Positions 1 through 64,000 of a DNA stretch of 64,000 nucleotides are shown piece after piece; within the stretch, counting starts at the first letter, position 1, and the number at the start of each line of letters is the position of its first letter. Below the pieces are notes generated by a model. It did no database searches and had not been told where the DNA came from. It worked only from the letters and a program-made list of their open reading frames with translations. The stretch is taken from assembly GCF_014297445.1 (NCBI RefSeq), contig NZ_JACORU010000002.1, positions 62,001 to 126,000 on the forward strand, in the 5' to 3' direction. The translations under genes and the position numbers were made by a program. This DNA comes from Ramlibacter albus (lineage in GTDB: Bacteria; Pseudomonadota; Gammaproteobacteria; Burkholderiales; Burkholderiaceae_C).

Positions 1-228
1 TACGACAACATCAAGGCCGACACGCTGCTGCTTCGCGGCGCGCAGTCGGACCTGCTGTCGCCGGAGACGGCGCGGCAGATGACCGAGCGGGGGCCTAAAG
101 CCCGACTCGTCGAATTTGAAGGCGTGGGCCATGCCCCCACCTTGATCGCAGATGAACAGGTCGAGGCCGTGGCCTCGTTCCTCCTGGACAACGCAACCGA
201 TGAAAAGCCACGCCGCGGAACAGGTTGA
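1..228 (+). CDS. alpha/beta hydrolase, C-terminal part (5' truncated by window)
   Basis: The open frame enters from the left edge and encodes about 75 residues ending at a TGA. It resembles the C-terminal part of an alpha/beta hydrolase: a strand (TLLLRGAQSDLLS) carrying the acid residue, then GVGHAP with the catalytic histidine about 35 residues later, then a final helix (VEAVASFLLD). The nucleophile elbow lies outside the window, so the substrate cannot be judged. The last 29 nt overlap the start of relA, which suggests co-expression. Confidence 0.75.
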   Translation, partial: YDNIKADTLLLRGAQSDLLSPETARQMTERGPKARLVEFEGVGHAPTLIADEQVEAVASFLLDNATDEKPRRGTG

Positions 229-2404
229 AGTCGCCGTCCCCGAGCTGGTGGCGGCCGCCGAGCAGCAGCTGCCCCAGCAGGCGAACGCGCTTTCCCGCGC
301 ACGCACCTTCGCGGAACCCTTCATTGCCCACGAGGCGCTGGACACCGGCGAGAACACGCTGGCGCATGCCGATGCCGTGGCCGGCATCCTCAAGGGCATG
401 GGCGGCTCCGAGGCGATGCAGGCCGCGAGCTACCTCGTCTATGCCGCGCCGCACCTGGCCAAGCCGCAGGAGGTGATCGCCAAGGCGTTCGGCGAAAGCT
501 ACGCGGCGCTCGCCATCGAGACCGTGAAGCTCGTGCGCGTGCAGGCGCAGGCGCGCGACGCGGAGGAGACGGCGCACATCGCGCTGGACGTGCGCACCCA
601 GACCGAGAACGTGCGCAAGATGCTGCTCGCGTTCTCGCGCGATTTGCGCGTGGTGATGCTGCGGCTTGCGTCGCGCCTGCAGACGCTGCGCTACTACGCC
701 GCGACCAAGAAGCCGTGCCCGCCCAGCGTGGCGCGCGAGTCGCTGCACGTGTTCGCGCCGCTGGCCAACCGGCTGGGCATCTGGCAGATGAAGTGGGAGA
801 TGGAGGACCTGGCCTTCCGCTTCCTCGAGCCGGACACCTACAAGCAGGTGGCGAAGCTGCTCGACGAGAAGCGCATGGAGCGCGAGAACTACGTCGAGCA
901 CCTGCGCACCTTCGTCGAGCAGGAACTGAAGGCGCAGGGCATCCGCGCCGAGGTGCACGGGCGGCCCAAGCACATCTACAGCATCGTGCGCAAGATGCGC
1001 GGCAAGTCGCTCGACTTCGCGCACGTGTTCGACGTGCGGGCGCTGCGCGTGATCGTGCCCGAGGTGAAGGACTGCTATGCGGCGCTGTCGTGGGTGCACT
1101 CGCAGTTCTCGCCGATGGTGGAGGAGTTCGACGACTACATCGCGAAACCCAAGGCCAACGGCTACCAGAGCCTGCACACCATCGTGCGCGACGACGAGGG
1201 CCGGCCCATCGAGATCCAGATCCGCACCCGCGCGATGCACGAGCATGCCGAGCACGGCGTGGCCGCGCACTGGGCGTACAAGGAGGCGGGCACCAAGGGC
1301 TATGGCGGCGTGGCGGCGAGCGGCGAGTACGACGCGAAGATCGCGGTGCTGCGCCAGCTGCTGGCTTGGGAGCGCGACCTCACCGGCGCGGGCCCGGGCG
1401 AGGGCCTGTTCGAGGACCGCATCTACGTGCTGACGCCGCAGGCGTCGATCGTGGAGCTGCCGCAGGGCGCGACGCCGGTCGATTTCGCGTACTCCGTGCA
1501 CACCAGCCTCGGCCATCGCTGCCGCGGTGCGCGCGTGGACGGCGCGATGGTGCCGCTGAACACGCCGCTGCACAACGGCCAGACGGTGGAGATCGTCGCG
1601 GTGAAGGAAGGCGGGCCGTCCCGCGACTGGCTGAACAACGAGCTCGGCTTCCTGGCCAGCAACCGCGCGAAGGCCAAGGTGCGCGCGTGGTTCAACGAGC
1701 AGGCGAAGCACGAGACCGTGGCGCGTGGCCGCGAGATGGTCGAGAAGCTGCTGCAGCGCGAAGGCAAGACGGCGATCAAGCTGGAGGACCTGGCGGAGAA
1801 GCTGGGGTTCAAGGCGGCCGAGGACTTGTTCTATGTGGTGGGCAAGGACGAGTTCTCGCTGAAGAACATCGAGACCGTCTTGCACCCCCCGGTGGAGCAG
1901 CTGCCGCAGGACGAGTTCCTGCTGAAGAAGCCGCGTGCACCGGAGAAGTCGCCCAAGGGCGGCGTGCTGGTCGTAGGCATCGATTCGCTCATGACGCAGC
2001 TGGCCAAGTGCTGCAAGCCCGCGCCGCCGGACGCGATCAGCGGCTTCGTCACGCGCGGCAAGGGCGTGAGCATCCACCGGCGCGACTGCGCGAATTTCCG
2101 CGAGATGGCGGCCCGAGCGCAGGAGCGCGTGATCGAGGTGGAGTGGGGCAAGCCGCAGAAGGACGGCGGGGCGGTCTACCCGGTCGACGTGTCCGTCGAG
2201 GCCGCGGACCGGCAGGGGCTGCTGCGCGACATCTCCGAAGTGTTCGCCAAGGAGAAGATGAATGTCATCGGCGTGCAGACGCAGTCCGTCAAGGGGACGG
2301 CGTGGATGACGTTCACGGTGGAGGTGGCCGACTCGGCGAAGCTGGCGAAGGTGCTCGGGATCGTGGGGGAAGTGCAGGGTGTGCGGTCGGCTCGCAGGCG
2401 TTGA
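200..2404 (+). CDS. relA: RelA-type (p)ppGpp synthetase
   Basis: This 734-residue protein is a long RelA/SpoT homologue that makes (p)ppGpp from GDP/GTP and ATP during the stringent response. The order is a degenerate HD region (about 30-190), synthetase (about 230-380), TGS (about 410-470, RIYVLTPQASIVELPQG) and ACT (about 655-734). Two points mark it as RelA rather than SpoT. The hydrolase HD motif is lost (ASYLVYAAPHL where bifunctional enzymes have a His-Asp pair), and the synthetase carries the acidic EFDD motif (ExDD, residues 309-312) instead of RxKD. The start chosen is the ATG at 200; an upstream in-frame start would overlap the hydrolase further. Confidence 0.95.
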   Translation: MKSHAAEQVEVAVPELVAAAEQQLPQQANALSRARTFAEPFIAHEALDTGENTLAHADAVAGILKGMGGSEAMQAASYLVYAAPHLAKPQEVIAKAFGESYAALAIETVKLVRVQAQARDAEETAHIALDVRTQTENVRKMLLAFSRDLRVVMLRLASRLQTLRYYAATKKPCPPSVARESLHVFAPLANRLGIWQMKWEMEDLAFRFLEPDTYKQVAKLLDEKRMERENYVEHLRTFVEQELKAQGIRAEVHGRPKHIYSIVRKMRGKSLDFAHVFDVRALRVIVPEVKDCYAALSWVHSQFSPMVEEFDDYIAKPKANGYQSLHTIVRDDEGRPIEIQIRTRAMHEHAEHGVAAHWAYKEAGTKGYGGVAASGEYDAKIAVLRQLLAWERDLTGAGPGEGLFEDRIYVLTPQASIVELPQGATPVDFAYSVHTSLGHRCRGARVDGAMVPLNTPLHNGQTVEIVAVKEGGPSRDWLNNELGFLASNRAKAKVRAWFNEQAKHETVARGREMVEKLLQREGKTAIKLEDLAEKLGFKAAEDLFYVVGKDEFSLKNIETVLHPPVEQLPQDEFLLKKPRAPEKSPKGGVLVVGIDSLMTQLAKCCKPAPPDAISGFVTRGKGVSIHRRDCANFREMAARAQERVIEVEWGKPQKDGGAVYPVDVSVEAADRQGLLRDISEVFAKEKMNVIGVQTQSVKGTAWMTFTVEVADSAKLAKVLGIVGEVQGVRSARRR

Positions 2405-2410
2405 GGGGCT

Positions 2411-2427
2411 GTCATGCCCGGCATGAC
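2411..2427. repeat. perfect inverted repeat at relA/DUF3131 convergent junction
   Basis: GTCATGCC-C-GGCATGAC is a perfect 8-bp palindrome with one central base. It begins 7 nt after the relA stop and contains the stop codon and last codons of the converging DUF3131 gene. It could end transcription on either strand, but neither side has a clear T-run, so it may depend on Rho or only stabilise mRNA ends. Confidence 0.5.
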
Positions 2428-3794
2428 ACTCGTTCTTTCGGCCAACACTTGTTCAACTTGGCATAGGGGTCGCTCGACTGCACCCGAAACGGGCCGTCCG
2501 CCTGCACCGGTTTCCACAATGGCGCGCCGGTCGCCTTGAACAGCAACGCCTCGAGGATGGCAGCGTTGGTCGAGAGCGTGAGGAACGGGTGCGGCGCGCC
2601 CGTCTCGAAGCGGCCTTCGTACCACCCGCGGTCCGGGTCGTAGAGGAACTTCACGCCGTCGATCAAGCGGTCGCCGTACTCGCCGCCCCACAGTGCCCAC
2701 ATGCCGAACGCGGCACGGGTGTTGACGAGGGCGAGCCGCTCGAAGTGGCGCCCGTCGGAGGCGATGGTGTTGAAGGGATAGCCGGAGGCGTAGACCGAGT
2801 CGAGGACGACATAAGGCTGGTCCGGCGTCTGGTAATCGCTGCGCGCCGTGAGCACCTTCTCGCGCCGCCAGCGCTCTTCCTGCACCTTGAACAAGGTCTC
2901 GGCCAAGGGCTTGAGCGCGGCGCCGCCGGGCTGCTGCCAGCCGAGCTCCACGCCCATCAGCACGAACGGCATCGTGAGCAGCGGCGCCTGCGCGCCGGTC
3001 GTGCGCGGGTCGCGCGCATCGTGGCGCACCGGCATGCCGTAGATGTTGAAGACCTCCGTGGCGGGCAGCGACGTCGAGCGCGCCGCATCGAAGCCCCACG
3101 CGGCGAAGCCCGCGCCGGCGAGCTGCTCGTAGCCCAGCCGCCCCTCGGCGTATTTCTGCGTCTGGCCGCCGCTGCGCGACGAGCCGAACAGCCGCCCACA
3201 GTCGTCGATGACATCGCAGAACGCGAACCGCAGCACGACCTTGTCCGCATACTCCGCGAACTGCGGGTGCCGCTGCGCCACGATCTTCAGCCACAGCATC
3301 AAACGGCCCGTGTCGACCGCCGACCAGCCGATGTCCTCCGGCTGGTTGCCGAAGTTCACCATCTTGCCGGTGAACGCGTTGTAGGCCTTGTTGGGCAGCA
3401 CGCCGCCGGAAAGCTCCATGGTCGCCGCGAAGCCGAGCAGCCGCGACATGCGCAGGTCGAACTCGCGCGCCTCGATGATGCGCAGCTCGCGCGCGGCGAC
3501 GGTGGCCGCGATCGCGTCGGCGAGGTTCCACGCGGTGAAAACCACGGAGCGGTCGACGCCGTTCACCAACCCGGTTTTCTCGTCGGTATTGTTCTCCACA
3601 TAACGCCACGCCGTGCGCGCCCATTGCAGCTCGCGCGAGATCGAACTGCCGGCGCGGCGGAAACTGATCGCGGCATCGGCGTCGAGGGGCGACAACGTGT
3701 CGGAGGTGGCTCCCGTGCCGCGGGGCAGCACCACCCCGCAGCCGGACACAGCGGACGCGACAGCGGACGCCAGCAACGTGCGGCGGCTCAGCAC
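2412..3794 (-). CDS. DUF3131 lipoprotein, paralogue 1 of 3
   Basis: A 460-residue predicted lipoprotein. The N-terminus (SRRTLLASAVASAVSGC) is a signal peptide with a lipobox ending at Cys19, followed by one DUF3131 domain from about residue 57 to 440. The family hallmarks are present: ENNTDEKTGL (67-76), a VD at 80-81, LPNKAYNAFTGKM, GWSAVDTGRLMLWL and EGRLGYEQLA. It differs from its two neighbours at residue 90, where their M-W-D reads A-W-N, so an acidic residue conserved in the others is Asn here. The GTG start overlaps the upstream stop (GTGCTGA). It is the last gene of the nine-gene glycan operon. The molecular function of DUF3131 is unknown to me; an (alpha/alpha)-barrel glycan-active fold is a guess. 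Confidence 0.85.
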   Translation of the reverse strand: MLSRRTLLASAVASAVSGCGVVLPRGTGATSDTLSPLDADAAISFRRAGSSISRELQWARTAWRYVENNTDEKTGLVNGVDRSVVFTAWNLADAIAATVAARELRIIEAREFDLRMSRLLGFAATMELSGGVLPNKAYNAFTGKMVNFGNQPEDIGWSAVDTGRLMLWLKIVAQRHPQFAEYADKVVLRFAFCDVIDDCGRLFGSSRSGGQTQKYAEGRLGYEQLAGAGFAAWGFDAARSTSLPATEVFNIYGMPVRHDARDPRTTGAQAPLLTMPFVLMGVELGWQQPGGAALKPLAETLFKVQEERWRREKVLTARSDYQTPDQPYVVLDSVYASGYPFNTIASDGRHFERLALVNTRAAFGMWALWGGEYGDRLIDGVKFLYDPDRGWYEGRFETGAPHPFLTLSTNAAILEALLFKATGAPLWKPVQADGPFRVQSSDPYAKLNKCWPKERVSCRA

Positions 3795-5173
3795 GGCCGC
3801 GCTTCCAGCCCGGTTGGCGTCGGCTTGCGGCAGCGGTCCCACAAACTCTCGTGCGCGGGGCCCCACCGCAGCAGCTTGCCCTGTGCCTTGAACAGCAGCG
3901 TGGCCAGCATGATCCCGTTGTTGTTGGCGGTGAAGGCCTTGATCGGCCCCTTGCCGCTTTCGAGCACGCCCTCGTAGAAACCACGGTTCGGGTCGCGCTG
4001 GTTCACGATGGCGTTGAACAGGCGGTCGGTGTAGTCCGACTTCCACAACGCCCACATGCCGAGCGCGGCCTTCAGCGAAACGGCCGCGAACTCCGGCACG
4101 TACTTGCCCGCCTCGGTGATCGTGTTCCACGCATACCCGTCGGTGAACACGGTGTCGTAGACGAAATACGGGTCCTGCTCCAGTTGGTGCTCCGACCGCG
4201 CGGTGAGGATGCCGGTGGCACGGAAGCGGTTCTCCTGCGCCTGGTAGACGCGGTGCGCGAAGCCGGCCATCCACGGGTGGCTGTGCTTCGCGTCGTCGGT
4301 GCCGCGGTCGTTCGCGAGGTCCCAGTTGAACTCGATGCCGTCGAGCACGTAGCTTTCGGACACCACGTAGTTGTGCTGGTAGTACTTGCGCGGGTCGCGC
4401 GCGTCGTACGGGACTTCCACGCAGTAGATCGGCAGCGTCGAATACGGCTCCGCGCGCGAGGCGAGCTCCGTGTTCACGCCCCACAGCTCGAACCCCTTGG
4501 CCGAGTACTCCTCGTAGCCGAGCCGGCCTTCCTGCACGTACTCCGTCTTGCGGTCCTTGCCCACGAGCGCGCCGAACATCATGCCGGTGCGGTCGACGAC
4601 GTTGTCGAACTTCCAGCGCAGCACGAACTTGTCGATGCCATCGGCATGCTGCGGGTAGCGCTCCTTGACGATCTTCAGCCACACGAGCAGGCGGCCGAGG
4701 TCCAGCGCCGAGAAGCCGATCTCGCCCGGCTTGTTGCCGTAGTCCACCTTCTCCAGCGTCTTCGTGTGGTAGACCTTGTTGGGTAATTCGCCGCGAAAGA
4801 ACGAAAGCGAGCCGAGTGCCTCCACGAGCTTGCCCAGGCGCTGGTCGGCCTGCTGCGCGTTGATGATGCCCAGCTGGTGCGCGGCGACGATCGCACCGAC
4901 GTACGAGGCCGTGTCCCACATCGTCGACGAGGGGTAGTTGTCGACTGCATTGGCCAGGCCGGAGGGCTGTGTGTTGTTCTCGAAGTACTTCCACGCGATG
5001 CGCGCCATCTGCATCTCGGTGTCGGTGAGCGGGCCGATGCGGCGCTCGTAGCGCGCCGCGGGCACGTCGCCGGGCTTGCAGTCGGCCTGGCCGAGGGCTT
5101 GCTGCGCGCAGGCCCACGCGGGCAGGGCGACGAGCACCGCGAGGGCGAAAGAACGAAGACTGCTTCTCATCAT
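3788..5173 (-). CDS. DUF3131 periplasmic protein, paralogue 2 of 3
   Basis: A 461-residue protein with a Sec signal peptide (residues 1-23, hydrophobic LALAVLVALPAWACA-type core, cleavage after ACA) and one DUF3131 domain. Motifs shared with its neighbours are ENNTQPSGL (65-73), VD (77-78), STMWD (83-87), LPNKVYHTKTLEKVDY, GFSALDLGRLLVWL and EGRLGYEEYSAKG. The start is the first of two adjacent ATGs and overlaps the upstream TGA as ATGA, indicating translational coupling. It probably acts in the periplasm on, or in transit of, the glycan made by the GT2 gene of the same operon; this role is inferred from context only. Confidence 0.85.
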   Translation of the reverse strand: MMRSSLRSFALAVLVALPAWACAQQALGQADCKPGDVPAARYERRIGPLTDTEMQMARIAWKYFENNTQPSGLANAVDNYPSSTMWDTASYVGAIVAAHQLGIINAQQADQRLGKLVEALGSLSFFRGELPNKVYHTKTLEKVDYGNKPGEIGFSALDLGRLLVWLKIVKERYPQHADGIDKFVLRWKFDNVVDRTGMMFGALVGKDRKTEYVQEGRLGYEEYSAKGFELWGVNTELASRAEPYSTLPIYCVEVPYDARDPRKYYQHNYVVSESYVLDGIEFNWDLANDRGTDDAKHSHPWMAGFAHRVYQAQENRFRATGILTARSEHQLEQDPYFVYDTVFTDGYAWNTITEAGKYVPEFAAVSLKAALGMWALWKSDYTDRLFNAIVNQRDPNRGFYEGVLESGKGPIKAFTANNNGIMLATLLFKAQGKLLRWGPAHESLWDRCRKPTPTGLEARPC

Positions 5174-6510
5174 CTCGGGCTCAGCAACGTGCCGCGGGTG
5201 GTGTAGGCCAGGCTTTCGAGGATGACTGCGTTGGTGTTCGCCGCGATCGCCTTGTTCGGCTGCCCGCCTTGCTCGTACAGCCCGGCGTACCAGCCTTTGG
5301 CCGGGTCGTTGAGCGGCGCGACCGCGGCCACGAGCTTCTGCGTGTACTCGTTGCGGTAGAGGGCGTGCCACGCGAACGCCGCCTTGGTCGACACGTTGCG
5401 CAGCGCCGCCGCCTCCTCGCCCTTGTCGCTGGCGGCTACCCAGTTGCGGCCGTTCGAGTGCACCGCGTTGTAGACGAACCAGGGCGCGCGGTCGACGTGG
5501 TCCTCGGTTACGGCCGTGAGCTGCTGCGTCTTGCGCCAGCGAGCCTCCTGCGCGCGGTACACGCGCCACGCGGCCTCGCGCCCGCTGCCGGTGAAGCCCA
5601 GCTCCAGGCCGGTGAGCATGAAGGGCTCGCTCACCACGAAGTTCTGCGCGCCGAACTTCGCCGGCTCGCGCGCATCGACGGGTACCTGCACGCCTTCGAC
5701 GTCCACCAGCTTCAGGTGCGGCCGCCAGTCGAGCGCCTGCTCCACGTCCAGCCCGAGCAGGTAGAACGTGCGCGCGGCGTATTGCTCGTAGCCGAGGCGG
5801 CCCTCCTGGAGCGACTGCGGCGCCTGCCCGTCGGTGCCGGCCTGCATGCCGAACAACTGGCCGCCACGCGCGAGCTGGCCGGTCTTCCAGCGCGCGATCA
5901 CGGCGCGCGCCTGCGGGGTGTGCTGCGGATGCCGCCACGCGATGGTCGTGAGCGGCACCATGAGCCGCCCCACGTCGATGGCCGACCAGCCCACGCCGTT
6001 GGGCGAGGGCTTGTTGTTGTAGTCGGTCATCTCCAGCGTGCGGATGTCGTAGCTCTTGTTCGGCAGGCTGGCCGCATACAGCGGCAGCTTCGCGAGCGAG
6101 GCGAGGGCGCGCGACATGCGCTCGTCGAACCGGGCCTTGTCGACGAGGCCCAGTTCGTGCGCCGAGAGCAGCGCCATCAACGCGGAACCCGCGTCCCACA
6201 TCGTCGTGCCGGCGAAGCCGTCGACCGCACCTGTGAGGCCGGTGGTCTTGTCCGTGTTGTTCTCGAAATAGGTCCAGGCGGTCTTCGCGTAGCGCAGCTC
6301 GTCGGCCGTGAGCGGGCGCGGCGCCGGGTCCGCCGGAACGTCCTTGCTCGACGCGAGAGTGGGCAGCGGTGGTGCGGCCGTCTTCGCGATCAGCTCCTTG
6401 CCGCTCTCCTTCTCGATCCACCACACCGCGCCGAAGGCCACCACGATGGCCAGCATCCACACGATGGAGCTGCGGGCCTTGGCCCAGTTGCTGTCTTGCG
6501 CATCCGTCAT
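5170..6510 (-). CDS. DUF3131 membrane-anchored protein, paralogue 3 of 3
   Basis: A 446-residue protein with a single N-terminal membrane anchor (about residues 15-32), a Pro/Ala-rich linker (44-66) and a periplasmic DUF3131 domain. Conserved points are ENNTDKTTGL (83-92), VDG (96-98), TTMWD (102-106), LPNKSYDIRTLEMTDY and GWSAIDVGRLMVPL. It is the first of three tandem paralogues and overlaps the GT2 stop by 4 nt (ATGA). Because it is tethered to the inner membrane, it is the most likely of the three to contact the synthase directly. The enzymatic activity is unknown. Confidence 0.85.
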   Translation of the reverse strand: MTDAQDSNWAKARSSIVWMLAIVVAFGAVWWIEKESGKELIAKTAAPPLPTLASSKDVPADPAPRPLTADELRYAKTAWTYFENNTDKTTGLTGAVDGFAGTTMWDAGSALMALLSAHELGLVDKARFDERMSRALASLAKLPLYAASLPNKSYDIRTLEMTDYNNKPSPNGVGWSAIDVGRLMVPLTTIAWRHPQHTPQARAVIARWKTGQLARGGQLFGMQAGTDGQAPQSLQEGRLGYEQYAARTFYLLGLDVEQALDWRPHLKLVDVEGVQVPVDAREPAKFGAQNFVVSEPFMLTGLELGFTGSGREAAWRVYRAQEARWRKTQQLTAVTEDHVDRAPWFVYNAVHSNGRNWVAASDKGEEAAALRNVSTKAAFAWHALYRNEYTQKLVAAVAPLNDPAKGWYAGLYEQGGQPNKAIAANTNAVILESLAYTTRGTLLSPR

Positions 6511-8309
6511 GCAGGCAATCCCTCAGGCTCCCACACCGCCGCGCGCACGAGCGGCAGCATGGCAAATACGTTGTTCAAACCCCAGGCCACGTTCACCACG
6601 AGGTTGGGCAGTTCGTGTTCCGCGCCCTGCACGAAGACGCGGAAGGCGGCGTACGCCAGCCCCGCGAGCGTGAGCACGATGATGGCCACCTGCGGCATCA
6701 CGAGGTTCAGGAAGTTGCCCTCCTGCCGGTCCTTGGGCGTGACGTGGAACTTGATCTTCTCGCCGCGCAGCACCGTCCACAGCGCGCGGAAATTCACCGG
6801 GAAGAACGACAGGTACGAGGACTTGCCGTCCCAGGTGCGGATGCCCCAGGTGCCCACGAGGAACGCGAGCTCCGTCATCAGGATGAAGGGCAGGGCGTGC
6901 AGGTAGAACGCGGTGGAATACGCCGAGAGCGGCGCGATGCCGCTGAACAGGTAGATGATCGGCGCGACGAGGAACACGATGTTCCACAGGCACCCCAGGT
7001 ACGACCAGATCGTGGTGAGGTACATCGCGCGCTGCGCCAGGCTCATGCGGCCCTTGAACAGCGGGTTGTCGTGGAACGCGATGTCCAGCGTGCCGCCCGC
7101 GTACTTGAAGCGCTGAATCATCCACGTCAGCAGGTCCTGCGGCGACAGCATCCTGCTTTCCACCTGCGGGTGCAGCACGCTCTTCCAGCGCCGCGCCTCG
7201 TCGCTGTGCAGCACGATGGAGGTGTAGATGTCCTCGGACACATGGAACTTGTAGGGCGTGAGTTCCTTCTCCAGCACCACCTGCGTGCGCATCGCGTCGG
7301 CGAAGTCGCCGCGCAGCTGCTCGTCCTCGATCTCGCGCGAATAGCGGTCCACTTCCTTGTCCACGGCCAGCCCGAAGCTGCGCAGCGCCGCCTGCATCAC
7401 GGCCTCGCGGCGGTGAACCGAGCCGGCCCCGCAGCAGAACGAGGCCGAGCACCAGTTGCGGCGGCGCATGATGACGTCGTAGAACATCTGCGGGTCGTTG
7501 ACGAACGGGTCCTGGCCGATGCGTACGGGGCCGATCACGCGCTCGACGCCTCGGCCCAGGACACGGCCGAAGCCGCCGAGCCGCGAGCCGAGCACTACGG
7601 GCAGGCGCCGGCCTTCGGGGATGTCGTAGAACCACTGCGGCGTCTGCACCCACGCGACGTCCTTGTCGCGGAAATAACCCAGCGTGTGCTCGAGGTAGGT
7701 CGGGAACAGGCGCGTGTCCGCATCGCAGATCACGATGAAGTCGCCGCTGGTGAGCTCCATGGCGTTGCGCAGGTTGCCGGCCTTGAAGCCGACGTTGTTG
7801 CTGCGGGTGATGTAGTTGACGCCTTCCTCGTCGGCCACCGCCTTCATGGTCGGCCGGCGCCCGTCGTCGAGCACGTGCACGCGCAGGTCGACGGGGTGCG
7901 GGTAGGTGAGCTTCTTCGCATCGCGGATCGAGATGCGCACCAGCTCCTCTTCCTCGTTGTAGGTGGTGATGAACACGTCCACCGACACCGGCCGCTCGGG
8001 CGCGCCGGGCTCGTCCACGCATTCGGCGATGGAGCGGGGCGGCTCTCGCATCGGGAAGTCGCGCACCTGCCAGAGATTGAAGGTGAAGAGCACGAGGCCG
8101 ATGTAGGCCAGCGTCTCCGCGAGGGCGAGCGGGATCGCGAACCACAGCGCATCGGGGTTGAGCGAATCGGTCCAGCGCCAGCGGATGTAGTTGGCGCCCA
8201 GCACGAGCGCGACGATGACGAGGAACTGCCAGGCGAGCTCCAGGCGTGGCGACCACGGAAGTGGAGGGGGCGGCCGGCGATCTTCGAAAGCCTCGAAATA
8301 AAAACTCAA
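6507..8309 (-). CDS. Cellulose-synthase-like family 2 glycosyltransferase
   Basis: A 600-residue inner-membrane processive beta-glycosyltransferase, probably the polymerase of the operon. Two N-terminal membrane segments (about 26-40, 55-77) precede a cytosolic GT2 domain with DVFITTYNEEEE (111-122), DDG (148-150), DAD (196-198), FCCGAGS (291-297) and SED (358-360). The translocation-linked QxxRW motif appears as QRFKYAGG (399 onward), so the usual Arg-Trp is Lys-Tyr. At least four C-terminal membrane segments follow. I see no C-terminal PilZ domain, unlike BcsA, so direct c-di-GMP control is not evident. The start is TTG overlapping the kinase stop (TTGA). The product could be a cellulose-, mixed-linkage- or beta-1,3-glucan; the GH16 neighbour favours a glucan with beta-1,3 links. 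Confidence 0.9.
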   Translation of the reverse strand: MSFYFEAFEDRRPPPPLPWSPRLELAWQFLVIVALVLGANYIRWRWTDSLNPDALWFAIPLALAETLAYIGLVLFTFNLWQVRDFPMREPPRSIAECVDEPGAPERPVSVDVFITTYNEEEELVRISIRDAKKLTYPHPVDLRVHVLDDGRRPTMKAVADEEGVNYITRSNNVGFKAGNLRNAMELTSGDFIVICDADTRLFPTYLEHTLGYFRDKDVAWVQTPQWFYDIPEGRRLPVVLGSRLGGFGRVLGRGVERVIGPVRIGQDPFVNDPQMFYDVIMRRRNWCSASFCCGAGSVHRREAVMQAALRSFGLAVDKEVDRYSREIEDEQLRGDFADAMRTQVVLEKELTPYKFHVSEDIYTSIVLHSDEARRWKSVLHPQVESRMLSPQDLLTWMIQRFKYAGGTLDIAFHDNPLFKGRMSLAQRAMYLTTIWSYLGCLWNIVFLVAPIIYLFSGIAPLSAYSTAFYLHALPFILMTELAFLVGTWGIRTWDGKSSYLSFFPVNFRALWTVLRGEKIKFHVTPKDRQEGNFLNLVMPQVAIIVLTLAGLAYAAFRVFVQGAEHELPNLVVNVAWGLNNVFAMLPLVRAAVWEPEGLPA

Positions 8310-8743
8310 CGCTTCTTCTCCCGCAAAACCTTGCGCAGGTGCATCACGTTGCGGCCCGACGCGCTGCGGTATTCCAGCGTGTCGAACGCGGCGCGCACGA
8401 GCGCCAGGCCCATGCCGCTCTCCGGCAGCGAGCCGACATCGGTCTCGTCGAAGTCGAACACCGACTCGGGCGGCTCCTGCAGCTTGTGCGGCGGGATGGG
8501 CCGGCCGTCGTCGATGATCACCACGTCCACCGCGTCGGCGCTGTGCCGGAAGCTCAGCTCCACGTCATGGCCTTCGTGCCCGCCGTGCCCGTGCTTGACG
8601 ATGTTGGTCAGCGCCTCGGCCAGGCCCACTTCCATCAGGTCGCGCTGTTCGTCGCCCAGCGTGGCAGGCAGGCTCTCGCGCACCAGCGCCGCGAGGCGGC
8701 CCGCTTCCTGCAAGGTGAGGGCCACCCGCAGCCGCCGCACCAT
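8306..8743 (-). CDS. RsbW-like serine kinase / anti-sigma-type regulator
   Basis: A 145-residue HATPase_c_2 protein of the RsbW/SpoIIAB type. It shows the N-box (EALTNIVKHG, 43-52), the G1 box (IIDDGRPI, about 77-83) and the G2 box (ESGMGLALV, 108-116). Such kinases phosphorylate a conserved Ser of a STAS antagonist; the likely target is encoded immediately upstream (2-nt gap). The start ATG was preferred because it lies directly after the STAS stop. Its 3' end overlaps the GT2 start (TTGA). No sigma factor is nearby, so the kinase may act on a target other than a sigma factor. Confidence 0.88.
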   Translation of the reverse strand: MVRRLRVALTLQEAGRLAALVRESLPATLGDEQRDLMEVGLAEALTNIVKHGHGGHEGHDVELSFRHSADAVDVVIIDDGRPIPPHKLQEPPESVFDFDETDVGSLPESGMGLALVRAAFDTLEYRSASGRNVMHLRKVLREKKR

Positions 8744-8745
8744 GC

Positions 8746-9084
8746 TCAGGCGCCCAGCCGCGCCACGGCCTCGGCGCGCGTGCCCGCGATGGTGAACACC
8801 TTGTCCATGCGCGTGAGCTTGAACAGGTTGAGCACCGGCCCCTTCACGTTGCACACCGCGACGGCGCCGCGGCCGCCCAGCGACTTGAGGATGGAGACGA
8901 GGGCGCCCAGGCCGCTCGAATCCACGAACTCGACCTGCTCCAGGTCCACCACGAGGCGGGTGGCGCCGGCCTGCACCCGCGCCACCACGTCCTGCTTGAA
9001 AGCGGGGGCGACGGCGGCGTCGAGCCGACGCAGCGTCGGCACGATGACGGTCGCGTTGTCCTGTTCGATCACCTGCATGTCCAT
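8746..9084 (-). CDS. STAS-domain anti-sigma-factor-antagonist-like protein
   Basis: A 112-residue single-domain STAS protein of the SpoIIAA/RsbV type. The phospho-acceptor motif FVDSSGLGAL is intact (Ser56/57). The start was set at MDMQVIEQ, which has AAGGTGG at the right distance; a longer reading from 9114 has a much poorer ribosome site. With the adjoining RsbW-like kinase and the operon's SpoIIE-type phosphatase it forms a complete partner-switch: kinase phosphorylates, phosphatase dephosphorylates. Its binding partner in the free state may be the glycan machinery, as SypA is in the Vibrio fischeri syp system (analogy, not shown here). Confidence 0.9.
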   Translation of the reverse strand: MDMQVIEQDNATVIVPTLRRLDAAVAPAFKQDVVARVQAGATRLVVDLEQVEFVDSSGLGALVSILKSLGGRGAVAVCNVKGPVLNLFKLTRMDKVFTIAGTRAEAVARLGA

Positions 9085-9126
9085 GCGGCCACCTTCTTCT
9101 CGTTCGCCCATCATTCCAACACAACA

Positions 9127-10101
9127 CTAGAAACTTGTGGTCCACCCCAGCAGCAGGCTGCCGCTGCGCAGCCGGCCTTCGCCGGGCGCCGCGTCGCGGC
9201 CGGGCCACCGGTTGCCGGAGTAGTTGGCGTACTCCACCACGAAGCCGGGCCACTGCGGCGGCGCATAGCCGAGGCCGTAGGTGAAATCGGGGTCCCACGG
9301 CTGCTGCTCGCTGCGCCGCCACGCCAGCGCCGTGAAGTGGCCGAACCAGCCGCTGGGGTGCGTGTATCGGCAGCCCAGGGCGATGGAAGGACGGCCGTCG
9401 CGGGGCGCGCCGGTCGCGGCCTCGTTGTAGTGCCCGGTCCACTGCAGGTTGGCGCTGCACAGCGCAGTGTCTCCGTCGCCCGCGAGCAGGAGCGGTTGCA
9501 CCGCCTCGGGCAAGGCGAACTTGTAGCCCGCCGAGAGCTGCCCCTCGTTGAAGTTCAGGCGCAGCGGGTGCAGGCGCGTGCCGGTGTAGTTGCTGTACAC
9601 GAGGCTGAAAGTACCCGGCTCGTAGCGCTCGTAGCCGAATGCGTACGCCACGTCCGGGTGCCAGGGCTGGCGGCCACCGGAGAGGTCGCGGAAGAACCGG
9701 CCCTGCGCGAACCATCCCGGGTACGCGGCCGAACGCCAGGTGAGCTCCGCCTGCAGCGTCGCGCCGCGGGAGCTGCGCGAGCCCTGGCGGCCGATGCCCA
9801 CGCCACGTGCGGCGGCGTCGAGCGGAAGCTCGAGTGCGAGGCGCAGCGTGAGAGGGGCGCCGCTGCCGGCTGCCCGCGCAGGAGCGTTCGGGCCGCTCGG
9901 GATGTACGCGGGGTCGATCACGGCGGGCGGTTCGACAAAGGTGCCGCCGCGCTGCGCGGCCGGCAGCGGCGCGTCCGTTTGCGCCAGCGCGGGCGCCCCG
10001 GGCGCGGCGAAACAGGCGACGACGCAGGCGCGCAATGCAGCGCAGCGCGAAGTGCTGAAGCCGCCGTGCGATGGGCTGCCGGTTCTCGCCGGCACCCGCA
10101 T
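9127..10101 (-). CDS. Outer-membrane beta-barrel protein with internal duplication
   Basis: A 324-residue protein with a signal peptide (cleavage near ALAQT, about residue 41) and alternating amphipathic strands ending in Phe, as expected of an outer-membrane barrel. Two halves are related: QPWHPDVAYAFGYE with YSNYTGTR, and QPWDPDFTYGLGYA with YANYSGNR. It starts one base into the GH16 stop (TGATG). Position between a secreted glucanase and a synthase module suggests a porin or exporter for the polymer, but it lacks the TPR scaffold of BcsC-type exporters. No close named family was recognised. Confidence 0.75.
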   Translation of the reverse strand: MRVPARTGSPSHGGFSTSRCAALRACVVACFAAPGAPALAQTDAPLPAAQRGGTFVEPPAVIDPAYIPSGPNAPARAAGSGAPLTLRLALELPLDAAARGVGIGRQGSRSSRGATLQAELTWRSAAYPGWFAQGRFFRDLSGGRQPWHPDVAYAFGYERYEPGTFSLVYSNYTGTRLHPLRLNFNEGQLSAGYKFALPEAVQPLLLAGDGDTALCSANLQWTGHYNEAATGAPRDGRPSIALGCRYTHPSGWFGHFTALAWRRSEQQPWDPDFTYGLGYAPPQWPGFVVEYANYSGNRWPGRDAAPGEGRLRSGSLLLGWTTSF

Positions 10102-11063
10102 CACCGGCCCCACCTCGGCGCCGGTGCGGGTGCGTCCGACAGCGCCGGCGGGCCGCTGCCCGGCACGCCCGCGCCGCCGGGATCGGCATCCGTTTGCGCT
10201 GTGAGGGCCGCGGGTGCCGAGGGGCCGGGCGCGCGCAGGCGTGAAGGGATCGTCGGCGGCTCGATCGCCGCCAGGCTCTCGGGCTCCCAGCGCCAGACGC
10301 GGACCGAGGCGATGTCCAGCCGCGCGGGCAGCTTGCTGTCGTCGATGGGCCCGCCCCAGCTGCCGCCGAGCGCGAGGTTGATGCGCAGGTGCATGGGTTT
10401 TCGCAAGGGGTCGTGCCCCGGGCGCGCCGCGTCGGAGGGGTCGAAGGAGAAGACGGGCCGGCCGTCCACGGTGACGGCGATGCGCTGCGGCGTCCACTCC
10501 AGCACGTGCGTGTGCCAGTTGTTCTCGAACTTCGGCAGCAGGAGGCTCGAGTTGCGGTGCTGCCGCGTGCGCGGCTCGCTGCCCCAGTGCACGCCGGCGA
10601 AGGTGGTGTCCGGGTGCTTGCCGACGGCTTCGAAGAGATCGATCTCGCCATACACGCCCGCGCTTTCGTGTAGCAGCCAGATCGCCGGCCACACCCCCGC
10701 ACCCGAAGGCCCGCGGGCCACGACCTCGACGCGGCCGAAGTGCAGGGGCTGCTTCGCCGCGAGCGAGCCGGACGTGTACTGCGCCGTGCGCTTCTCGGTG
10801 CGCCACGAGCGGCTGCCGGGCTTGTACGCGGCATTCGGCACTTCCTGCCTGCGCGCTTCGATCGTGAGCATGCCGTTCGCGACCCGCACGTTGTCCGGCA
10901 GGTAGTACTGCGCTTCGCGGTTGCGGTGCATGCCTGTCTCTATGGACCAGTACGAGGTGTCCAGCGGTGCGCCGGAAGCGAAGTTCTCCTCGTGCACGAG
11001 CCGCCACTGGGCCGCGCAGGGCAGCACCGCCATGGCCGTGACCGCCGCCATCCACTTCGCCAT
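10101..11063 (-). CDS. GH16 family beta-glucanase-like secreted protein
   Basis: A 320-residue protein with a signal peptide (about 1-18) and a GH16 fold. The retaining-glycosidase motif is complete: GEIDLFE, with nucleophile Glu140, Asp142 and acid/base Glu145. Other GH16 marks are EENFASGAPLDTSYWS near the N-terminus and a W-P-A-I-W-L strand. GH16 enzymes cut beta-1,3 or mixed beta-1,3/1,4 glucans and some transglycosylate. The last 65 residues are Pro/Ala-rich and probably disordered. Located in the operon with the synthase, it probably trims or releases the product, as BcsZ does for cellulose (analogy). The start lies 2 nt after the phosphatase gene. Confidence 0.88.
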   Translation of the reverse strand: MAKWMAAVTAMAVLPCAAQWRLVHEENFASGAPLDTSYWSIETGMHRNREAQYYLPDNVRVANGMLTIEARRQEVPNAAYKPGSRSWRTEKRTAQYTSGSLAAKQPLHFGRVEVVARGPSGAGVWPAIWLLHESAGVYGEIDLFEAVGKHPDTTFAGVHWGSEPRTRQHRNSSLLLPKFENNWHTHVLEWTPQRIAVTVDGRPVFSFDPSDAARPGHDPLRKPMHLRINLALGGSWGGPIDDSKLPARLDIASVRVWRWEPESLAAIEPPTIPSRLRAPGPSAPAALTAQTDADPGGAGVPGSGPPALSDAPAPAPRWGR

Positions 11064-11065
11064 CT

Positions 11066-12262
11066 TCAGCCCACGTCCACCAGCAGGCACGTCACGTCGT
11101 CGTCGAAGGCCGGCGCGCCGCGCCAGGCCTGCAGCGTGGTGCGCAGCAATTGCGACACTTCGCCGGCGGGCCGCCCCTGCGCGGCGGCCAGCAGTTCCTT
11201 CAGGCGCTGCTCGCCGAAAAGCTCGCCCTGTGCATTGGTGCATTCGGTGATGCCGTCGGAATAGATCGCGAGGCGCGCGCCCGGCGCGAGCTTCACCGGC
11301 AGGGACTCGTAGCCGGGGTCCGGCAGCATGCCGATGGGCACCCCGCCTTCGCCGATCGCGCGAAACGCCGCGCCGGGTGCCGCGGCATGCAAGGGCGCCG
11401 GGTGGCCCGCCTGCACCAGCGCTGCATCGCCCGTCTGCATGTCCGCGATCCCGAAGGCCAGCGTGAGGTACAGGCTCGTGTCCTTCATGGCGAGGAAACG
11501 GCGGTTGAACTCCGTGACGATGGACTTCGCCACCGCTTCCGGCGCCGCGCCGGCGGCCAGCAGGTGCCCATGTTCCTGCGAAACCGTGTGCACGAGGTTC
11601 TGCGCGTTGAAGGCAAGCATCGCGGCGGCCACGCCGTGTCCGCTGACGTCCACCACATGGAACGCGACGTGACCCGTGCCGATGCGGAACCAGTCGAACA
11701 TGTCGCCGCCCACGAAACTCGATGGCACCAGCAGGCCTTCGAAGCGCAGGTTGCCGAATGCCGCGGGCAACGGCAGTTGCCCGACCTGCAGCTCGCGCGC
11801 GAGATCGAGTTCGCGGCTGAGTTGCGCGTACGCCTTGGCGAGGCTTTCGTTGCGCGCGGCCAGGCCCGCTTCCAATGCCAGCACGCGTTCGGCCGCATGC
11901 AGGCGCGCGCCGAGTTCGGGCAGGCTCACCGGCTTGCCGACGAAATCGTCCACGCCGGCTTCCATTGCGGCGACGAGGGACTCCTGCTGGCTCGCGGACG
12001 TGAGCATGATGCAGTACACGTACGACTTCGAAGGCCGTGCGCGGATCGCGCGGGCGAGGGCAAGGCCGTCCATCACGGGCATCACGCGGTCGGTGACCAC
12101 GAGGTTGATCGTGTCGTCGCGGTCGAGCGCTTCGAGTGCCGCCTTGCCGTCCGGCACCGTGGCCACGCGCCAGCCGCGCGAGTCGAGGAAGCGCGAGAGG
12201 ATGGCGAGGATCAGCGGGTCGTCGTCGACCACGAGCGCGTTGACCTGGACCGATTGCGGCAT
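11066..12262 (-). CDS. Response regulator with SpoIIE/PP2C Ser phosphatase output
   Basis: A 398-residue protein: REC domain (1-120; acidic pocket DDD 13-15, phospho-Asp58 in VTDRVMP, Lys110), a coiled linker (about 125-160) and a PP2C-like SpoIIE domain (about 175-398) with metal-binding GGDMFD (185-190), DVSGHG (205-210) and FDDDVTC near the end. It is expected to dephosphorylate a STAS protein in response to an unseen sensor kinase; the STAS gene three positions downstream is the obvious substrate. It is the first gene of the operon, and no histidine kinase lies nearby. Confidence 0.92.
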   Translation of the reverse strand: MPQSVQVNALVVDDDPLILAILSRFLDSRGWRVATVPDGKAALEALDRDDTINLVVTDRVMPVMDGLALARAIRARPSKSYVYCIMLTSASQQESLVAAMEAGVDDFVGKPVSLPELGARLHAAERVLALEAGLAARNESLAKAYAQLSRELDLARELQVGQLPLPAAFGNLRFEGLLVPSSFVGGDMFDWFRIGTGHVAFHVVDVSGHGVAAAMLAFNAQNLVHTVSQEHGHLLAAGAAPEAVAKSIVTEFNRRFLAMKDTSLYLTLAFGIADMQTGDAALVQAGHPAPLHAAAPGAAFRAIGEGGVPIGMLPDPGYESLPVKLAPGARLAIYSDGITECTNAQGELFGEQRLKELLAAAQGRPAGEVSQLLRTTLQAWRGAPAFDDDVTCLLVDVG

Positions 12263-12291
12263 CGTGCGAATCCTGCCACAACGAAGCCTGC

Positions 12292-12297
12292 TACAAT
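12292..12297 (+). promoter_or_regulatory. candidate -10 of tRNA-Val promoter
   Basis: TACAAT lies 18 nt before the mature tRNA 5' end. No good TTGACA-like element is visible 16-18 nt upstream, so only the -10 is proposed. Confidence 0.35.
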
Positions 12298-12314
12298 CGC
12301 GGGCTCAACACCCC

Positions 12315-12391
12315 AGGCGCGTAGCTCAGCTGGTTAGAGCACCACCTTGACATGGTGGGGGTCGTTGGTTCGAGTCCAATCGCGCCTACCA
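12315..12391 (+). tRNA. tRNA-Val (anticodon GAC), CCA encoded
   Basis: A full cloverleaf can be drawn. The acceptor stem is AGGCGCG with CGCGCCT, the D-arm is GCTCAGCTGGTTAGAGC, the anticodon stem is CCACC/GGTGG around a loop TTGACAT (anticodon GAC), and the T-arm contains GGTTCGAGTCC. A discriminator A and genomic CCA follow. It lies divergently between the glycan operon and a toxin-antitoxin pair; no attachment-site duplication of the tRNA 3' end was noticed nearby. Confidence 0.95.
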
Positions 12392-12434
12392 ATCTCCTGT
12401 TTGCCCGCCTCCCCGCGCGCATTCCCGCCCGAGA

Positions 12435-12463
12435 TTGACAACTATTGATAACCGCCCGATCAT
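12435..12463 (+). promoter_or_regulatory. candidate promoter of parDE-like operon
   Basis: A perfect -35 (TTGACA) and GATCAT (4 of 6 to TATAAT) are separated by 17 nt. Transcription would begin at about the antitoxin ATG (12470), so the mRNA would be leaderless or start at the second in-frame ATG (12485). Confidence 0.4.
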
Positions 12464-12469
12464 GGCGTC

Positions 12470-12721
12470 ATGAGCACGACGACCATGAGCTTCGCACTGC
12501 CGGACGAGCTGCGCAGCTACATCGAGAAGCGTGTGCGGTCCGGCGAATACGGCAACACCAGCGAGTACATCCGCGATCTCGTTCGCCGCGACCAGGAAGA
12601 GCAGGCCAGGAAGCGCCTTCGCGACCTCATCGAAGAGGGTTTGCGATCGGGCGCCGGACGTGCACTCACACCCAAGGTAGCTGCGGAGTTGAAGAAGCGA
12701 GCCTTGGGCCCGCGCCATTGA
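12470..12721 (+). CDS. ParD-like antitoxin
   Basis: An 83-residue protein with an N-terminal ribbon-helix-helix DNA-binding domain (MSFALPDELRSYIEKRV ... YGNTSEYIRDLVRRD) and a basic, flexible C-terminal arm that would wrap the toxin. It matches the CopG/ParD antitoxin type. The stop codon overlaps the toxin start (TTGA), the usual antitoxin-first coupled layout. Autoregulation through the upstream promoter is expected for the family. Confidence 0.9.
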   Translation: MSTTTMSFALPDELRSYIEKRVRSGEYGNTSEYIRDLVRRDQEEQARKRLRDLIEEGLRSGAGRALTPKVAAELKKRALGPRH

Positions 12722-13035
12722 AGCCCGCGCTCCTCCGGCCGCAGGCCGAGGACGATCTCGTGGAGATCGCGCAGTACTACGCGCGCGAAGGCGGTACGCA
12801 GCTGGGCGAGCGATTGATCGACGCCGCGATCGCGGCGCTCAAGCCGCTCGAACGGATGCCGCAGCTCGGTTCACCGCGGCTGGGCATCGCCTGCGAGATC
12901 CCGGGGCTGCGGGCCTGGCGGGTGTCGGGCTTTCCCCTCCAGTGGTTCTACTTCGAGGCCGCCGAGTCGCTGGACGTGGTGAGGCTGCTCGGAGACAGGC
13001 AGGACATCATCGCCATCCTCTCCGGCGCAGAGTGA
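12718..13035 (+). CDS. ParE/RelE-superfamily toxin
   Basis: A 105-residue protein with the ParE fold pattern: RPQAEDDLVEIAQYYAREGG at the N-terminus, LERMPQLGSPR in the middle, then GLRAWRVSGFPLQWFYFE and a terminal strand with DRQDIIAIL. ParE toxins poison DNA gyrase; RelE relatives cleave mRNA, and sequence alone does not settle which. The TTG start overlaps the antitoxin stop by 4 nt, which fits low toxin yield through coupling. No frame disruption is seen. Confidence 0.88.
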   Translation: MKPALLRPQAEDDLVEIAQYYAREGGTQLGERLIDAAIAALKPLERMPQLGSPRLGIACEIPGLRAWRVSGFPLQWFYFEAAESLDVVRLLGDRQDIIAILSGAE

Positions 13036-13096
13036 GCGCGACGGTACGTATTCCTGCTGTAGGGAAAACCTTGGGCCCCCTCAAGGCCCCGCTCCC

Positions 13097-13102
13097 TAGA
13101 AT
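13097..13102 (+). promoter_or_regulatory. candidate -10 of phaR promoter
   Basis: TAGAAT (5 of 6) would place transcription start near 13108-13110. That leaves no leader for the ATG at 13111 and a 47-nt leader for the GTG at 13156, which helps decide the phaR start. The -35 is weak. Confidence 0.4.
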
Positions 13103-13155
13103 CTGCTGCAATGCAAGATGAGGCGGCCCGCCCGCAGGCCGTGCAGGAGATCCCG

Positions 13156-13665
13156 GTGACCACCAAGAAAAGCAACGGCACGGCCAAGCCGGCCCAGCGC
13201 GTGATCAAGAAGTACCCCAACCGGCGCCTCTACGACACCGACACCTCCACCTACATCACGCTGGCCGACGTCAAGCAGCTCGTGATGGACGCCGAGCCGT
13301 TCACCGTGCGCGACGCCAAGACCAACGAGGACCTCACGCGCAGCATCCTGCTGCAGATCATCCTGGAGGAGGAGGCGGGCGGCGCGCCGATGTTCAGCGA
13401 GGCGGCGCTGGCCAACATCATCCGCTTCTACGGCCATGCGATGCAGGGCTTCATGGGCAGCTACCTCGAGAAGAACGTGCAGGCCTTCACCGACCTGCAG
13501 GCCAAGATGGCCGAGCAGAGCAAGACGATGACGCCCGAGATGTGGTCGCAGTTCATGAACGTGCCCAACCCGCTGATGCAGGGCATGACCGCGTTCGAGA
13601 AGATGCAGGAGCAGATGCAGAAGAACACCGAGCAGCTGCTCGGCGCCTTCGGCCTGAAGCGCTGA
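13156..13665 (+). CDS. phaR: PhaR, polyhydroxyalkanoate synthesis repressor
   Basis: A 169-residue PhaR/PhbR-type regulator, which represses phasin and PHA genes and is relieved by binding nascent PHA. The N-terminal DNA-binding domain is typical ([20 protein letters not shown], then [15 protein letters not shown]), followed by the PHB-accumulation regulatory domain and a Met/Gln-rich amphipathic C-terminus ([15 protein letters not shown]). The GTG start has GGAG upstream and gives the family-typical VTTKK start; an ATG at 13111 would add 15 residues but would be nearly leaderless. No phaC or phasin gene is in the window. Confidence 0.92.
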
Positions 13666-13693
13666 CGGCGGCGCTCGGCCGGCCTGCGGGTTT

Positions 13694-13716
13694 GTACCGA
13701 GCCCAGCCGGTACAAT
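13694..13716 (+). promoter_or_regulatory. dyad overlapping candidate hisZ -10
   Basis: GTACCG-N8-CGGTAC is a perfect 6-bp dyad; its right arm overlaps TACAAT (13711-13716), a plausible -10 for hisZ-purA. This arrangement could be an operator. The -35 is poor. Confidence 0.35.
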
Positions 13717-13741
13717 CCCTCTTTTAACAGCCCCCCTTCCC

Positions 13742-16265
<2,524 letters not shown>

Positions 16266-16276
16266 GGAGAACACGG

Positions 16277-16801
16277 ATGTTGACGGAAGACGGCAAGCAC
16301 CTCTACGTGAGCTACGACGAGTACCACAACCTGATCGAGAAGCTCGCGATCAAGGTGCACCAGTCGGATTGGGAGTTCGACACCATCCTGTGCCTGGCGC
16401 GCGGCGGCATGCGGCCGGGGGACATCCTCTCGCGCATCTTCGACAAGCCGCTGGCGATCATGTCCACCAGCTCCTACCGCGCCGAGGCCGGCACGGTGCA
16501 GGGCCACCTGGACATCGCGCGCTACATCACCACGCCCAAGGGCGAGATCGCGGGCAAGGTGCTGCTGGTCGACGACCTGGCGGACTCGGGCCATACGCTG
16601 CACAAGGTGGTGGACCTGCTGCGCAACTCGTACAAGCCGATCAGCGAGCTGCGCAGCGCGGTGATCTGGACCAAGGGGCTTTCCACCTTCACGCCGGACT
16701 ACTCCGTCGAGTTCCTTCCCACCAACCCGTGGATCCACCAGCCCTTCGAGCACTACGACGCGATGCGCCCGGGCAAGCTGCTGGAGAAGTGGAAGGTCTG
16801 A
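16277..16801 (+). CDS. Phosphoribosyltransferase (xanthine/hypoxanthine type)
   Basis: A 174-residue type I PRTase. The PRPP-binding loop is VLLVDDLADSGHTL, preceded by an early loop TILCLARGGMRPGDILS and followed by the base-recognition hood TKGLSTFTPDYSVEFLPTNPWIHQPFE. It follows purA by 11 nt with a strong GAGGAGA ribosome site, so a role in purine salvage is likely. Substrate preference (hypoxanthine, guanine or xanthine) cannot be read from the sequence with confidence. Confidence 0.88.
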   Translation: MLTEDGKHLYVSYDEYHNLIEKLAIKVHQSDWEFDTILCLARGGMRPGDILSRIFDKPLAIMSTSSYRAEAGTVQGHLDIARYITTPKGEIAGKVLLVDDLADSGHTLHKVVDLLRNSYKPISELRSAVIWTKGLSTFTPDYSVEFLPTNPWIHQPFEHYDAMRPGKLLEKWKV

Positions 16802-16809
16802 GGCTTCCT

Positions 16810-17109
16810 TCAGCGGCGCAGGTTGGCCGCGACGCCCCATAGCGTCACCATCAGCGCCGGAAAGGCGAAGAAGAGCAGCCAGTTGACCACCCACGAGTAG
16901 CGCGTGGTCGACGGGTCGTTGGCGCGGATCTTCTCGTATTCGCTGCGGCTCGCCGCCTCCCACGCGAACGCCACGAGCAGCGCGGCCGCGACGCCCGTCA
17001 GCAGCCAGCCCCACCACTTGCCGGCACCCGCACCGATCGCCAGCGCGAGGATGGGGTGCACCACCATCGAGAAGCCGTAGGGGTAGGAGAAGCCGTGGCC
17101 GTTGGGCAT
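16810..17109 (-). CDS. Small membrane protein, unknown
   Basis: A 99-residue protein with three hydrophobic stretches (about 17-29, 33-48 and 73-95) and a charged loop SRSEYEKIRANDPSTTRYS. It is not assigned to a family. It lies 10 nt downstream of the ATPase gene on the same strand and converges with the phosphoribosyltransferase (8-nt gap). Confidence 0.65.
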   Translation of the reverse strand: MPNGHGFSYPYGFSMVVHPILALAIGAGAGKWWGWLLTGVAAALLVAFAWEAASRSEYEKIRANDPSTTRYSWVVNWLLFFAFPALMVTLWGVAANLRR

Positions 17110-17119
17110 GTGGCGCAGC

Positions 17120-18211
17120 CTAACTGATCCTGCTTTTCAGCCAACCTGCGAATATCGGGTCGACGATGACGTAGCTGCCCCGATGGGGGTTCGCCAGTAT
17201 GTCGCCCGGCAATCTCGTGAGGGCCTTGCGTACGCCGGCCGGCGTCACGGACGTGCCGAGCTGCTCGACAACCGTCCTGATCATCGACTGGCCAGTCAAC
17301 TCCGTTGCACCGTTGGCGATATGCGCCAACAGGATGCGCTGCAAAGGCGTCATCGCCGAATATCGCTGCTCGAGCTGGTCGGTCGGGTACCGGGCCTTCA
17401 GGAAGGACGGCACCGCGCCAACCACGTCGCGGACGTTGTATGTGGCGACGTGGCCGACGAAGGCTTCGAGGTCCGCGGGGCGATGGTCCATCATGCCGAA
17501 GGCTTCCACGAACTCGTCGACCTTGAGCTTGTGGCCCCGCGATCGCGGCTCGTTGGCACGGTGCACGACGTACTCGACGTAGTCGCGCCCCAGGACAGGA
17601 AAGTCCTGTCGCTCGGCCAGCCCGAAACTCGGTCTGCCGTGGGCGGCGAAGAGGCGCGCCAGCCCCTCGCGAGACGAACCCGTCATCAGCATCAGGACGC
17701 GCCCATCGGCCTTGTGCTTGTTCGCGACCGCCCGCACTGCCTTCATCGTGGCGTCTCCGTCCTTGCTCTGCGCGAGCTCCTGGACCTCGTCCAGGAGAAG
17801 GAGGACGCGCTGGACGCCCGGCTGGCGCAGGAGGTCGGCCATGAGGTGTTGAAGCTGCTGGCCCGGGTCGGAGCTGGTTGGCGCCTGTGCAGCAGCCTCG
17901 AAGTCGACGCCCACCCCCAGCGCTTTCACCCCGCGCAAGCGCTCCTGCGAGCGGCGCGACTTGAGTGCATACGCGGCTTCGCGCAGTGCTCCGTTGATGG
18001 CTTCGAGTTTGTCGACGGCCGCCATGAGGTCGATGTAGACCGGCTGGATCTTGCGTGAGCTCGCCAGCGCGGACAGGTCGCCGGTAATGAAGGTGGTCTT
18101 GCCGATCTGCCGCGGACCGAAGAGGCTCAGCGCACCATGAGGCCGGTCGAGCAGCAGTTGGAGATAGTGCGTCGCGAGCTCCCTGCGAGGATAGAGATGG
18201 TGGTCGGCCAT
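17120..18211 (-). CDS. P-loop AAA-type ATPase, unknown role
   Basis: A 363-residue ATPase. The Walker A is GPRQIGKTT (about residues 32-40) and the Walker B is VLLLLDEVQEL, followed by a sensor region LMLMTGSSREGLARL. The C-terminal third resembles a winged helix (LTGQSMIRTVVEQLGTSVTPAGVRKAL ends a helix pair). The pattern resembles archaeal-type ATPases (PF01637-like), which often occur as mobile or stress-related genes. The start chosen is ATG (MADHHLYP); a TTG 12 nt upstream is possible. A strong dyad directly upstream suggests dedicated regulation. Its codon use appears less GC-biased than that of its neighbours. Confidence 0.8.
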   Translation of the reverse strand: MADHHLYPRRELATHYLQLLLDRPHGALSLFGPRQIGKTTFITGDLSALASSRKIQPVYIDLMAAVDKLEAINGALREAAYALKSRRSQERLRGVKALGVGVDFEAAAQAPTSSDPGQQLQHLMADLLRQPGVQRVLLLLDEVQELAQSKDGDATMKAVRAVANKHKADGRVLMLMTGSSREGLARLFAAHGRPSFGLAERQDFPVLGRDYVEYVVHRANEPRSRGHKLKVDEFVEAFGMMDHRPADLEAFVGHVATYNVRDVVGAVPSFLKARYPTDQLEQRYSAMTPLQRILLAHIANGATELTGQSMIRTVVEQLGTSVTPAGVRKALTRLPGDILANPHRGSYVIVDPIFAGWLKSRIS

Positions 18212-18220
18212 CGCCGGATT

Positions 18221-18248
18221 CAACCGGATTTAACCGCTAGAGTTAAAT
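18221..18248 (-). promoter_or_regulatory. palindromic operator upstream of ATPase gene
   Basis: ATTTAAC-N7-GTTAAAT (18228-18248) is a perfect 7-bp dyad 17 nt before the ATG. Next to it, on the minus strand, CGGTTAAATC and CGGTTGAATC form a near-exact 10-bp tandem repeat. The AT-rich block stands out in this GC-rich DNA. Confidence 0.5.
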
Positions 18249-18353
18249 GAGACTGAAGTCTGAAAACCCGGGGAAATCCGCGATCCGCGCCCGGCGAACT
18301 GCGGTGCGCCCTCATTGACTCACGTCGGCGGGCACGGCATCCTAGCCCGCACC

Positions 18354-19385
18354 ATGGACGCCCGCGCCGCCACCGGTTGCCTGCTCGGCACCGCCGTGGG
18401 CGACTCGCTGGGGTTGCCGTATGAAGGCCTGAGCGCGCGGCGTGCGGCGCGCATGTTCGGCGACCCGATGCGCCATCACCTGCTGCCGGGGCACGGCATG
18501 GTTTCCGATGACACCGAGCACGCGTGCTTCACGGCGCGTGCGCTGCTGCTCGCAGGCGACGACGTGGACAAGTTCGGGCGCTTGCTGGCCGCATCGCTGC
18601 GCTGGTGGTTCCTCGGCCTGCCGGCGGGGATCGGGCTCGCGACGCTGCGGGCGATCGTCAAGTCCTGCATCGGTTTCCCGCCGGACAAGAGCGGCGTGTT
18701 CTCCGCCGGCAACGGCCCGGCGATGCGCAGCGCGATCATCGGCGTGGCCTGGGGGCACGACCCCGAGAAGATGAAGGCGTTCGTGCGCCGCTCCACGTGC
18801 ATCACGCACACCGACCCCAAGGCCTGCGACGGCGCGCTCGCGGTCGCGCTCGCGGCGCACTGGGCGGAGACCTGCGCGCCGATGTCGCCGGAAGCGTTCA
18901 TCAACAAGCTCGCCGCGCTCGGGGTTGGCGAAGAGACGGTGACGCTCGCGCGCCATGCAGCCAAGGCCTCGGCGGCCAAGGAGGCCGTGGGCATCTTCGC
19001 CGCCGCGCTGGGCTCGCGCGGCGGCATCAGCGGCTACATGCTGCACACGGTGCCCTGCGTGCTGCACGTCTGGTTCCGCCACCCGGACGACATCTCCGCA
19101 GGGCTGCGCGAGATCATCGGCGCCGGCGGCGACACAGACACGACCGCCGCGATCTACGGCGGCATCGTCGGCGCGCGGGTGGGCAAGCAGGGCATCCCGG
19201 CCGATGCCTTGCGTGGCATCGCCGACTGGCCGCGCAGCGTCACGTGGGTCGAGAGGCTGGGTGACGCACTGGCCACGCAGGGCAAGTGCCCCGGCTACTT
19301 CGTGCCGGGCATCCCGGTGCGCAACGCGCTCTTCATGGCAATCGTCCTGGCCCACGGCTTCCGGCGGCTTGTCCCGCCGTACTGA
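18354..19385 (+). CDS. ADP-ribosylglycohydrolase family protein
   Basis: A 343-residue DraG/ARH-type protein that would remove ADP-ribose from proteins or nucleotides. Metal-binding signatures are present: VSDDTEHACF near the N-terminus (DDT), NGPAMRSAIIGVAWG, and GAGGDTDTTAAIYGGIVGA near the C-terminus. Length and motif order fit the family. It is divergent from the palindrome-controlled ATPase gene and 31 nt before the metC-like gene. The substrate is unknown. Confidence 0.88.
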   Translation: MDARAATGCLLGTAVGDSLGLPYEGLSARRAARMFGDPMRHHLLPGHGMVSDDTEHACFTARALLLAGDDVDKFGRLLAASLRWWFLGLPAGIGLATLRAIVKSCIGFPPDKSGVFSAGNGPAMRSAIIGVAWGHDPEKMKAFVRRSTCITHTDPKACDGALAVALAAHWAETCAPMSPEAFINKLAALGVGEETVTLARHAAKASAAKEAVGIFAAALGSRGGISGYMLHTVPCVLHVWFRHPDDISAGLREIIGAGGDTDTTAAIYGGIVGARVGKQGIPADALRGIADWPRSVTWVERLGDALATQGKCPGYFVPGIPVRNALFMAIVLAHGFRRLVPPY

Positions 19386-19416
19386 CGGGCTGCGGCGGCG
19401 CGCTAGGATCGGCGTC

Positions 19417-20595
19417 ATGAGCAGTCCCCCCAAGTCCACCGACCTGATCCACCACCCGTACCAGCCGCCCGCCGGCTTCGAAGCGCCGCAGGTGGGGGTG
19501 TTCAAGGCGTCCACCGTCATCTTCCCCAACGTGGCCGCGCTGCGCGCGCGCGACTGGCGCAGCAAGTCCGGCTACACGTACGGGCTGCACGGCACGCCCA
19601 CGACCTTCCACCTCGAGGAGCGGATCGCCACGCTCGAAGGCGGCACGGACTGCCTGCTGGTGCCCAGCGGGCTCGCGGCCGTGGCCGCGGTCGGCATGGC
19701 GCTGCTCAGGACGGGCGACGAGGTGCTGGTCCCGTCCAACGTCTACGGCCCGAACAAGGCCTTGTGCGAAGGCGAGTTCGCCGGCTGGGGCATCACGCAC
19801 CAGCTCTACGACCCGATGAACCCGGCCGACCTGGCTTCGCGCATCAGCGCGAAGACGAAGCTCGTGTGGCTCGAAGCCCCCGGCTCGGTGAGCATGGAGT
19901 TCCCCGACCTGCCCGCACTGGCGCGCATCTGCCGCGACAAGGGCGTGATTTGCGCGCACGACAACACCTGGAGCGCGGGGCTGGCGTTCAGCAGCTTCGA
20001 CGCGGGGGCGGACATCTCCATGCACGCGCTGACCAAGTACCCCAGCGGCGGCGGCGACGTGCTGATGGGCGCCATCGTCACGCGCGACCACGACCTGCAC
20101 ATCCGCATCAAGCTTTCGCACATGCGCCTGGGCTGGGGTGTGGGTGTCAACGACGCCGAGGCCGTGCTGCGTTCGCTGCCGAGCCTGCAAGTGCGCTACC
20201 GCGCCCACGACCGCGCGGCGCGCGAGCTCGCGCGCTGGCTGGGCACGCGCGGCGAAATCGCGCAGGTGCTGCATCCTGCGTTCGACGGCTCGCCGGGCCA
20301 CGAGAACTGGAAGGCGCTGTGCGGCGAACGCGACCTCGCGGCAGGCCTGTTCTCGGTGGTGTTCGACGGGCGCTATTCGCAGAAGCAGGTGGACGCGTTC
20401 TGCGACTCGCTGAAGCTGTTCAAGATCGGCCACTCCTGGGGCGGCCCGATGAGCCTCGTCGCGACCTACGACATGCCTGCCATCCGCAAGAACTGGCCGC
20501 ACCAGGGCACGCTCGTGCGCTTCTCCATCGGCCTGGAAGACGTGGCGGACCTACGCGCGGACCTGGAGCAGGCGCTCGGCCAGCTCGCGCATTGA
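19417..20595 (+). CDS. metC: Cystathionine beta-lyase (PLP, Cys/Met metabolism)
   Basis: A 392-residue fold-type I PLP enzyme of the Cys/Met metabolism family. It shows YGLHGTPTTFHLEERIATLEGG, the cofactor-loop VPSGLAAVAAV, the AHDNTWSAG segment and the Schiff-base lysine in SMHALTKYPSGGGD. The GHSWGGPMSL motif near the C-terminus is typical of bacterial cystathionine beta-lyases, which give homocysteine, pyruvate and ammonia. The last 45 nt overlap the 3' end of the opposing mnmH gene. Confidence 0.9.
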   Translation: MSSPPKSTDLIHHPYQPPAGFEAPQVGVFKASTVIFPNVAALRARDWRSKSGYTYGLHGTPTTFHLEERIATLEGGTDCLLVPSGLAAVAAVGMALLRTGDEVLVPSNVYGPNKALCEGEFAGWGITHQLYDPMNPADLASRISAKTKLVWLEAPGSVSMEFPDLPALARICRDKGVICAHDNTWSAGLAFSSFDAGADISMHALTKYPSGGGDVLMGAIVTRDHDLHIRIKLSHMRLGWGVGVNDAEAVLRSLPSLQVRYRAHDRAARELARWLGTRGEIAQVLHPAFDGSPGHENWKALCGERDLAAGLFSVVFDGRYSQKQVDAFCDSLKLFKIGHSWGGPMSLVATYDMPAIRKNWPHQGTLVRFSIGLEDVADLRADLEQALGQLAH

Positions 20596-21612
20596 CCCGG
20601 TCGAGCCGTCGCGCGGCGCGATGGCCTCGGCCGTGGCGTACTGCTTGAAGTTGCGCTGGATCGACGCCGAGTAGCCCGGGTCGTAGTGCTTCACGAGCAG
20701 CTCGCGCACGACGGGCTCGATCTCGCCCTCGCGCACCTGCGCTTGCCACGCCTCCACCTGCGCCTTGCCGCGCAGCTGCGTCAGCGCTTCGAGCCGCTCG
20801 CAGAAGAACCCCGGGTCTCGCACGAAGAAGGCGTAGTCCTGCATCAGCAGCTTCACGCGCTCGTCCTCGGAGAGCTCCAGCTTCAGGCAGGGGCTGGCGC
20901 GCATCGCCTCGATCAGCGCTTCGGGCACCGTGACGTTGCCGACCTTCTTGCTTTCGCTCTCGACGAAGACCGGCCGCGAGGTGTCGAAGGTGCGCAGTTT
21001 CTCCCACACCAGCGTGTCGAAGCGCTTCTGCGTGGGCTGCGGCTCGCCGGGGATCACGCCCAGCACCGAGCTGCGGTGGCTGGCCAGGCCCTCCAGGTCC
21101 AGCACCTGCGCGCCGGCCTCCTGCAATGCATGCAGGAAGCGCGTCTTGCCCACGCCGGTGGGCCCGCACACCACGCGGTACTGCAGGCTGCGTGCGAGCT
21201 CGGGCAACTGCGCCAGCACCTCGCTGCGGAAGGCCTTGTAGCCGCCCTCGACGAGGTGCACGCGAAAACCGATCTGGTCCAGCACCAGCGCGAGCGAGCC
21301 GCTGCGCTTGCCGCCGCGCCAGCAGTACACCAGCGGCGTCCAGCCCTTGGGCTTGTCCTGCACGTGCGCCGCGATGTGGCGCGCGATGTTGGCCGCGACG
21401 AGGCCTGCGCCTTTCTTGCGCGCCTCGAAGGGGCTGACCTGCTTGTAGATCGTGCCGACGACGGCGCGCTCCTCGTTGTTCAGGGACGGCCAGTTCCGCG
21501 CGCCGGGCAGGCGGTCCTCGGCGTACTCGTCCTCGCTGCGCGCGTCGATGACGGCGTCGAACCCACCGAGGCGCGCAATGGCATCGGCTGCGGAAATCAC
21601 TTGCACGGTCAC
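20551..21612 (-). CDS. mnmH: tRNA 2-selenouridine synthase
   Basis: A 353-residue protein that replaces sulfur by selenium at U34 of some tRNAs. The N-terminal rhodanese domain has the catalytic Cys in YCWRGGKRSGSLA, and the C-terminal P-loop domain has GPTGVGKTRFL. The order and length match SelU/YbbB. The GTG start overlaps the upstream esterase stop as GTGA. No selD (selenophosphate synthase) is present here, so the selenium donor must come from elsewhere. Confidence 0.93.
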   Translation of the reverse strand: MTVQVISAADAIARLGGFDAVIDARSEDEYAEDRLPGARNWPSLNNEERAVVGTIYKQVSPFEARKKGAGLVAANIARHIAAHVQDKPKGWTPLVYCWRGGKRSGSLALVLDQIGFRVHLVEGGYKAFRSEVLAQLPELARSLQYRVVCGPTGVGKTRFLHALQEAGAQVLDLEGLASHRSSVLGVIPGEPQPTQKRFDTLVWEKLRTFDTSRPVFVESESKKVGNVTVPEALIEAMRASPCLKLELSEDERVKLLMQDYAFFVRDPGFFCERLEALTQLRGKAQVEAWQAQVREGEIEPVVRELLVKHYDPGYSASIQRNFKQYATAEAIAPRDGSTGSMRELAERLLQVRA

Positions 21613-22250
21613 TTGAGGAGCTTCTTCAGTTCGGGCCAGACGTTGTCCAGCATGCGCGGCTGCGCTTCCTCGCGCGGGTGGATGCGGTCGGCCTGGAACC
21701 ACTTCAGCGGGTCCGCGCCGTCCACCATGCCTTGCAGGAGGAAGGGTACGACGGCGGCCTTGCGCTCCTTCGCCACCTTCTCGAACAGGCCGGCGAAGCG
21801 GTTGGCGTAATCGGTGCCGTAATTGGGCGGCACCTGCATGCCCACGAGCATCACCTTGGCCCCGGCTTTCTGCGCGGCCTCCGTCATGGCGCCGAGGTTC
21901 TCTTCCGTGCTCTTGAGCGGCAGGCCGCGCAACGCGTCGTTGGCGCCCAGCTCGAGGATGACGTGCGTGGGCTTGTGCTGCTGCAGCAGTGGCGCGAAGC
22001 GCGAGCGCCCGCCCGACGTGGTGTCGCCGCTGATGCTGGCGTTGACGATCCGGGCCTTAACCTTCTCGGCCGCCAGGCGCTTTTCGAGCAGGGCCACCCA
22101 GCCGCTGCCCCGCCGCAGGCCATACTCGGCGCTGATCGAGTCGCCCACGACCAGGATCACCGGCTCGCCGGCGGCACCGGCCGCGCCGAAATAACTCGCA
22201 GCTAAGGCGGCCGCGATAAAGTCACGCCGCGTCCAACCCAGGCCATCCAT
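21609..22250 (-). CDS. tesA: GDSL-type esterase/lysophospholipase (TesA-like), Tat signal
   Basis: A 213-residue SGNH hydrolase like TesA. Block I is VVGDSISAEYGL, block II SISGDTTSGG, block III GANDALRG and block V DRIHP. The N-terminus has a twin-arginine signal (TRRDFIAAALAA) rather than the Sec signal of E. coli TesA, so export may be folded. Its start codon overlaps the start codon of the opposing ABC gene by two bases. The divergent tesA/ybbA pairing is known in E. coli. Confidence 0.9.
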   Translation of the reverse strand: MDGLGWTRRDFIAAALAASYFGAAGAAGEPVILVVGDSISAEYGLRRGSGWVALLEKRLAAEKVKARIVNASISGDTTSGGRSRFAPLLQQHKPTHVILELGANDALRGLPLKSTEENLGAMTEAAQKAGAKVMLVGMQVPPNYGTDYANRFAGLFEKVAKERKAAVVPFLLQGMVDGADPLKWFQADRIHPREEAQPRMLDNVWPELKKLLK

Positions 22251-22928
22251 GTCAGAACCCATCATCTCCGTCGAGCATGTTTTCAAGTCGGTGACGGATT
22301 CCACCGGCACCCTCGACATTCTCCGCGATATCGATTTCTCGCTGGCCCCGCGGGAGACCGCGGCCATCGTGGGCGCCTCGGGCTCGGGCAAGAGCACGCT
22401 GCTGTCGATCATCGCCGGGCTGGACACGCCCACGCGCGGCACGGTGCGGCTGGCCGGGCAGGACCTCTTCGCCATCGACGAGGACGAGCGCGCGGCGCTG
22501 CGGGCGCGGCAGGTGGGTTTCGTGTTCCAGAGTTTCCAGCTCATGGGCAACTACACCGCGCTGGAGAACGTGATGCTGCCGCTGGAGATGGCCGGCCGGC
22601 GTGACGCCGCCAAGGCGGCCACCGAGATGCTCGGTCGCGTGGGCCTGTCGGAGCGCCTGGGCCACTACCCCCGGACGCTCTCCGGCGGCGAGCAGCAGCG
22701 CGTGGCGCTGGCCCGCGCCTTCGTCGTGCACCCGGCCGTGCTGCTGGCCGACGAGCCCACCGGCAGCCTCGACTTCGCCACCGGCGAGACGGTGATGCAG
22801 CTCATGTTCGACCTGAACCGGGAGCAGGGCACCACGCTCGTGCTGGTGACGCACGACCGTGGCATTGCCCAGCGCTGCGAGCGGCGCATCACGATCGACG
22901 CCGGCCGGATCGCGGCCGACGCCGAAGC

Positions 22929-22932
<4 letters not shown>
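22249..22932 (+). CDS. ABC transporter ATP-binding protein (YbbA/LolD-like)
   Basis: A 227-residue ABC ATPase of the MacB/LolD type. Walker A is GASGSGKST, the Q-loop is VFQSFQLM, the signature is [14 protein letters not shown] and Walker B is [12 protein letters not shown]. In E. coli the equivalent ybbA is followed by the FtsX-like permease ybbP; here the next gene is a convergent aldehyde dehydrogenase sharing the CTAG stop, so the permease is missing from this locus. Confidence 0.92.
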
Positions 22933-24449
<1,517 letters not shown>

Positions 24450-24487
24450 CGCGTGTCTCCTGTGAGGGTTGATGGGCGAGCCTGCTT

Positions 24488-24503
24488 TGCACCGGGCGTG
24501 CCA
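24488..24503 (-). promoter_or_regulatory. sigma-54 (RpoN) promoter of aldehyde dehydrogenase gene
   Basis: Read on the minus strand: TGGCACG-N4-GTGCA, one base from the consensus TGGCACG-N4-TTGCA, with the invariant GG and GC doublets correctly spaced. Transcription would start near 24478, about 29 nt before the ATG. The gene next door encodes an enhancer-binding activator. Confidence 0.8.
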
Positions 24504-24601
24504 CGCCGCCGTTCGGCCGCGAAGTCGCGGTAAGCGCGCGGAAAGCCATGGGGTTTTCAATGGGCCATGTGCCGTGCGGGGCGTGACACCACGCTGCGCG
24601 C

Positions 24602-24618
24602 TGTACCGAAACGGAACA
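24602..24618. promoter_or_regulatory. dyad, candidate activator binding site
   Basis: TGTACCG-AAA-CGGAACA is an imperfect dyad (6 of 7 arm positions). It lies about 125 nt upstream of the predicted sigma-54 start and 12 nt before the activator ATG, so it could serve both as enhancer for the dehydrogenase and as autoregulatory site. Confidence 0.5.
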
Positions 24619-24630
24619 ACAGGAGACAGG

Positions 24631-26550
24631 ATGGCCCCGAATCCCGCGCAAACCCGCCGATCCAGCGGCCGCGACCTGCGCGAGGCGCGGCGCGAGCTTC
24701 TCCATCGCGGCAGCGTGCCCGCCGGCCTGCTGCAGCCGCAGGTGGCCCGCTCGTGGGCGCGCAGCTGGCAGGCAGGGCTGCAGCCTTGCGGGCGCATGCC
24801 GGGCGCCCCCCACGCGTCGGGCGCGCAGCTGGCGCGCGCACTCGACGAGCAGCGCGAGCTGGTCGCGCATGCGCAGCCGGTGATGCAGTTCCTGGCGGAG
24901 CAGGTCGAAGGCAGCGACAGCATCGTGCTGCTGGCCGGCGCCGACGGGCTGCTGCTGCAGGCGCAGGGCGACATGCACTTCGCCTCGCGCGCGGAGCGCG
25001 TGGCGCTGCGACCGGGCGCCGTGTGGCGCGAGCAGTACCGCGGCACCAACGCGATCGGCACCGCGCTTGCCGAGGGGCAGGCGGTCGTGGTGCACGGGGC
25101 CGAGCACTACCTCGAGCGCAATGCCTTCCTCACCTGCGCCGCCGCCCCGATCTTCAGCGCCACGGGGTCGCTGCTGGGCGTGCTGGACGTGTCCGGGGAC
25201 CACCGCGGCTTCCACCGGCACACGCTCGCGCTGGTGCGCTCGGCGGCCCGCATGATCGAGCATCGGCTGTTCGACACGCGCCACGAGCCCGGGCGGTGGG
25301 GCGGCTTGCGCTTGCGGCTGCACCGGCAGGCCGAGGGGCTGGGCACGATCACCGAGGCGATGCTGGCGCTGCGCGGCGACGGCGTCGTGGCCGGCGCGAA
25401 TGCGGCGGCCCTCGCCTTGCTGGGGCTGCAGTGGCAGGACATCGGGCGCCTGCATGTGGACGACGTGCTGGCCGACCCACTGGAGCGGCTGCTGCACTGG
25501 TGCGTGCAGTCGCCCGGCCTTGCGCGAGTGGTCCACACGCGGCGCGGCGAGGCCCTGTGGCTGCAGGTCGAAGGCAGCCGCATGGTGCAAGGCCCGCGTC
25601 CGGCGCCTTCGGTCCCGCTGGAGCAGGACGCACTCGCCGCGCTCGACACCGGCGACGCCGCGATGCACTCGGCGATCGCGCGCGCCCGCAAGCTGCTGGG
25701 CAAGCCGATCCCGCTGCTGCTGCAAGGCGAGTCCGGCGCGGGCAAGGAAGTGTTCGCGCGCGCGATGCATGCAAGCGGCCCGCGCGCGGCCAAGGCCTTC
25801 GTGGCCGTGAACTGCGCGGCGTTGCCCGAAACGCTGATCGAGGCGGAGCTGTTCGGCTACGAGCGCGGCGCGTTCACCGGCGCCCTGCGCGAAGGCTCGC
25901 CGGGGCGCATCCGCGAGGCGCACGGCGGCACGCTCTTCCTCGACGAGATCGGCGACATGCCGCTGGCGCTGCAGGCGAGGCTGCTGCGCGTGCTGCAGGA
26001 CGGCCAGGTCGTCCCGCTGGGCGGCGGCCGGCCGGTGCCGGTGGACTTCGCGCTCGTTTGCGCGACGCATCGCGACCTGCCGGGCGAGATGGCCGCGGGG
26101 CGCTTCCGCGAGGACCTGTTCTACCGGCTCAACGGCTTCGCGCTGCGCCTGCCCGCCTTGCGCGAGCGCAGCGACCGCGCGGAACTCGTCGCCCGCGAGT
26201 TGCGGCGGCTCGTGCCGGCGCGCACGCTCGCCGTCGCGCCCGACCTGCTGCAGGCGCTGCTCGCGTACCGCTGGCCGGGCAACATGCGGCAGCTGGCGAG
26301 TACGCTGCGCACGGCCTGCGCGCTGCTCGACCCGCTGGACGAGGAGATCGGCTGGGAGCACCTGGCCGACGACCTGTCGCAGGCGCTGCGGGGCGCGCCG
26401 CAGGCGCCGCGCGAAGACCTGCGCAGCATCTCGCTCGCGGCAGTGGACCGCGCGCTGGCCGACAGCCGCGGCAACCATTCCGAAGCTGCGCGGCGGCTCG
26501 GCGTGAGCCGCAATACGCTCTACCGGAAGCTGAAGCTCAAGGCAGCCTAG
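24631..26550 (+). CDS. AcoR-like sigma-54-dependent transcriptional activator
   Basis: A 639-residue enhancer-binding protein. An N-terminal GAF-like sensor (about 60-215) is followed by a PAS-like segment, the AAA+ domain (about 345-555: Walker A GESGAGKE, sigma-54 contact loop YERGAFTGA, Walker [13 protein letters not shown]) and a Fis-type helix-turn-helix at the end ([20 protein letters not shown]). The architecture matches AcoR/ExaE-like activators of acetoin and ethanol genes. AGGAGACAGG precedes the ATG. It lies divergent from its probable target. Confidence 0.92.
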
Positions 26551-28742
26551 AAACTGCGCTTGTGGAAGATCCGCCTGGCGCTTTCGAGGAAAGCTTCGCG
26601 CTGCTCGAGGCTGTCCACGTTCTCGCACAGCGCGTTGACGAATTCCTTCAGGCTCCTGGCGCGCCCGAGTTCCTTCTTCACGATCATCTTCGCCAGCGGG
26701 CCGATGGATTTGGACAGCGCCTGCTCCAGCGCGGTCTGCTCCTCCGGCGTCACCTCCACCGCCACGCGCGTGACGGTGCCCGGCCGCGACATCGGCTGGC
26801 TCATGGGCTGGCTGAGGGGTTGCGCGCGCGAGGGCGCCGCCGGGGCCGCGCTGGGGCGGCTGGGGGCCGTAGGTGCCGCCGCGCTGCGCGGGCGGGTGAA
26901 CGGCACGCTCATCGGCTTGCTGTTGTGCGCTCCGCTCGTGCCCGTACTGCCGTGGCTGCCGGATATGGGGATCGGCGCGCCTGCGATGAACAGCTCTCGC
27001 GCACGCGGGTCCTGGATGGACGGCGCGAGCGCCTCGCGCAGCGCCTGGCCGCTGCGCGCCAGCGGAAACGCCTTGCGCATCAGCACCTTGGCGAGCGGCC
27101 CGATGTGGCGTGCAAGCTCCGTCTCGATCTCGTGCGCCTCGTCGTCGCCGACGGGGCGCCCCGCCGGGACCGTGAGCGTCTTCTCCGGGGCGTCTTCCTC
27201 CTTCGCGGCCTTCTGCGCCGGCTCGACGGAATACACCTCGTGGGGCCGGCCATGCTTGTCGAGGTACTCGCCAAGGTAAACGAACATCCCCGACGTGTCG
27301 TCGGTGATGCGCGAGACCACGTCGTAATACGCCCGCGAGACCAGCACCTGGTTGGGCTGCGCGAAGTCCATCACGCGCTGCGCCACGTTGATGCCGTCGC
27401 CGATGACGTTCAGGCGGTCGTTGATGTCCTGGATGATGCGCACCGGGCCCATGTGCAGGCCGATGCGCGCCGACAGCTGCGTGCCGTAGCGCTGGCCGAG
27501 CAGGTCGCGCAGCAGCAGCGCGGAGTGCAGCGCCTCCTCGGGGTCGCCCATGAAGCAGATGGCCGCGCCGTCGCCGGTGTCGATGGCGATGCGCGATTCC
27601 TCCGGGACACCGCGCAGCGCCTTGGTGACCAGGTCGGTGAACAGCTTCTTCAGCCGCACCTGGTCGTCCACCGACTTGATGGAGTAGCCCACGAGGTCGA
27701 GGAAGAGGATGGTGCCCAGCAGGTTGCGCTTCTGGCCCGCGCTCGGGGTGGAGGGAGCGCCCGACGGCGACGCGCCCTGGGCGAACCCCGCCATCGGCGC
27801 CGCGCTCGTGCGCTGCGTGCGCGGGTCGCCCTCCGGATGTTCCGCGCCGCGGATGGCCTGCCGGAACTCGGCCACGGTCTGCGGGCGCTTGGACTCGTCG
27901 GGCGTCATCGCCCATTCGATCGCGCGCAGCAGCGGCCCGCCGAAGACGCGCGCCTCGGCCAGCTGCGACGCGGGCTCCATGCCGTCCTTCTGCACGCGCG
28001 AGGCGGACTCCATCGGCTTCTTGCCGGTGACCATCCAGTACATGACCGCGCCGAGCGAATAGATGTCGGTCCACGGCCCCTGGTTGCCCTGCGAGTGGTA
28101 TTGCTCGAAGGGTGCGAAGCCGGGCGACACGATGTTGGTCATGTCGCGGTTGGTCTGCACGCGGCGCGCGGAACCGAAGTCCAGCAGCACGGGGCCGCCG
28201 TCGGCCCGCACGTAGATGTTGTCCGGCTTGATGTCCCGGTGCAGGAAGCCCGCCTTGTGCACCTGCTCCAGGCCGTCCAGCAGCGGGTAGATGATGGAGA
28301 GCACCGCCTTCTGCGACAGCGGCGCGTTCTGCGGCACCCAGCGCTTGAGCGCCTGGCCCGACTCGTACTCCATGACGATGTAGGCGGTGCCGTTCTCGCG
28401 GAAGTAGCGCAGCACGCGCACGATGTGCGGGTGGCGGAACGTGGCGAGCGCGCGCGCCTCGTCGAGGAAGCGCTCCAGGCCCCATTCGTAGGTGGCCTTG
28501 ACGTCGGCGTCCTGCGAGCGCACCTGCACCGAGTTGTCGGGGTTGCGCTGGGCCATGTCGGCCGGGAAGTACTCCTTCACGGCCACCGGCAGGTCGAGGT
28601 TGATGTCCCGCGCCAGGTAGGTCAGGCCGAAGCCGCCGCCGCCGAGGGTGCGGTCGATCTCGTACTCGTTGATGCGGCAGCCTGCGGGCAGGGCGGCTGC
28701 GTCACTCCATCCCGCCGCCGGGGGTGGGGCGCCGTTGGTCAT
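26547..28742 (-). CDS. Ser/Thr protein kinase fused to class III nucleotide cyclase
   Basis: A 731-residue cytosolic protein with no membrane segment. The kinase domain (about 25-300) is complete: GGGGFG loop, Lys56, HRDIKPDN (168 onward), DFG (188-190). A class III adenylate/guanylate cyclase domain follows (about 345-525) with both metal Asp sites (ILFLDLVGYS and DTGDGAAICF). After a linker come two related segments, ARHIGPLAKVLMRKAFPLA and SKSIGPLAKMIVKKELGRA, split by a Ser/Pro/Ala-rich stretch containing SQPMSQPMSRP. These repeats resemble DUF8082-like modules (uncertain). It is 13 nt downstream of a haem/HAMP sensor gene and probably works with it. Confidence 0.88.
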   Translation of the reverse strand: MTNGAPPPAAGWSDAAALPAGCRINEYEIDRTLGGGGFGLTYLARDINLDLPVAVKEYFPADMAQRNPDNSVQVRSQDADVKATYEWGLERFLDEARALATFRHPHIVRVLRYFRENGTAYIVMEYESGQALKRWVPQNAPLSQKAVLSIIYPLLDGLEQVHKAGFLHRDIKPDNIYVRADGGPVLLDFGSARRVQTNRDMTNIVSPGFAPFEQYHSQGNQGPWTDIYSLGAVMYWMVTGKKPMESASRVQKDGMEPASQLAEARVFGGPLLRAIEWAMTPDESKRPQTVAEFRQAIRGAEHPEGDPRTQRTSAAPMAGFAQGASPSGAPSTPSAGQKRNLLGTILFLDLVGYSIKSVDDQVRLKKLFTDLVTKALRGVPEESRIAIDTGDGAAICFMGDPEEALHSALLLRDLLGQRYGTQLSARIGLHMGPVRIIQDINDRLNVIGDGINVAQRVMDFAQPNQVLVSRAYYDVVSRITDDTSGMFVYLGEYLDKHGRPHEVYSVEPAQKAAKEEDAPEKTLTVPAGRPVGDDEAHEIETELARHIGPLAKVLMRKAFPLARSGQALREALAPSIQDPRARELFIAGAPIPISGSHGSTGTSGAHNSKPMSVPFTRPRSAAAPTAPSRPSAAPAAPSRAQPLSQPMSQPMSRPGTVTRVAVEVTPEEQTALEQALSKSIGPLAKMIVKKELGRARSLKEFVNALCENVDSLEQREAFLESARRIFHKRSF

Positions 28743-28755
28743 CGTCGGGATGAGG

Positions 28756-29631
28756 TCATTCGGCGCCGATCATCTGCATCGCCTTTTCCAGGCTGCGGCG
28801 CATGCGGTTGAACGAGCTGCCCAGGACGGCCACTTCGTCCTTGCCCTTCTCGGTGAACTCCGGCACGCCGAAGTCGCCGGTGCTGATCTTGTTGGCGTCC
28901 TCGGACATGCGGCGGATGGGCCGCACGATCAGCCACGAGAGCATCACGTTGAGAACGACGAACACGACGCCGAACACCGCGGCCAGCGAGGCCATGAAGG
29001 TGGTGAAGGCGCGGTCCGCGTTGCGCAGCGGCACCTCCATGGGAACCGACACGACCTGCGCCCCGACGGTCTCGTTGTGCTTCCAGCCGAAGCCGTTGGC
29101 CTCGCCGTAGACCTTGAGCATCGACGGGGGCGCGGCCGAAGGCGTGCTGTGGCACTGCAGGCAGGCGGGGTTGCCGATGTTGATGGGGTGGGCGATGAAG
29201 AGGCTGCGGCCGCTGGCTGTCTGGCGCTCCGCGACGATCTCCTTCAGGTTCGTATCGTTGCGGAACTGGTTGACCACGTCGGCTTCCCAATCGGCCGTGC
29301 GGTTGCGCGGGTTGGTGGGGTTGAGCGTGGCCTCCTTGTAGCTGTATTCCTTGTATTTCTTGCGCAGCGTGCTCACGGCCTCGGTCGCGGCGTAGGCGGG
29401 CACGGTCTGGGGCAGGAACACTTCGTCCAGCTGCTTGATCAGGTGCGGCCGCACCTGGTCCACGGTGTAGGTGCGCACGGCGATGGCCGCTTCGAGCATG
29501 AGGCGGGCGTCCCGGATGACCTCCTCGCGCGCGTTCTGCTGCAGCAGCTGGCGCGAAACGAACCCCGCCGCGGCGAACCCGGCCAGGAAGACGACAACGA
29601 GAACCAGGTTGAATTTGAGTCGGAGTCCCAT
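28756..29631 (-). CDS. DUF3365-type c-haem sensor with HAMP domain
   Basis: A 291-residue inner-membrane protein: N-terminal membrane segment (about 7-24), a periplasmic Tll0287/DUF3365-like domain with one haem-c motif (CLQCH, 157-161), a second membrane segment (about 208-228) and a cytosolic HAMP domain (about 232-285). It stops soon after HAMP with no kinase or methyl-accepting output domain. That output is probably supplied by the kinase-cyclase encoded directly downstream. Redox or small gas ligand sensing is inferred from the haem site. Confidence 0.85.
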   Translation of the reverse strand: MGLRLKFNLVLVVVFLAGFAAAGFVSRQLLQQNAREEVIRDARLMLEAAIAVRTYTVDQVRPHLIKQLDEVFLPQTVPAYAATEAVSTLRKKYKEYSYKEATLNPTNPRNRTADWEADVVNQFRNDTNLKEIVAERQTASGRSLFIAHPINIGNPACLQCHSTPSAAPPSMLKVYGEANGFGWKHNETVGAQVVSVPMEVPLRNADRAFTTFMASLAAVFGVVFVVLNVMLSWLIVRPIRRMSEDANKISTGDFGVPEFTEKGKDEVAVLGSSFNRMRRSLEKAMQMIGAE

Positions 29632-29703
29632 ACCGCTTGCTCTCCAATTATGTAGACCATTTTATACATCTGGTCACCAAAAACGCCACCGGATAATCCT
29701 GTG
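29632..29703. promoter_or_regulatory. AT-rich divergent promoter region with dyad
   Basis: This 72-nt gap separates the haem sensor and rlmB and is clearly richer in A/T than its flanks. It holds GACCA-N11-TGGTC (29655-29675). On the plus strand TTGCTC and TTTTAT are 17 nt apart; on the minus strand TATAAAAT could be a -10 for the sensor-kinase pair. None of these is strong enough to be certain. Confidence 0.35.
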
Positions 29704-30444
29704 ATGTCTTCCCCCAAAGTGCTGTTCGGCTTTCACGCCGTGGGCGTGCGCGTCAAGACAGCGCCGCAATCGATCGTCGAGATATACGTGGACCCGTCCC
29801 GAAAGGATGCACGCATGCGGCAGTTCGTGCAACGGGCGGGCGAGGCCGGGCTGCGCATCGTGGAAGCCGACGGCATGCGGCTCGCGCGGCTGGCGGGCAA
29901 TGCCGGGCACCAGGGCGTGGTGGCGCGGGTCAACCCGCTCGCGCAGGCGCGCTCGCTCGACGATTTGCTCGACGGCGTCGAGGGCCCGCCCCTGCTGCTG
30001 GTGCTCGACGGCGTCACCGACCCGCACAACCTCGGTGCGTGCCTGCGGGTGGCCGATGGCGCGGGCGTGCATGCGGTGATCGCGCCGAAGGACCACGCGG
30101 CCGGCATCAACGCGACGGTCGCGAAGGTGGCGAGCGGCGCAGCCGAAACCGTGCCGTATTTCATGGTGACGAATCTTTCGCGCACCATGGGTGAACTCAA
30201 GGAACGCAACATCTGGTGCATCGGCCTGGCCGACGACGCGCCGAAGACGCTTTACCAGACGGACCTGAAGGGCCCCGCCGCGCTGGTGATGGGCGCCGAG
30301 GGTACGGGCATGCGGCAGCTGACGCGCAAGACCTGCGACGCGCTGGCGAGCATTCCGATGCTGGGTGCGGTGGAAAGCCTGAACGTGTCCGTTGCCAGCG
30401 GCATCTGCCTGTACGAGGCCGTGCGGCAGCGCACGAGCGCATGA
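29704..30444 (+). CDS. rlmB: 23S rRNA (guanosine-2'-O-)-methyltransferase RlmB
   Basis: A 246-residue SPOUT enzyme with the N-terminal SpoU substrate-binding domain ([12 protein letters not shown]) and the knotted catalytic domain. Visible motifs are [30 protein letters not shown] and [18 protein letters not shown]. RlmB methylates G2251 in E. coli numbering. ATG was chosen over an adjacent in-frame GTG at 29701. It lies 4 nt before the sirtuin gene. Confidence 0.93.
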
Positions 30445-30448
30445 GCGC

Positions 30449-31183
30449 ATGAGCGGCGACGTCGAACAGGTCGCGGGCTGGGTGCGGGATGCGCGGCAAA
30501 TCGCGCTGCTTAGCGGCGCGGGGATGAGCGCGGAGTCGGGCGTGCCGACGTTCCGCGACGCGCAGACCGGCCTGTGGGCGAAATTCCGGCCGGAGGAGTT
30601 GGCCACGGAGGATGCGTTCCGCGCCAACCCGCAGATGGTGTGGGACTGGTACGCGGTACGCCGCGAGATGATCGCGAAAGTCGAGCCGAATGCGGGCCAC
30701 CTCGCCGTCGCGGCCTTCCAGCGCAGGCACCCGAACCGCCTCACGGTCGTCACGCAGAACGTCGACGGCCTGCACCAGCGCGCCGGTTCGCCGGGCGTGC
30801 TTGCGTTGCACGGCAATATCGCGCAGGACAAGTGGCTCGATGCGCCCGGCGATTGCTGTACCCACATGGAGCCGGTAGCCGGCCGGCCACCGCGCTGTGC
30901 GAAGTGCGGCAACATGCGGCGCCCCGCTGTGGTCTGGTTCGGCGAGATGCTGCCGGCCCGCGAACTGCAGGCCGCCGAAGAAGCCGCGCGACGCTGCGAC
31001 TTGATGCTGGTGGTGGGCACGTCGGGTGCGGTGTACCCGGCGGCGGGGCTGGCCCGCATCGCGCGGGGCAAGGTCGTCGTCGTCAACCCGCACGCGAGCG
31101 AACTGGACGACGCGGCGGACGTGGTGCTGCGCGGCACCGCGGCGGCTTTGCTGCCGCAATTGCTTGAGGAGGGACCCGGATGA
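30449..31183 (+). CDS. Sir2-family NAD-dependent deacylase
   Basis: A 244-residue sirtuin. The NAD site reads GAGMSAESGVPTFRD, then VVTQNVDGLHQRAG, and the catalytic His sits in LALHGN. The zinc site uses DCC near residue 135 and CAKC about 20 residues later. The product could deacetylate or desuccinylate lysines; Tyr/Arg residues diagnostic of CobB-type desuccinylation were not checked position by position. The start was set at the ATG 4 nt after rlmB, and the stop overlaps the next gene (ATGA). Confidence 0.92.
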   Translation: MSGDVEQVAGWVRDARQIALLSGAGMSAESGVPTFRDAQTGLWAKFRPEELATEDAFRANPQMVWDWYAVRREMIAKVEPNAGHLAVAAFQRRHPNRLTVVTQNVDGLHQRAGSPGVLALHGNIAQDKWLDAPGDCCTHMEPVAGRPPRCAKCGNMRRPAVVWFGEMLPARELQAAEEAARRCDLMLVVGTSGAVYPAAGLARIARGKVVVVNPHASELDDAADVVLRGTAAALLPQLLEEGPG

Positions 31184-31512
31184 AGAAGACGCTCTGTGCA
31201 ATGGCGGCGCTGCTCGCCCTGGGCTCCTGCACGCAGGAGCAGCAGAACAAGCTCAGCCGCGACATCCAGAACTGGACCGGCACCAACGGCGTGCTGGAGG
31301 TCTACGCCGGCGACAAGGTGGTGCGCCGGTGGCTGAAGGTGGACAAGCTCTCCACCGCGCTCGGCACCGAGGACCACGCCGCGCGGCCTTACCGCTACGG
31401 GTGGGGCGTGCTCGACGAGAACCTGAACATGCAGGTGGACCCCGGCGAGAAGAAGGTGTACTTCGAAGTGTCCGGCTTCTCGAACTACGTGTTCTTCGAG
31501 AACCCCCGCTAG
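31180..31512 (+). CDS. Small lipoprotein, unknown
   Basis: A 110-residue protein with a lipoprotein signal (MKKTLCAMAALLALGSC, lipobox LGSC). The mature part (about 93 residues) looks like a beta-rich domain: NGVLEVYAGDKVVRRWLKVD ... EKKVYFEVSGFSNYVFFE. It is translationally coupled to the sirtuin gene (ATGA). Family unknown to me. Confidence 0.75.
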   Translation: MKKTLCAMAALLALGSCTQEQQNKLSRDIQNWTGTNGVLEVYAGDKVVRRWLKVDKLSTALGTEDHAARPYRYGWGVLDENLNMQVDPGEKKVYFEVSGFSNYVFFENPR

Positions 31513-31516
31513 GGCG

Positions 31517-32077
31517 TCAGACCAGCCCGAACCAGCCGAGCACGGCGCCCGCGCCGAGCAGCCAGAGCAGGTGCACCTTGGTGCGCCACACGATCATCGC
31601 GCTCGCGAACGCGACGAGCCACAGCGGCCAGTCGCGCACGTCGGGTGTCTTGCCAGTGGCGAGGATGTAGCCGGTGGCCATCATCAGCGCGACCACCACC
31701 GGCGCCATGCCTTGCTTGAATGCACGCACGGCGCGGTGCTCGCGGTTCTCGTGGCCCCAGCTGGCCGCGAGGTAGGCGAGCACGCTGCTGGGCACCATGA
31801 TGCCGGTCATCGTGACCAGCAGCCCGAAGAAGGCGGTGGCGTAGCCGCCCGCGTTGAGGCCGACATTCCAGCCCATCAGGCCGACGAAGAGCACGTTGGG
31901 TCCCGGCGCGGCCTGCGCGATTGCGATGGAGGCGTTGAACTGCGCGTCGTCGATCCAGTGGCGCTCCTGCACGAGGAAACGGTTCATGTCCGGTGCGACC
32001 GTGATCGCGCCGCCGACGGTGAGCAGCGACAGCACGAGGAAGTGCGCGAGCAGCGACAACCAGTCGGCTGCGGTCAT
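31517..32077 (-). CDS. chrA: Chromate transporter, half protein (second)
   Basis: A 186-residue ChrA-type membrane protein with about five or six membrane segments. The family signature is seen in FLVQERHWIDDAQFNASIAIAQ and QAAPGPNVLFVGLMGW. It pairs with the equally short upstream gene, with which it overlaps by 4 nt (ATGA). Short-chain ChrA pairs are known to form a two-protein transporter for chromate; native anion could differ. Confidence 0.88.
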   Translation of the reverse strand: MTAADWLSLLAHFLVLSLLTVGGAITVAPDMNRFLVQERHWIDDAQFNASIAIAQAAPGPNVLFVGLMGWNVGLNAGGYATAFFGLLVTMTGIMVPSSVLAYLAASWGHENREHRAVRAFKQGMAPVVVALMMATGYILATGKTPDVRDWPLWLVAFASAMIVWRTKVHLLWLLGAGAVLGWFGLV

Positions 32078-32655
32078 GGCTTGAGCTTCCTCCACGTCAG
32101 CACGCAGCCGATGCCGCCCAGGCCGAGCAGCACGCCCAGCAGCGGCAGGCGCAGCAGCGCGATGGAGACGAAGGTGGCCACGGCGAGCACGGCGGCCGCG
32201 GGCACGCCCAACGGGTGCTTCTTCAGCGCGGGCACGAGCTTCAGGCCCGTGGCCGTGATGAGTCCCGCGGCGACCGCGCCCATGCCGCGCAGCGCGCCGG
32301 CCGCGTGCGGGTTGCTCGCCACCTGCGAGTAAAGCACGGCCAGCGCCAGCACCACCATCAACGGCACGGTGAGGATGCCGCCCAGCCCGGCAAGCGCGCC
32401 GCGCCAGCCGAAGTAGCGGTGGCCGAGCATGATGGCGAGGTTGATCACGTTCGGGCCCGGCATGATCTGCGCCACGGCCCATTCCTCCACGAACTCCTCG
32501 CGGGTCATCCAGCGCTTCTTCTCGACCAGTTCGCGCTGCACGACCGCCAGCACGCCGCCGAACCCCTGCAGGGCCAGCACGGTGAACGCGATGAAGAGTT
32601 CCCTGGGGGACCCGGGGCGGGGACGTTCCGCGGCGTCCGGCGTGGCACTGCTCAT
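32074..32655 (-). CDS. chrA: Chromate transporter, half protein (first)
   Basis: A 193-residue partner with the same CHR fold: LQGFGGVLAVVQRELVEKKR, then EEWAVAQIMPGPNVINLAIM. The start was set at the ATG (MSSATPDAAERP), because the upstream extension has no ribosome site. It precedes the second half and overlaps it by 4 nt. The DMT exporter gene stops 7 nt upstream of its start, so all three may be one transcript. Confidence 0.87.
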   Translation of the reverse strand: MSSATPDAAERPRPGSPRELFIAFTVLALQGFGGVLAVVQRELVEKKRWMTREEFVEEWAVAQIMPGPNVINLAIMLGHRYFGWRGALAGLGGILTVPLMVVLALAVLYSQVASNPHAAGALRGMGAVAAGLITATGLKLVPALKKHPLGVPAAAVLAVATFVSIALLRLPLLGVLLGLGGIGCVLTWRKLKP

Positions 32656-32662
32656 GCCCCGA

Positions 32663-33547
32663 TTATCCCGGGGCGGCGCGCGGTTGCCGTGTGGCCAGCC
32701 ACAATCCCATGGCGATGAGGGCCAACGCGGCATACGTGGCCGGGTGCAGCGGCTCGCCGAGCGTGGCTGCGCCCAGGAGGGCCGCGGTGACCGGGTTGAG
32801 GGCGAGGAAGACGGTCACGCGCGTGGGCGACTCGTGCTTGAGCGCGTAGAGCCACCAGTAATAGCCGATGGCGCTGGCGAAGCCGATGAAGGCGACCGCG
32901 GCCCAGGCGGCAGCGCCGAGCGTGGTCACTCGTTGCGGCCATTGCTCCGGGATGGCGGCGAAGAGCAGGAAGGCCACCGAGGCGAACATCGCGTACGTCG
33001 ACACCGGCAACGTCGGGTAGCGCTGGAGGTAAGGGCGGTACAGCACGCTGCAGGTCGCTCCGACGAACGCCGATGCGAGCACTGCCAGCTCGCCCCACCA
33101 GTGGCCGCTGCCTGCCGCATGCAGCTTGGGCCAGAGCGACAGCGCCACCCCTGCGATCGACAGGAGCACGCCGACCACCAGCCGCGACGTCACCACTTCG
33201 CGCCCGAGCACGGCCGCGATCAGCAGCGTGAGCAGCGGGAACAGGCTGAAGATCAGCGCGGCCTGCGCGGCGCCGATGTGCAGCAGGCCCCAGTTCATGA
33301 AGGCGATGAGGATGGCGAACTGGCCGATGCCGAGGCCGGCCATCGCGAACAGGTCGCGGCCGCTCGGGCGCACGGGCGCGGCACGCCACGCCGTCCATGC
33401 GAACGGCAGCAGCATGAGCACGCCGATCGCGTAGCGCAGCAGCGCGAGCGTCAGCGGCGGCACCTGCGCAACGACGAAGCGCGTGGCGACGATGGCCGCC
33501 CCGACGAGGACACTCGCGGCCGCCGCGGCCCAGAGGGCGCGGTTCAG
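32663..33547 (-). CDS. EamA/DMT-family transporter
   Basis: A protein of about 294 residues with ten predicted membrane segments in two EamA repeats (for example FMNWGLLHIGAAQAALIFSL and AIGYYWWLYALKHESPTRVT). The likely substrate is a small metabolite or amino acid. The start is problematic. Full membrane segment 1 begins at LNRALWAAAA, and the only start there is a CTG that overlaps the upstream stop as CTGA. The next upstream ATG/GTG/TTG would overlap the MarR-GNAT gene by about 180 nt. I place it at the CTG. Confidence 0.75.
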   Translation of the reverse strand: MNRALWAAAAASVLVGAAIVATRFVVAQVPPLTLALLRYAIGVLMLLPFAWTAWRAAPVRPSGRDLFAMAGLGIGQFAILIAFMNWGLLHIGAAQAALIFSLFPLLTLLIAAVLGREVVTSRLVVGVLLSIAGVALSLWPKLHAAGSGHWWGELAVLASAFVGATCSVLYRPYLQRYPTLPVSTYAMFASVAFLLFAAIPEQWPQRVTTLGAAAWAAVAFIGFASAIGYYWWLYALKHESPTRVTVFLALNPVTAALLGAATLGEPLHPATYAALALIAMGLWLATRQPRAAPG

Positions 33548-34470
33548 AGCTTCAACTCCCAGGTCTCGTTCACGAGCGGATGGCGCGGGCAGTAGTCGGT
33601 CGGCGTCGTCTCGGTCTCCTTCAGCACGAACCCGCGCGACTGGTAGATGGCCCGCGCCGCCAGGAGGTGCCCGTTGGTCCACAGCACGAGCTTGCGGTAG
33701 CCCTTGCCGCGCGCGAATGCGATGCATTCGTCGACCAGCTTGCCGCCGAGGCCGAGCCCGCGTGCTTCGGGCACGAGGATCAGCAGGCGCAGCTTGGCCA
33801 CGGTGGCGGACTTGCGCACGCAGAACACCGAGCCTGCGCGCTCACCGTCCACCTCCGCAATCCAGCCGCGCTCCCACTCGGGGTCGAAGTCGCGGATGAA
33901 TTTCGCGGCGATGTCGGCGACCAGCGCCTCGAAGGCGTTCGTGAAGCCGTATTCGCGCGCGTAGAGCTCGCCGTGCTGCATCACCACCCAGCCCATGTCG
34001 CCGGGCTGGATGCCGCGCAGCGTGACCTGCCGCTCGCGCTTCGTCGCGGGGTCGAGCAACTGGTGCAGCGTGTCCATCGCCGACAGCAGCTTCGGCCGTT
34101 CTTTCGCGGGCAGGGAGGCGAGCAGCTCCGCCGCCTCCTCGCGCGACTTCTGCTGCAGCGGCGCGAAGGCCGCGTAGCCGGCCTCGGTCAGTTTCAGCAG
34201 CGACTGGCGCCCGTCGTGCGCCGCGGTCTCCCGCTCCACCCAGCCTTCGTGCGTGAAGCGCCGCAGGATGCGGCTGAGATACCCCGCATCGAGCCCCAGC
34301 TCGCGCACGAGGTCGGTCGCCGTGAGGTGCGGGCGGTGGGCAAGCTCGTAGAGGATGCGCACCTCGGTGAGCGAGAAGTCGCTGCCGAGGTAGCGGTCGA
34401 GCACGCCGATGCGGCGCGTGTAGAAGCGGTTGAAGGCGCGGACCGCCTTCACCTGGGCGACGTTCACCAT
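33544..34470 (-). CDS. MarR-family regulator fused to GNAT acetyltransferase
   Basis: A 308-residue fusion. Residues 1-145 are a MarR winged helix (FSLTEVRILYELAHR, LGLDAGYLSRILRRF, ERETAAHDGRQSLLKLTEAG). Residues 150-308 are a GNAT domain with the acetyl-CoA loop ARGLGLGGKLVDECI and AARAIYQSRGFVLKE. This fusion type is widespread in proteobacteria. It is coupled to the DMT transporter, which may be its target or export its substrate. Confidence 0.9.
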   Translation of the reverse strand: MVNVAQVKAVRAFNRFYTRRIGVLDRYLGSDFSLTEVRILYELAHRPHLTATDLVRELGLDAGYLSRILRRFTHEGWVERETAAHDGRQSLLKLTEAGYAAFAPLQQKSREEAAELLASLPAKERPKLLSAMDTLHQLLDPATKRERQVTLRGIQPGDMGWVVMQHGELYAREYGFTNAFEALVADIAAKFIRDFDPEWERGWIAEVDGERAGSVFCVRKSATVAKLRLLILVPEARGLGLGGKLVDECIAFARGKGYRKLVLWTNGHLLAARAIYQSRGFVLKETETTPTDYCPRHPLVNETWELKL

Positions 34471-34509
34471 CCGGCGAGTGTCCGCCGGATACTTGCCTAA
34501 GTCAACTAA

Positions 34510-36651
34510 TCAGTACCTGGGCTCGTGCCGCCGGATCGCGTCCTTCACCTGCGGCGCGACGACGAACCCCGGCCCGTACTTCGAGGCCAGCACCTCGCAG
34601 CGGTGAAGGAAGCGGTCGATGCCTTGCCCGTAGATGAACTGCAGCGCGCCCCCGGTCCAGCCCGGGAAGCCGATGCCGAAGATCGAACCGATGTTCGCGT
34701 CGTGCACCGTGGTGAGCACGTTCTCGGAGAGACAGCGCGCTGTCTCCACCGACTGGCGATAGAGCAACCGGTCCTTCAGGTCCTGCATGTCCCACTGCAC
34801 GCCGTCCTTGCCGAACAGCTGCGCGAGCTTCGGCCACAGCGTCTTCTTGCCGCCTTGCGGGTAGTCGTAGAACCCGCCGCCGGCCGCGCGGCCGTTGCGG
34901 TCGAACTCCTTGACCATGCGCTCGACGAGCAGTTCGCCCGCCGACGCGATGTAGGTGTCGCCTTGCGCGCGCCAGTCGGCACGGGTCTGGTCCAGCACGT
35001 GCACCGACAGCGACAACGCGGTTTCGTCCAGCACGGCGAGTGGCCCTACGGGCATACCCGCCTGGATGCCTGCCTGCTCCACCACGGCGGCCGGGATGCC
35101 TTCACCCACCATCGCCGCGCCTTCCATGACGAAGGTGCCGAAGACGCGGCTGGTGAAGAAGCCGCGCGAGTCGTTGACGACGATGGGGATTTTGCCGATG
35201 GCCTGCACGTAGTCGAACGCGCGGGCGATGGTCTCGTCATCCGTCTGCTTGCCGCGGATGATCTCCACCAGCTTCATCTTGTCGACGGGGCTGAAGAAAT
35301 GGATGCCGACGAATTTCTCCGGCTTCGCCGAAGCCTGCGCGAGCCCGGTGATCGGCAGCGTGGAGGTGTTGCTTGCGAAGAAGCCGCCGGGCGCGAGCAT
35401 GGGCTCGGCTTCCTTCGTCACCTTTGCCTTGAGCTCGCGGTTCTCGAACACGGCTTCGATGATCAGGTCGCAGCCCTGCAGGTCCTTCACGGATTCGGTC
35501 GCCGTGATGCGCGAGAGCAGCGCCTTCTGCTCGACTTCGGCCATGCGGCCCTTGTCGACGCGCGGCTGCGTGATCTTCACGCTGTAGGCCTTGCCGGCCT
35601 CGGCCTTTTCGAGCGAGACGTCCTTGAGCACCGTCGCCACGCCGCGGCTCGCCTGCGCGTACGCAATGCCGCCGCCCATCATGCCGGCGCCGAGGATGCC
35701 CACCTTCTGCGGCTTGAAGCGCGGCACGTCCTTCGGCCGCGACTGGCCCGACTTGATCGCGTTCATGTTGAAGAAGAACGTGTTGATCATGTTCTTCGCA
35801 ACCGGGCTGGCGATCAGCCTCGCGATGTGGCGGCTTTCGATCCGTGTGGCCGTGTCGTAGTCGACCTGCGCGCCTTCGACCATCGCGGCCAGCGCGGCTT
35901 CGGGGGCAGGGTAGAGGCCGCGCGTCTTCTGGCGCAGCATCGCGGGCGCCACGCTCAGCGCACCGGCGACCTTGGGGTTGGACGGGGTGCCGCCGGGCAT
36001 CTTGTAGTCCTTCGCGTCCCACGGCTGCTGCGCGGTGGGGTTCGCTTCGATCCATGCGAGCGCCGCGGGGCGCAGCGAAGCGGCGTCGGGCACCAGCTCG
36101 TGGATGACGCCCAGCTCCAGCCCTTCGCGCGGCGAGAAGAGCTTCGCTTCCATGATGTACGGCTGCGCACCCATCAGCCCGAGCAGCCGCACCATCTTCG
36201 TGATGCCCGTCGCGCCGGGGATCAGGCCCAGGTTGACCTCGGGCGTGCCGAACTGGATCTTGGGGTCGTCCACCGCGATGCGGTGGTGCGCCACGAGCGC
36301 CACTTCCCAGCCGCCGCCGAGCGCATGGCCATTGAGGCACGCGACCACGGGCTTGCCCAGCGTCTCGAGCGTGCGGAAGTTCTTCTTCATCCGCTCGAGG
36401 CGCTGGAACATGAGCGGGCCGTCCTCGGGCTTCAGGCGCATCGTGCCCTTCAGGTCGGCGCCCGCAAAGAAGAGGGACTTGGCCGATGCCAGCACGAGCC
36501 CCTTGATCGCATCCTTGTCCTTGAGCACCTGCTGAACGGTGGCCGTGAGGTCCTCCTGCCACTGGTCGCACATGGTGTTGACGGGCGAGCCCTCCTCGTC
36601 GAGGAGGAGCGTGGCGATGCCGTCTTTCAGTTCGTACTTGATCGTCTTCAC
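34510..36651 (-). CDS. fadJ: Enoyl-CoA hydratase / 3-hydroxyacyl-CoA dehydrogenase
   Basis: A 713-residue bifunctional beta-oxidation enzyme. The N-terminal crotonase domain has an oxyanion-hole segment [13 protein letters not shown] and [16 protein letters not shown]. The central Rossmann domain starts with [18 protein letters not shown], with [15 protein letters not shown] as the dehydrogenase signature and two C-terminal helical domains. Length matches FadB/FadJ. The GTG start overlaps the thiolase stop (GTGA), so the two subunits are coupled, thiolase first. Confidence 0.93.
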
Positions 36652-37853
36652 ACGCGCTCCACGATCGTTGCGATGCCCATGCCGCCACCGACGCACAGCG
36701 TGGCCATGCCGTAGCGCAGCTTGCGGCGGTGCAGTTCGTCGACGAGCGTGTTGAGGATCATCGCGCCGGTGGCGCCGAGCGGGTGGCCCATCGCGATGGC
36801 GCCGCCGTTGACGTTGACCTTCTCGTGCGGCACGCCCATCTCCTTCATGAAGCGCATCGGCACCGCGGCAAACGCCTCGTTCACTTCGAACAGGTCGATC
36901 TGGTCGATGGTCATGCCGGCCTTCGCCAAGGCCTTGCGCGCCGCGGGCATCGGGCCGGTGAGCATGATGGTGGGGTCGGCACCCGAGAGCGCCGCCGCGA
37001 CGATGCGCGCCCGCGGCTTCAAGCCGTGCGACTTGCCGGCCGCTTCGCTGCCGACCAGGATCGCCGCCGCGCCGTCGACGATGCCCGACGAATTGCCGGC
37101 GTGATGCACATGGTTGATGCGCTCGACATGCGGGTAGCGGCTGATCGCCACCTGGTCGAAGCCCATCGCACCCAGCTGCTCGAACGCGGGCTTGAGCGAC
37201 GCGAGGCCTTCCATCGTGGTGTGCGGCTTGATGAATTCGTCGTGGTCCAGGATCACCTGGTCGAGGAAGTCCTTCACCGGCACCACGGAGCCGGCGAAGA
37301 AGCCGCCTTCGCGCGCCTTGGCGGCGCGCTTCTGCGACTCCAGTGCGTAGGCGTCGACGTCGTCGCGATCGAAACCTTCCAGCGTGGCGATGAGGTCCGC
37401 GCCGATGCCCTGCGGGACGAAGGCCGTCGCGGCGTTCGTCTCCGGGTCCTGCGCCCACGCACCGCCGTCGGAGCCGATCGGCACGCGGCTCATGCTCTCC
37501 ACGCCGCCGGCCACCACGAGGTCCTCCCAGCCGGAGCGCACCTTCTGCGCCGCCATGTTCACCGCTTCGAGGCCGGAGGCGCAGAAACGATTGAGCTGCA
37601 CGCCGGCGCAGCGCCAGTCCCAGCCCGCCTTGAGCGCGGCCACTTTTGCGATCACCGAGCCCTGCTCGCCGATGGGCGACACCACGCCCATCACGACGTC
37701 GTCGACGGCGCCGGTGTCGAAGTCGTTGCGCCGCTGCAGCTCGCCCAGCACGCCGGCGAGCAGGTTCACGGGCTTGACTTCGTGCAGGCTGCCGTCCTTC
37801 TTGCCCTTGCCGCGGGGCGTGCGGATGGCGTCGTAGATGAACGCTTCGGACAT
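36648..37853 (-). CDS. fadA: Acetyl-CoA acyltransferase (thiolase)
   Basis: A 401-residue thiolase that completes the beta-oxidation cycle. The nucleophilic Cys is in [14 protein letters not shown], with [29 protein letters not shown] (His) and the second Cys in [15 protein letters not shown] lies before the ATG. It is the first gene of the fadA-fadJ pair and lies divergent from the dipeptidase gene. Whether it is fadA- or fadI-like is open. Confidence 0.92.
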
Positions 37854-37909
37854 GGTGGTCTCCTTTGCGGTGCAGTATAGTGATTTCACCAAGCACACGC
37901 TCTGTAAAA

Positions 37910-38995
37910 ATGGCGACACCGATCTCCCGCCGGCAGGTCCTTGCCTTCAGCGCCGCATTCGCGGCCGGCGGCGCTTTCGCGCAGCAGCCGGCCGACGTGC
38001 GCAAGCCGTACCTCGCGGACATGCACTCGCACTACGGCATGTTCCTGCCGCGCCTGTTCGGGCTGGACCTCGCGAAGCACATGCGCGAGACGGGCACGAC
38101 GCTGCTCGCGTGGTCCGCCACCGACGACAACCGCTGGATCGGGCTCGGCCCGCTGGGCTGGAAGCAGGTGCGCGAGCCGAAACCGGGCGAGCTGTGGGAC
38201 CACTTCCGCGCGCGCCTCGCGGGCTACGAGGCGAAGCTGGCCGAGTGGCAGGTCCCCAAGGCCCTCACGCCGGCCGACATCGACGCGGCGCTCGCCGGCG
38301 AGCCGCGAGTGCTGCTCGCGACCGAAGCGGCGAACTTCCTCGAAGGCCGGCCGGAGCGGGTGGCGCAGGCGCATGCCTGGGGCATCCGGCACATGCAGAT
38401 GGTGCATTACATCCAGAGCCCGCTCGGCGACTACCAGACGGCGCAGCCGCAGCACGGCGGCATCACCGAGCTGGGGCGGCAGGTGGTCCGCGAGTGCCGG
38501 CGCCATGGCATCGTCGTGGACCTTGCGCATGCCACGCCGGCGTTCATCGACGGCGCGCTCGATGCCGCCGCCGACGTGCAGGTGGTGTGGTCGCACTCGT
38601 GGATCCACCGGCAGGACGGCATGCCGTGGAACACGCCGGGCTACCTTGCGCGGTCGCTGCCGCTCGCGTCGGCCCGCAAGATCGCGGCGCGGGGCGGCGC
38701 GATCGGGCTGTGGGCGCTGCGCGTCAGCGGCGACCCGATGTACGGGCCGCGCAACGTGGCCACGTTTGCCGACGAGATGATGCGCATGTGCGACCTCGTC
38801 GGCCCTGCGCACGTGGCCTTCGGCACCGACATGGAGGGAGTCGGCACGCAGCCGATCCTGAACAGCTACGTCGACCTGCACGACGTCGCGGACAACCTTT
38901 CCCGGCGCGGCGTGGCCGAGGCGACGCTGCACGGCATCTTCATCGGCAATTACGCGCGCATCGTCAAGGCGGCGATGCAAGGAGCCAAGGCATGA
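37910..38995 (+). CDS. Membrane dipeptidase family (M19) protein, Tat-exported
   Basis: A 361-residue TIM-barrel hydrolase of the renal-dipeptidase family. It begins with a twin-arginine signal ([17 protein letters not shown], cleavage near AFAQ). The metal site at the N-terminus reads DMHSHYG, where classic M19 enzymes have H-x-D, and later [14 protein letters not shown] and FGTDMEGVG supply further ligands. The altered first motif suggests a different substrate. It overlaps the acyl-CoA dehydrogenase by 4 nt (ATGA). Confidence 0.83.
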
Positions 38996-40146
38996 TCGAA
39001 CGCACCCTCTTCAGCCCCGACCACGAGGCCTTCCGCGACGCCTTCCGCAAGTTCTGCGACAAGGAGATCGCGCCGCACCACGAGGCGTGGGAGGAGCAGG
39101 GCTACGTGGACCGCGAGGTGTGGCGCAAGGCCGGCGCCAACGGCTACCTGTGCATGACGATGCCGGAGGCATACGGCGGCTCCGGCGTCGACAAGCTCTA
39201 CTCGGTGGTGCAGATGGAGGAGCTTTCGCGCGGCGGCTTCAGCGGTATCGGCTTCGGGCTGCACAGCGAGATCGTGGCGCCGTACATCCTGCACTACGGC
39301 ACCGAGGCGCAGAAGCAGAAGTACCTGCCCCTGCTCGCGAGCGGCGAGATGGTCGGCGCCATCGCGATGAGCGAGCCCGCCGCCGGCAGCGACCTGCAGG
39401 GCGTGAAGACGACGGCTCTCGTGCAGCCCGACGGCAGCTATCTGCTCAACGGCAGCAAGACCTTCATCACCAACGGCTGGCACGCGGACCTCGTGATCGT
39501 CGTCGCCAAGACGAAACCCGATGCGGGCGCCAAGGGCACGAGCCTGCTGCTCGTCGAGCGCGGCATGAAGGGCTTCGAGAAGGGCAAGCGCCTGAAGAAG
39601 CTCGGGCTGAAGGCGCAGGACACGTCGGAGCTGTTCTTCGACAACGTGCGCGTGCCCGCTGAAAACCTGCTCGGCCCGGAGAACGGCGGCTTCGTCTGCC
39701 TGATGGAGCAGCTGCCCTGGGAGCGCATGCAGATCGCGCTGGGCGCGGTTGCCGCGGCGCAGGCGGCCATCGACTGGACGCTGCAGTACGTGAAGGACCG
39801 CAAGGTCTTCGGCCAGCCGGTCGGCGCCTTCCAGAACACCCGCTACAAGCTCGCCGAACTGCAGACCGAGGTGCAGGTGGCACGCGTGTTCGTCGACAAG
39901 TGCCTCGAGCTGGTGGTGCAGGACAAGCTGGACACGGCGACCGCGAGCATGGCGAAGTACTGGTGCAGCGACCTGCAGTGCAAGGTGATGGACGAGTGCG
40001 TCCAGCTGCACGGTGGCTACGGCTACATGTGGGAGTACCCCGTGACCCGCGCCTATGCCGACGCGCGCGTGCAGCGGATCTACGGCGGCACCAACGAGAT
40101 CATGAAGGAGGTGATCTCGCGGGCGATGGGGTTGCCGGGGCGGTGA
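38992..40146 (+). CDS. Acyl-CoA dehydrogenase (long-chain/isovaleryl-like)
   Basis: A 384-residue flavoprotein. Marks are AMSEPAAGSDLQGVKT, LNGSKTFITNGWHAD, FGQPVGAFQNTRYKLAEL and QLHGGYGYMWEYPVTR. The C-terminal segment reads IYGGTNEI rather than the IYEGT of medium-chain enzymes. The catalytic Glu is therefore probably the one in LPWERMQ, as in LCAD/IVD (inference from family alignment). It is coupled to the dipeptidase upstream and fits the neighbouring fad genes functionally. Confidence 0.92.
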   Translation: MIERTLFSPDHEAFRDAFRKFCDKEIAPHHEAWEEQGYVDREVWRKAGANGYLCMTMPEAYGGSGVDKLYSVVQMEELSRGGFSGIGFGLHSEIVAPYILHYGTEAQKQKYLPLLASGEMVGAIAMSEPAAGSDLQGVKTTALVQPDGSYLLNGSKTFITNGWHADLVIVVAKTKPDAGAKGTSLLLVERGMKGFEKGKRLKKLGLKAQDTSELFFDNVRVPAENLLGPENGGFVCLMEQLPWERMQIALGAVAAAQAAIDWTLQYVKDRKVFGQPVGAFQNTRYKLAELQTEVQVARVFVDKCLELVVQDKLDTATASMAKYWCSDLQCKVMDECVQLHGGYGYMWEYPVTRAYADARVQRIYGGTNEIMKEVISRAMGLPGR

Positions 40147-40149
40147 CGC

Positions 40150-40494
40150 TCAGTCGGCCAGCACGCTTTGCAGGCACATGAGGACTTCCTGCACGATGAC
40201 TGCAGGTGCGCGCTCGACGAGGCTCGCGCGGCGAGCCGCCCAATCGAGTGACTTGATCTGGTGGGCATGGACCTGCCCATCCGTGCGCAGCCCGAGCCCC
40301 ATGAGGGACACGAGAAAGCCGCCGCTGCGGGCCGCGGCCGCCTCGCCGCCGGAAATCGGGCAGACCATCGCGAGCTTGAAGCGGGCGTTGAACGCGCGAG
40401 GGGAGACGACGAGGCAGAAGTGATTGCCTTTCATCTCCCGGCCGCTCGCCGGGTCGAAAGCAAGGTGAAGGATGTCGCCTCGCTCCGGCGTCAC
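40150..40494 (-). CDS. MazF/PemK-like toxin
   Basis: A 114-residue SH3-like endoribonuclease toxin. It starts with the standard RGDILHLAFDP, then GREMKGNHFCLVVSPRAFN, LAMVCPISGG and a C-terminal DGQVHAHQIKSLDW. These correspond to the strands and catalytic Arg/Thr region of MazF/ChpB. The GTG start overlaps the antitoxin stop by 4 nt. It converges on the acyl-CoA dehydrogenase with a 3-nt gap. Confidence 0.9.
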   Translation of the reverse strand: MTPERGDILHLAFDPASGREMKGNHFCLVVSPRAFNARFKLAMVCPISGGEAAAARSGGFLVSLMGLGLRTDGQVHAHQIKSLDWAARRASLVERAPAVIVQEVLMCLQSVLAD

Positions 40495-40733
40495 AGCTCG
40501 GCCCCCGCGGGCCCGAGTTCATCCCAGCCTTTCGCGCGCCGGGGGCCTCGCGGGGTTGCCTTCAACAGTTCTTCCAGCGACTTGCGCGGCCGATCCGGCC
40601 GGATTTTCAACTCGTCGCCGACGATCTCGATGGCGAGCCGGGACCCGGCGTCGAGATGGTTCTGCTCCACGTAAGAAAGGGGAATCGTCATGATGTACGA
40701 GCCGCCGGAGCGGCGCAGGGAAGCGTGCAGCAT
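40491..40733 (-). CDS. MazE/AbrB-like antitoxin
   Basis: An 80-residue protein with an N-terminal swapped-hairpin AbrB/MazE DNA-binding domain (LRRSGGSYIMTIPLSYVEQN then IEIVGDELKIRP) and a basic C-terminal tail. The start at 40733 has TGGAG at proper spacing; an upstream ATG at 40766 lacks one. A perfect dyad directly upstream is a likely autorepression operator. Confidence 0.87.
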   Translation of the reverse strand: MLHASLRRSGGSYIMTIPLSYVEQNHLDAGSRLAIEIVGDELKIRPDRPRKSLEELLKATPRGPRRAKGWDELGPAGAEL

Positions 40734-40740
40734 GTCGTAC

Positions 40741-40757
40741 TCCAGTGTTTTACTGGA
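40741..40757 (-). promoter_or_regulatory. operator dyad of mazEF-like pair
   Basis: TCCAGT-N5-ACTGGA is a perfect 6-bp dyad 8 nt before the antitoxin ATG; the right arm also supplies the TGGAG ribosome site. TATATT just upstream on the minus strand may be the -10. Binding would block both transcription and translation. Confidence 0.5.
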
Positions 40758-40770
40758 ATATAACATGCGG

Positions 40771-41136
40771 TCAAGTCGAGGCGAGCACCGCCAGCGCCGC
40801 CTTCAGCCGGTCCACCTCCGGGTGCCGGCGGTCCGGGTAGGCCAGCGCCACCTCGAACAGCCGGTGGTCGCTGCAGCGGCTGATGCCCACGGCATGCAGC
40901 TGGCGCGGCGGGCTGAACAGGCCGCCCGGGTTCTGCTCGTGCAGCCGTTGCCACCAGGTGGCGCCGTGCTCGAGACCCGCCGCCACGCGGTGCAGCCCGG
41001 GGCGCAGCACCTGCAGAATGTGGTCGATGGCTTCGTCGTAGGGGTTGCTGTGCAGGCGGTACTGCACGAGGCGTTCGAGCGCATCGAGGGCGTCGTGCGC
41101 GGCGGCGCGGGCGGCTTGGGTCGGGTCGAAGTTCAT
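40771..41136 (-). CDS. Hypothetical protein
   Basis: A 121-residue soluble protein, mainly helical (DALDALERLVQYRLHSNPYDE and HPEVDRLKAALAVLAS), with PGLHRVAAGLEHGATWW in the middle. No family recognised. Normal codon bias supports it being real; it stands alone upstream of the antitoxin gene. Confidence 0.6.
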   Translation of the reverse strand: MNFDPTQAARAAAHDALDALERLVQYRLHSNPYDEAIDHILQVLRPGLHRVAAGLEHGATWWQRLHEQNPGGLFSPPRQLHAVGISRCSDHRLFEVALAYPDRRHPEVDRLKAALAVLAST

Positions 41137-41230
41137 GGGCAGCAGGTCGGGGCGGGTGCCGCATGGTTCTCCCCGGGCCCGCTGCTGTCAGCTATACGGA
41201 AGTCGCGGCAGCTCGTCCGAGGCCGGGCAA

Positions 41231-41259
41231 TTGACAGCGGCGCGCGCGGCATGCAGATT
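41231..41259 (+). promoter_or_regulatory. candidate promoter of VOC gene
   Basis: A perfect TTGACA is followed after 17 nt by CAGATT (weak -10). The leader would be about 25 nt and includes AAGGAGA before the ATG. Confidence 0.4.
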
Positions 41260-41290
41260 CAGCTGCCGCATGAACCCCAAGGAGAAACGC

Positions 41291-41692
41291 ATGGACCCCG
41301 TCGTTCACTTCGAATTCCCCTACGACGACCGCGAGCGCATCAAGCGCTTCTACACGCAGGCGTTCGGCTGGGAGATGCAGCAGCTCGGCGAGGAGATGGG
41401 CCACTACGTCCTGGCCACCACCGCCAAGCCGGGCGGCCCTTCGCGGCCCGATGCGGCCAACGGCGCCATCAGCGGCGGCTTCTTCCAGCGGCAGAAGGAC
41501 TGGCCGGACCAGGTGCCCTCGGTCGTCATCGCGGTGCAGGACATCCAGGCGGCGATGAAGAAGGTGAAGGGCGCCGGCGGCGAACTGCTCGGTGAGCCCA
41601 TGACGATCCCGGGTGTGGGGGAGTACGTGTCGTTCCGCGACACCGAGAAGAACCGCGTGAGCATGATGCAATTCCTGAAGCCATCCTCCTGA
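41291..41692 (+). CDS. VOC (glyoxalase/bleomycin-resistance) family protein
   Basis: A 133-residue single VOC protein (VHFEFPYDDRERIKRFYTQA; GWEMQQLGEEMGHYVL; VGEYVSFRDTEKNRVSMMQF). This subtype resembles small predicted dioxygenase/hydroxylase-like VOC proteins. The ATG preceded by AAGGAGAAACGC was chosen over one 21 nt upstream. Substrate unknown. Confidence 0.85.
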   Translation: MDPVVHFEFPYDDRERIKRFYTQAFGWEMQQLGEEMGHYVLATTAKPGGPSRPDAANGAISGGFFQRQKDWPDQVPSVVIAVQDIQAAMKKVKGAGGELLGEPMTIPGVGEYVSFRDTEKNRVSMMQFLKPSS

Positions 41693-41727
41693 CAGCGGTT
41701 GTCCATCCTGTAGCACGTGGGTATTCC

Positions 41728-41747
41728 CGCGCGACTAAGATCGCGCG
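41728..41747. promoter_or_regulatory. perfect dyad upstream of RND operon
   Basis: CGCGCGA-N6-TCGCGCG is a perfect 7-bp dyad 28 nt before the adaptor ATG, with TAAGAT (possible -10) in its centre. No regulator gene adjoins the pump, so the cognate repressor would be elsewhere. Some symmetry is expected by chance in GC-rich DNA. Confidence 0.4.
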
Positions 41748-41775
41748 TCATCCCACGAGGGTGCAGAGGGTACAA

Positions 41776-42960
41776 ATGGACAACAAGATCTGGGGAATCG
41801 CCGTTGCGGCCACTTTGGTGCTCGCCGGCTGCGGAGAAAGCAAGAGCGCAGGAGGCGGCCATGGCATGTTCGGCGGGCCGTCGCCGGTGGACACGGTGAC
41901 GGTGCAGGCGCAGGACCTCCCCGTCACGTTCGAGTACACGGGCCAGACGCAGGGCTCGCGCGAAGTGGAGGTGCGGGCGCGCGTCACGGGCATCATCCTC
42001 AAGCGCAATTACACGGAAGGTGGGCCGGTGAAGGCGGGCCAGTCGCTCTTCACCCTCGACCCCGTGCCGTTCCAGACGGCGCTGGCGCGCGCCGAGGCGG
42101 ACCATGCGTCCTCGCAGGCCAAGCTGGCGAACGCGAAGCGGCTGCTCGATCGCTTGAAGCCGCTCGCCGAAAGCGGGATGGTGAGCAAGCGCGATTACGA
42201 CGATGCGGTCGCGGGGCATGACGTCGCGATAGCCGAGAGCAAGGCGTCCGCCGCGCGCGTGCAGGAAGCCAAGCTCAATCTCGGCTACACGCAGGTGCTG
42301 GCGCCGGTGGGCGGCATCGCGGGCGGTGCGGCAAAGTCGGAGGGCAGCCTGGTCTCGGGCCCCGACGTGCTGCTCACGACCATCGTGCAGACCAACACGG
42401 TGAAGGCTGTGTTCGGTATTCCCGACGCGGAGCACGCGCGCCTGCAAGCCGACCTGCAAGGCCGCAAGCTGGTGCTGCCGCCCAACGGCTTCGGCGTGGA
42501 AGTGATGGCCGCCGACGGCACGCAACTGGCAAGCGGCGGGCACATGCGCTTTTCCGAGCCGCTGGTGGATGCGGCAACCGGCACGATCAAGTCGCAGGCC
42601 GAGCTGCCGAACAAGGACGGGCGCCTGAAGCCCGGCCAGTTCGTGCGCGTGCGCCTCACCGGCGCGACACGGCCCGCGGTCATCCAGGTGCCGCAGCGCG
42701 CAGTGATGGAAGGCCCGCAGGGCAAGTTCGTCTACGTGGTCGCGCCGAGCGACAAGCCCGAGATGAAGGGCGCCGAGGTCGCCACGCCGCGCCCGGTGGA
42801 AGCGGGCGAATGGGTGGACGGGCCCGGCGGCAAGGGCTGGCTCATCCGCAAGGGCCTCAATGGCGGCGAGCGCGTGATTGTCGACGGCCTGATGAAGATC
42901 GGCCCCGGCGCGCCGGTGACCACCGCGAAAGCCGCGGCTTCGGCACCCGTCAAGCAATAA
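41776..42960 (+). CDS. RND efflux periplasmic adaptor lipoprotein (AcrA/MexA-like)
   Basis: A 394-residue membrane-fusion protein with a lipobox (VLAGC). It has a biotinyl-lipoyl-like segment (EVEVRARVTGIILKRNYTEG), an alpha-hairpin (about 95-165, ASSQAKLANAKRLLDRLKPL) and beta-barrel domains. GAGGG precedes the ATG. It is followed 9 nt later by the transporter. It links inner- and outer-membrane components of a drug pump. Confidence 0.93.
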   Translation: MDNKIWGIAVAATLVLAGCGESKSAGGGHGMFGGPSPVDTVTVQAQDLPVTFEYTGQTQGSREVEVRARVTGIILKRNYTEGGPVKAGQSLFTLDPVPFQTALARAEADHASSQAKLANAKRLLDRLKPLAESGMVSKRDYDDAVAGHDVAIAESKASAARVQEAKLNLGYTQVLAPVGGIAGGAAKSEGSLVSGPDVLLTTIVQTNTVKAVFGIPDAEHARLQADLQGRKLVLPPNGFGVEVMAADGTQLASGGHMRFSEPLVDAATGTIKSQAELPNKDGRLKPGQFVRVRLTGATRPAVIQVPQRAVMEGPQGKFVYVVAPSDKPEMKGAEVATPRPVEAGEWVDGPGGKGWLIRKGLNGGERVIVDGLMKIGPGAPVTTAKAAASAPVKQ

Positions 42961-42969
42961 GGAGCGGCG

Positions 42970-45900
42970 ATGTTCTCCCGCTTCTTCATCGACCGCCCGA
43001 TCTTCGCGGCGGTGCTCTCCATGTTCATCGTGCTCGCCGGCCTGGCCGCGATGCGCACGCTGCCGATCGCGCAGTACCCCGAAATCGCGCCGCCGGTGGT
43101 GCAGGTGCAGGCCATCTACCCCGGTGCGAGCGCGCAGGTGCTGGAGCAGACGGTGGCCGCGCCGATCGAGAACGCCATCAACGGCGTCGAGCGCATGCTG
43201 TACATGGCCTCCACGTCGGCCGGCAATGGCGTGGTGCAGATCCAGGTGACGTTCGAGATCGGCACCGACATCAACCGCGCCGCGCTCGAAGTGAACAACC
43301 GCGTGAAGCAGGCCGAAGCGCGGCTGCCGCAGGAGGTGCGGAGGCAGGGCGTGACGGTGGAGAAGGGCTCCTCGTCCTTCCTGCAGGTGCTGGCCTTCTT
43401 CTCGCCCGACGGCCGCTACGACGACATCTACACGTCCAACTACGTCACGCTGAACGTGCTGGACAACCTGAAGCGCGTGCCCGGCACCACCAACGTGCAG
43501 ATCTTCGGCGCGAAGGACTACGCCATGCGCGTCTGGCTCAAGCCGGACAAGCTGGCGCAGATGCGCCTGACCACCGCCGACGTCGCGCGCGCAATCAACG
43601 AGCAGAACGCGCAGTTCGCGGCCGGCAAGGTGGGCCAGTCGCCCACGGGTGGGCCCCAGGAGCTGGTCTATACCATCACGACGCAGGGGCGCCTGTCGGA
43701 AGCGGCGCAGTTCGAGGAGATCATCGTCCGCTCCAACCCGGACGGCTCCGCCGTGCGCCTGCGCGACGTCGCGCGCGTGGAGCTGGGCGGCAAGGACTAC
43801 GACTTCATCGGCCGCATCAACGGCAAGCCGGCCACGCTGGTGGGCATCTTCCTGCAGCCGGGCGCGAACGCGCTGGAGGTGGCGGGCGACGTCAAGAAGA
43901 CGATGCAGGGCATCGAAAAGCGCTTCCCGGCGGGGCTGACGTATTCGATCCCCTACGACACGACGCGCTTCGTGGAGGTGTCGATCCGCGAGGTGCTGAT
44001 CACGCTGGCCGAGGCGATGGTGCTCGTGTTCCTGGTCGTGTTCGTGTTCCTGCAGAACTGGAGGGCCACGCTGATCCCGACGCTGGCCGTGCCGGTGTCG
44101 CTGATCGGGACCTTCGCGGGCCTCTTCCTGCTCGGGTACTCGATCAACACGCTCACGCTGTTCGGCATGGTGCTGGCCATCGGCATCGTGGTGGACGATG
44201 CCATCGTGGTGCTGGAGAACGTCGAGCGGATCATGCACGAGGAGCATCTACCCGCGCGCGAAGCGGCGGTGCAGGCGATGCAGGAGGTGACCAGCCCCAT
44301 CATCGCCATCGTGCTGGTGCTGTGCGCGGTGTTCGTGCCGATCGCCTTCCTCGGCGGGTTGACGGGCGAGCTCTATCGCCAGTTCGCGATCACGATCTCC
44401 ATTGCGGTGATCATCTCCGGCGTCGTCGCGCTCACGCTCACGCCGGCGCTGTGCGTGCTGATCCTCAAGAAGGAGCACAAGGGCGACGGCCACCTCTTCG
44501 AGTTCTTCAACCGCGGCTTCGACAACGTGCGCGGGCGCTACACCACCGGCGTCGGGTTCCTGATCCGCCGCGGCGGCATCTCGCTGGCGCTGTTCGTAGG
44601 GATGGTGCTCGTCACCATCGGCCTGTGGCGCGCGACGCCGGGCTCGCTCGTTCCGGACGAGGACCAGGGCTTCTACATTGCGGCCGTGATCCTGCCCGAC
44701 GGCGCGTCGCTGCAGCGCACGGACAAGGTGGTCAACCAGGTGCTGGAGGTCATCAAGTCCAACCCGAACAACCTCGACGCGGTTGCTTTTGCCGGCTTCG
44801 ACTTCCTCGGCGGCGGTTTCCGCAACAACGCGGCCACCATCTTCGTCACGCAGAAGCACTGGGACGAGCGCAAGGTGCCCGTGCAGGCACTCGTGGGCGA
44901 GCTGTTCGGCAAGACGGGCCACATCAAGGAGGCGCTGGTGCTGGCCTTCGCGCCGCCGCCGATCTTCGGGCTGGGCATGGCGGGCGGCTTCGAGCTGTAC
45001 ATCCAGAACCGCGGCGACGGCGGGCCGGCGAAGCTGGCCGAGGTGATGCAGAAGTTCCAGGGCGCGGTGATGCAATCCAAGCAGCTCGCGGGCGTGCAGT
45101 CGCTGTGGCGCGCCGCCACCCCGCAGCTGTATGTGGACGTGGACCGCTCGCGCGCCAAGGCGCTGGGCGTGCCCGTGGACACGGTGTTCGACACGCTCGC
45201 GGCCACGCTGGGCTCCTACTACGTGAACGACTTCAACAAGTACGGCCGCACGTGGCAGGTGCTGATGTCGGCCGACCCGGCTTACCGCAAGCAACCGGAC
45301 GACGTGGGCCGCATGTGGGTGCGTTCGGACAAGGGTGAGATGGTGCCGGTGTCGTCGCTGGCGACGGTGCGGTACTCGTCGGGGCCGGAGAGCCTGGACC
45401 GCTTCAACAACCTGCCGGCCGTCAAGCTGTTCGGGCAGGCCGCGCCCGGTGTGAGTTCGGGGCAGGCGATCGCCGAGGCCGAGCGCATCCTGGCCGAGGT
45501 GCTGCCGCCGGACTTCACATACGACTGGGGCGGCGCCTCGTTCCAGGAGAAGCGCTCGGGCGGCGCGTCCATCGTGGCGCTCGGGTTGGGGGCATTGATG
45601 GTGTTCCTGATCCTGTCGGCGCAATACGAGAAGTGGTCGTTGCCGCTGTCGGTGCTGCTCGCGCTGCCGTTCGGCACCTTCGGCGCGCTGGCGGCCGTGT
45701 GGCTGCGCGGCATGACGAACGACGTGTATTTCCAGATCGGGCTGGTGACGCTGCTCGGCCTGGCCGCGAAGAACGCGATCCTGATCGTCGAATACGCCTC
45801 GCTCAAGGTGGCCGAGGGCATGAGCGCGTCGGCGGCGGCGCTGGAGGCCGCGCGCCTCAGGTTCCGGCCGATCGTGATGACTTCGCTGGCCTTCATCCTA

Positions 45901-46122
45901 GGCGTGGCCCCGCTGGCCTTTTCGTCAGGTGCAGGTGCCGGCGCGCGTGTGTCCGTGGGCACGGGCGTGATGGGTGGCATGCTGGCCGCAACCTTCCTGG
46001 CGATCTTCTTCGTGCCGTGGTTCTTCCGCGTGCTGGTGGACAAGCGTTTGCGGGAGAAGCGGTCGACGCAGGAGCTGAGGGAAGAGGCGCGGCTGGCGCA
46101 CGCCGCGGCAGGCGCGGAATAG
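42970..46122 (+). CDS. RND (HAE1) efflux transporter (AcrB/MexB-like)
   Basis: A 1050-residue proton-driven multidrug transporter, full length. It starts MFSRFFIDRPIFAAVLSMFI, the proton-relay Asp pair is in GIVVDDAIVVLENVERIM, and the C-terminal half has ILIVEYASLKVAEGMSA. An outer-membrane channel gene (TolC/OprM type) is absent from the operon, so it must recruit one from elsewhere. Confidence 0.95.
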   Translation: MFSRFFIDRPIFAAVLSMFIVLAGLAAMRTLPIAQYPEIAPPVVQVQAIYPGASAQVLEQTVAAPIENAINGVERMLYMASTSAGNGVVQIQVTFEIGTDINRAALEVNNRVKQAEARLPQEVRRQGVTVEKGSSSFLQVLAFFSPDGRYDDIYTSNYVTLNVLDNLKRVPGTTNVQIFGAKDYAMRVWLKPDKLAQMRLTTADVARAINEQNAQFAAGKVGQSPTGGPQELVYTITTQGRLSEAAQFEEIIVRSNPDGSAVRLRDVARVELGGKDYDFIGRINGKPATLVGIFLQPGANALEVAGDVKKTMQGIEKRFPAGLTYSIPYDTTRFVEVSIREVLITLAEAMVLVFLVVFVFLQNWRATLIPTLAVPVSLIGTFAGLFLLGYSINTLTLFGMVLAIGIVVDDAIVVLENVERIMHEEHLPAREAAVQAMQEVTSPIIAIVLVLCAVFVPIAFLGGLTGELYRQFAITISIAVIISGVVALTLTPALCVLILKKEHKGDGHLFEFFNRGFDNVRGRYTTGVGFLIRRGGISLALFVGMVLVTIGLWRATPGSLVPDEDQGFYIAAVILPDGASLQRTDKVVNQVLEVIKSNPNNLDAVAFAGFDFLGGGFRNNAATIFVTQKHWDERKVPVQALVGELFGKTGHIKEALVLAFAPPPIFGLGMAGGFELYIQNRGDGGPAKLAEVMQKFQGAVMQSKQLAGVQSLWRAATPQLYVDVDRSRAKALGVPVDTVFDTLAATLGSYYVNDFNKYGRTWQVLMSADPAYRKQPDDVGRMWVRSDKGEMVPVSSLATVRYSSGPESLDRFNNLPAVKLFGQAAPGVSSGQAIAEAERILAEVLPPDFTYDWGGASFQEKRSGGASIVALGLGALMVFLILSAQYEKWSLPLSVLLALPFGTFGALAAVWLRGMTNDVYFQIGLVTLLGLAAKNAILIVEYASLKVAEGMSASAAALEAARLRFRPIVMTSLAFILGVAPLAFSSGAGAGARVSVGTGVMGGMLAATFLAIFFVPWFFRVLVDKRLREKRSTQELREEARLAHAAAGAE

Positions 46123-46124
46123 CT

Positions 46125-46529
46125 TCAGCGCGAGGCTTGGACGGTGGTGATCCTGGCTGGGACGGCCGCCTTGGCCGACCCCACGGTCGTCGCCAGCCAC
46201 GCACACAGCGTGAACGAAATCGTCGCGAACAGCAGGTACCAGGGCCAGCTGCGCTGCCACTTCGTCTGCTGCTTCACCGGCTCCAGCGGCGCCGGCCGGC
46301 TTTGCGACTGGCGAATCCACCGGTCGTGCTCGGCGCGCTGCTGCGCATCCGACAGCACTTCATAGGCCTTGTTGACGGCCGCCATGGCCCGGCCCGCATT
46401 GGCGTTGCCGGGCATCTTGTCGGGGTGGTACTGCTGCGCGAGCTTGCGGTAGGCACGACGAATGCCGTCGGGCGACGCGGTGCGGTCGACCCTCAGGACG
46501 TCGTAGTAGGTGGCTAGCTGCTCGGCCAT
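46125..46529 (-). CDS. J-domain protein with C-terminal membrane segment
   Basis: A 134-residue protein. Residues 6-72 are a J-domain with an intact HPD (QQYHPDKMPG) and VNKAYEVLSDAQQRAEHD. A single membrane segment follows (about 97-115, WYLLFATISFTLCAWLATTV). It would recruit DnaK to the inner membrane. TATAGAAT 13 nt upstream of the ATG is a possible -10. It converges with the RND transporter (2-nt gap). Confidence 0.87.
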   Translation of the reverse strand: MAEQLATYYDVLRVDRTASPDGIRRAYRKLAQQYHPDKMPGNANAGRAMAAVNKAYEVLSDAQQRAEHDRWIRQSQSRPAPLEPVKQQTKWQRSWPWYLLFATISFTLCAWLATTVGSAKAAVPARITTVQASR

Positions 46530-46602
46530 CGCTACAAATTCTATAGCTGGGCTGCCCGAACCGTGCCTCCCGGGCCCGCGGTTTGTGGGCCCCACGCTAC
46601 AC

Positions 46603-46935
46603 CTAGACCGTAGCGGCGCGCCGGGCGATCTGCCGCGCGAGCGGGAACACCACCTCGTGCGACTCGTTGAACATCGCGAAGCCGAGCAGGGCGCGCTCGC
46701 GGCTCGGGATGCGTTCGATCTGCGCTTCGGCCGCGAGCCGCGCATAGGCGAGGGCGGCGACCTCGGTGTCGTGGTCTTCGCCCGCGAAGAGCTTGAACAA
46801 CGGGTTCGCGTCCCAGTAGCTGTCGGGGCGCTCCACGCAAACTTTCGCGTAGCTGCAGAAGCGCTCGCCGTCCGCCACGGGTATCGCGTAGGCCGTGATG
46901 TAGAACCCGTCGACCGGGCCCCAGACCTTCTCCAT
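46603..46935 (-). CDS. Hypothetical protein
   Basis: A 110-residue soluble protein (MEKVWGPVDGFYITAYAIPV; ERFCSYAKVCVERPDSYWDA; ESHEVVFPLARQIARRA). No domain recognised. The start has GGGAG at good spacing. It is divergent from the first Bug gene, separated by 147 nt. Confidence 0.65.
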   Translation of the reverse strand: MEKVWGPVDGFYITAYAIPVADGERFCSYAKVCVERPDSYWDANPLFKLFAGEDHDTEVAALAYARLAAEAQIERIPSRERALLGFAMFNESHEVVFPLARQIARRAATV

Positions 46936-47082
46936 GACCAGCTCCCTGTTGCCGTTTGCATCGAGTGTGAGCGCTTGGCGCTGGGGCAGGGCGTGACAAA
47001 GTCGCACGTGTCCTGCCACCGACACGTAACCGGGGCGGCTTCCTACATAGGATACTGGCAGGCCAAAAAAAAGGAGACCGGG

Positions 47083-48039
47083 ATGAGACGTACCCTCCTC
47101 GCCGCGTTCGCGCTGTTCGCCGCGGCCGCATTCGCCCAGACGGATTACCCCAGCAAGCCTGTGAAGCTGATCGTTGCATTCCCGCCCGGAGGCACGAGCG
47201 ACGTGATGGCGCGCATGCTCTCCGACGAGCTCGGCAAGCAGTTCAGGCAGCCCGTGGTCGTGGAGAACATCGGCGGGGCCGGCGGCGTGATCGGCATGGA
47301 CCGCGCGCTCAAGCTGCCGGCCGATGGCTACACGCTCATCCAGACGGGCGTGGGGCAGAACGCGGTGGCGCACGGCATCAACTCGAAGGTGCCGTACGAT
47401 TCGGTGAAGGACTTCATCCACATCACGCAGGTGCACAGCGGCCCGAACGTGCTGGTGGTGCACCCCTCCACCCCCTTCAAGTCGCTGCAGGAACTGGTGG
47501 GCTTCGCGAAGGCCAATCCCGGCAAGCTGAGCTACGGCTACACGCCCGCCGCTTCCGGCCACATGGCCATGGAGCTGTTCAAGCAGACCGCGAAGCTCTT
47601 CATGGTCGGAATCCCGTACCGCGGCGGCGGCCCGATGATGACGGACATGCTCGGTGGCACCATCCCGCTGATGTTCATCAACCAGGACGTCGCGCTGCAG
47701 CACGTCAAGGCCGGCAAGCTGCGCGCGCTGGCGGTGACGAGCATGGAGCGCAACCCGCTGTACCCCGACGTGCCGACGTTCAACGAGTCCGGCTTCAAGG
47801 GGTTCGAGGCGCTGTCGTGGTCGGGCCTGTCGGTGGCCAAGGGCACGCCCGCGCCTGTCGTCGCGAAGATCGAAGCGGCCGTGACGGCCGTGATGACCTC
47901 GCCGCAGGTGAAGCAGCGCTTCGACTCGCAGGGCTTCATCGTGCCGCCGCAGGGCCAGGCGCACTACACGAAATTCGTCGAGGCCGAGCGGGACCGCTGG
48001 GTCAAAGTCATCAAGGCTGCTGGGATCAAGGAAGAATGA
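47083..48039 (+). CDS. Bug/TctC tripartite-tricarboxylate binding protein 1
   Basis: A 318-residue periplasmic solute receptor with a Sec signal (LLAAFALFAAAAFAQ). Typical Bug motifs are YPSKPVKLIVAFPPGGTSDV, NIGGAGGVIGMDRAL, GYTLIQTGVGQN and YRGGGPMMTDMLGG. AAGGAGA precedes the ATG. It is coupled to the dehydratase gene (ATGA). No TctA/TctB membrane genes are present, as is usual for the many orphan Bug proteins. The ligand is probably a carboxylic or sugar acid. Confidence 0.93.
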   Translation: MRRTLLAAFALFAAAAFAQTDYPSKPVKLIVAFPPGGTSDVMARMLSDELGKQFRQPVVVENIGGAGGVIGMDRALKLPADGYTLIQTGVGQNAVAHGINSKVPYDSVKDFIHITQVHSGPNVLVVHPSTPFKSLQELVGFAKANPGKLSYGYTPAASGHMAMELFKQTAKLFMVGIPYRGGGPMMTDMLGGTIPLMFINQDVALQHVKAGKLRALAVTSMERNPLYPDVPTFNESGFKGFEALSWSGLSVAKGTPAPVVAKIEAAVTAVMTSPQVKQRFDSQGFIVPPQGQAHYTKFVEAERDRWVKVIKAAGIKEE

Positions 48040-49778
48040 AGAAACCCTACGAAGAACTTCGGTCCGCGCGCTGGTTCGCGCCGGACGACCTGCGCTCGTT
48101 CGGGCACCGCTCGCGCGCGCTCCAGATGGGCTACGACCATGCCGACTGGCAGGGCAAGCCGGTCGTCGCCATCGTCAACACGTGGAGCGACATCAACCAG
48201 TGCCACTCGCACTTCAAGCAGCGGGTGGAGGAGGTCAAGCGCGGCGTGCTGCAGGCCGGCGGTTTCCCGATCGAGCTGCCGGCGATCTCGCTGTCGGAGC
48301 CCTTCGTCAAGCCGACGACCATGCTCTACCGCAACCTGCTCGCGATCGAGACCGAGGAGCTGCTGCGCAGCCACCCGGTCGACGGCGCGGTGCTCATGGG
48401 CGGCTGCGACAAGACGACGCCCGGGTTGCTGATGGGTGCGATCAGCATGGGCATCCCGTGCATCTACCTGCCGGCGGGGCCGATGCTGCGCGGCAACTGG
48501 AAGGGCAACGTGCTCGGCTCGGGCTCCGACTCCTGGAAGTACTGGGACGAGCGCCGCGCCGGCAACATCTCGCAGGCGGAGTGGGAAGAGATCGAAGGCG
48601 GCATCGCGCGCAGCGCCGGCACCTGCATGGTGATGGGCACCGCGGCCACGATGATGGGCATCGCCGAAGCGCTGGGCACCACGCTGCCGGGCGCGTCGAG
48701 CATCCCCGCGGTCGATGCCAACCACCAGCGCATGGCCACGCAGTGCGGCCGCCGCATCGTCGACATGGTGTGGGAAGACCTCACGCCCGCGAAGCTGTTC
48801 ACCCGCAAGCATTTCGAGAACGCGATCACGGTGGCGATGGCCGAGGGTTGCTCGACCAACGCGATCATCCATCTCGTGGCGATGTCGCGCCGCGCGGGCC
48901 CGGAATGCGAGATCACGCTCGACGACTTCGACCGCTTCTCGCGCAAGGTACCGGTGATCGCGAACGTGCGGCCGAGCGGCGACAAGTACCTGATGGAGGA
49001 CTTCTACTACGCGGGCGGCATGCGCGGGCTGATGTCGCGGCTGCGTGACGGCGGCCTCTTGCACCTCGATGCGATGACCGTGAACGGCCGCACCATCGGC
49101 GAGAACCTCGAGGGCGCCGCGGTCTACAACGACGACGTCATCCGGCCGCTGTCGAACCCGATCTACAACGAAGGCGCACTGGCGGTGCTGAAGGGCAACC
49201 TCGCGCCGGACGGCTGCGTGATCAAGCCCAGTGCGTGCAGCCCGGAGCTGCTCAAGCACACCGGGCCGGCGCTGGTGTTCGACGACTACCCGGCGCTGAA
49301 AAAGGCGACGGACGACCCGGACCTGGACGTGACTAAGGACCATGTCCTCATCCTGCGCAATGCCGGCCCGCAAGGCGGCCCCGGCATGCCGGAATGGGGC
49401 ATGGTGCCGATCCCGACCAAGCTGGTGAAGCAGGGCGTGCGCGACATGATGCGCATCAGCGATGCGCGCATGAGCGGCACGAGCTACGGCGCGTGCGTGC
49501 TGCACGTCTCGCCGGAGGCGTACATCGGCGGCAACCTCGCGCTCGTGCAAACGGGCGACACGATCACGGTCGACGTGCCCGCGCGCTCGATCCACCTGCA
49601 CGTGAGCGACGAGGAGCTCGCGCGCCGCCGTGCGGCCTGGAAGCAGCCGCCCAAGCGCTTCGAGCGCGGCTACGGTGTCATGTTCAGCCGCCACATCATG
49701 CAGGCCGACAAGGGCTGCGACTTCGATTACCTCGAGACCTCCTACGGCGGTCCGACGGACGAACCCGCGATATTCTGA
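48036..49778 (+). CDS. IlvD/Edd-family dehydratase (sugar-acid type)
   Basis: A 580-residue Fe-S dehydratase. Ligand cysteines are visible in GGCDKTTPGLLMG, SAGTCMVMGTAATM and the region EGCSTNAIIHL; the C-terminal domain has GGPGMPEWG and SDARMSGTSYGACVLHV. Close relatives act on L-arabonate, D-xylonate or related acids rather than dihydroxy-isovalerate. Its place between two Bug receptors and an aldolase supports a catabolic role. Confidence 0.92.
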   Translation: MKKPYEELRSARWFAPDDLRSFGHRSRALQMGYDHADWQGKPVVAIVNTWSDINQCHSHFKQRVEEVKRGVLQAGGFPIELPAISLSEPFVKPTTMLYRNLLAIETEELLRSHPVDGAVLMGGCDKTTPGLLMGAISMGIPCIYLPAGPMLRGNWKGNVLGSGSDSWKYWDERRAGNISQAEWEEIEGGIARSAGTCMVMGTAATMMGIAEALGTTLPGASSIPAVDANHQRMATQCGRRIVDMVWEDLTPAKLFTRKHFENAITVAMAEGCSTNAIIHLVAMSRRAGPECEITLDDFDRFSRKVPVIANVRPSGDKYLMEDFYYAGGMRGLMSRLRDGGLLHLDAMTVNGRTIGENLEGAAVYNDDVIRPLSNPIYNEGALAVLKGNLAPDGCVIKPSACSPELLKHTGPALVFDDYPALKKATDDPDLDVTKDHVLILRNAGPQGGPGMPEWGMVPIPTKLVKQGVRDMMRISDARMSGTSYGACVLHVSPEAYIGGNLALVQTGDTITVDVPARSIHLHVSDEELARRRAAWKQPPKRFERGYGVMFSRHIMQADKGCDFDYLETSYGGPTDEPAIF

Positions 49779-49788
49779 GGAGTTCCAC

Positions 49789-50763
49789 ATGAAGTTCACT
49801 CGCCGCGCCGCGGCGCTTGCCGTCGCCGGGCTCGCCGCCGGCACTGCTTTCGCGCAGACACCGGCCTGGCCCGCCAAGCCGGTCACCATCGTCGTGCCCT
49901 TCGCGCCCGGCGGCGGCACCGACATCGGCACGCGCATCGTTGCGCAGAAGCTCACCCAGATGTGGGGGCAGTCGGTCGTCGTCGACAACAAGGGCGGGGC
50001 GGGCGGCAACGTCGGCCTCGAGATCGTCTCGCGCGCGAAGCCGGACGGCTACACGCTGATGACCGGCAACGTCGGCACGCAGTCGATCAACCCGACGCTG
50101 TACAAGAAGCTCAGCTACAACCCGGACACGTCGTTCACGCCCATCGGCCTGTTCGCCGAACTGCCGTTCGTGCTGGCGGCCACGCCCTCCCTACCCGCGA
50201 ATACGATCAAGGAACTTGTCGCCACCGCCAAAGCCGCACCCGACAAGCTGACCTACGCCAGCTCCGGCGCCGGCGGCTCGCCGCATCTCTCCGCCGAAAC
50301 CTTCAAGATCGCGACCGGCACGAAGATACTGCACGTGCCGTACAAGGGCGGTGGCGCGGCGATGACGGACCTCATGTCCGGCAACGTGCACATGATGTTC
50401 GCCTCGGTGCTGGAGCTGTCGGGGCACATCAAGGCCGGCAAGCTGAAGGCGCTGGCGATCACCAGCAAGCAGCGCGTGCCGGCGCTGCCCGACGTGCCCA
50501 CGCTGGAAGAAGCGGGTGTGAGCGGCGCCGAGTCGGGCTCGTGGCTCGGCCTGCTGGCGCCGGCCGGCACGCCGCAGCCGATCATCGACAAGATCTCGAA
50601 GGACCTGCAGGTGGTGCTGGCGATGCCCGACGTGAAGGACCAGCTGATGGCGCAAGGCGCCGTCGCGAAGGGCGGCACGCCCGCGGACTTCGCCAACCTC
50701 ATTGCCGCCGACCGCAAGAAGTACGCGCGGATCATCACCGAGAACAACCTCACCGCTGACTGA
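49789..50763 (+). CDS. Bug/TctC tripartite-tricarboxylate binding protein 2
   Basis: A 324-residue paralogue of the receptor two genes upstream, with a signal peptide ending near AFAQ. Motifs: WPAKPVTIVVPFAPGGGTDI, NKGGAGGNVGLEIV, YKGGGAAMTDLMSGNV. GAGGAG precedes the ATG, 10 nt after the dehydratase. Two receptors in one operon suggest two related ligands or two isomers. Confidence 0.93.
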   Translation: MKFTRRAAALAVAGLAAGTAFAQTPAWPAKPVTIVVPFAPGGGTDIGTRIVAQKLTQMWGQSVVVDNKGGAGGNVGLEIVSRAKPDGYTLMTGNVGTQSINPTLYKKLSYNPDTSFTPIGLFAELPFVLAATPSLPANTIKELVATAKAAPDKLTYASSGAGGSPHLSAETFKIATGTKILHVPYKGGGAAMTDLMSGNVHMMFASVLELSGHIKAGKLKALAITSKQRVPALPDVPTLEEAGVSGAESGSWLGLLAPAGTPQPIIDKISKDLQVVLAMPDVKDQLMAQGAVAKGGTPADFANLIAADRKKYARIITENNLTAD

Positions 50764-50764
50764 C

Positions 50765-51478
50765 ATGCTGAACCCGGAAACGAAGCAGAAGCTGATGGGC
50801 GTGAGCACGGCGACGCTGTGCACGGCGCTCTTCAAGCGCGGCCTGCGCAACCAGTTCATCCAGGACGTGCGCCCGCTCAACCCCAACCTGCCCAACATGG
50901 TGGGCGAGGCCTTCACGCTGCGCTACATCCCGGCGCGCGAGGACCTGAACCCGATCACTGTGTTCCAGGACCGGGCGCATCCGCAGCGCAAGGCGGTGGA
51001 AGAGTGCCCGCCCGGGGCCGTGATGGTGTTCGACAGCCGCAAGGACGCGCGCGCCGCGTCGGCGGGCTCGATCCTCATCACGCGGCTGATGGTGCGAGGC
51101 TGCGCGGGCGCGGTCACCGACGGCGGCTTTCGCGATTCGCCCGAGATCGCCGAGATGACGTTTCCGGTGTACCACCACCGCCCGAGTGCGCCCACCAACC
51201 TCACGCTGCACCAGGCGCTGGACATCAACGTTCCGATCGGTTGCGGCGATGTGGCCGTGTGGCCCGGCGACGTCGTGGTCGGCGACCGCGAAGGCGTCGT
51301 CGTGCTGCCGGCACACCTGGCCGACGAGCTGGCCGACGAGGCCCACGAGATGACCGCTTTCGAGGACTTCGTGGCCGGGGAGGTCCGCAAGGGCCGCAGC
51401 ATCCTGGGCCTGTACCCTGCGACCGACCCGAAGACGAAGGACGACTTCGCCGCCTGGCGCAAGGCCACCGGGCGCTGA
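50765..51478 (+). CDS. RraA-like / HMG aldolase family protein
   Basis: A 237-residue member of the RraA-like fold. The metal/pyruvate-binding region is GAVTDGGFRDSPEI, with GCGDVAVWPGDVVVGDREGV further on. Relatives are 4-hydroxy-4-methyl-2-oxoglutarate/4-carboxy-4-hydroxy-2-oxoadipate aldolases, or the RNase E inhibitor RraA. The extra N- and C-terminal length and the catabolic operon favour an aldolase/decarboxylase. The gene starts 1 nt after the Bug-2 stop. Confidence 0.88.
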   Translation: MLNPETKQKLMGVSTATLCTALFKRGLRNQFIQDVRPLNPNLPNMVGEAFTLRYIPAREDLNPITVFQDRAHPQRKAVEECPPGAVMVFDSRKDARAASAGSILITRLMVRGCAGAVTDGGFRDSPEIAEMTFPVYHHRPSAPTNLTLHQALDINVPIGCGDVAVWPGDVVVGDREGVVVLPAHLADELADEAHEMTAFEDFVAGEVRKGRSILGLYPATDPKTKDDFAAWRKATGR

Positions 51479-51570
51479 ACCGCAACTCGTCGCCGCCTGC
51501 CGCAGCCCGTCGCAACACCTACGGCAGTGCCGCGGCTGGCCCGTATAACGGGCACCGACCGGGGGTGCCC

Positions 51571-52713
51571 ATGGAGAAGAAGACCATCCTGCTGCTGGCC
51601 GCGCAGTTCGCGTGCGCAGCATCCTTGGCGCAGGCGATCGCGCTGCCGCCGGATTCGCCGCGCTGGCAGCTCGAAGGCAACGCGAAAGTCGCCGAAGCCG
51701 GCGGCCGGCCCTGCCTGATGCTCAATGGCGCAGCGGCCGCCGTGAAGGACTTCGAGTTGCGCGACGGGGTGATCGAGGCGGATGTCCACACGTCCGCGCG
51801 CCGCGGCTTCTTCGGCTTCCAGTTCCGCATGGACACCAAGGGCGACAACGGCGAATGGGTGTACCTGCGCCAGCACAAGAGCGGCCTGCCCGACGCGATG
51901 CAGTACACGCCGGTGCTCGGCAGCGGCCTGAACTGGCAGCTCTACAGTGGGCCCGGCTTCATCGGGCCGGTGGACATCCCGCTGGACACCTGGTTCCGCA
52001 TGCGGCTCGAAGTGAGCGGCGCGCAGGCCCGGCTGTTCGTCAAGGAAATGGACAAGCCCGTGCTCGTGATGCCCGACCTCAAGAGCGGGCGCGAGCGCGG
52101 CGAGGTCGGCCTGGCGGTCCTCACCGGCGCCACCTGCTTCGCCAATGTCGAAATCCGCCCCACGCCGGACACGCCGTGGCAGCGGCGCCTGCCGCCGATG
52201 CCGCCGGGAGCGATCGAGCGCTGGGAAATCTCGCCGTCGCTCGATGCGCTGGCGCGCGACCTCGACCAGCCCCTCGCGCGCCCGGAGGCTGCGCGCATGC
52301 AATGGCAGGCCGTTCAAGCCGAGCCGCCGGGGCTGGTCGCGCTTTACCGCTACCGGGCCGCGCCGCACCTGCCCGTGAGCTTCGCCAACGACGCCAGCAA
52401 GCGCCTCGAGCCGCAGAAGGGCATGCAGGTGGTCTATGCACGAACGACCATCGACGCGCAACGCGCCGAAGTGCGGCGGCTCGACATCGGCTACAGCGAC
52501 GACGTCCGCGTGTTCCTCAACGGCCGCATCCTCTGGCGCGGGCGCAGCGCGCAGTACTTCCGCGACCCCGGCTTCCTCGGGATCGTGGATGCGGAGAACG
52601 ATGCGGTGTACCTGCCGCTGCGCAAGGGGCGCAACGAGCTGGTGCTGGCGGTGAGCGAGCTCGGCGGTGGCTGGGGGTTTGTCACACGGCTGGACCCTGC
52701 AGCTCATCCATGA
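51571..52713 (+). CDS. Secreted LamG/DUF1080-like protein
   Basis: A 380-residue exported protein (signal about 1-22). Residues 30-195 look like a concanavalin-type jelly roll as in LamG or 3-keto-disaccharide hydrolase (DUF1080) domains (IEADVHTSARRGFFGFQFRM; YTPVLGSGLNWQLYSG). The C-terminal part (about 255-380) is another beta-domain (DIGYSDDVRVFLNGRILWRG). Catalytic residues not identified. TATAAC at 51544-51549 may be its -10. Confidence 0.75.
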   Translation: MEKKTILLLAAQFACAASLAQAIALPPDSPRWQLEGNAKVAEAGGRPCLMLNGAAAAVKDFELRDGVIEADVHTSARRGFFGFQFRMDTKGDNGEWVYLRQHKSGLPDAMQYTPVLGSGLNWQLYSGPGFIGPVDIPLDTWFRMRLEVSGAQARLFVKEMDKPVLVMPDLKSGRERGEVGLAVLTGATCFANVEIRPTPDTPWQRRLPPMPPGAIERWEISPSLDALARDLDQPLARPEAARMQWQAVQAEPPGLVALYRYRAAPHLPVSFANDASKRLEPQKGMQVVYARTTIDAQRAEVRRLDIGYSDDVRVFLNGRILWRGRSAQYFRDPGFLGIVDAENDAVYLPLRKGRNELVLAVSELGGGWGFVTRLDPAAHP

Positions 52714-52772
52714 CGAAGACGAGAAATCGTCTTACGCCGCGTGCCCGCGCCCGGTGGCAATCTCGCCGGGCG

Positions 52773-53189
52773 ATGAACCTGATCGTTTCCACCCGGATCG
52801 AGGACCGGCACCTGCGCTTCGAAGTGCAGGGGCAATGGCGGTACAACGACGCGCTGAACCTGGCCTACCAGGTCAAGGCCGCGGCCATGCGGGAGGACGT
52901 CGACGACGTGCTGATCGACCTGCGCCGCCTCACGCGCTCGCCCCACGCCCACGGCAAGTTCCTGGTATGCGACCGGCTGCGGCGGGCGCTGCCGCCGTCG
53001 ATGCGCGTCGCGCTGCTCGCGCCCGTGGAGATGGTGGACCTGGAGGCGCGGCAGGACCCGCTGCAGGCGAAGGTGGTTCTTTTCGCGTCCGAGCGCGCGG
53101 CGCTCATGTGGCTGGGCGGAATCCACGCCGCCATAAAAAATCCCTCGGTCTTGCGGGCCGAGGGACAAGCAGCCGGGAAAGAAACTTGA
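52773..53189 (+). CDS. STAS/SpoIIAA-like domain protein
   Basis: A 138-residue protein resembling STAS-like (SpoIIAA-like) regulators: YNDALNLAYQVKAAAMREDV, DVLIDLRRLTRSPHAHGKFL, RRALPPSMRVALLAPVEMVD. The canonical DSSG phosphosite is absent. The last 15 or so codons run through a strong hairpin (53135-53165), so the true C-terminus is shared with that element. Function unknown. Confidence 0.65.
   Translation: MNLIVSTRIEDRHLRFEVQGQWRYNDALNLAYQVKAAAMREDVDDVLIDLRRLTRSPHAHGKFLVCDRLRRALPPSMRVALLAPVEMVDLEARQDPLQAKVVLFASERAALMWLGGIHAAIKNPSVLRAEGQAAGKET
53135..53165 (-). terminator. intrinsic terminator, minus strand
   Basis: Read on the minus strand, TCCCTCGG-N9-CCGAGGGA is followed by a run of six T (complement of 53135-53140). 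This is a textbook terminator, but no minus-strand gene lies within 2 kb upstream of it, and it sits inside the 3' end of a plus-strand gene. It may end a small RNA from 53190-53433. Confidence 0.7.
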
Positions 53190-53337
53190 AAAGAAACCCG
53201 GCCAATCCGTTGGAGTGTGCCGCGTTCGACAGGTTCCCGTAAGTCCCCGGCGACGAACGTCGCTTCCGCCGATCCCTGAAAACCCTGCGTCAAGGCGCGT
53301 GAATTTGTCACGCGCGCCTCTGGGCGGGTGCCTCCAA
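53166..53337 (-). ncRNA. candidate structured small RNA (unassigned)
   Basis: The 244-nt gap at 53190-53433 has nested pairing. An outer stem pairs TTGGAG (53210-53215) with CTCCAA (53332-53337). Inside are two strong hairpins (GCGAC/GTCGC at 53250-53263; GCGCGTGA/TCACGCGC at 53295-53315). Outside, GCCGGG/CCCGGC (53172-53202) leads to the minus-strand terminator. A minus-strand RNA of about 200 nt fits best. It does not match tmRNA, RNase P or SRP RNA as I know them; a divergent 6S RNA was considered but not supported. No convincing promoter was found. Confidence 0.35.
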
Positions 53338-53433
53338 TTGACCACGGAACTCGCGTTGAAAAGCGCGACTCTGTAGGATGCATCCGACACGGCGGCGGCT
53401 TTGTTTCCGGCGCCCAGCACCCACAGGAAAACC

Positions 53434-55596
53434 ATGTCCGATCTGTCCACGTCCAAGGACAACGCCGAAGCCGCACCCGCCTCCTCCGCCGCCAACCCCT
53501 GGCTGGCGCTGAAGAAGGTCGGCGCGCGCCTGTCCGACTGGTTCAGCATCCAGTCCCTGTTCGTCAAGGCGATGCTGGTTGCCGTGGCCGTCATGATCCC
53601 CGCCACCGGCATGTACTCGTTCCGCCTCTACCAGAAGCAGGCCGCCGTCGCCGAACAACTGGCGCAGATGGCGAACACGGACGCCGGCAGCGAAGCGCTG
53701 TGGACCCTCAACGACAAGCTGCCGGTGGTGTTCGGCAGCGGCTCGGTGCTCGGCTTCCTCGAGACGAAGCCGGTGGACCGCATCACCGTGGTCTACAAGC
53801 CGCTGATGTGGAACATCTCCGAGCGCATCATCCTGATCGAGTCGCAGGGCCGGCAGTACGCCTACTACCCGAGCGATATGGAGACCAAGATCTTCACGGA
53901 CCGCGCCGTCACCGCGCCCTGGGGCGCCAAGATGGTGTTCGTGCCGCGCCAGGAGCTCTCCGAAAAGAGCCTGCAGATGCTCGAGCGCCTCGACGAGCGC
54001 TTCGGCAGCGCCCGCCCGCAAAGCGAGAAGGACGGCTGGAAGGCCGGCGTCTCCGGCGTGCTGTCGGCGGCGCTCACGATCGGCCTGCTCGGCTTCCTCG
54101 CGTTCCAGCTCAAGGGCCAGTTCAAGTCGCTGAAGTTCATCGAACCCGCGCAGGTGCAGGGCTCGCTCGACGACCTCGTGGGCATGGACGACATCAAGGC
54201 CGAGGTCTTCCAGATCAAGGACCAGTACGAGCGGCGCGCCGAGTACGCGGCGTACGGCATCAGCAAGCCCTTCAACGTGATGTTCAGCGGCCCCGCGGGC
54301 ACCGGCAAGACCAAGCTGGCGAGCTACCTCGCCAAGGAGCTGGGCCTGCCGATCCTGTTCCACTCCGCGGCCAATCTCGAGACCGGCTACGTCGCCGGCG
54401 GCTCCAATACCCTGGGCCGCATCTCCGCGATGGCCAAGCGCCGCAAGAAGTGCATCGTGTTCCTCGACGAGGCGCAAGACCTGTTCATGAAGCGCGGCGG
54501 CCACCGCAAGTTCGACGACGACACGCAGAACATGCTGCTGGCCATCCTCGACGGCGTGCGCACCAAGACCGAGGGCGAGATCATCTGGATCGTCGCGTCC
54601 AACTTCAACAGCGAATCGATGCAGATGGACGAAGCCATGCTGCGCCGCTTCCAGATGAAGGTGGACTTCCGCCTGCCCAACAAGGAAGAGCGCGAGGCCA
54701 TCATCCAGCACTACCTCGCGCAGCGTGCCGACAAGGTGGAGCCCGAGCTCGACCTGCGCCACCTCGTGGAAGTGACGGAGGGCCGCAGCCCGGCGGACCT
54801 GGAGACCATCGTCAACCAGGCCGGCATCACCGCGGTGCAGTCGGGCGAGCTGATCTCCGACGCCACGCTGTTCCAGGCCGCCGAGCGCGTGCTGGTGGGC
54901 AACGTCAACACCAACACCACCAAGGAGCGCGAGCGCGACCGGCGCATCATCGCCATCCACGAGTGGGGCCACTTCCTCGTCGACTTCGAGCAGGAGCGCA
55001 GGAAGTGCGGCGGCGACTGGGACCAGATCCTGGCTGACATGAAGACGCTGAAGATCTCGCTGAAGGCCAACCCGCGCAACAACGCGCTGGGCTTCGTGTT
55101 CCACAAGCAGGGCGCGAACCTGCTGAAGACCAAGTCCGACATCGAGCACGACGTGCGCGTGCTGCTGGGCGGCATGGCCAACGAGGAGCTGTTCTTCGGC
55201 GAGGAGGGCACCACCAACGGCGCCCACAACGACATCACGCGCGTCACCAAGCTGCTGCACCACGCGGTGGCCGAGATGGGCATGTACCGCAAGACGCGCC
55301 TGAACTTCGGCGCGCTGGCGGCCGAAGGCAACGCCCGGTCCGTCGACGACGAGACCAAGGCCATCATGGAGATGCAAAGCGAGCGCCTCTACGGCGAGAC
55401 CAAGGCGACGCTCTCGCGCCTGAAGCCGCTGACCGAGCACCTGGCCGGCAAGCTGATGGAAGCGGGGGAGATGAGCCTGCGCGAAGCGCTGGAGGAGATC
55501 CGCAGCTTCGAGGCCGCGATGTTCAGCTTCAACACCAAGGTGGGCCTCAACGGCACTGCGCCGGCCACGATGGACCCCGGGTCCAGCCCGGGGTGA
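53434..55596 (+). CDS. FtsH-like membrane AAA+ metalloprotease, divergent
   Basis: A 720-residue protein with two membrane segments (about 44-64 and 205-228) enclosing a periplasmic domain of about 140 residues, longer than usual for FtsH. The AAA module has Walker A GPAGTGKTK (286-294), Walker B CIVFLDEAQD and an arginine-finger region (MDEAMLRRF). The M41 peptidase has HEWGH (509-513) and the third zinc ligand Asp600 in TTNGAHND. The aromatic pore loop of FtsH is replaced by GYVAGGS. It is therefore a catalytically intact but distinct paralogue of FtsH. The C-terminus (MDPGSSPG) is encoded by a palindrome, see 55575. Confidence 0.88.
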   Translation: MSDLSTSKDNAEAAPASSAANPWLALKKVGARLSDWFSIQSLFVKAMLVAVAVMIPATGMYSFRLYQKQAAVAEQLAQMANTDAGSEALWTLNDKLPVVFGSGSVLGFLETKPVDRITVVYKPLMWNISERIILIESQGRQYAYYPSDMETKIFTDRAVTAPWGAKMVFVPRQELSEKSLQMLERLDERFGSARPQSEKDGWKAGVSGVLSAALTIGLLGFLAFQLKGQFKSLKFIEPAQVQGSLDDLVGMDDIKAEVFQIKDQYERRAEYAAYGISKPFNVMFSGPAGTGKTKLASYLAKELGLPILFHSAANLETGYVAGGSNTLGRISAMAKRRKKCIVFLDEAQDLFMKRGGHRKFDDDTQNMLLAILDGVRTKTEGEIIWIVASNFNSESMQMDEAMLRRFQMKVDFRLPNKEEREAIIQHYLAQRADKVEPELDLRHLVEVTEGRSPADLETIVNQAGITAVQSGELISDATLFQAAERVLVGNVNTNTTKERERDRRIIAIHEWGHFLVDFEQERRKCGGDWDQILADMKTLKISLKANPRNNALGFVFHKQGANLLKTKSDIEHDVRVLLGGMANEELFFGEEGTTNGAHNDITRVTKLLHHAVAEMGMYRKTRLNFGALAAEGNARSVDDETKAIMEMQSERLYGETKATLSRLKPLTEHLAGKLMEAGEMSLREALEEIRSFEAAMFSFNTKVGLNGTAPATMDPGSSPG
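55575..55593. repeat. palindromic element, perfect 7-bp arms
   Basis: CCCCGGG-TCCAG-CCCGGGG spans the last codons and ends just before the stop of the protease gene. Its translation as DPGSSPG is typical of short extragenic palindromes dispersed in proteobacterial genomes. It may serve as a Rho-independent-like end structure between converging genes. Confidence 0.5.
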
Positions 55597-55602
55597 CAGC
55601 CG

Positions 55603-56139
55603 TTACTTCGCCGGGGTCACGCCCAGGCGCTTGCTGATCGACTCTTCGAGCGCCTTGACCTTCGGCGTCACCGAGGCACGCGTCTCGGCCACGAGCTTCT
55701 CGGTCAGCACCTTCTGCATCTCGCCGCCGACCTGCTGGAACTTCTTGTAGGTGGGCGATTCGATGATGCCGGCGAGCTGCTTGAGCTCGTCCTCGCTGAA
55801 CTTCTGGTCCAGGACGGTGCCGACGGTGGACGGCGCGAGCTTCACGGCCTGGGCGCGCACGACGGGCACCACTTCCTCGGCGTACTTCTTCAGGTCCGCC
55901 TCGATTTCCTTGGCCACGGCCTGCTGCTTGTCCTGCGCGACGCGCTGGGGCAGGGCTTCGGCCGCGCGCATCTGCAGTTCGATGGCGGGTTCTTCGGCGA
56001 GCTGCTGCGCCATGGCTTCGATGCCGGGCTGCTGCGCCTTCAGGATGCGGTCGATGAGGGCCTTCTTGGAGGCCGATTGTGCTTGCGCGCCGAAGGAGAC
56101 GGCCGCGAGCGCCAGGATGAGCAAGGATTTCTTGAGCAT
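55603..56139 (-). CDS. DUF2059-like exported protein
   Basis: A 178-residue periplasmic protein with a Sec signal (LLILALAAVSFGAQAQ). The rest is mostly helical, with a DUF2059-like C-terminal part (KFSEDELKQLAGIIESPTYK, then KFQQVGGEMQ). Function unknown. It converges on the FtsH-like gene with a 6-nt gap. Confidence 0.78.
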   Translation of the reverse strand: MLKKSLLILALAAVSFGAQAQSASKKALIDRILKAQQPGIEAMAQQLAEEPAIELQMRAAEALPQRVAQDKQQAVAKEIEADLKKYAEEVVPVVRAQAVKLAPSTVGTVLDQKFSEDELKQLAGIIESPTYKKFQQVGGEMQKVLTEKLVAETRASVTPKVKALEESISKRLGVTPAK

Positions 56140-56223
56140 CCGGCATCTTAGCCGGTCGGCACAGGGCGCCCGGCGCGTTTACCGCGCGGCAATATGCCGT
56201 CCGTCAGGCGGCCCCAGAGGGCC

Positions 56224-56439
56224 TCAATCGGCGCTGGGGCCGTCGCTGCGCTTGCTCCGGCGGCCGCTGCCGCCCTTGCGAGCCGGCTTGACTTGCGAGC
56301 TGTCGGACTGCGGCTGGATGCCGGCCGCCATGGCTTCGAGCTCCTTGCGCTCTTCCTCGGTCTGCCGGTTCTTCCAGGCGTCGTAGGCCTTCTTGCCGAG
56401 CGCCGCGGTCGCGGCCATGGTGATCAGTTTGCGCAGCAT
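56224..56439 (-). CDS. Small hypothetical protein
   Basis: A 71-residue protein: short hydrophobic N-terminus (LRKLITMAATAALGKKAYDAW), an acidic helix (TEEERKELEAM) and a basic, probably disordered tail (KGGSGRRSKRS). No family recognised. Confidence 0.6.
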   Translation of the reverse strand: MLRKLITMAATAALGKKAYDAWKNRQTEEERKELEAMAAGIQPQSDSSQVKPARKGGSGRRSKRSDGPSAD

Positions 56440-56660
56440 TGCATGCTCCTGGTTTGCCTGACTGTGACCACGTTACTGCGCAGCTTGCACCGGCGCTGTC
56501 GGAGCGGCCCGACAGTGGCCGCAGGAGAGGGATGGCGCGGGCATCGCGCGCCCCTACAGCCGCGCGAATGGCTGTCTCACCGCGCAAGGCCGCGTTTTCC
56601 TGCGGCGCCGCGCTGGCGCGGGTCCTAACCTGAAGACATTCCATCAAGGAGGACGACACC

Positions 56661-56840
56661 ATGTCCGAAGACCTGAACAAGCATGGCGCCGAAGAGACCC
56701 TGATCCACCTGGAGCCGGACTGGGAGCGCCGCAACTGGTGCAAGTGGCTGGGCTGCAGCGAGGAGCAGCTGGAACACGCCGTGACCTACGTGGGCCACGA
56801 CCCGGACAACGTGCGGCGCTTCCTGCGCCAGGCGCGCTGA
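56661..56840 (+). CDS. DUF3606-like small protein
   Basis: A 59-residue protein with an excellent AAGGAGGA ribosome site. The core DWERRNWCKWLGCSEEQLEHA and VGHDPDNVRRFL matches the helix-turn-helix-like DUF3606 pattern common in Burkholderiales. It is often a stress-related small protein; role unknown. Confidence 0.75.
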   Translation: MSEDLNKHGAEETLIHLEPDWERRNWCKWLGCSEEQLEHAVTYVGHDPDNVRRFLRQAR

Positions 56841-56856
56841 AGCAGCGGGAGGGTAG

Positions 56857-56882
56857 GCGCGCTCCTGAGCGCGCGCGCGCGC
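56857..56882. repeat. GC-alternating tract and inverted repeat
   Basis: GCGCGCTC-CT-GAGCGCGC is a perfect 8-bp hairpin directly followed by more alternating G and C, giving (GC)7 in a row at 56869-56882. It could end the DUF3606 transcript (no T-run) or form Z-DNA. Confidence 0.4.
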
Positions 56883-56925
56883 CGCACCGACAGCGGCGCG
56901 CACACCCCGGCGGCACACTGGCCGC

Positions 56926-57165
56926 ATGACGGACCCGAGGACACAACGAGAAGCCGACACCGTGGTCCTGCCGCGCGAGACCCACGAGCTCGTGGTGCAG
57001 GCCCTCGAGGAGGCCACGCGGGCGCTCGAGGGCACGCACCGGCTGCGCGCCACGCGGCACATCTTCGTCGAGGAAGGCATCCGCATGACCGCGGACAACT
57101 CCTTCCAGATCAACCACCGCAACCCCATGCTGCTGATGAAGCTCGCGAGGCGGCTGCTCAAGTGA
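56926..57165 (+). CDS. Small hypothetical protein
   Basis: A 79-residue soluble helical protein (LPRETHELVVQALEEATRAL, then EGIRMTADNSFQINHRNPML and a basic end). No ribosome site is obvious beyond a weak purine stretch. It lies 85 nt after the DUF3606 gene. Family unknown. Confidence 0.5.
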   Translation: MTDPRTQREADTVVLPRETHELVVQALEEATRALEGTHRLRATRHIFVEEGIRMTADNSFQINHRNPMLLMKLARRLLK

Positions 57166-57175
57166 ACTCGCCATG

Positions 57176-57200
57176 AAAAAACCGGCCCGCGGGCCGGCTT
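57176..57200 (-). terminator. intrinsic terminator of repetitive lipoprotein gene
   Basis: On the minus strand a GC-rich hairpin (CCGGCCCG/CGGGCCGG, 57182-57197) is followed by six T. It lies 20 nt after the stop of the lipoprotein gene on that strand and also faces the end of the converging small gene. Confidence 0.75.
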
Positions 57201-57217
57201 CTCCATGGCGGCGCGGC

Positions 57218-57544
57218 TTATTTCTTGGCCGCGTCGGCAGGCGCCGCGGCCTGCTTCTCTTCGTTCTTTTCCTTGCCGGTCTTGATGTCGACGCTCGGCA
57301 CCTTGATCGTTTCTTCCTTGACGCCGACCTTCGGCACCAGGACCTCGGCCTCCTTCGTCTTCACGTCGACGCTGGGCGGGGTGACGTCGTACTTGGGCAG
57401 GGTGACGTCGCCTTCCTTGGTCTTCGAGACCTCGTACTTCGGCACTTCGAGGTTGCCCTCCTGCGTCTTCTTGACATCGCAGCCCACCAGGGCCACGGAA
57501 CCGGCGGCCACGAGGCCGGCAATGACGATGCTGACGTTGCGCAT
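57218..57544 (-). CDS. Repetitive small lipoprotein
   Basis: A 108-residue lipoprotein (lipobox ALVGC). The mature part is built of repeating Val/Lys/Pro units: LEVPKYEVSKTKEGD, VTLPKYDVTPPSVDVKTKEA, VLVPKVGVKEETIKVPSVD. The alternation suggests an extended beta or fibrous form in the periplasm, ending in an Ala/Lys-rich tail. Function unknown; it has its own terminator. Confidence 0.75.
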   Translation of the reverse strand: MRNVSIVIAGLVAAGSVALVGCDVKKTQEGNLEVPKYEVSKTKEGDVTLPKYDVTPPSVDVKTKEAEVLVPKVGVKEETIKVPSVDIKTGKEKNEEKQAAAPADAAKK

Positions 57545-57605
57545 AGCTATCTCCCTTACGGTTTGAACGTGAGGAGATTCTGCGCAGCCCGGCGTGGCCT
57601 GCCTG

Positions 57606-57890
57606 TCAGACCGCGACCTGAGCCGTTGTCCGCACCGCGCCAACCGATGGGGTACGCACGGCCCGTGGATCTGCAGGTTGCAGTGCCACGACGGAGACCT
57701 CGAAGGCGTACACCACCGTGCGGCGGCCAGCCGGCGCGCGGAAGGTGTCGCCGGTCTCCAGCACGTAGTCGCGTACGTCGTCGTCCAGGGTGACCCACAC
57801 GCTGCCGCGGGTGCAGGTGATGAGCGTGTCGACGCTTTCCGTGAGGGCGTGCAGGCCGCGGGGGCCGAAGTTGAGCAGCTGGCGGTTCAT
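57606..57890 (-). CDS. DUF2917 family protein
   Basis: A 94-residue cupin-like protein: ITCTRGSVWVTLDDDVRDYV then LETGDTFRAPAGRRTVVYAF. DUF2917 proteins are common in Burkholderiales next to LysR regulators, exactly as here. Start at MNRQLLNFG; a longer reading would cross the dyad. Confidence 0.82.
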   Translation of the reverse strand: MNRQLLNFGPRGLHALTESVDTLITCTRGSVWVTLDDDVRDYVLETGDTFRAPAGRRTVVYAFEVSVVALQPADPRAVRTPSVGAVRTTAQVAV

Positions 57891-57901
57891 GGGGGTGCCT
57901 C

Positions 57902-57920
57902 TTTGCATGCGTGGTGCAAA
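57902..57920. promoter_or_regulatory. LysR-type operator between divergent genes
   Basis: TTTGCA-N7-TGCAAA is a perfect dyad and contains the T-N11-A pattern of LysR-type sites. It lies 11 nt before the DUF2917 ATG and 53 nt before the LysR ATG. Confidence 0.6.
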
Positions 57921-57973
57921 TGACTATGCTCGCCGCTGGCTCACCTGACAAACGCAAATCCGGAATCCTTCGC

Positions 57974-58996
57974 ATGCAAGACAGGAATGTGAAGCTGCCC
58001 CGCTCGCAGCGCCTGCCGCTGGAGCTGCTGCCCGCGTTCGAGGCCGCGGCGCGGCGGCTGAGCTTCACCGAGGCGGGGGCGGAGCTGTTCCTGTCGCAGT
58101 CGGCGGTCAGCCGGCAGATCCAGCAGCTCGAAGCGGCCCTGGGCACGCCGCTCTTCGAGCGCAGGCACCGCTCCCTCGTGCTGACCGAGGCGGGTGCCGT
58201 GATGCAGCGCGCGGTGAACGACAGCCTGGAGCGGCTGAACGACGCGGCGGCGCGCGTGCGCACCGCCACGCCGATGCGGCAGGTGGCGATCACGTGCACG
58301 GCGGGCTTTGCGTCGCTGTGGCTCATCCCGCGGCTGGCGCGCTTCACGGCGTCGCATCCGCAGGTGGACGTGCGCATCTCCGCCACGTCGGAGATGCTGG
58401 ACCTGGAGCGCAGCCACATCGACGTCGCGGTGCGCTTCGTGGCCGCGAGCGTGGGCGTCGGGCCGCAGCTGTTCGAGGAAGAGGTGCAGCCGATGTGCTC
58501 GCCGGCGCTGCTGCGCGACCCTCGGCGCCCGCTGAAGACGCCTGCGGACATGGTGCACCACACGCTGCTCGCGGTGGAGATGCCGGGCGGCGAGGCGCTG
58601 ACGGTCGATTGGGAGCCGTGGTTCCGGCTGATGGGGCTGGAAGGCGTGCAGATGGCGCAGAGCATGCGCTTCACGCAGTACGCCGATGCCGTGGGCGCCG
58701 CGGTGGCGGGGCAGGGGATCGTGATCGGTCGGCTGCCGTTGCTGGCGGACCTCGTGAAGGAGGGGCGGCTTGTCGCGCCGTTCCGGGGCGCGGCCTTTTC
58801 GCGGCGAGGTTATTTCGTGACGCTCTCGAAGCGTGCGGAGGCGAACGCGGATGCGCGGGACTTCCGGGATTGGCTCGTCGCCGAAGCTGAACAGGCGCGC
58901 GCGAAAGCCGCCGGCGCCGCCGCGCCTGCGAAGGCTTCTACCGCGCTGCCACGTCCTGCGGCGCGGACCAGCCGCGCCCGGCCTCGTAGCGCGTGA
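57974..58996 (+). CDS. LysR-family regulator (GcvA-like)
   Basis: A 340-residue regulator with an N-terminal winged helix (LPAFEAAARRLSFTEAGAEL, then LSQSAVSRQIQQLEAALG) and a GcvA-type effector domain (TCTAGFASLWLIPRLARF). It probably controls the divergent DUF2917 gene and itself. The last 35 residues (Ala/Pro/Arg-rich) lie antisense to the converging gene and look like read-through past a normal end. Overlap with that gene is 59 nt. Confidence 0.9.
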   Translation: MQDRNVKLPRSQRLPLELLPAFEAAARRLSFTEAGAELFLSQSAVSRQIQQLEAALGTPLFERRHRSLVLTEAGAVMQRAVNDSLERLNDAAARVRTATPMRQVAITCTAGFASLWLIPRLARFTASHPQVDVRISATSEMLDLERSHIDVAVRFVAASVGVGPQLFEEEVQPMCSPALLRDPRRPLKTPADMVHHTLLAVEMPGGEALTVDWEPWFRLMGLEGVQMAQSMRFTQYADAVGAAVAGQGIVIGRLPLLADLVKEGRLVAPFRGAAFSRRGYFVTLSKRAEANADARDFRDWLVAEAEQARAKAAGAAAPAKASTALPRPAARTSRARPRSA

Positions 58997-59669
58997 CCTG
59001 CGCGCTCGTGCCGCCGAAACCGCTGGGCCATTGCAAGGTCACGTTGCCTTCGTTGTCCATCACCAGTTTCGGCCGGACGGCGGAGTTCAGGCGCCGCGGC
59101 AGCACGCCGGGGATGACTTCCGGCGGGCTCCAGCCGCTCGCCGGCTGCCAGCGCGCGTAACGCAGGCTCTGGATCTCGCCCAGCGTGTGGCGCCACACCG
59201 CCATCGCCTCGCCATTGGCGTTGGCGGCCAGCTCGAGGTCGCTCGGCTCCCCGCGGATCGTGTCGACGTCCTGCGGCGCGCCCCAGCCTGCGCCGGGCGC
59301 ATAGCGAGAGCCTCGCAGGTGCCCGTCCTGGGTCCATACGGCCAGGGCGGCGCCGCCGGGCAATGCGGCCACTTCCACTTCGGCGCCCGCGGGTGCCGGT
59401 GTGCGCGGGAACCCGTTCGCACTCAGCGCCGTGCCGGAGCCGGGGAGCGAGAGCACGGACGAGGGTTGCGGAGTCGGCGTCGTTCCCCCGTACGAGCCGA
59501 GCACGGCCGTGTTGTTGGCGGTCGAGGCCATCGCCGGTGCGGGCGTGGTTTGCTCAAGGTCGCCGGGATGCGTGGCGAGTGCGTCGTAGTAACGCCAGCC
59601 GACGGCAAACGCCGTCACCGTCAACGCCGTGGCGGCGAAGTAGGCCAGGTTGCGGGAGATCCGCTTCAT
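58938..59669 (-). CDS. Membrane-anchored beta-propeller-like protein
   Basis: A 243-residue protein with an N-terminal anchor (about 8-25) and a Thr/Pro-rich linker. The C-terminal part has three spaced repeats: RYAPGAGWGAPQDVD, RYARWQPASGWSPPEVI and RYEAGRGWSAPQDVA, as in BNR/sialidase-type beta-propeller blades. Too short for a full propeller, so it may oligomerise. It overlaps the Ku stop by 4 nt (ATGA). Function unknown. Confidence 0.72.
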   Translation of the reverse strand: MKRISRNLAYFAATALTVTAFAVGWRYYDALATHPGDLEQTTPAPAMASTANNTAVLGSYGGTTPTPQPSSVLSLPGSGTALSANGFPRTPAPAGAEVEVAALPGGAALAVWTQDGHLRGSRYAPGAGWGAPQDVDTIRGEPSDLELAANANGEAMAVWRHTLGEIQSLRYARWQPASGWSPPEVIPGVLPRRLNSAVRPKLVMDNEGNVTLQWPSGFGGTSAQVTRYEAGRGWSAPQDVAAR

Positions 59670-60631
59670 CGTGCGCGCCTCGCGGGTGCCTTGACGCTCG
59701 TGCGAGAGGTGGCCGGCGCCTTGCGGGCCGCGGCCTTGCGCACGGGCGCTTCGGCTTCGTCATTGGCAGCCGTTTCGCGGCGCGCCGCGGACTTCTTCGC
59801 CGCCGGCGCAGGCGCCGCAGCAGCGGACTTGCCGCGCAGGCTGCGCTTGAGCAGCTCGGTGAGGTCGATGACCTCCGCGCTCGCCGCACCCACTTCCTCG
59901 CCCGGCAGTGGCACCACCTGCTTCAAGCCGCCTTCGCGTGCCTTCTGGTCCACCAGCGCCATCAGCTTCTCGCGGAACTCGTCGTGGAAGAGGTCCGGCT
60001 GCCAGTCGCCGGCCATCGCTTCGACGAGTTGCTCCGCCATCTTCAGTTCCGCCGCGCTCACCGTGACGTCTTCACCGGGCCACGTGAGGCCGGCGGTGTC
60101 GCGCACTTCGTCTTCCCAGCGCAGCAGGTTCAGCACGAGGCCGTTGCCCGAAGGCATCAGCGCGGCGAGGTGCTGCTTGGTGGAAATGACGACCTTGGCG
60201 ATGCCGGCCTTGCCCGAGCGGCGCAGCGTCTCGCGCAGCAGCGCGAAAGGCTTCTGCCCCGCGCGCCCCGCGGGCGCCACGTAATACGGCTTGTGCATGA
60301 AGACCGTGGGGATCTGCTCCGCGTCCACGAACGCTTCGATGTCGATCGTCTGCGTGGACTTCGGCAGCGCCGCCTTGATCTCGTCGGGCGAGAGCACGAC
60401 GTACTGGTCCTTCTCCACCTCGAAGCCCTTGACGATCTCTTCCTTCTGCATCGACTCGCCGGTGGACTTGTCGACCTGCCGGTTGCCCACGCGCGTCATC
60501 GTCTCCTTGTTCAGGAGGTTGAACTTCATGCGGTTCTCCGCGGTCGCGGAGTGGAGGGTGACGGGGATGTGCACGAGGCCGAAGCTGATCGCGCCTTTCC
60601 AGAGCGTGCGTGAGCTGGTGGGGGCTGCCAT
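59666..60631 (-). CDS. ku: Ku protein (NHEJ)
   Basis: A 321-residue bacterial Ku, which forms a homodimer that threads onto DNA double-strand ends. The core starts SRTLWKGAISFGLVHIPV and continues with YYVAPAGRAGQKPFALLRETL and HDEFREKLMALVDQKAREG. The C-terminus is a long Lys/Arg/Ala-rich tail (about 265-321) like the extended tails reported to bind DNA. ligD is not in the window; the only coupled gene is the propeller-like protein. Confidence 0.95.
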   Translation of the reverse strand: MAAPTSSRTLWKGAISFGLVHIPVTLHSATAENRMKFNLLNKETMTRVGNRQVDKSTGESMQKEEIVKGFEVEKDQYVVLSPDEIKAALPKSTQTIDIEAFVDAEQIPTVFMHKPYYVAPAGRAGQKPFALLRETLRRSGKAGIAKVVISTKQHLAALMPSGNGLVLNLLRWEDEVRDTAGLTWPGEDVTVSAAELKMAEQLVEAMAGDWQPDLFHDEFREKLMALVDQKAREGGLKQVVPLPGEEVGAASAEVIDLTELLKRSLRGKSAAAAPAPAAKKSAARRETAANDEAEAPVRKAAARKAPATSRTSVKAPARRAR

Positions 60632-60788
60632 GGCCTCACCGTAGGGCAGGGGCCGTCGACAAGGTGTAGGACGTGCAAGACAGCACGTGAAAGCGCTCGC
60701 AAGGGGTATCCCCGCGTAACGAGCGGTGTCGTCCTACTTGCCGTGCGGGCGCGCCCCGCGATAGTCGCGCCACAGGGAGAAACCACAC

Positions 60789-61154
60789 ATGCTGAAGTCC
60801 GCGCCGTTCTATGCCACCGTACCCGTGAGCAACCTGGAGCGGGCGCGCCGCTTCTACGAAGACACGCTGGACCTCGGCCCCGCGACGCCCGTGGGCCCCG
60901 CGCTGAGCTTCCCGTGCGGCAAGGGCACGACCTGCCTCATGCTGCAGTCGGCCGCGGCCGGCACAGGCTCATGCGCATTCTGGCAAGTCGATGACCTCGA
61001 TGAGGTCGTGACCTGGCTGCACAGCCGCGGGCTGCAAGTGGAGCGGGAAGGATCGACCGCCTGGTTTCGCGACAGCGAAGGCAACAGGATGGCCGTGATG
61101 GGCCATCCGGCGCGCGCCGCGAGCGTTCGCGAGAAGGAACTGGTGGCGGCTTAA
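60789..61154 (+). CDS. VOC (glyoxalase-like) family protein
   Basis: A 121-residue VOC protein: FYATVPVSNLERARRFYEDT, FPCGKGTTCLMLQSAAAGTG, VDDLDEVVTWLHSRGLQVE and FRDSEGNRMAVMGH. It could be a small dioxygenase/isomerase-like enzyme. AGGGAG lies before the ATG. Its TAA overlaps the stop of the converging gene by 3 nt. Confidence 0.85.
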   Translation: MLKSAPFYATVPVSNLERARRFYEDTLDLGPATPVGPALSFPCGKGTTCLMLQSAAAGTGSCAFWQVDDLDEVVTWLHSRGLQVEREGSTAWFRDSEGNRMAVMGHPARAASVREKELVAA

Positions 61155-61324
61155 TGCCCGCCCTTGTGGGCGCGCTTGCCGGGGTTCTTCTTGGTGCGGG
61201 TGGCGACGCCACGCGCGCGGCTGATCTTCTGGCCGCCGCCCTGGCGGGCGATCGTGTAGCCCTCCTGGGTGCGGGAGACGGCGGCGCGCTTGCGGTCGGC
61301 TTCGGTGACGAGTTTGTTGCCCAT
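61151..61324 (-). CDS. Small basic protein
   Basis: A 57-residue very basic protein (NKLVTEADRKRAAVSRTQEG; ARQGGGQKISRARGV; RTKKNPGKRAHKGG). It could bind nucleic acid. The ATG has GGAAC upstream. No family recognised. Confidence 0.55.
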   Translation of the reverse strand: MGNKLVTEADRKRAAVSRTQEGYTIARQGGGQKISRARGVATRTKKNPGKRAHKGGH

Positions 61325-61366
61325 GTTCAGGTTCCTTTTGTCCTTGACTGGGCGCAATCATAGTCG

Positions 61367-61813
61367 CTAGGGGCAACCGGCCGCGCCCGGCGCGATGCCG
61401 CACAGCCCGTACGGCGCCATCAGGTTGGGCGTGACGTGCTGCAGGCGATTGCCGTTGTTGACCCAGCAGCCCGCCGCGTCGCACGACGAGATCGTCGGCC
61501 CGCGTTCGATCGGGACCGGGGGCGGCAGCGTCGGGATCGGCGGCAGGGGCGCACGCGGTTTCACTTCGATGACCGGTGGCGGCACGCGAATGGGCGCCTG
61601 CACCGAACGCGACGGACGCGCGGATGCGGCGGGCACTCCGAAGCAGGCGTTCGAAGCGGCGCGTCGCACGGTCTCGACATTCGGGGAATTCGCGGCGCGC
61701 GCCGATTCGAGCTGCGCGAGTGCGGCCGTGCACTCGGGCGACTTCAACGGGTCCTGCGCATTCGCGATCGATGCGAAGGCGAGCAGCGAGAGCAGGGCGA
61801 TGCGCGGCAACAT
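61367..61813 (-). CDS. Exported proline-rich protein, unknown
   Basis: A 148-residue protein with a signal peptide (LLSLLAFASIANAQ). The mature part has a helical region (SPECTAALAQLESARAANSP), a Pro-rich linker (PPVIEVKPRAPLPPIPTLPP) and a Cys-containing C-terminal end (ISSCDAAGCWVNNGNRLQHV). Four or more cysteines suggest disulfides. Common in Burkholderiales as hypothetical; function unknown. Confidence 0.7.
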   Translation of the reverse strand: MLPRIALLSLLAFASIANAQDPLKSPECTAALAQLESARAANSPNVETVRRAASNACFGVPAASARPSRSVQAPIRVPPPVIEVKPRAPLPPIPTLPPPVPIERGPTISSCDAAGCWVNNGNRLQHVTPNLMAPYGLCGIAPGAAGCP

Positions 61814-61897
61814 GGCTGGTTGGAGTCTCGGCCGTGGGGCAGGTTCGCGCGGCGGCGTCCGACATCCCCGCGCACAGTGTCTGCCTAAGCTGGCCGC

Positions 61898-62137
61898 ATG
61901 AGCAACCGGAAAGACACGAGCCCCACGCGCGCGCAGCTGGGCGATTTCCAGACGCGCTCCGCGCCGGCCAAGCCCGACCATGGCGAGAACAGCGCGAGCG
62001 CGATCATCGAAGCGCCGCTGAAGCCCAGGCGCGGCCGCCTCGATGCACACGACTTCCCCGACGGTGGTGGCAGCGGCGGCGCCGAGGCGTTCAGCCGCAA
62101 GCGGCTGGCAAAGGCAAGGCGGGGCCAGGGGGCGTAG
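61898..62137 (+). CDS. Small hypothetical protein
   Basis: A 79-residue hydrophilic, low-complexity protein (SNRKDTSPTRAQLGDFQTRS ... PDGGGSGGAEAFSRKRLAKA). Probably disordered. Starts 84 nt from the divergent exported protein and lies 12 nt before exonuclease III, so it may be co-transcribed. Confidence 0.45.
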   Translation: MSNRKDTSPTRAQLGDFQTRSAPAKPDHGENSASAIIEAPLKPRRGRLDAHDFPDGGGSGGAEAFSRKRLAKARRGQGA

Positions 62138-62149
62138 CATGCCCCAGCC

Positions 62150-62989
62150 ATGAAGATCGCCACCTTCAACGTCAACGGCATCAAGACACGCCTGCCCAAC
62201 CTGCTGGAGTGGCTGGCGCGCGAGCAGCCCGACGTCGCGTGCCTGCAGGAGCTCAAGGCGCTCGACGAAGGCTTTCCCGCCGCGGAGATTCGCGACGCGG
62301 GCTACCACGCCGTGTGGAAGGGCCAGCGCTCCTGGAACGGCGTGGCGATCCTGTCGAAGGATGAGCCGATCGTGGTGCGCCGCGAACTGCCGGGCGACCC
62401 GTCGGACGACCACAGCCGCTGGATCGAAGCGGCCGTGAATGGCGTGCACGTGTGCTGCCTCTACCTGCCCAACGGCAACCCGCAGCCCGGCCCCAAGTTC
62501 GACTACAAGCTCAAGTGGTTCGAGCGGTTGATCGAGCATACGCACCCGCTGGTGGACTCGGACCATCCCGTCGTCATCGCGGGCGACTACAACGTCGTGC
62601 CCACCGACTTCGACATCTACAACCCGCGCTCCTGGCTCAAGGACGCGCTGCTGCAGCCCGAAACCCGCGAGTGCTATGCGCGGCTGCTGTCGCAAGGCTG
62701 GGTGGACGCCATCCGCAAGCTGCACCCCGAGGAAGCGATCTTCACGTTCTGGGACTACTTCCGAAAGCACTGGGAGCGCAACGCCGGCCTGCGCATCGAC
62801 CACCTGCTGCTCAATCGCCGGCTCGCGCCCGCGCTCAAGGCCGCGGGCGTGGACACTTGGGTGCGCGGCCAGCCGCACGCGAGCGACCATGCGCCGACGT
62901 GGGTGCAGCTCGATTTGAAGAAGGTCAAAGCCGCGACGCCACCGCGTCGTGGAACCAGGCCACGGCCTGCTCCATCCGCCCGACGGTGA
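62150..62989 (+). CDS. xth: Exodeoxyribonuclease III
   Basis: A 279-residue AP endonuclease/exonuclease of the ExoIII type. Motifs: NVNGIKTRLPNLLEWLA, the metal Glu in CLQELKA, GDYNVVPTDFDIYNP, RIDHLLLNRRL and the catalytic SDHAPTWV. The last 20 residues (Arg/Pro-rich) lie antisense to the end of the converging Rieske gene, a 65-nt overlap. It acts in base-excision repair. Confidence 0.93.
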   Translation: MKIATFNVNGIKTRLPNLLEWLAREQPDVACLQELKALDEGFPAAEIRDAGYHAVWKGQRSWNGVAILSKDEPIVVRRELPGDPSDDHSRWIEAAVNGVHVCCLYLPNGNPQPGPKFDYKLKWFERLIEHTHPLVDSDHPVVIAGDYNVVPTDFDIYNPRSWLKDALLQPETRECYARLLSQGWVDAIRKLHPEEAIFTFWDYFRKHWERNAGLRIDHLLLNRRLAPALKAAGVDTWVRGQPHASDHAPTWVQLDLKKVKAATPPRRGTRPRPAPSARR

Positions 62990-64000
62990 GGTGCGCGTTC
63001 GCGCCGGTGCGCAGGCCCTTCTGGATGTTCACGGCGCAGTGGATGTCTTCCTTCTGGAACACGCCCTGCTCGATGAGCGAGAAGGTCTTTTCCCAGTGCG
63101 GTGTCCAGTCCGGCGTGCTCTTGTCCTTCGGCACCAGCATGCGGTGCGTCCAGCGCAGCGTCTCGGGCCCGGTGGGGTAGAGCGTGATCAGGCTCAGGTA
63201 GTCCGGGTGGAAGATCGTGATCGTGTTCGGGAAGATCACGTGGCTGGGCGTCGCGAGGCGGCGCACTTCGTCCGTGGTGGACGGCATCGGCCCTTTCGCA
63301 TCCACCCGCTCCTGCGCCGTGCGCCGCGCGACCAGCGACGAAATGTGCGGGCCATGACGCTCGGCGGCGGTGATGCCGTCGGTGAAGAAAGGCGCGATCG
63401 TGTCCCGGTGCAGCACGCGGATGTGGTACGGCTCGAGGAAAGCGTCGACGATCAGTTTCCAGTTGGCCGCGTATTCGGCGTCGATGGTGCGGAACAGCTG
63501 CAGCGACTCGATCTCGTGGAACGGCAGTTCGTCGTTGAGGCCGCCGAGGAAATCATCGAGGTCGATGGCCGCGCCCGGTGAAGGCACCACCCACACGAGC
63601 CCGTGTCGCTCGGCACAAGGCAGGGCTACGAGGTCGCGTTCGCCTTGAGCGCACGGCCCGAACGCTTCCGCGTGGAGCATGTGGCGCAAAGTGCCGTCGA
63701 GGCGATAGGTCCAGCCGTGGTACGGGCAACTGATGGCCGGCTTGTCCTGCGCCTGCGCATGCTGGACGAGCCGCATGCCGCGGTGCCGGCACACGTTGAG
63801 GAAGGCGCGTGCGCGGCCGTCGGCATCGCGCGTGAGCAGCATCGGCACGCCGTACGCATCGTGCGCCAGCGCCTGGCCCGGCGCGAGCTCGCTCGAGTGC
63901 GCCGCGATGAGCGGCAGCTTGCGGAACAGCTGTTCCACCTCCGCATCGCGGATGCCGCTGTCGTAGTAGCGCTCCACCGGGATGTGCCGCACCTCGTCGC
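62925..64000 (-). CDS. Rieske non-haem iron oxygenase, 5' end outside window
   Basis: At least 358 residues of an aromatic-ring-hydroxylase alpha-subunit-like protein. The Rieske [2Fe-2S] site is CRHRG then CPYHGW (C-x-H...C-x2-H), and the mononuclear iron site is seen as DAFLEPYHIRVLH (H-x4-H). A GTG at 63992 is possible, but the frame is open to the right edge (D-E before it), so the true start probably lies outside. Substrate unknown; a demethylase or carnitine-type oxygenase is as likely as an arene dioxygenase. Confidence 0.9.
   Translation of the reverse strand, partial: DEVRHIPVERYYDSGIRDAEVEQLFRKLPLIAAHSSELAPGQALAHDAYGVPMLLTRDADGRARAFLNVCRHRGMRLVQHAQAQDKPAISCPYHGWTYRLDGTLRHMLHAEAFGPCAQGERDLVALPCAERHGLVWVVPSPGAAIDLDDFLGGLNDELPFHEIESLQLFRTIDAEYAANWKLIVDAFLEPYHIRVLHRDTIAPFFTDGITAAERHGPHISSLVARRTAQERVDAKGPMPSTTDEVRRLATPSHVIFPNTITIFHPDYLSLITLYPTGPETLRWTHRMLVPKDKSTPDWTPHWEKTFSLIEQGVFQKEDIHCAVNIQKGLRTGANAHLTVGRMEQAVAWFHDAVASRL

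Follow-up and report, generated by a model that had tools for sequence, protein, structure and literature searches.

The window, by which we mean the whole 64,000-nucleotide stretch of Ramlibacter albus DNA that was analysed, carries on its minus strand, from 12262 to 2412, nine open reading frames that occupy the place and strand given in an initial annotation made from the letters of the sequence. Read 5' to 3', they encode a REC-PP2C phosphatase, a GH16 glycoside hydrolase, a predicted outer-membrane barrel, a STAS protein, an RsbW-type kinase, a GT2 synthase and three DUF3131 proteins, which is the order originally proposed. Pfam backs eight of the nine identities (Response_reg plus SpoIIE, GH16, STAS, HATPase_c_2, GT2 and three times DUF3131), and the barrel is supported by a structural model and a family profile. 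The features are as follows.

11066..12262, minus strand: REC-PP2C (SpoIIE-type) phosphatase, 398 aa, the first gene (Pfam Response_reg 6.7e-25, SpoIIE 9.9e-40)
10101..11063, minus strand: GH16 glycoside hydrolase, 320 aa, with a signal peptide recognised by eye (Pfam GH16 1.7e-21)
9127..10101, minus strand: predicted outer-membrane beta-barrel, 324 aa (12-strand AF2 model, pLDDT 81)
8746..9114, minus strand, start at 9114 or 9084: STAS antagonist-type protein with a DSSG phosphosite (Pfam STAS 3.2e-17)
8306..8743, minus strand: RsbW-type serine kinase (HATPase_c_2), 145 aa (Pfam 5.6e-22)
6507..8309, minus strand: GT2 membrane polysaccharide synthase with a BcsA-like core and a TTG start (Pfam Glycos_transf_2 2.9e-17)
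5170..6510, minus strand: DUF3131-1 (D1), with an N-terminal hydrophobic anchor by hydropathy (Pfam 9.3e-145)
3788..5173, minus strand: DUF3131-2 (D2), with a signal peptide recognised by eye (Pfam 9.1e-123)
2412..3794, minus strand: DUF3131-3 (D3), with a GTG start and, by eye, a twin-Arg/lipobox-like N terminus (Pfam 8.1e-105)
2410..2428, plus strand: terminator-like inverted repeat from a consensus scan, its T-rich tail on the plus strand

In operon order the intergenic distances are +2, -1, 12, +2, -4, -4, -4 and -7 nt. The annotated spacing of -7 to +2 nt stands, and the single larger gap, given as 42 nt, measures 12 nt from the STAS start at 9114 and 42 nt if translation begins at Met11 (9084), which is the more likely start and, judged by eye, has the better ribosome-binding sequence. 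The inverted repeat at 2410..2428 sits where D3 and a RelA/SpoT-like gene converge; promoters and terminators from the consensus scan, this repeat included, were set aside, the number of matches not exceeding that in shuffled sequence.

Three of the nine genes have the sequence hallmarks of a partner switch, namely a STAS protein with a phosphorylatable Ser, an HATPase_c_2 kinase with an N-box and a PP2C phosphatase with its Asp residues. The first Ser of the phosphosite is conserved in 78 of 81 aligned STAS domains, the N-box E and N are present in all 75 aligned kinases, and the metal-binding Asp columns are kept among 93 aligned sequences from the PP2C/REC profile, 16-18 of which are gapped there. 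Within its genome the window kinase is the top HATPase_c_2 match, at 78.1 bits versus 44.5 for the next. Pfam matches and conserved residues thus agree with the complete switch (kinase, antagonist with intact DSSG, phosphatase) seen in the initial annotation, in which the kinase putatively phosphorylates STAS and the PP2C reverses this. Since all three proteins retain the residues expected of RsbW/RsbV/RsbU-type proteins, and the genome contains 14 Sigma70_r2 matches, a classical anti-sigma arrangement has to be considered, whereby the kinase would sequester an unlinked sigma factor, STAS would free it, and the operon would be its main regulon. Against this, the lack of a sigma factor in the gene set was borne out: a Sigma70_r2 search returned nothing in the window's cluster, elsewhere on its contig or in the corresponding regions of 11 other genomes (12 clusters), and the fusion proteins described below lead us to regard this arrangement as quite unlikely.

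Of 59 genomes sampled from the genus, five were found to carry the cluster (that of the window and four others), all with the nine-gene order, which recurs together with additional neighbouring genes in Noviherbaspirillum humi (L041). The search for the same order in other genomes suggested at the outset was productive. The expected co-occurrence of the switch with GT2 and DUF3131 genes was likewise found in several phyla. Among the best 80 of 498 confirmed relatives, ranked by D1 similarity, 63 GT2-DUF3131 loci reach 7 kb or more upstream of GT2; 61 of them carry STAS and kinase, and 60 of 63 a SpoIIE-scoring PP2C too (57 of 60 once the two genus copies and one duplicate are removed). Because these loci were chosen by D1 similarity, shared ancestry inflates the co-occurrence. 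PP2C genes were counted with a 250-bit cut-off that excludes REC-only matches, and locus L058, whose match to the PP2C/REC profile is of REC type only, is hence not among the 60. Chance adjacency of switch and synthase genes was rejected, as the STAS and kinase profiles matched none of 20 control regions, each 20 kb long, and the nine-gene order recurs in relatives; the PP2C profile matched six of the 20 controls because it includes REC. The association was weaker in a broader phylum sample (17 of 19 other DUF3131 genomes, two with partial matches being left out), with STAS in 10 of 12 GT2 regions and all three switch genes in 4 of 12, or 4 of the 7 that extend 7 kb or more upstream; eight of its 20 regions had no clear GT2 of the window family. 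One genome (G554) has the set split over three contigs. Seven of 17 plasmid records were examined, and the association is present in the five with gene annotation (Pantoea, two Paracoccus, Rhodobacteraceae SC52 and Pseudooceanicola); it was also found by profile in Vibrio THAF190c. Counts given below over 102 distinct loci omit L035, L036 and L037, which repeat L038, L039 and L059, as well as L079, an additional copy carried by the same contig as L077, while the control-region comparison and some earlier tallies still include some of these.

Identity of the GT2 with the cellulose synthase BcsA was rejected on three counts: its NCBIfam CelA score of 213 bits lies below the cut-off of 699, QRFKY stands in place of QxxRW, and a Pfam search found no PilZ domain. 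Among the 81 GT2s above 900 bits the motif is QRFKY in 77 and QRYKY in four, an unusual QR(F/Y)KY signature that suggests a polymer other than ordinary cellulose, and none of the 81 extends more than 29 residues beyond the profile match. This bears on a further explanation, in which STAS would control an unlinked diguanylate cyclase and c-di-GMP would in turn switch on the glucan synthase, a route reported for BgrV-BgrR of Sinorhizobium meliloti. HsbA-HsbD, BgrV-BgrR and SiaC-SiaD do end on diguanylate cyclases, one of them for a beta-glucan (PMC7647112, PMC8457831, in the portions available), and blocks 3a and 3c near a similar cluster in Klebsiella are described in an excerpt of PMC12974863 as holding c-di-GMP-related proteins. 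However, a motif search found the GGDEF pair in 0 of 102 loci, and by that measure no diguanylate cyclase within them, the window GT2 has neither a PilZ match nor more than a small C-terminal extension, and the enzyme to which STAS-like domains are fused is a nucleotidyltransferase. We consider control through c-di-GMP rather unlikely.

The DUF3131 proteins offer a clue to the product. D2 and D3 each fall in a clade of their own, with all 53 members of the orthologous D2 clade at position 2 and all 50 of the D3 clade at position 3, and several conserved acids are often lost within the latter. The AF2 model of D1 is a predicted periplasmic (alpha/alpha)6 barrel (pLDDT 96.2) whose 20 best PDB matches in Foldseek all come from the SGL set, from cyclic glucan synthases or from putative glucoamylases (E 6.8e-11 at best; TM, scaled by query length, 0.59-0.70), a likeness of predicted fold to the SGL clan (GH144, GH162, GH189 and new SGL families) at an identity of only 10-15%. 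By this model the DUF3131 fold is predicted to resemble endo-beta-1,2-glucanases, and a remote profile link connects it with the cyclisation domain of cyclic glucan synthase (GH189); local hhalign against cyclic-glucan-synthase domains gave a probability of 97, the well-aligned part being N-terminal. The clan is defined by a conserved catalytic Glu together with Phe and Tyr (PMC12102758, in the part available). In a low-confidence alignment the QEGRLGYE Glu, which is invariant in A1, falls near the GYNE acid; a firm catalytic assignment was dropped, since global hhalign against GH144 failed and the local probability was 59. DUF3131 is a putative new branch of the beta-1,2-glucanase fold with candidate activity on beta-1,2-glucan.

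The outer-membrane protein, which carries an internal repeat (QQPWxPDFTYxFGY..NYxGNR) and has neither a Pfam nor an NCBIfam match, belongs to a conserved family whose profile matches 64 of the 102 distinct loci, in 42 cases with more than 250 bits. Its best Foldseek match is the oligosaccharide porin NanC (1.7e-5, TM 0.44), and VhGalP was also matched. The exporter candidate of the initial annotation accordingly gains a NanC-like 12-strand model, while export of the product through it is plausible only. GH16 close homologues occur in just 6 of 102 distinct loci, and we therefore take GH16 to be an accessory part. Alternatively, and compatibly with any model of the switch, DUF3131 and GT2 could make an osmoregulated periplasmic glucan of another kind without surface export. 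The resemblance of DUF3131 to beta-1,2-glucan enzymes and the occurrence of OpgC-family members at 15 of the 102 loci would fit such a product; it is unlikely in our view, given how often the barrel family accompanies these loci, the absence of OpgC by Pfam among the nine window genes, and GH16, GH9 and GH2 genes that argue against a pure beta-1,2 product.

Evidence on what the switch acts upon comes from a sugar nucleotidyltransferase. In 39 of 102 loci its gene separates the STAS gene from the kinase gene, and in six genomes a STAS-like domain is fused to the enzyme, the phosphoserine being replaced in all six. These domains are divergent: the two scanned gave Pfam STAS values of 3.4e-5 and 2.4e-4, the second below the cut-off, and the STAS profile built here reaches only three of the six. 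Whole-genome kinase and phosphatase searches covered two fusion genomes (G423 and G488), and G488 has neither HATPase_c_2 nor SpoIIE at E<=1e-8. Two other genomes (G408 and G516) keep STAS near GT2 without HATPase_c_2 at E<=1e-8, and SpoIIE lies elsewhere in each. The fusions point to a biosynthetic output. That G488 keeps a STAS-like domain joined to a biosynthetic enzyme, while lacking kinase and phosphatase of this type at this threshold, speaks against the anti-sigma arrangement and also against the kinase being the effector, which, once freed from STAS, would phosphorylate or block an enzyme of the pathway, be it GT2, the nucleotidyltransferase or a further one. The latter idea draws on the kinase gene lying immediately upstream of, and overlapping, GT2 in the window, and on its being the profiled upstream neighbour of GT2 in many relatives; we nevertheless hold it very unlikely. 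The nucleotidyltransferase was rejected as a universal target, since none of the five genus carriers, the window genome included, has a homologue at E<=1e-25, and the fused partner is therefore not the target in the window.

Wide co-occurrence of switch and synthase, the absence of sigma genes from the clusters checked and the fusions together strengthen the proposal that the switch has the polymer pathway as its output. The initial annotation went further, to direct control of polymer synthesis or export; this proposal thereby gains partial support, but the fused enzyme is missing from the window genome at E<=1e-25. Gene set, order, conserved sites, co-occurrence, fusions and predicted fold can be read from sequence, and we infer enzyme activities, polymer type, STAS target and the sign of regulation in the reading that we prefer and to which we give a probability of about one half: a self-contained beta-glucan-like polymer system with its own partner switch, in which dephosphorylated STAS is the effector on the synthesis machinery. 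GT2 would polymerise sugar across the inner membrane, the DUF3131 barrels would cut or transglycosylate the polymer in the periplasm, with D1 and D2 catalytic and D3 degenerate, and the NanC-like barrel would let the product cross the outer membrane. The phosphorylation state of STAS would be set by kinase and REC-PP2C; when dephosphorylated, STAS would act as an effector subunit at the cytoplasmic side, its target being the precursor-making nucleotidyltransferase where present and the synthase itself where there is none, as in the window; phosphorylation would release it. More tentatively, and at somewhat less than even odds, we suggest that the direct output of such switches is carbohydrate biosynthesis and not transcription or c-di-GMP: dephosphorylated STAS would dock on the nucleotidyltransferase and/or GT2, turning on a widespread undescribed glucan that the new DUF3131 branch would process, and some lineages would have hard-wired the active state by STAS fusion and loss of phosphosite and kinase.

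SypA/SypE of Vibrio fischeri had been named as the nearest precedent; SypE is a single protein with dual kinase/phosphatase function, unlike the separate kinase and REC-PP2C of the window, and the syp biosynthetic gene set presumably differs from the window operon. We regard HsbA-HsbD, SiaC-SiaD and BgrV-BgrR as closer, because in these systems the STAS-type protein controls an enzyme. In SiaABCD and HsbRAD of Pseudomonas aeruginosa, as excerpted, a phospho-switched STAS-type protein binds and activates its enzyme (PMC8457831, PMC7647112), although this is a diguanylate cyclase and not a sugar-polymer enzyme. The BgrU/BgrV/BgrW-BgrR switch of S. meliloti controls a mixed-linkage beta-glucan (Baena 2019, cited in PMC7647112), and BgsA is a cellulose-synthase-like glycosyltransferase (PMC5567048); a PP2C/STAS/kinase switch governing a beta-glucan and a glycosyltransferase of cellulose-synthase-like type are common ground, whereas the reported output is the diguanylate cyclase BgrR and window-type loci are devoid of the GGDEF motif pair. 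In the syp system, unphosphorylated STAS promotes polysaccharide biofilm via a target called unknown (PMC8256260, PMC10120452). HmpU/HmpV/HmpW of Nostoc punctiforme is a partner switch tied to a polysaccharide locus, again with a STAS target called unknown, and the available text of PMC8256260 mentions no GT2-DUF3131 operon for this organism. The same text cites Anabaena all4160 together with a paper on heterocyst envelope polysaccharide; like the fusions, it joins a STAS domain to a sugar enzyme, but the N-terminal STAS domain is on a glycosyltransferase and not a nucleotidyltransferase, and partner-switch genes are not mentioned there (PMC8256260). A similar gene set, block 3b of Klebsiella pneumoniae, is listed as phylogeny-associated, the available part of PMC12974863 mentioning no function and no PP2C; a search of the open-access literature, in the text available, found no paper describing the combination as a working system, PMC12974863 listing the genes.

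The cluster ranges widely, with members in Burkholderiales, Vibrio, Shewanella and Thiothrix and on plasmids of Rhodobacterales, and in it a partner switch, usually a transcription control, is joined to enzymes of an undescribed sugar polymer, with distant relatives suggesting that the switch acts on the enzymes themselves. SypA and HmpV promote polysaccharides via targets that the accessible text calls unknown (PMC8256260, PMC10120452); here, the nucleotidyltransferase and GT2 emerge as concrete candidates from gene order and the six fusions of STAS with an enzyme. If the biosynthetic output that we propose is true, it would represent a type of partner-switch output beyond transcription or c-di-GMP.

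The nine genes of the operon all lie on one strand, as the initial annotation had proposed for this gene set, and Pfam names eight of the nine products:

12262 down to 2412 (-): operon encoding, in order, Response_reg + SpoIIE (REC-PP2C), GH16, a product with no Pfam match, STAS, HATPase_c_2 (kinase), GT2 and three DUF3131 proteins (D1, D2, D3)
9127-10101 (-): third gene, the predicted outer-membrane barrel protein, with no Pfam match
12470-13035 (+): ParD/ParE-like toxin-antitoxin pair (by eye), divergent from the operon start
152-2404 (+): RelA/SpoT-like (p)ppGpp enzyme gene (by eye), convergent on the operon end

Successive gaps are +2, -1, 12, +2, -4, -4, -4 and -7 nt; the single 42-nt gap reported earlier is recovered if STAS begins at Met11, whose ribosome-binding sequence looks the better one by eye, but shrinks to 12 nt with the longer STAS. 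All three DUF3131 matches are full-length and are the only ones in the host genome (E<=0.001), while the operon kinase tops the genome's HATPase_c_2 matches (78.1 bits vs 44.5 for the runner-up).

The switch genes were found to travel with GT2 and DUF3131. Across the 84,980 species genomes scanned, 498 relatives were confirmed, and the best 80 of them by D1 similarity were taken, so that part of the co-occurrence reflects shared ancestry. Among loci from these best 80 of 498, 63 extend 7 kb or more upstream of GT2; of these, STAS and kinase occur in 61 and both together with PP2C (>250 bits) in 60, the exceptions being L058, L074 and L114. In 86 loci, four repeats included, profiles detected GT2 in 85, kinase in 74, STAS in 73 and the barrel in 60, and the PP2C profile matched in 76; of the 102 distinct loci, six have a close GH16 homologue. 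Thirteen of the carrier genomes supplied 20 control regions of 20 kb, in which none of the profiles for STAS, kinase, GT2, barrel or DUF3131 had a match; the PP2C profile, which includes REC, matched six regions and a nucleotidyltransferase profile two. We hold both the architecture and the co-occurrence of the operon genes with high confidence.

The switch is also complete at the residue level, in agreement with the intact DSSG noted originally: in alignments, its first Ser is kept in 78 of 81 STAS domains and the N-box Glu and Asn in 75/75 kinases, and almost every sequence aligned at the PP2C metal-binding columns has the Asp. No Sigma70_r2 match lies on the window's contig or within cluster regions from 11 other genomes (nearest about 34 kb off, in G323), which upholds the reported lack of a sigma factor. 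Heme-NO-binding (HNOB) genes are present in 12 of the 102 loci (e.g. L057, L061, L068, L075, L083, L088, L089), 11 of which also have a histidine-kinase-profile match, and on a Pseudooceanicola plasmid; this gene content suggests that the REC-PP2C input may be nitric oxide or oxygen.

The GT2 protein resembles BcsA (best PDB match E 6.9e-36), and a BcsA cellulose system was considered. It was ruled out by a CelA (NCBIfam) score of 213 bits against a cut-off of 699, by the absence of a PilZ match in the window GT2 (Pfam), and by the motif QR(F/Y)KY: all 81 family members above 900 bits carry QRFKY (77) or QRYKY (4), and at most 29 residues follow the profile match in each. One study of beta-glucan synthases, in the part covered, gives QxxRW at this place as fully conserved among its enzymes (PMC6821405). 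DUF3131 clades track operon position among 199 copies (53/53 at position 2, 50/50 at position 3, and 82 of the remaining 96 at position 1). The DUF3131 profile matches the cyclic-glucan-synthase domain weakly (E 1e-5; hhalign probability 97), and the acid set is kept in D1 and D2 and partly lost in D3. The outer-membrane barrel family carries an internal two-fold repeat with many aromatic residues; it has no PDB sequence match at E<=1, and its model is NanC-like with moderate confidence. Accessory genes differ among relatives (GH2, GH9, OpgC, GH16, second GT2). Our best guess at the polymer is a beta-glucan on which beta-1,2-type enzymes act.

Strong DUF3131 matches (>300 bits) occur in 5 of 59 sampled genus genomes, the window's included; elsewhere in the order, 1 of 299 sampled genomes has such a match. 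Weak matches in these samples are mostly very long frames (~1300-3000 aa), which we read as cyclic-glucan-synthase-like. A search for the same nine-gene order found it in all four other genus carriers. These share no flanks with the window by blastn, the RelA/SpoT-like side included, so the operon occupies different sites. At phylum level, 20 of 398 sampled genomes have DUF3131 at E<=1e-20 (own genome counted). From 17 of the other 19, 20 regions were fetched: 12 have a clear GT2, and of these 12, ten have STAS and only four all three switch genes. Several carriers, members of Sphaerotilus, Thiothrix, Cocleimonas, Crenothrix, Leucothrix and Ca. Electrothrix (L043, L045, L048, L052, L057, L066, L071, L083, L092), are filamentous and in some cases sheathed. 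In G554 the system is spread over three contigs (L132, L133, L134), as GT2-DUF3131 with PP2C, DUF3131 alone, and STAS-kinase-DUF3131. Shewanella abyssi contig00010 has two copies (L077, L079) that share a profile layout but face opposite ways, through either a large inverted duplication or an error of assembly.

An independent plasmid search returned 17 records. All five annotated ones opened (Pantoea, two Paracoccus, Rhodobacteraceae SC52, Pseudooceanicola) have a SpoIIE-family or fused response-regulator phosphatase, STAS and an ATP-binding protein near DUF3131, with a glycosyltransferase or cellulose synthase also close; by profile, Vibrio THAF190c likewise has switch genes near DUF3131 and GT2. 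A Nostoc plasmid (L198) has four DUF3131 copies, a STAS gene and a PP2C-profile match, no kinase match by profile, and a GT2 matched in pieces with the ordinary QRLRW, not QRFKY.

A nucleotidyltransferase with a hexapeptide tail lies between the STAS and kinase genes in 39 of the 102 loci; a further 32 have STAS adjacent to the kinase (4-211 nt between domain ends). In one family, with matches in 7 of 198 genomes, six genomes encode a STAS-like domain and nucleotidyltransferase as a single protein; Pfam sees the STAS part in both fusions scanned, one under the cut-off, and the other four were recognized by alignment to these. The phosphoserine is replaced in all six (R, T, I, L, L, A), and the seventh genome, G781, has separate STAS, nucleotidyltransferase and kinase genes in that order, with DSSG kept. 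Every fusion has GT2 no more than about one gene away (as two pieces in L192), with DUF3131 further along in five and a short contig in the sixth. Genome searches found neither HATPase_c_2 nor SpoIIE in G488 at E<=1e-8, and one of each, both elsewhere, in G423. In four genomes of another family (G408, G516, G458, G520) STAS adjoins or is near GT2, with no kinase or PP2C in the available 2.3-4.9 kb upstream flank; HATPase_c_2 is missing from G408 and G516 at E<=1e-8 and lies elsewhere in G458 and G520, and all four have a SpoIIE elsewhere. The G516 STAS has lost the first Ser. For a STAS domain that persists without its kinase and in fusion with a biosynthetic enzyme, the best explanation is a biosynthetic output. 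Since the nucleotidyltransferase is absent from the genus carriers at E<=1e-25, the synthase itself is the likelier STAS partner in the window, judging from gene content.

In the covered parts of the partner-switch literature, switches with non-sigma outputs are on record: SiaC binds and activates SiaD (PMC8457831), HsbD is acted on by HsbA, and BgrR, for mixed-linkage beta-glucan, is under the control of BgrV (PMC7647112). The targets of SypA (PMC8256260, PMC10120452) and HmpV (PMC8256260) are described there as unknown, and nowhere in these parts is a sugar-polymer enzyme given as the target of a partner switch. Anabaena all4160, given there as a glycosyltransferase with an N-terminal STAS domain (PMC8256260), means that a sugar enzyme with STAS attached has some precedent, and a 2026 paper on Klebsiella lists a similar gene set as block 3b, with no function given in the part covered (PMC12974863).

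The initial annotation inferred that the switch controls polymer synthesis or export directly. The fusions favour the biosynthetic side of that proposal, but our confidence in any specific partner or polymer is low. Whereas classical partner switching has a sigma target, this operon has no sigma gene within its locus; it is a variant of partner switching and not a BcsA cellulose system, and we put the probability that its output is biosynthetic and non-transcriptional at about one half.
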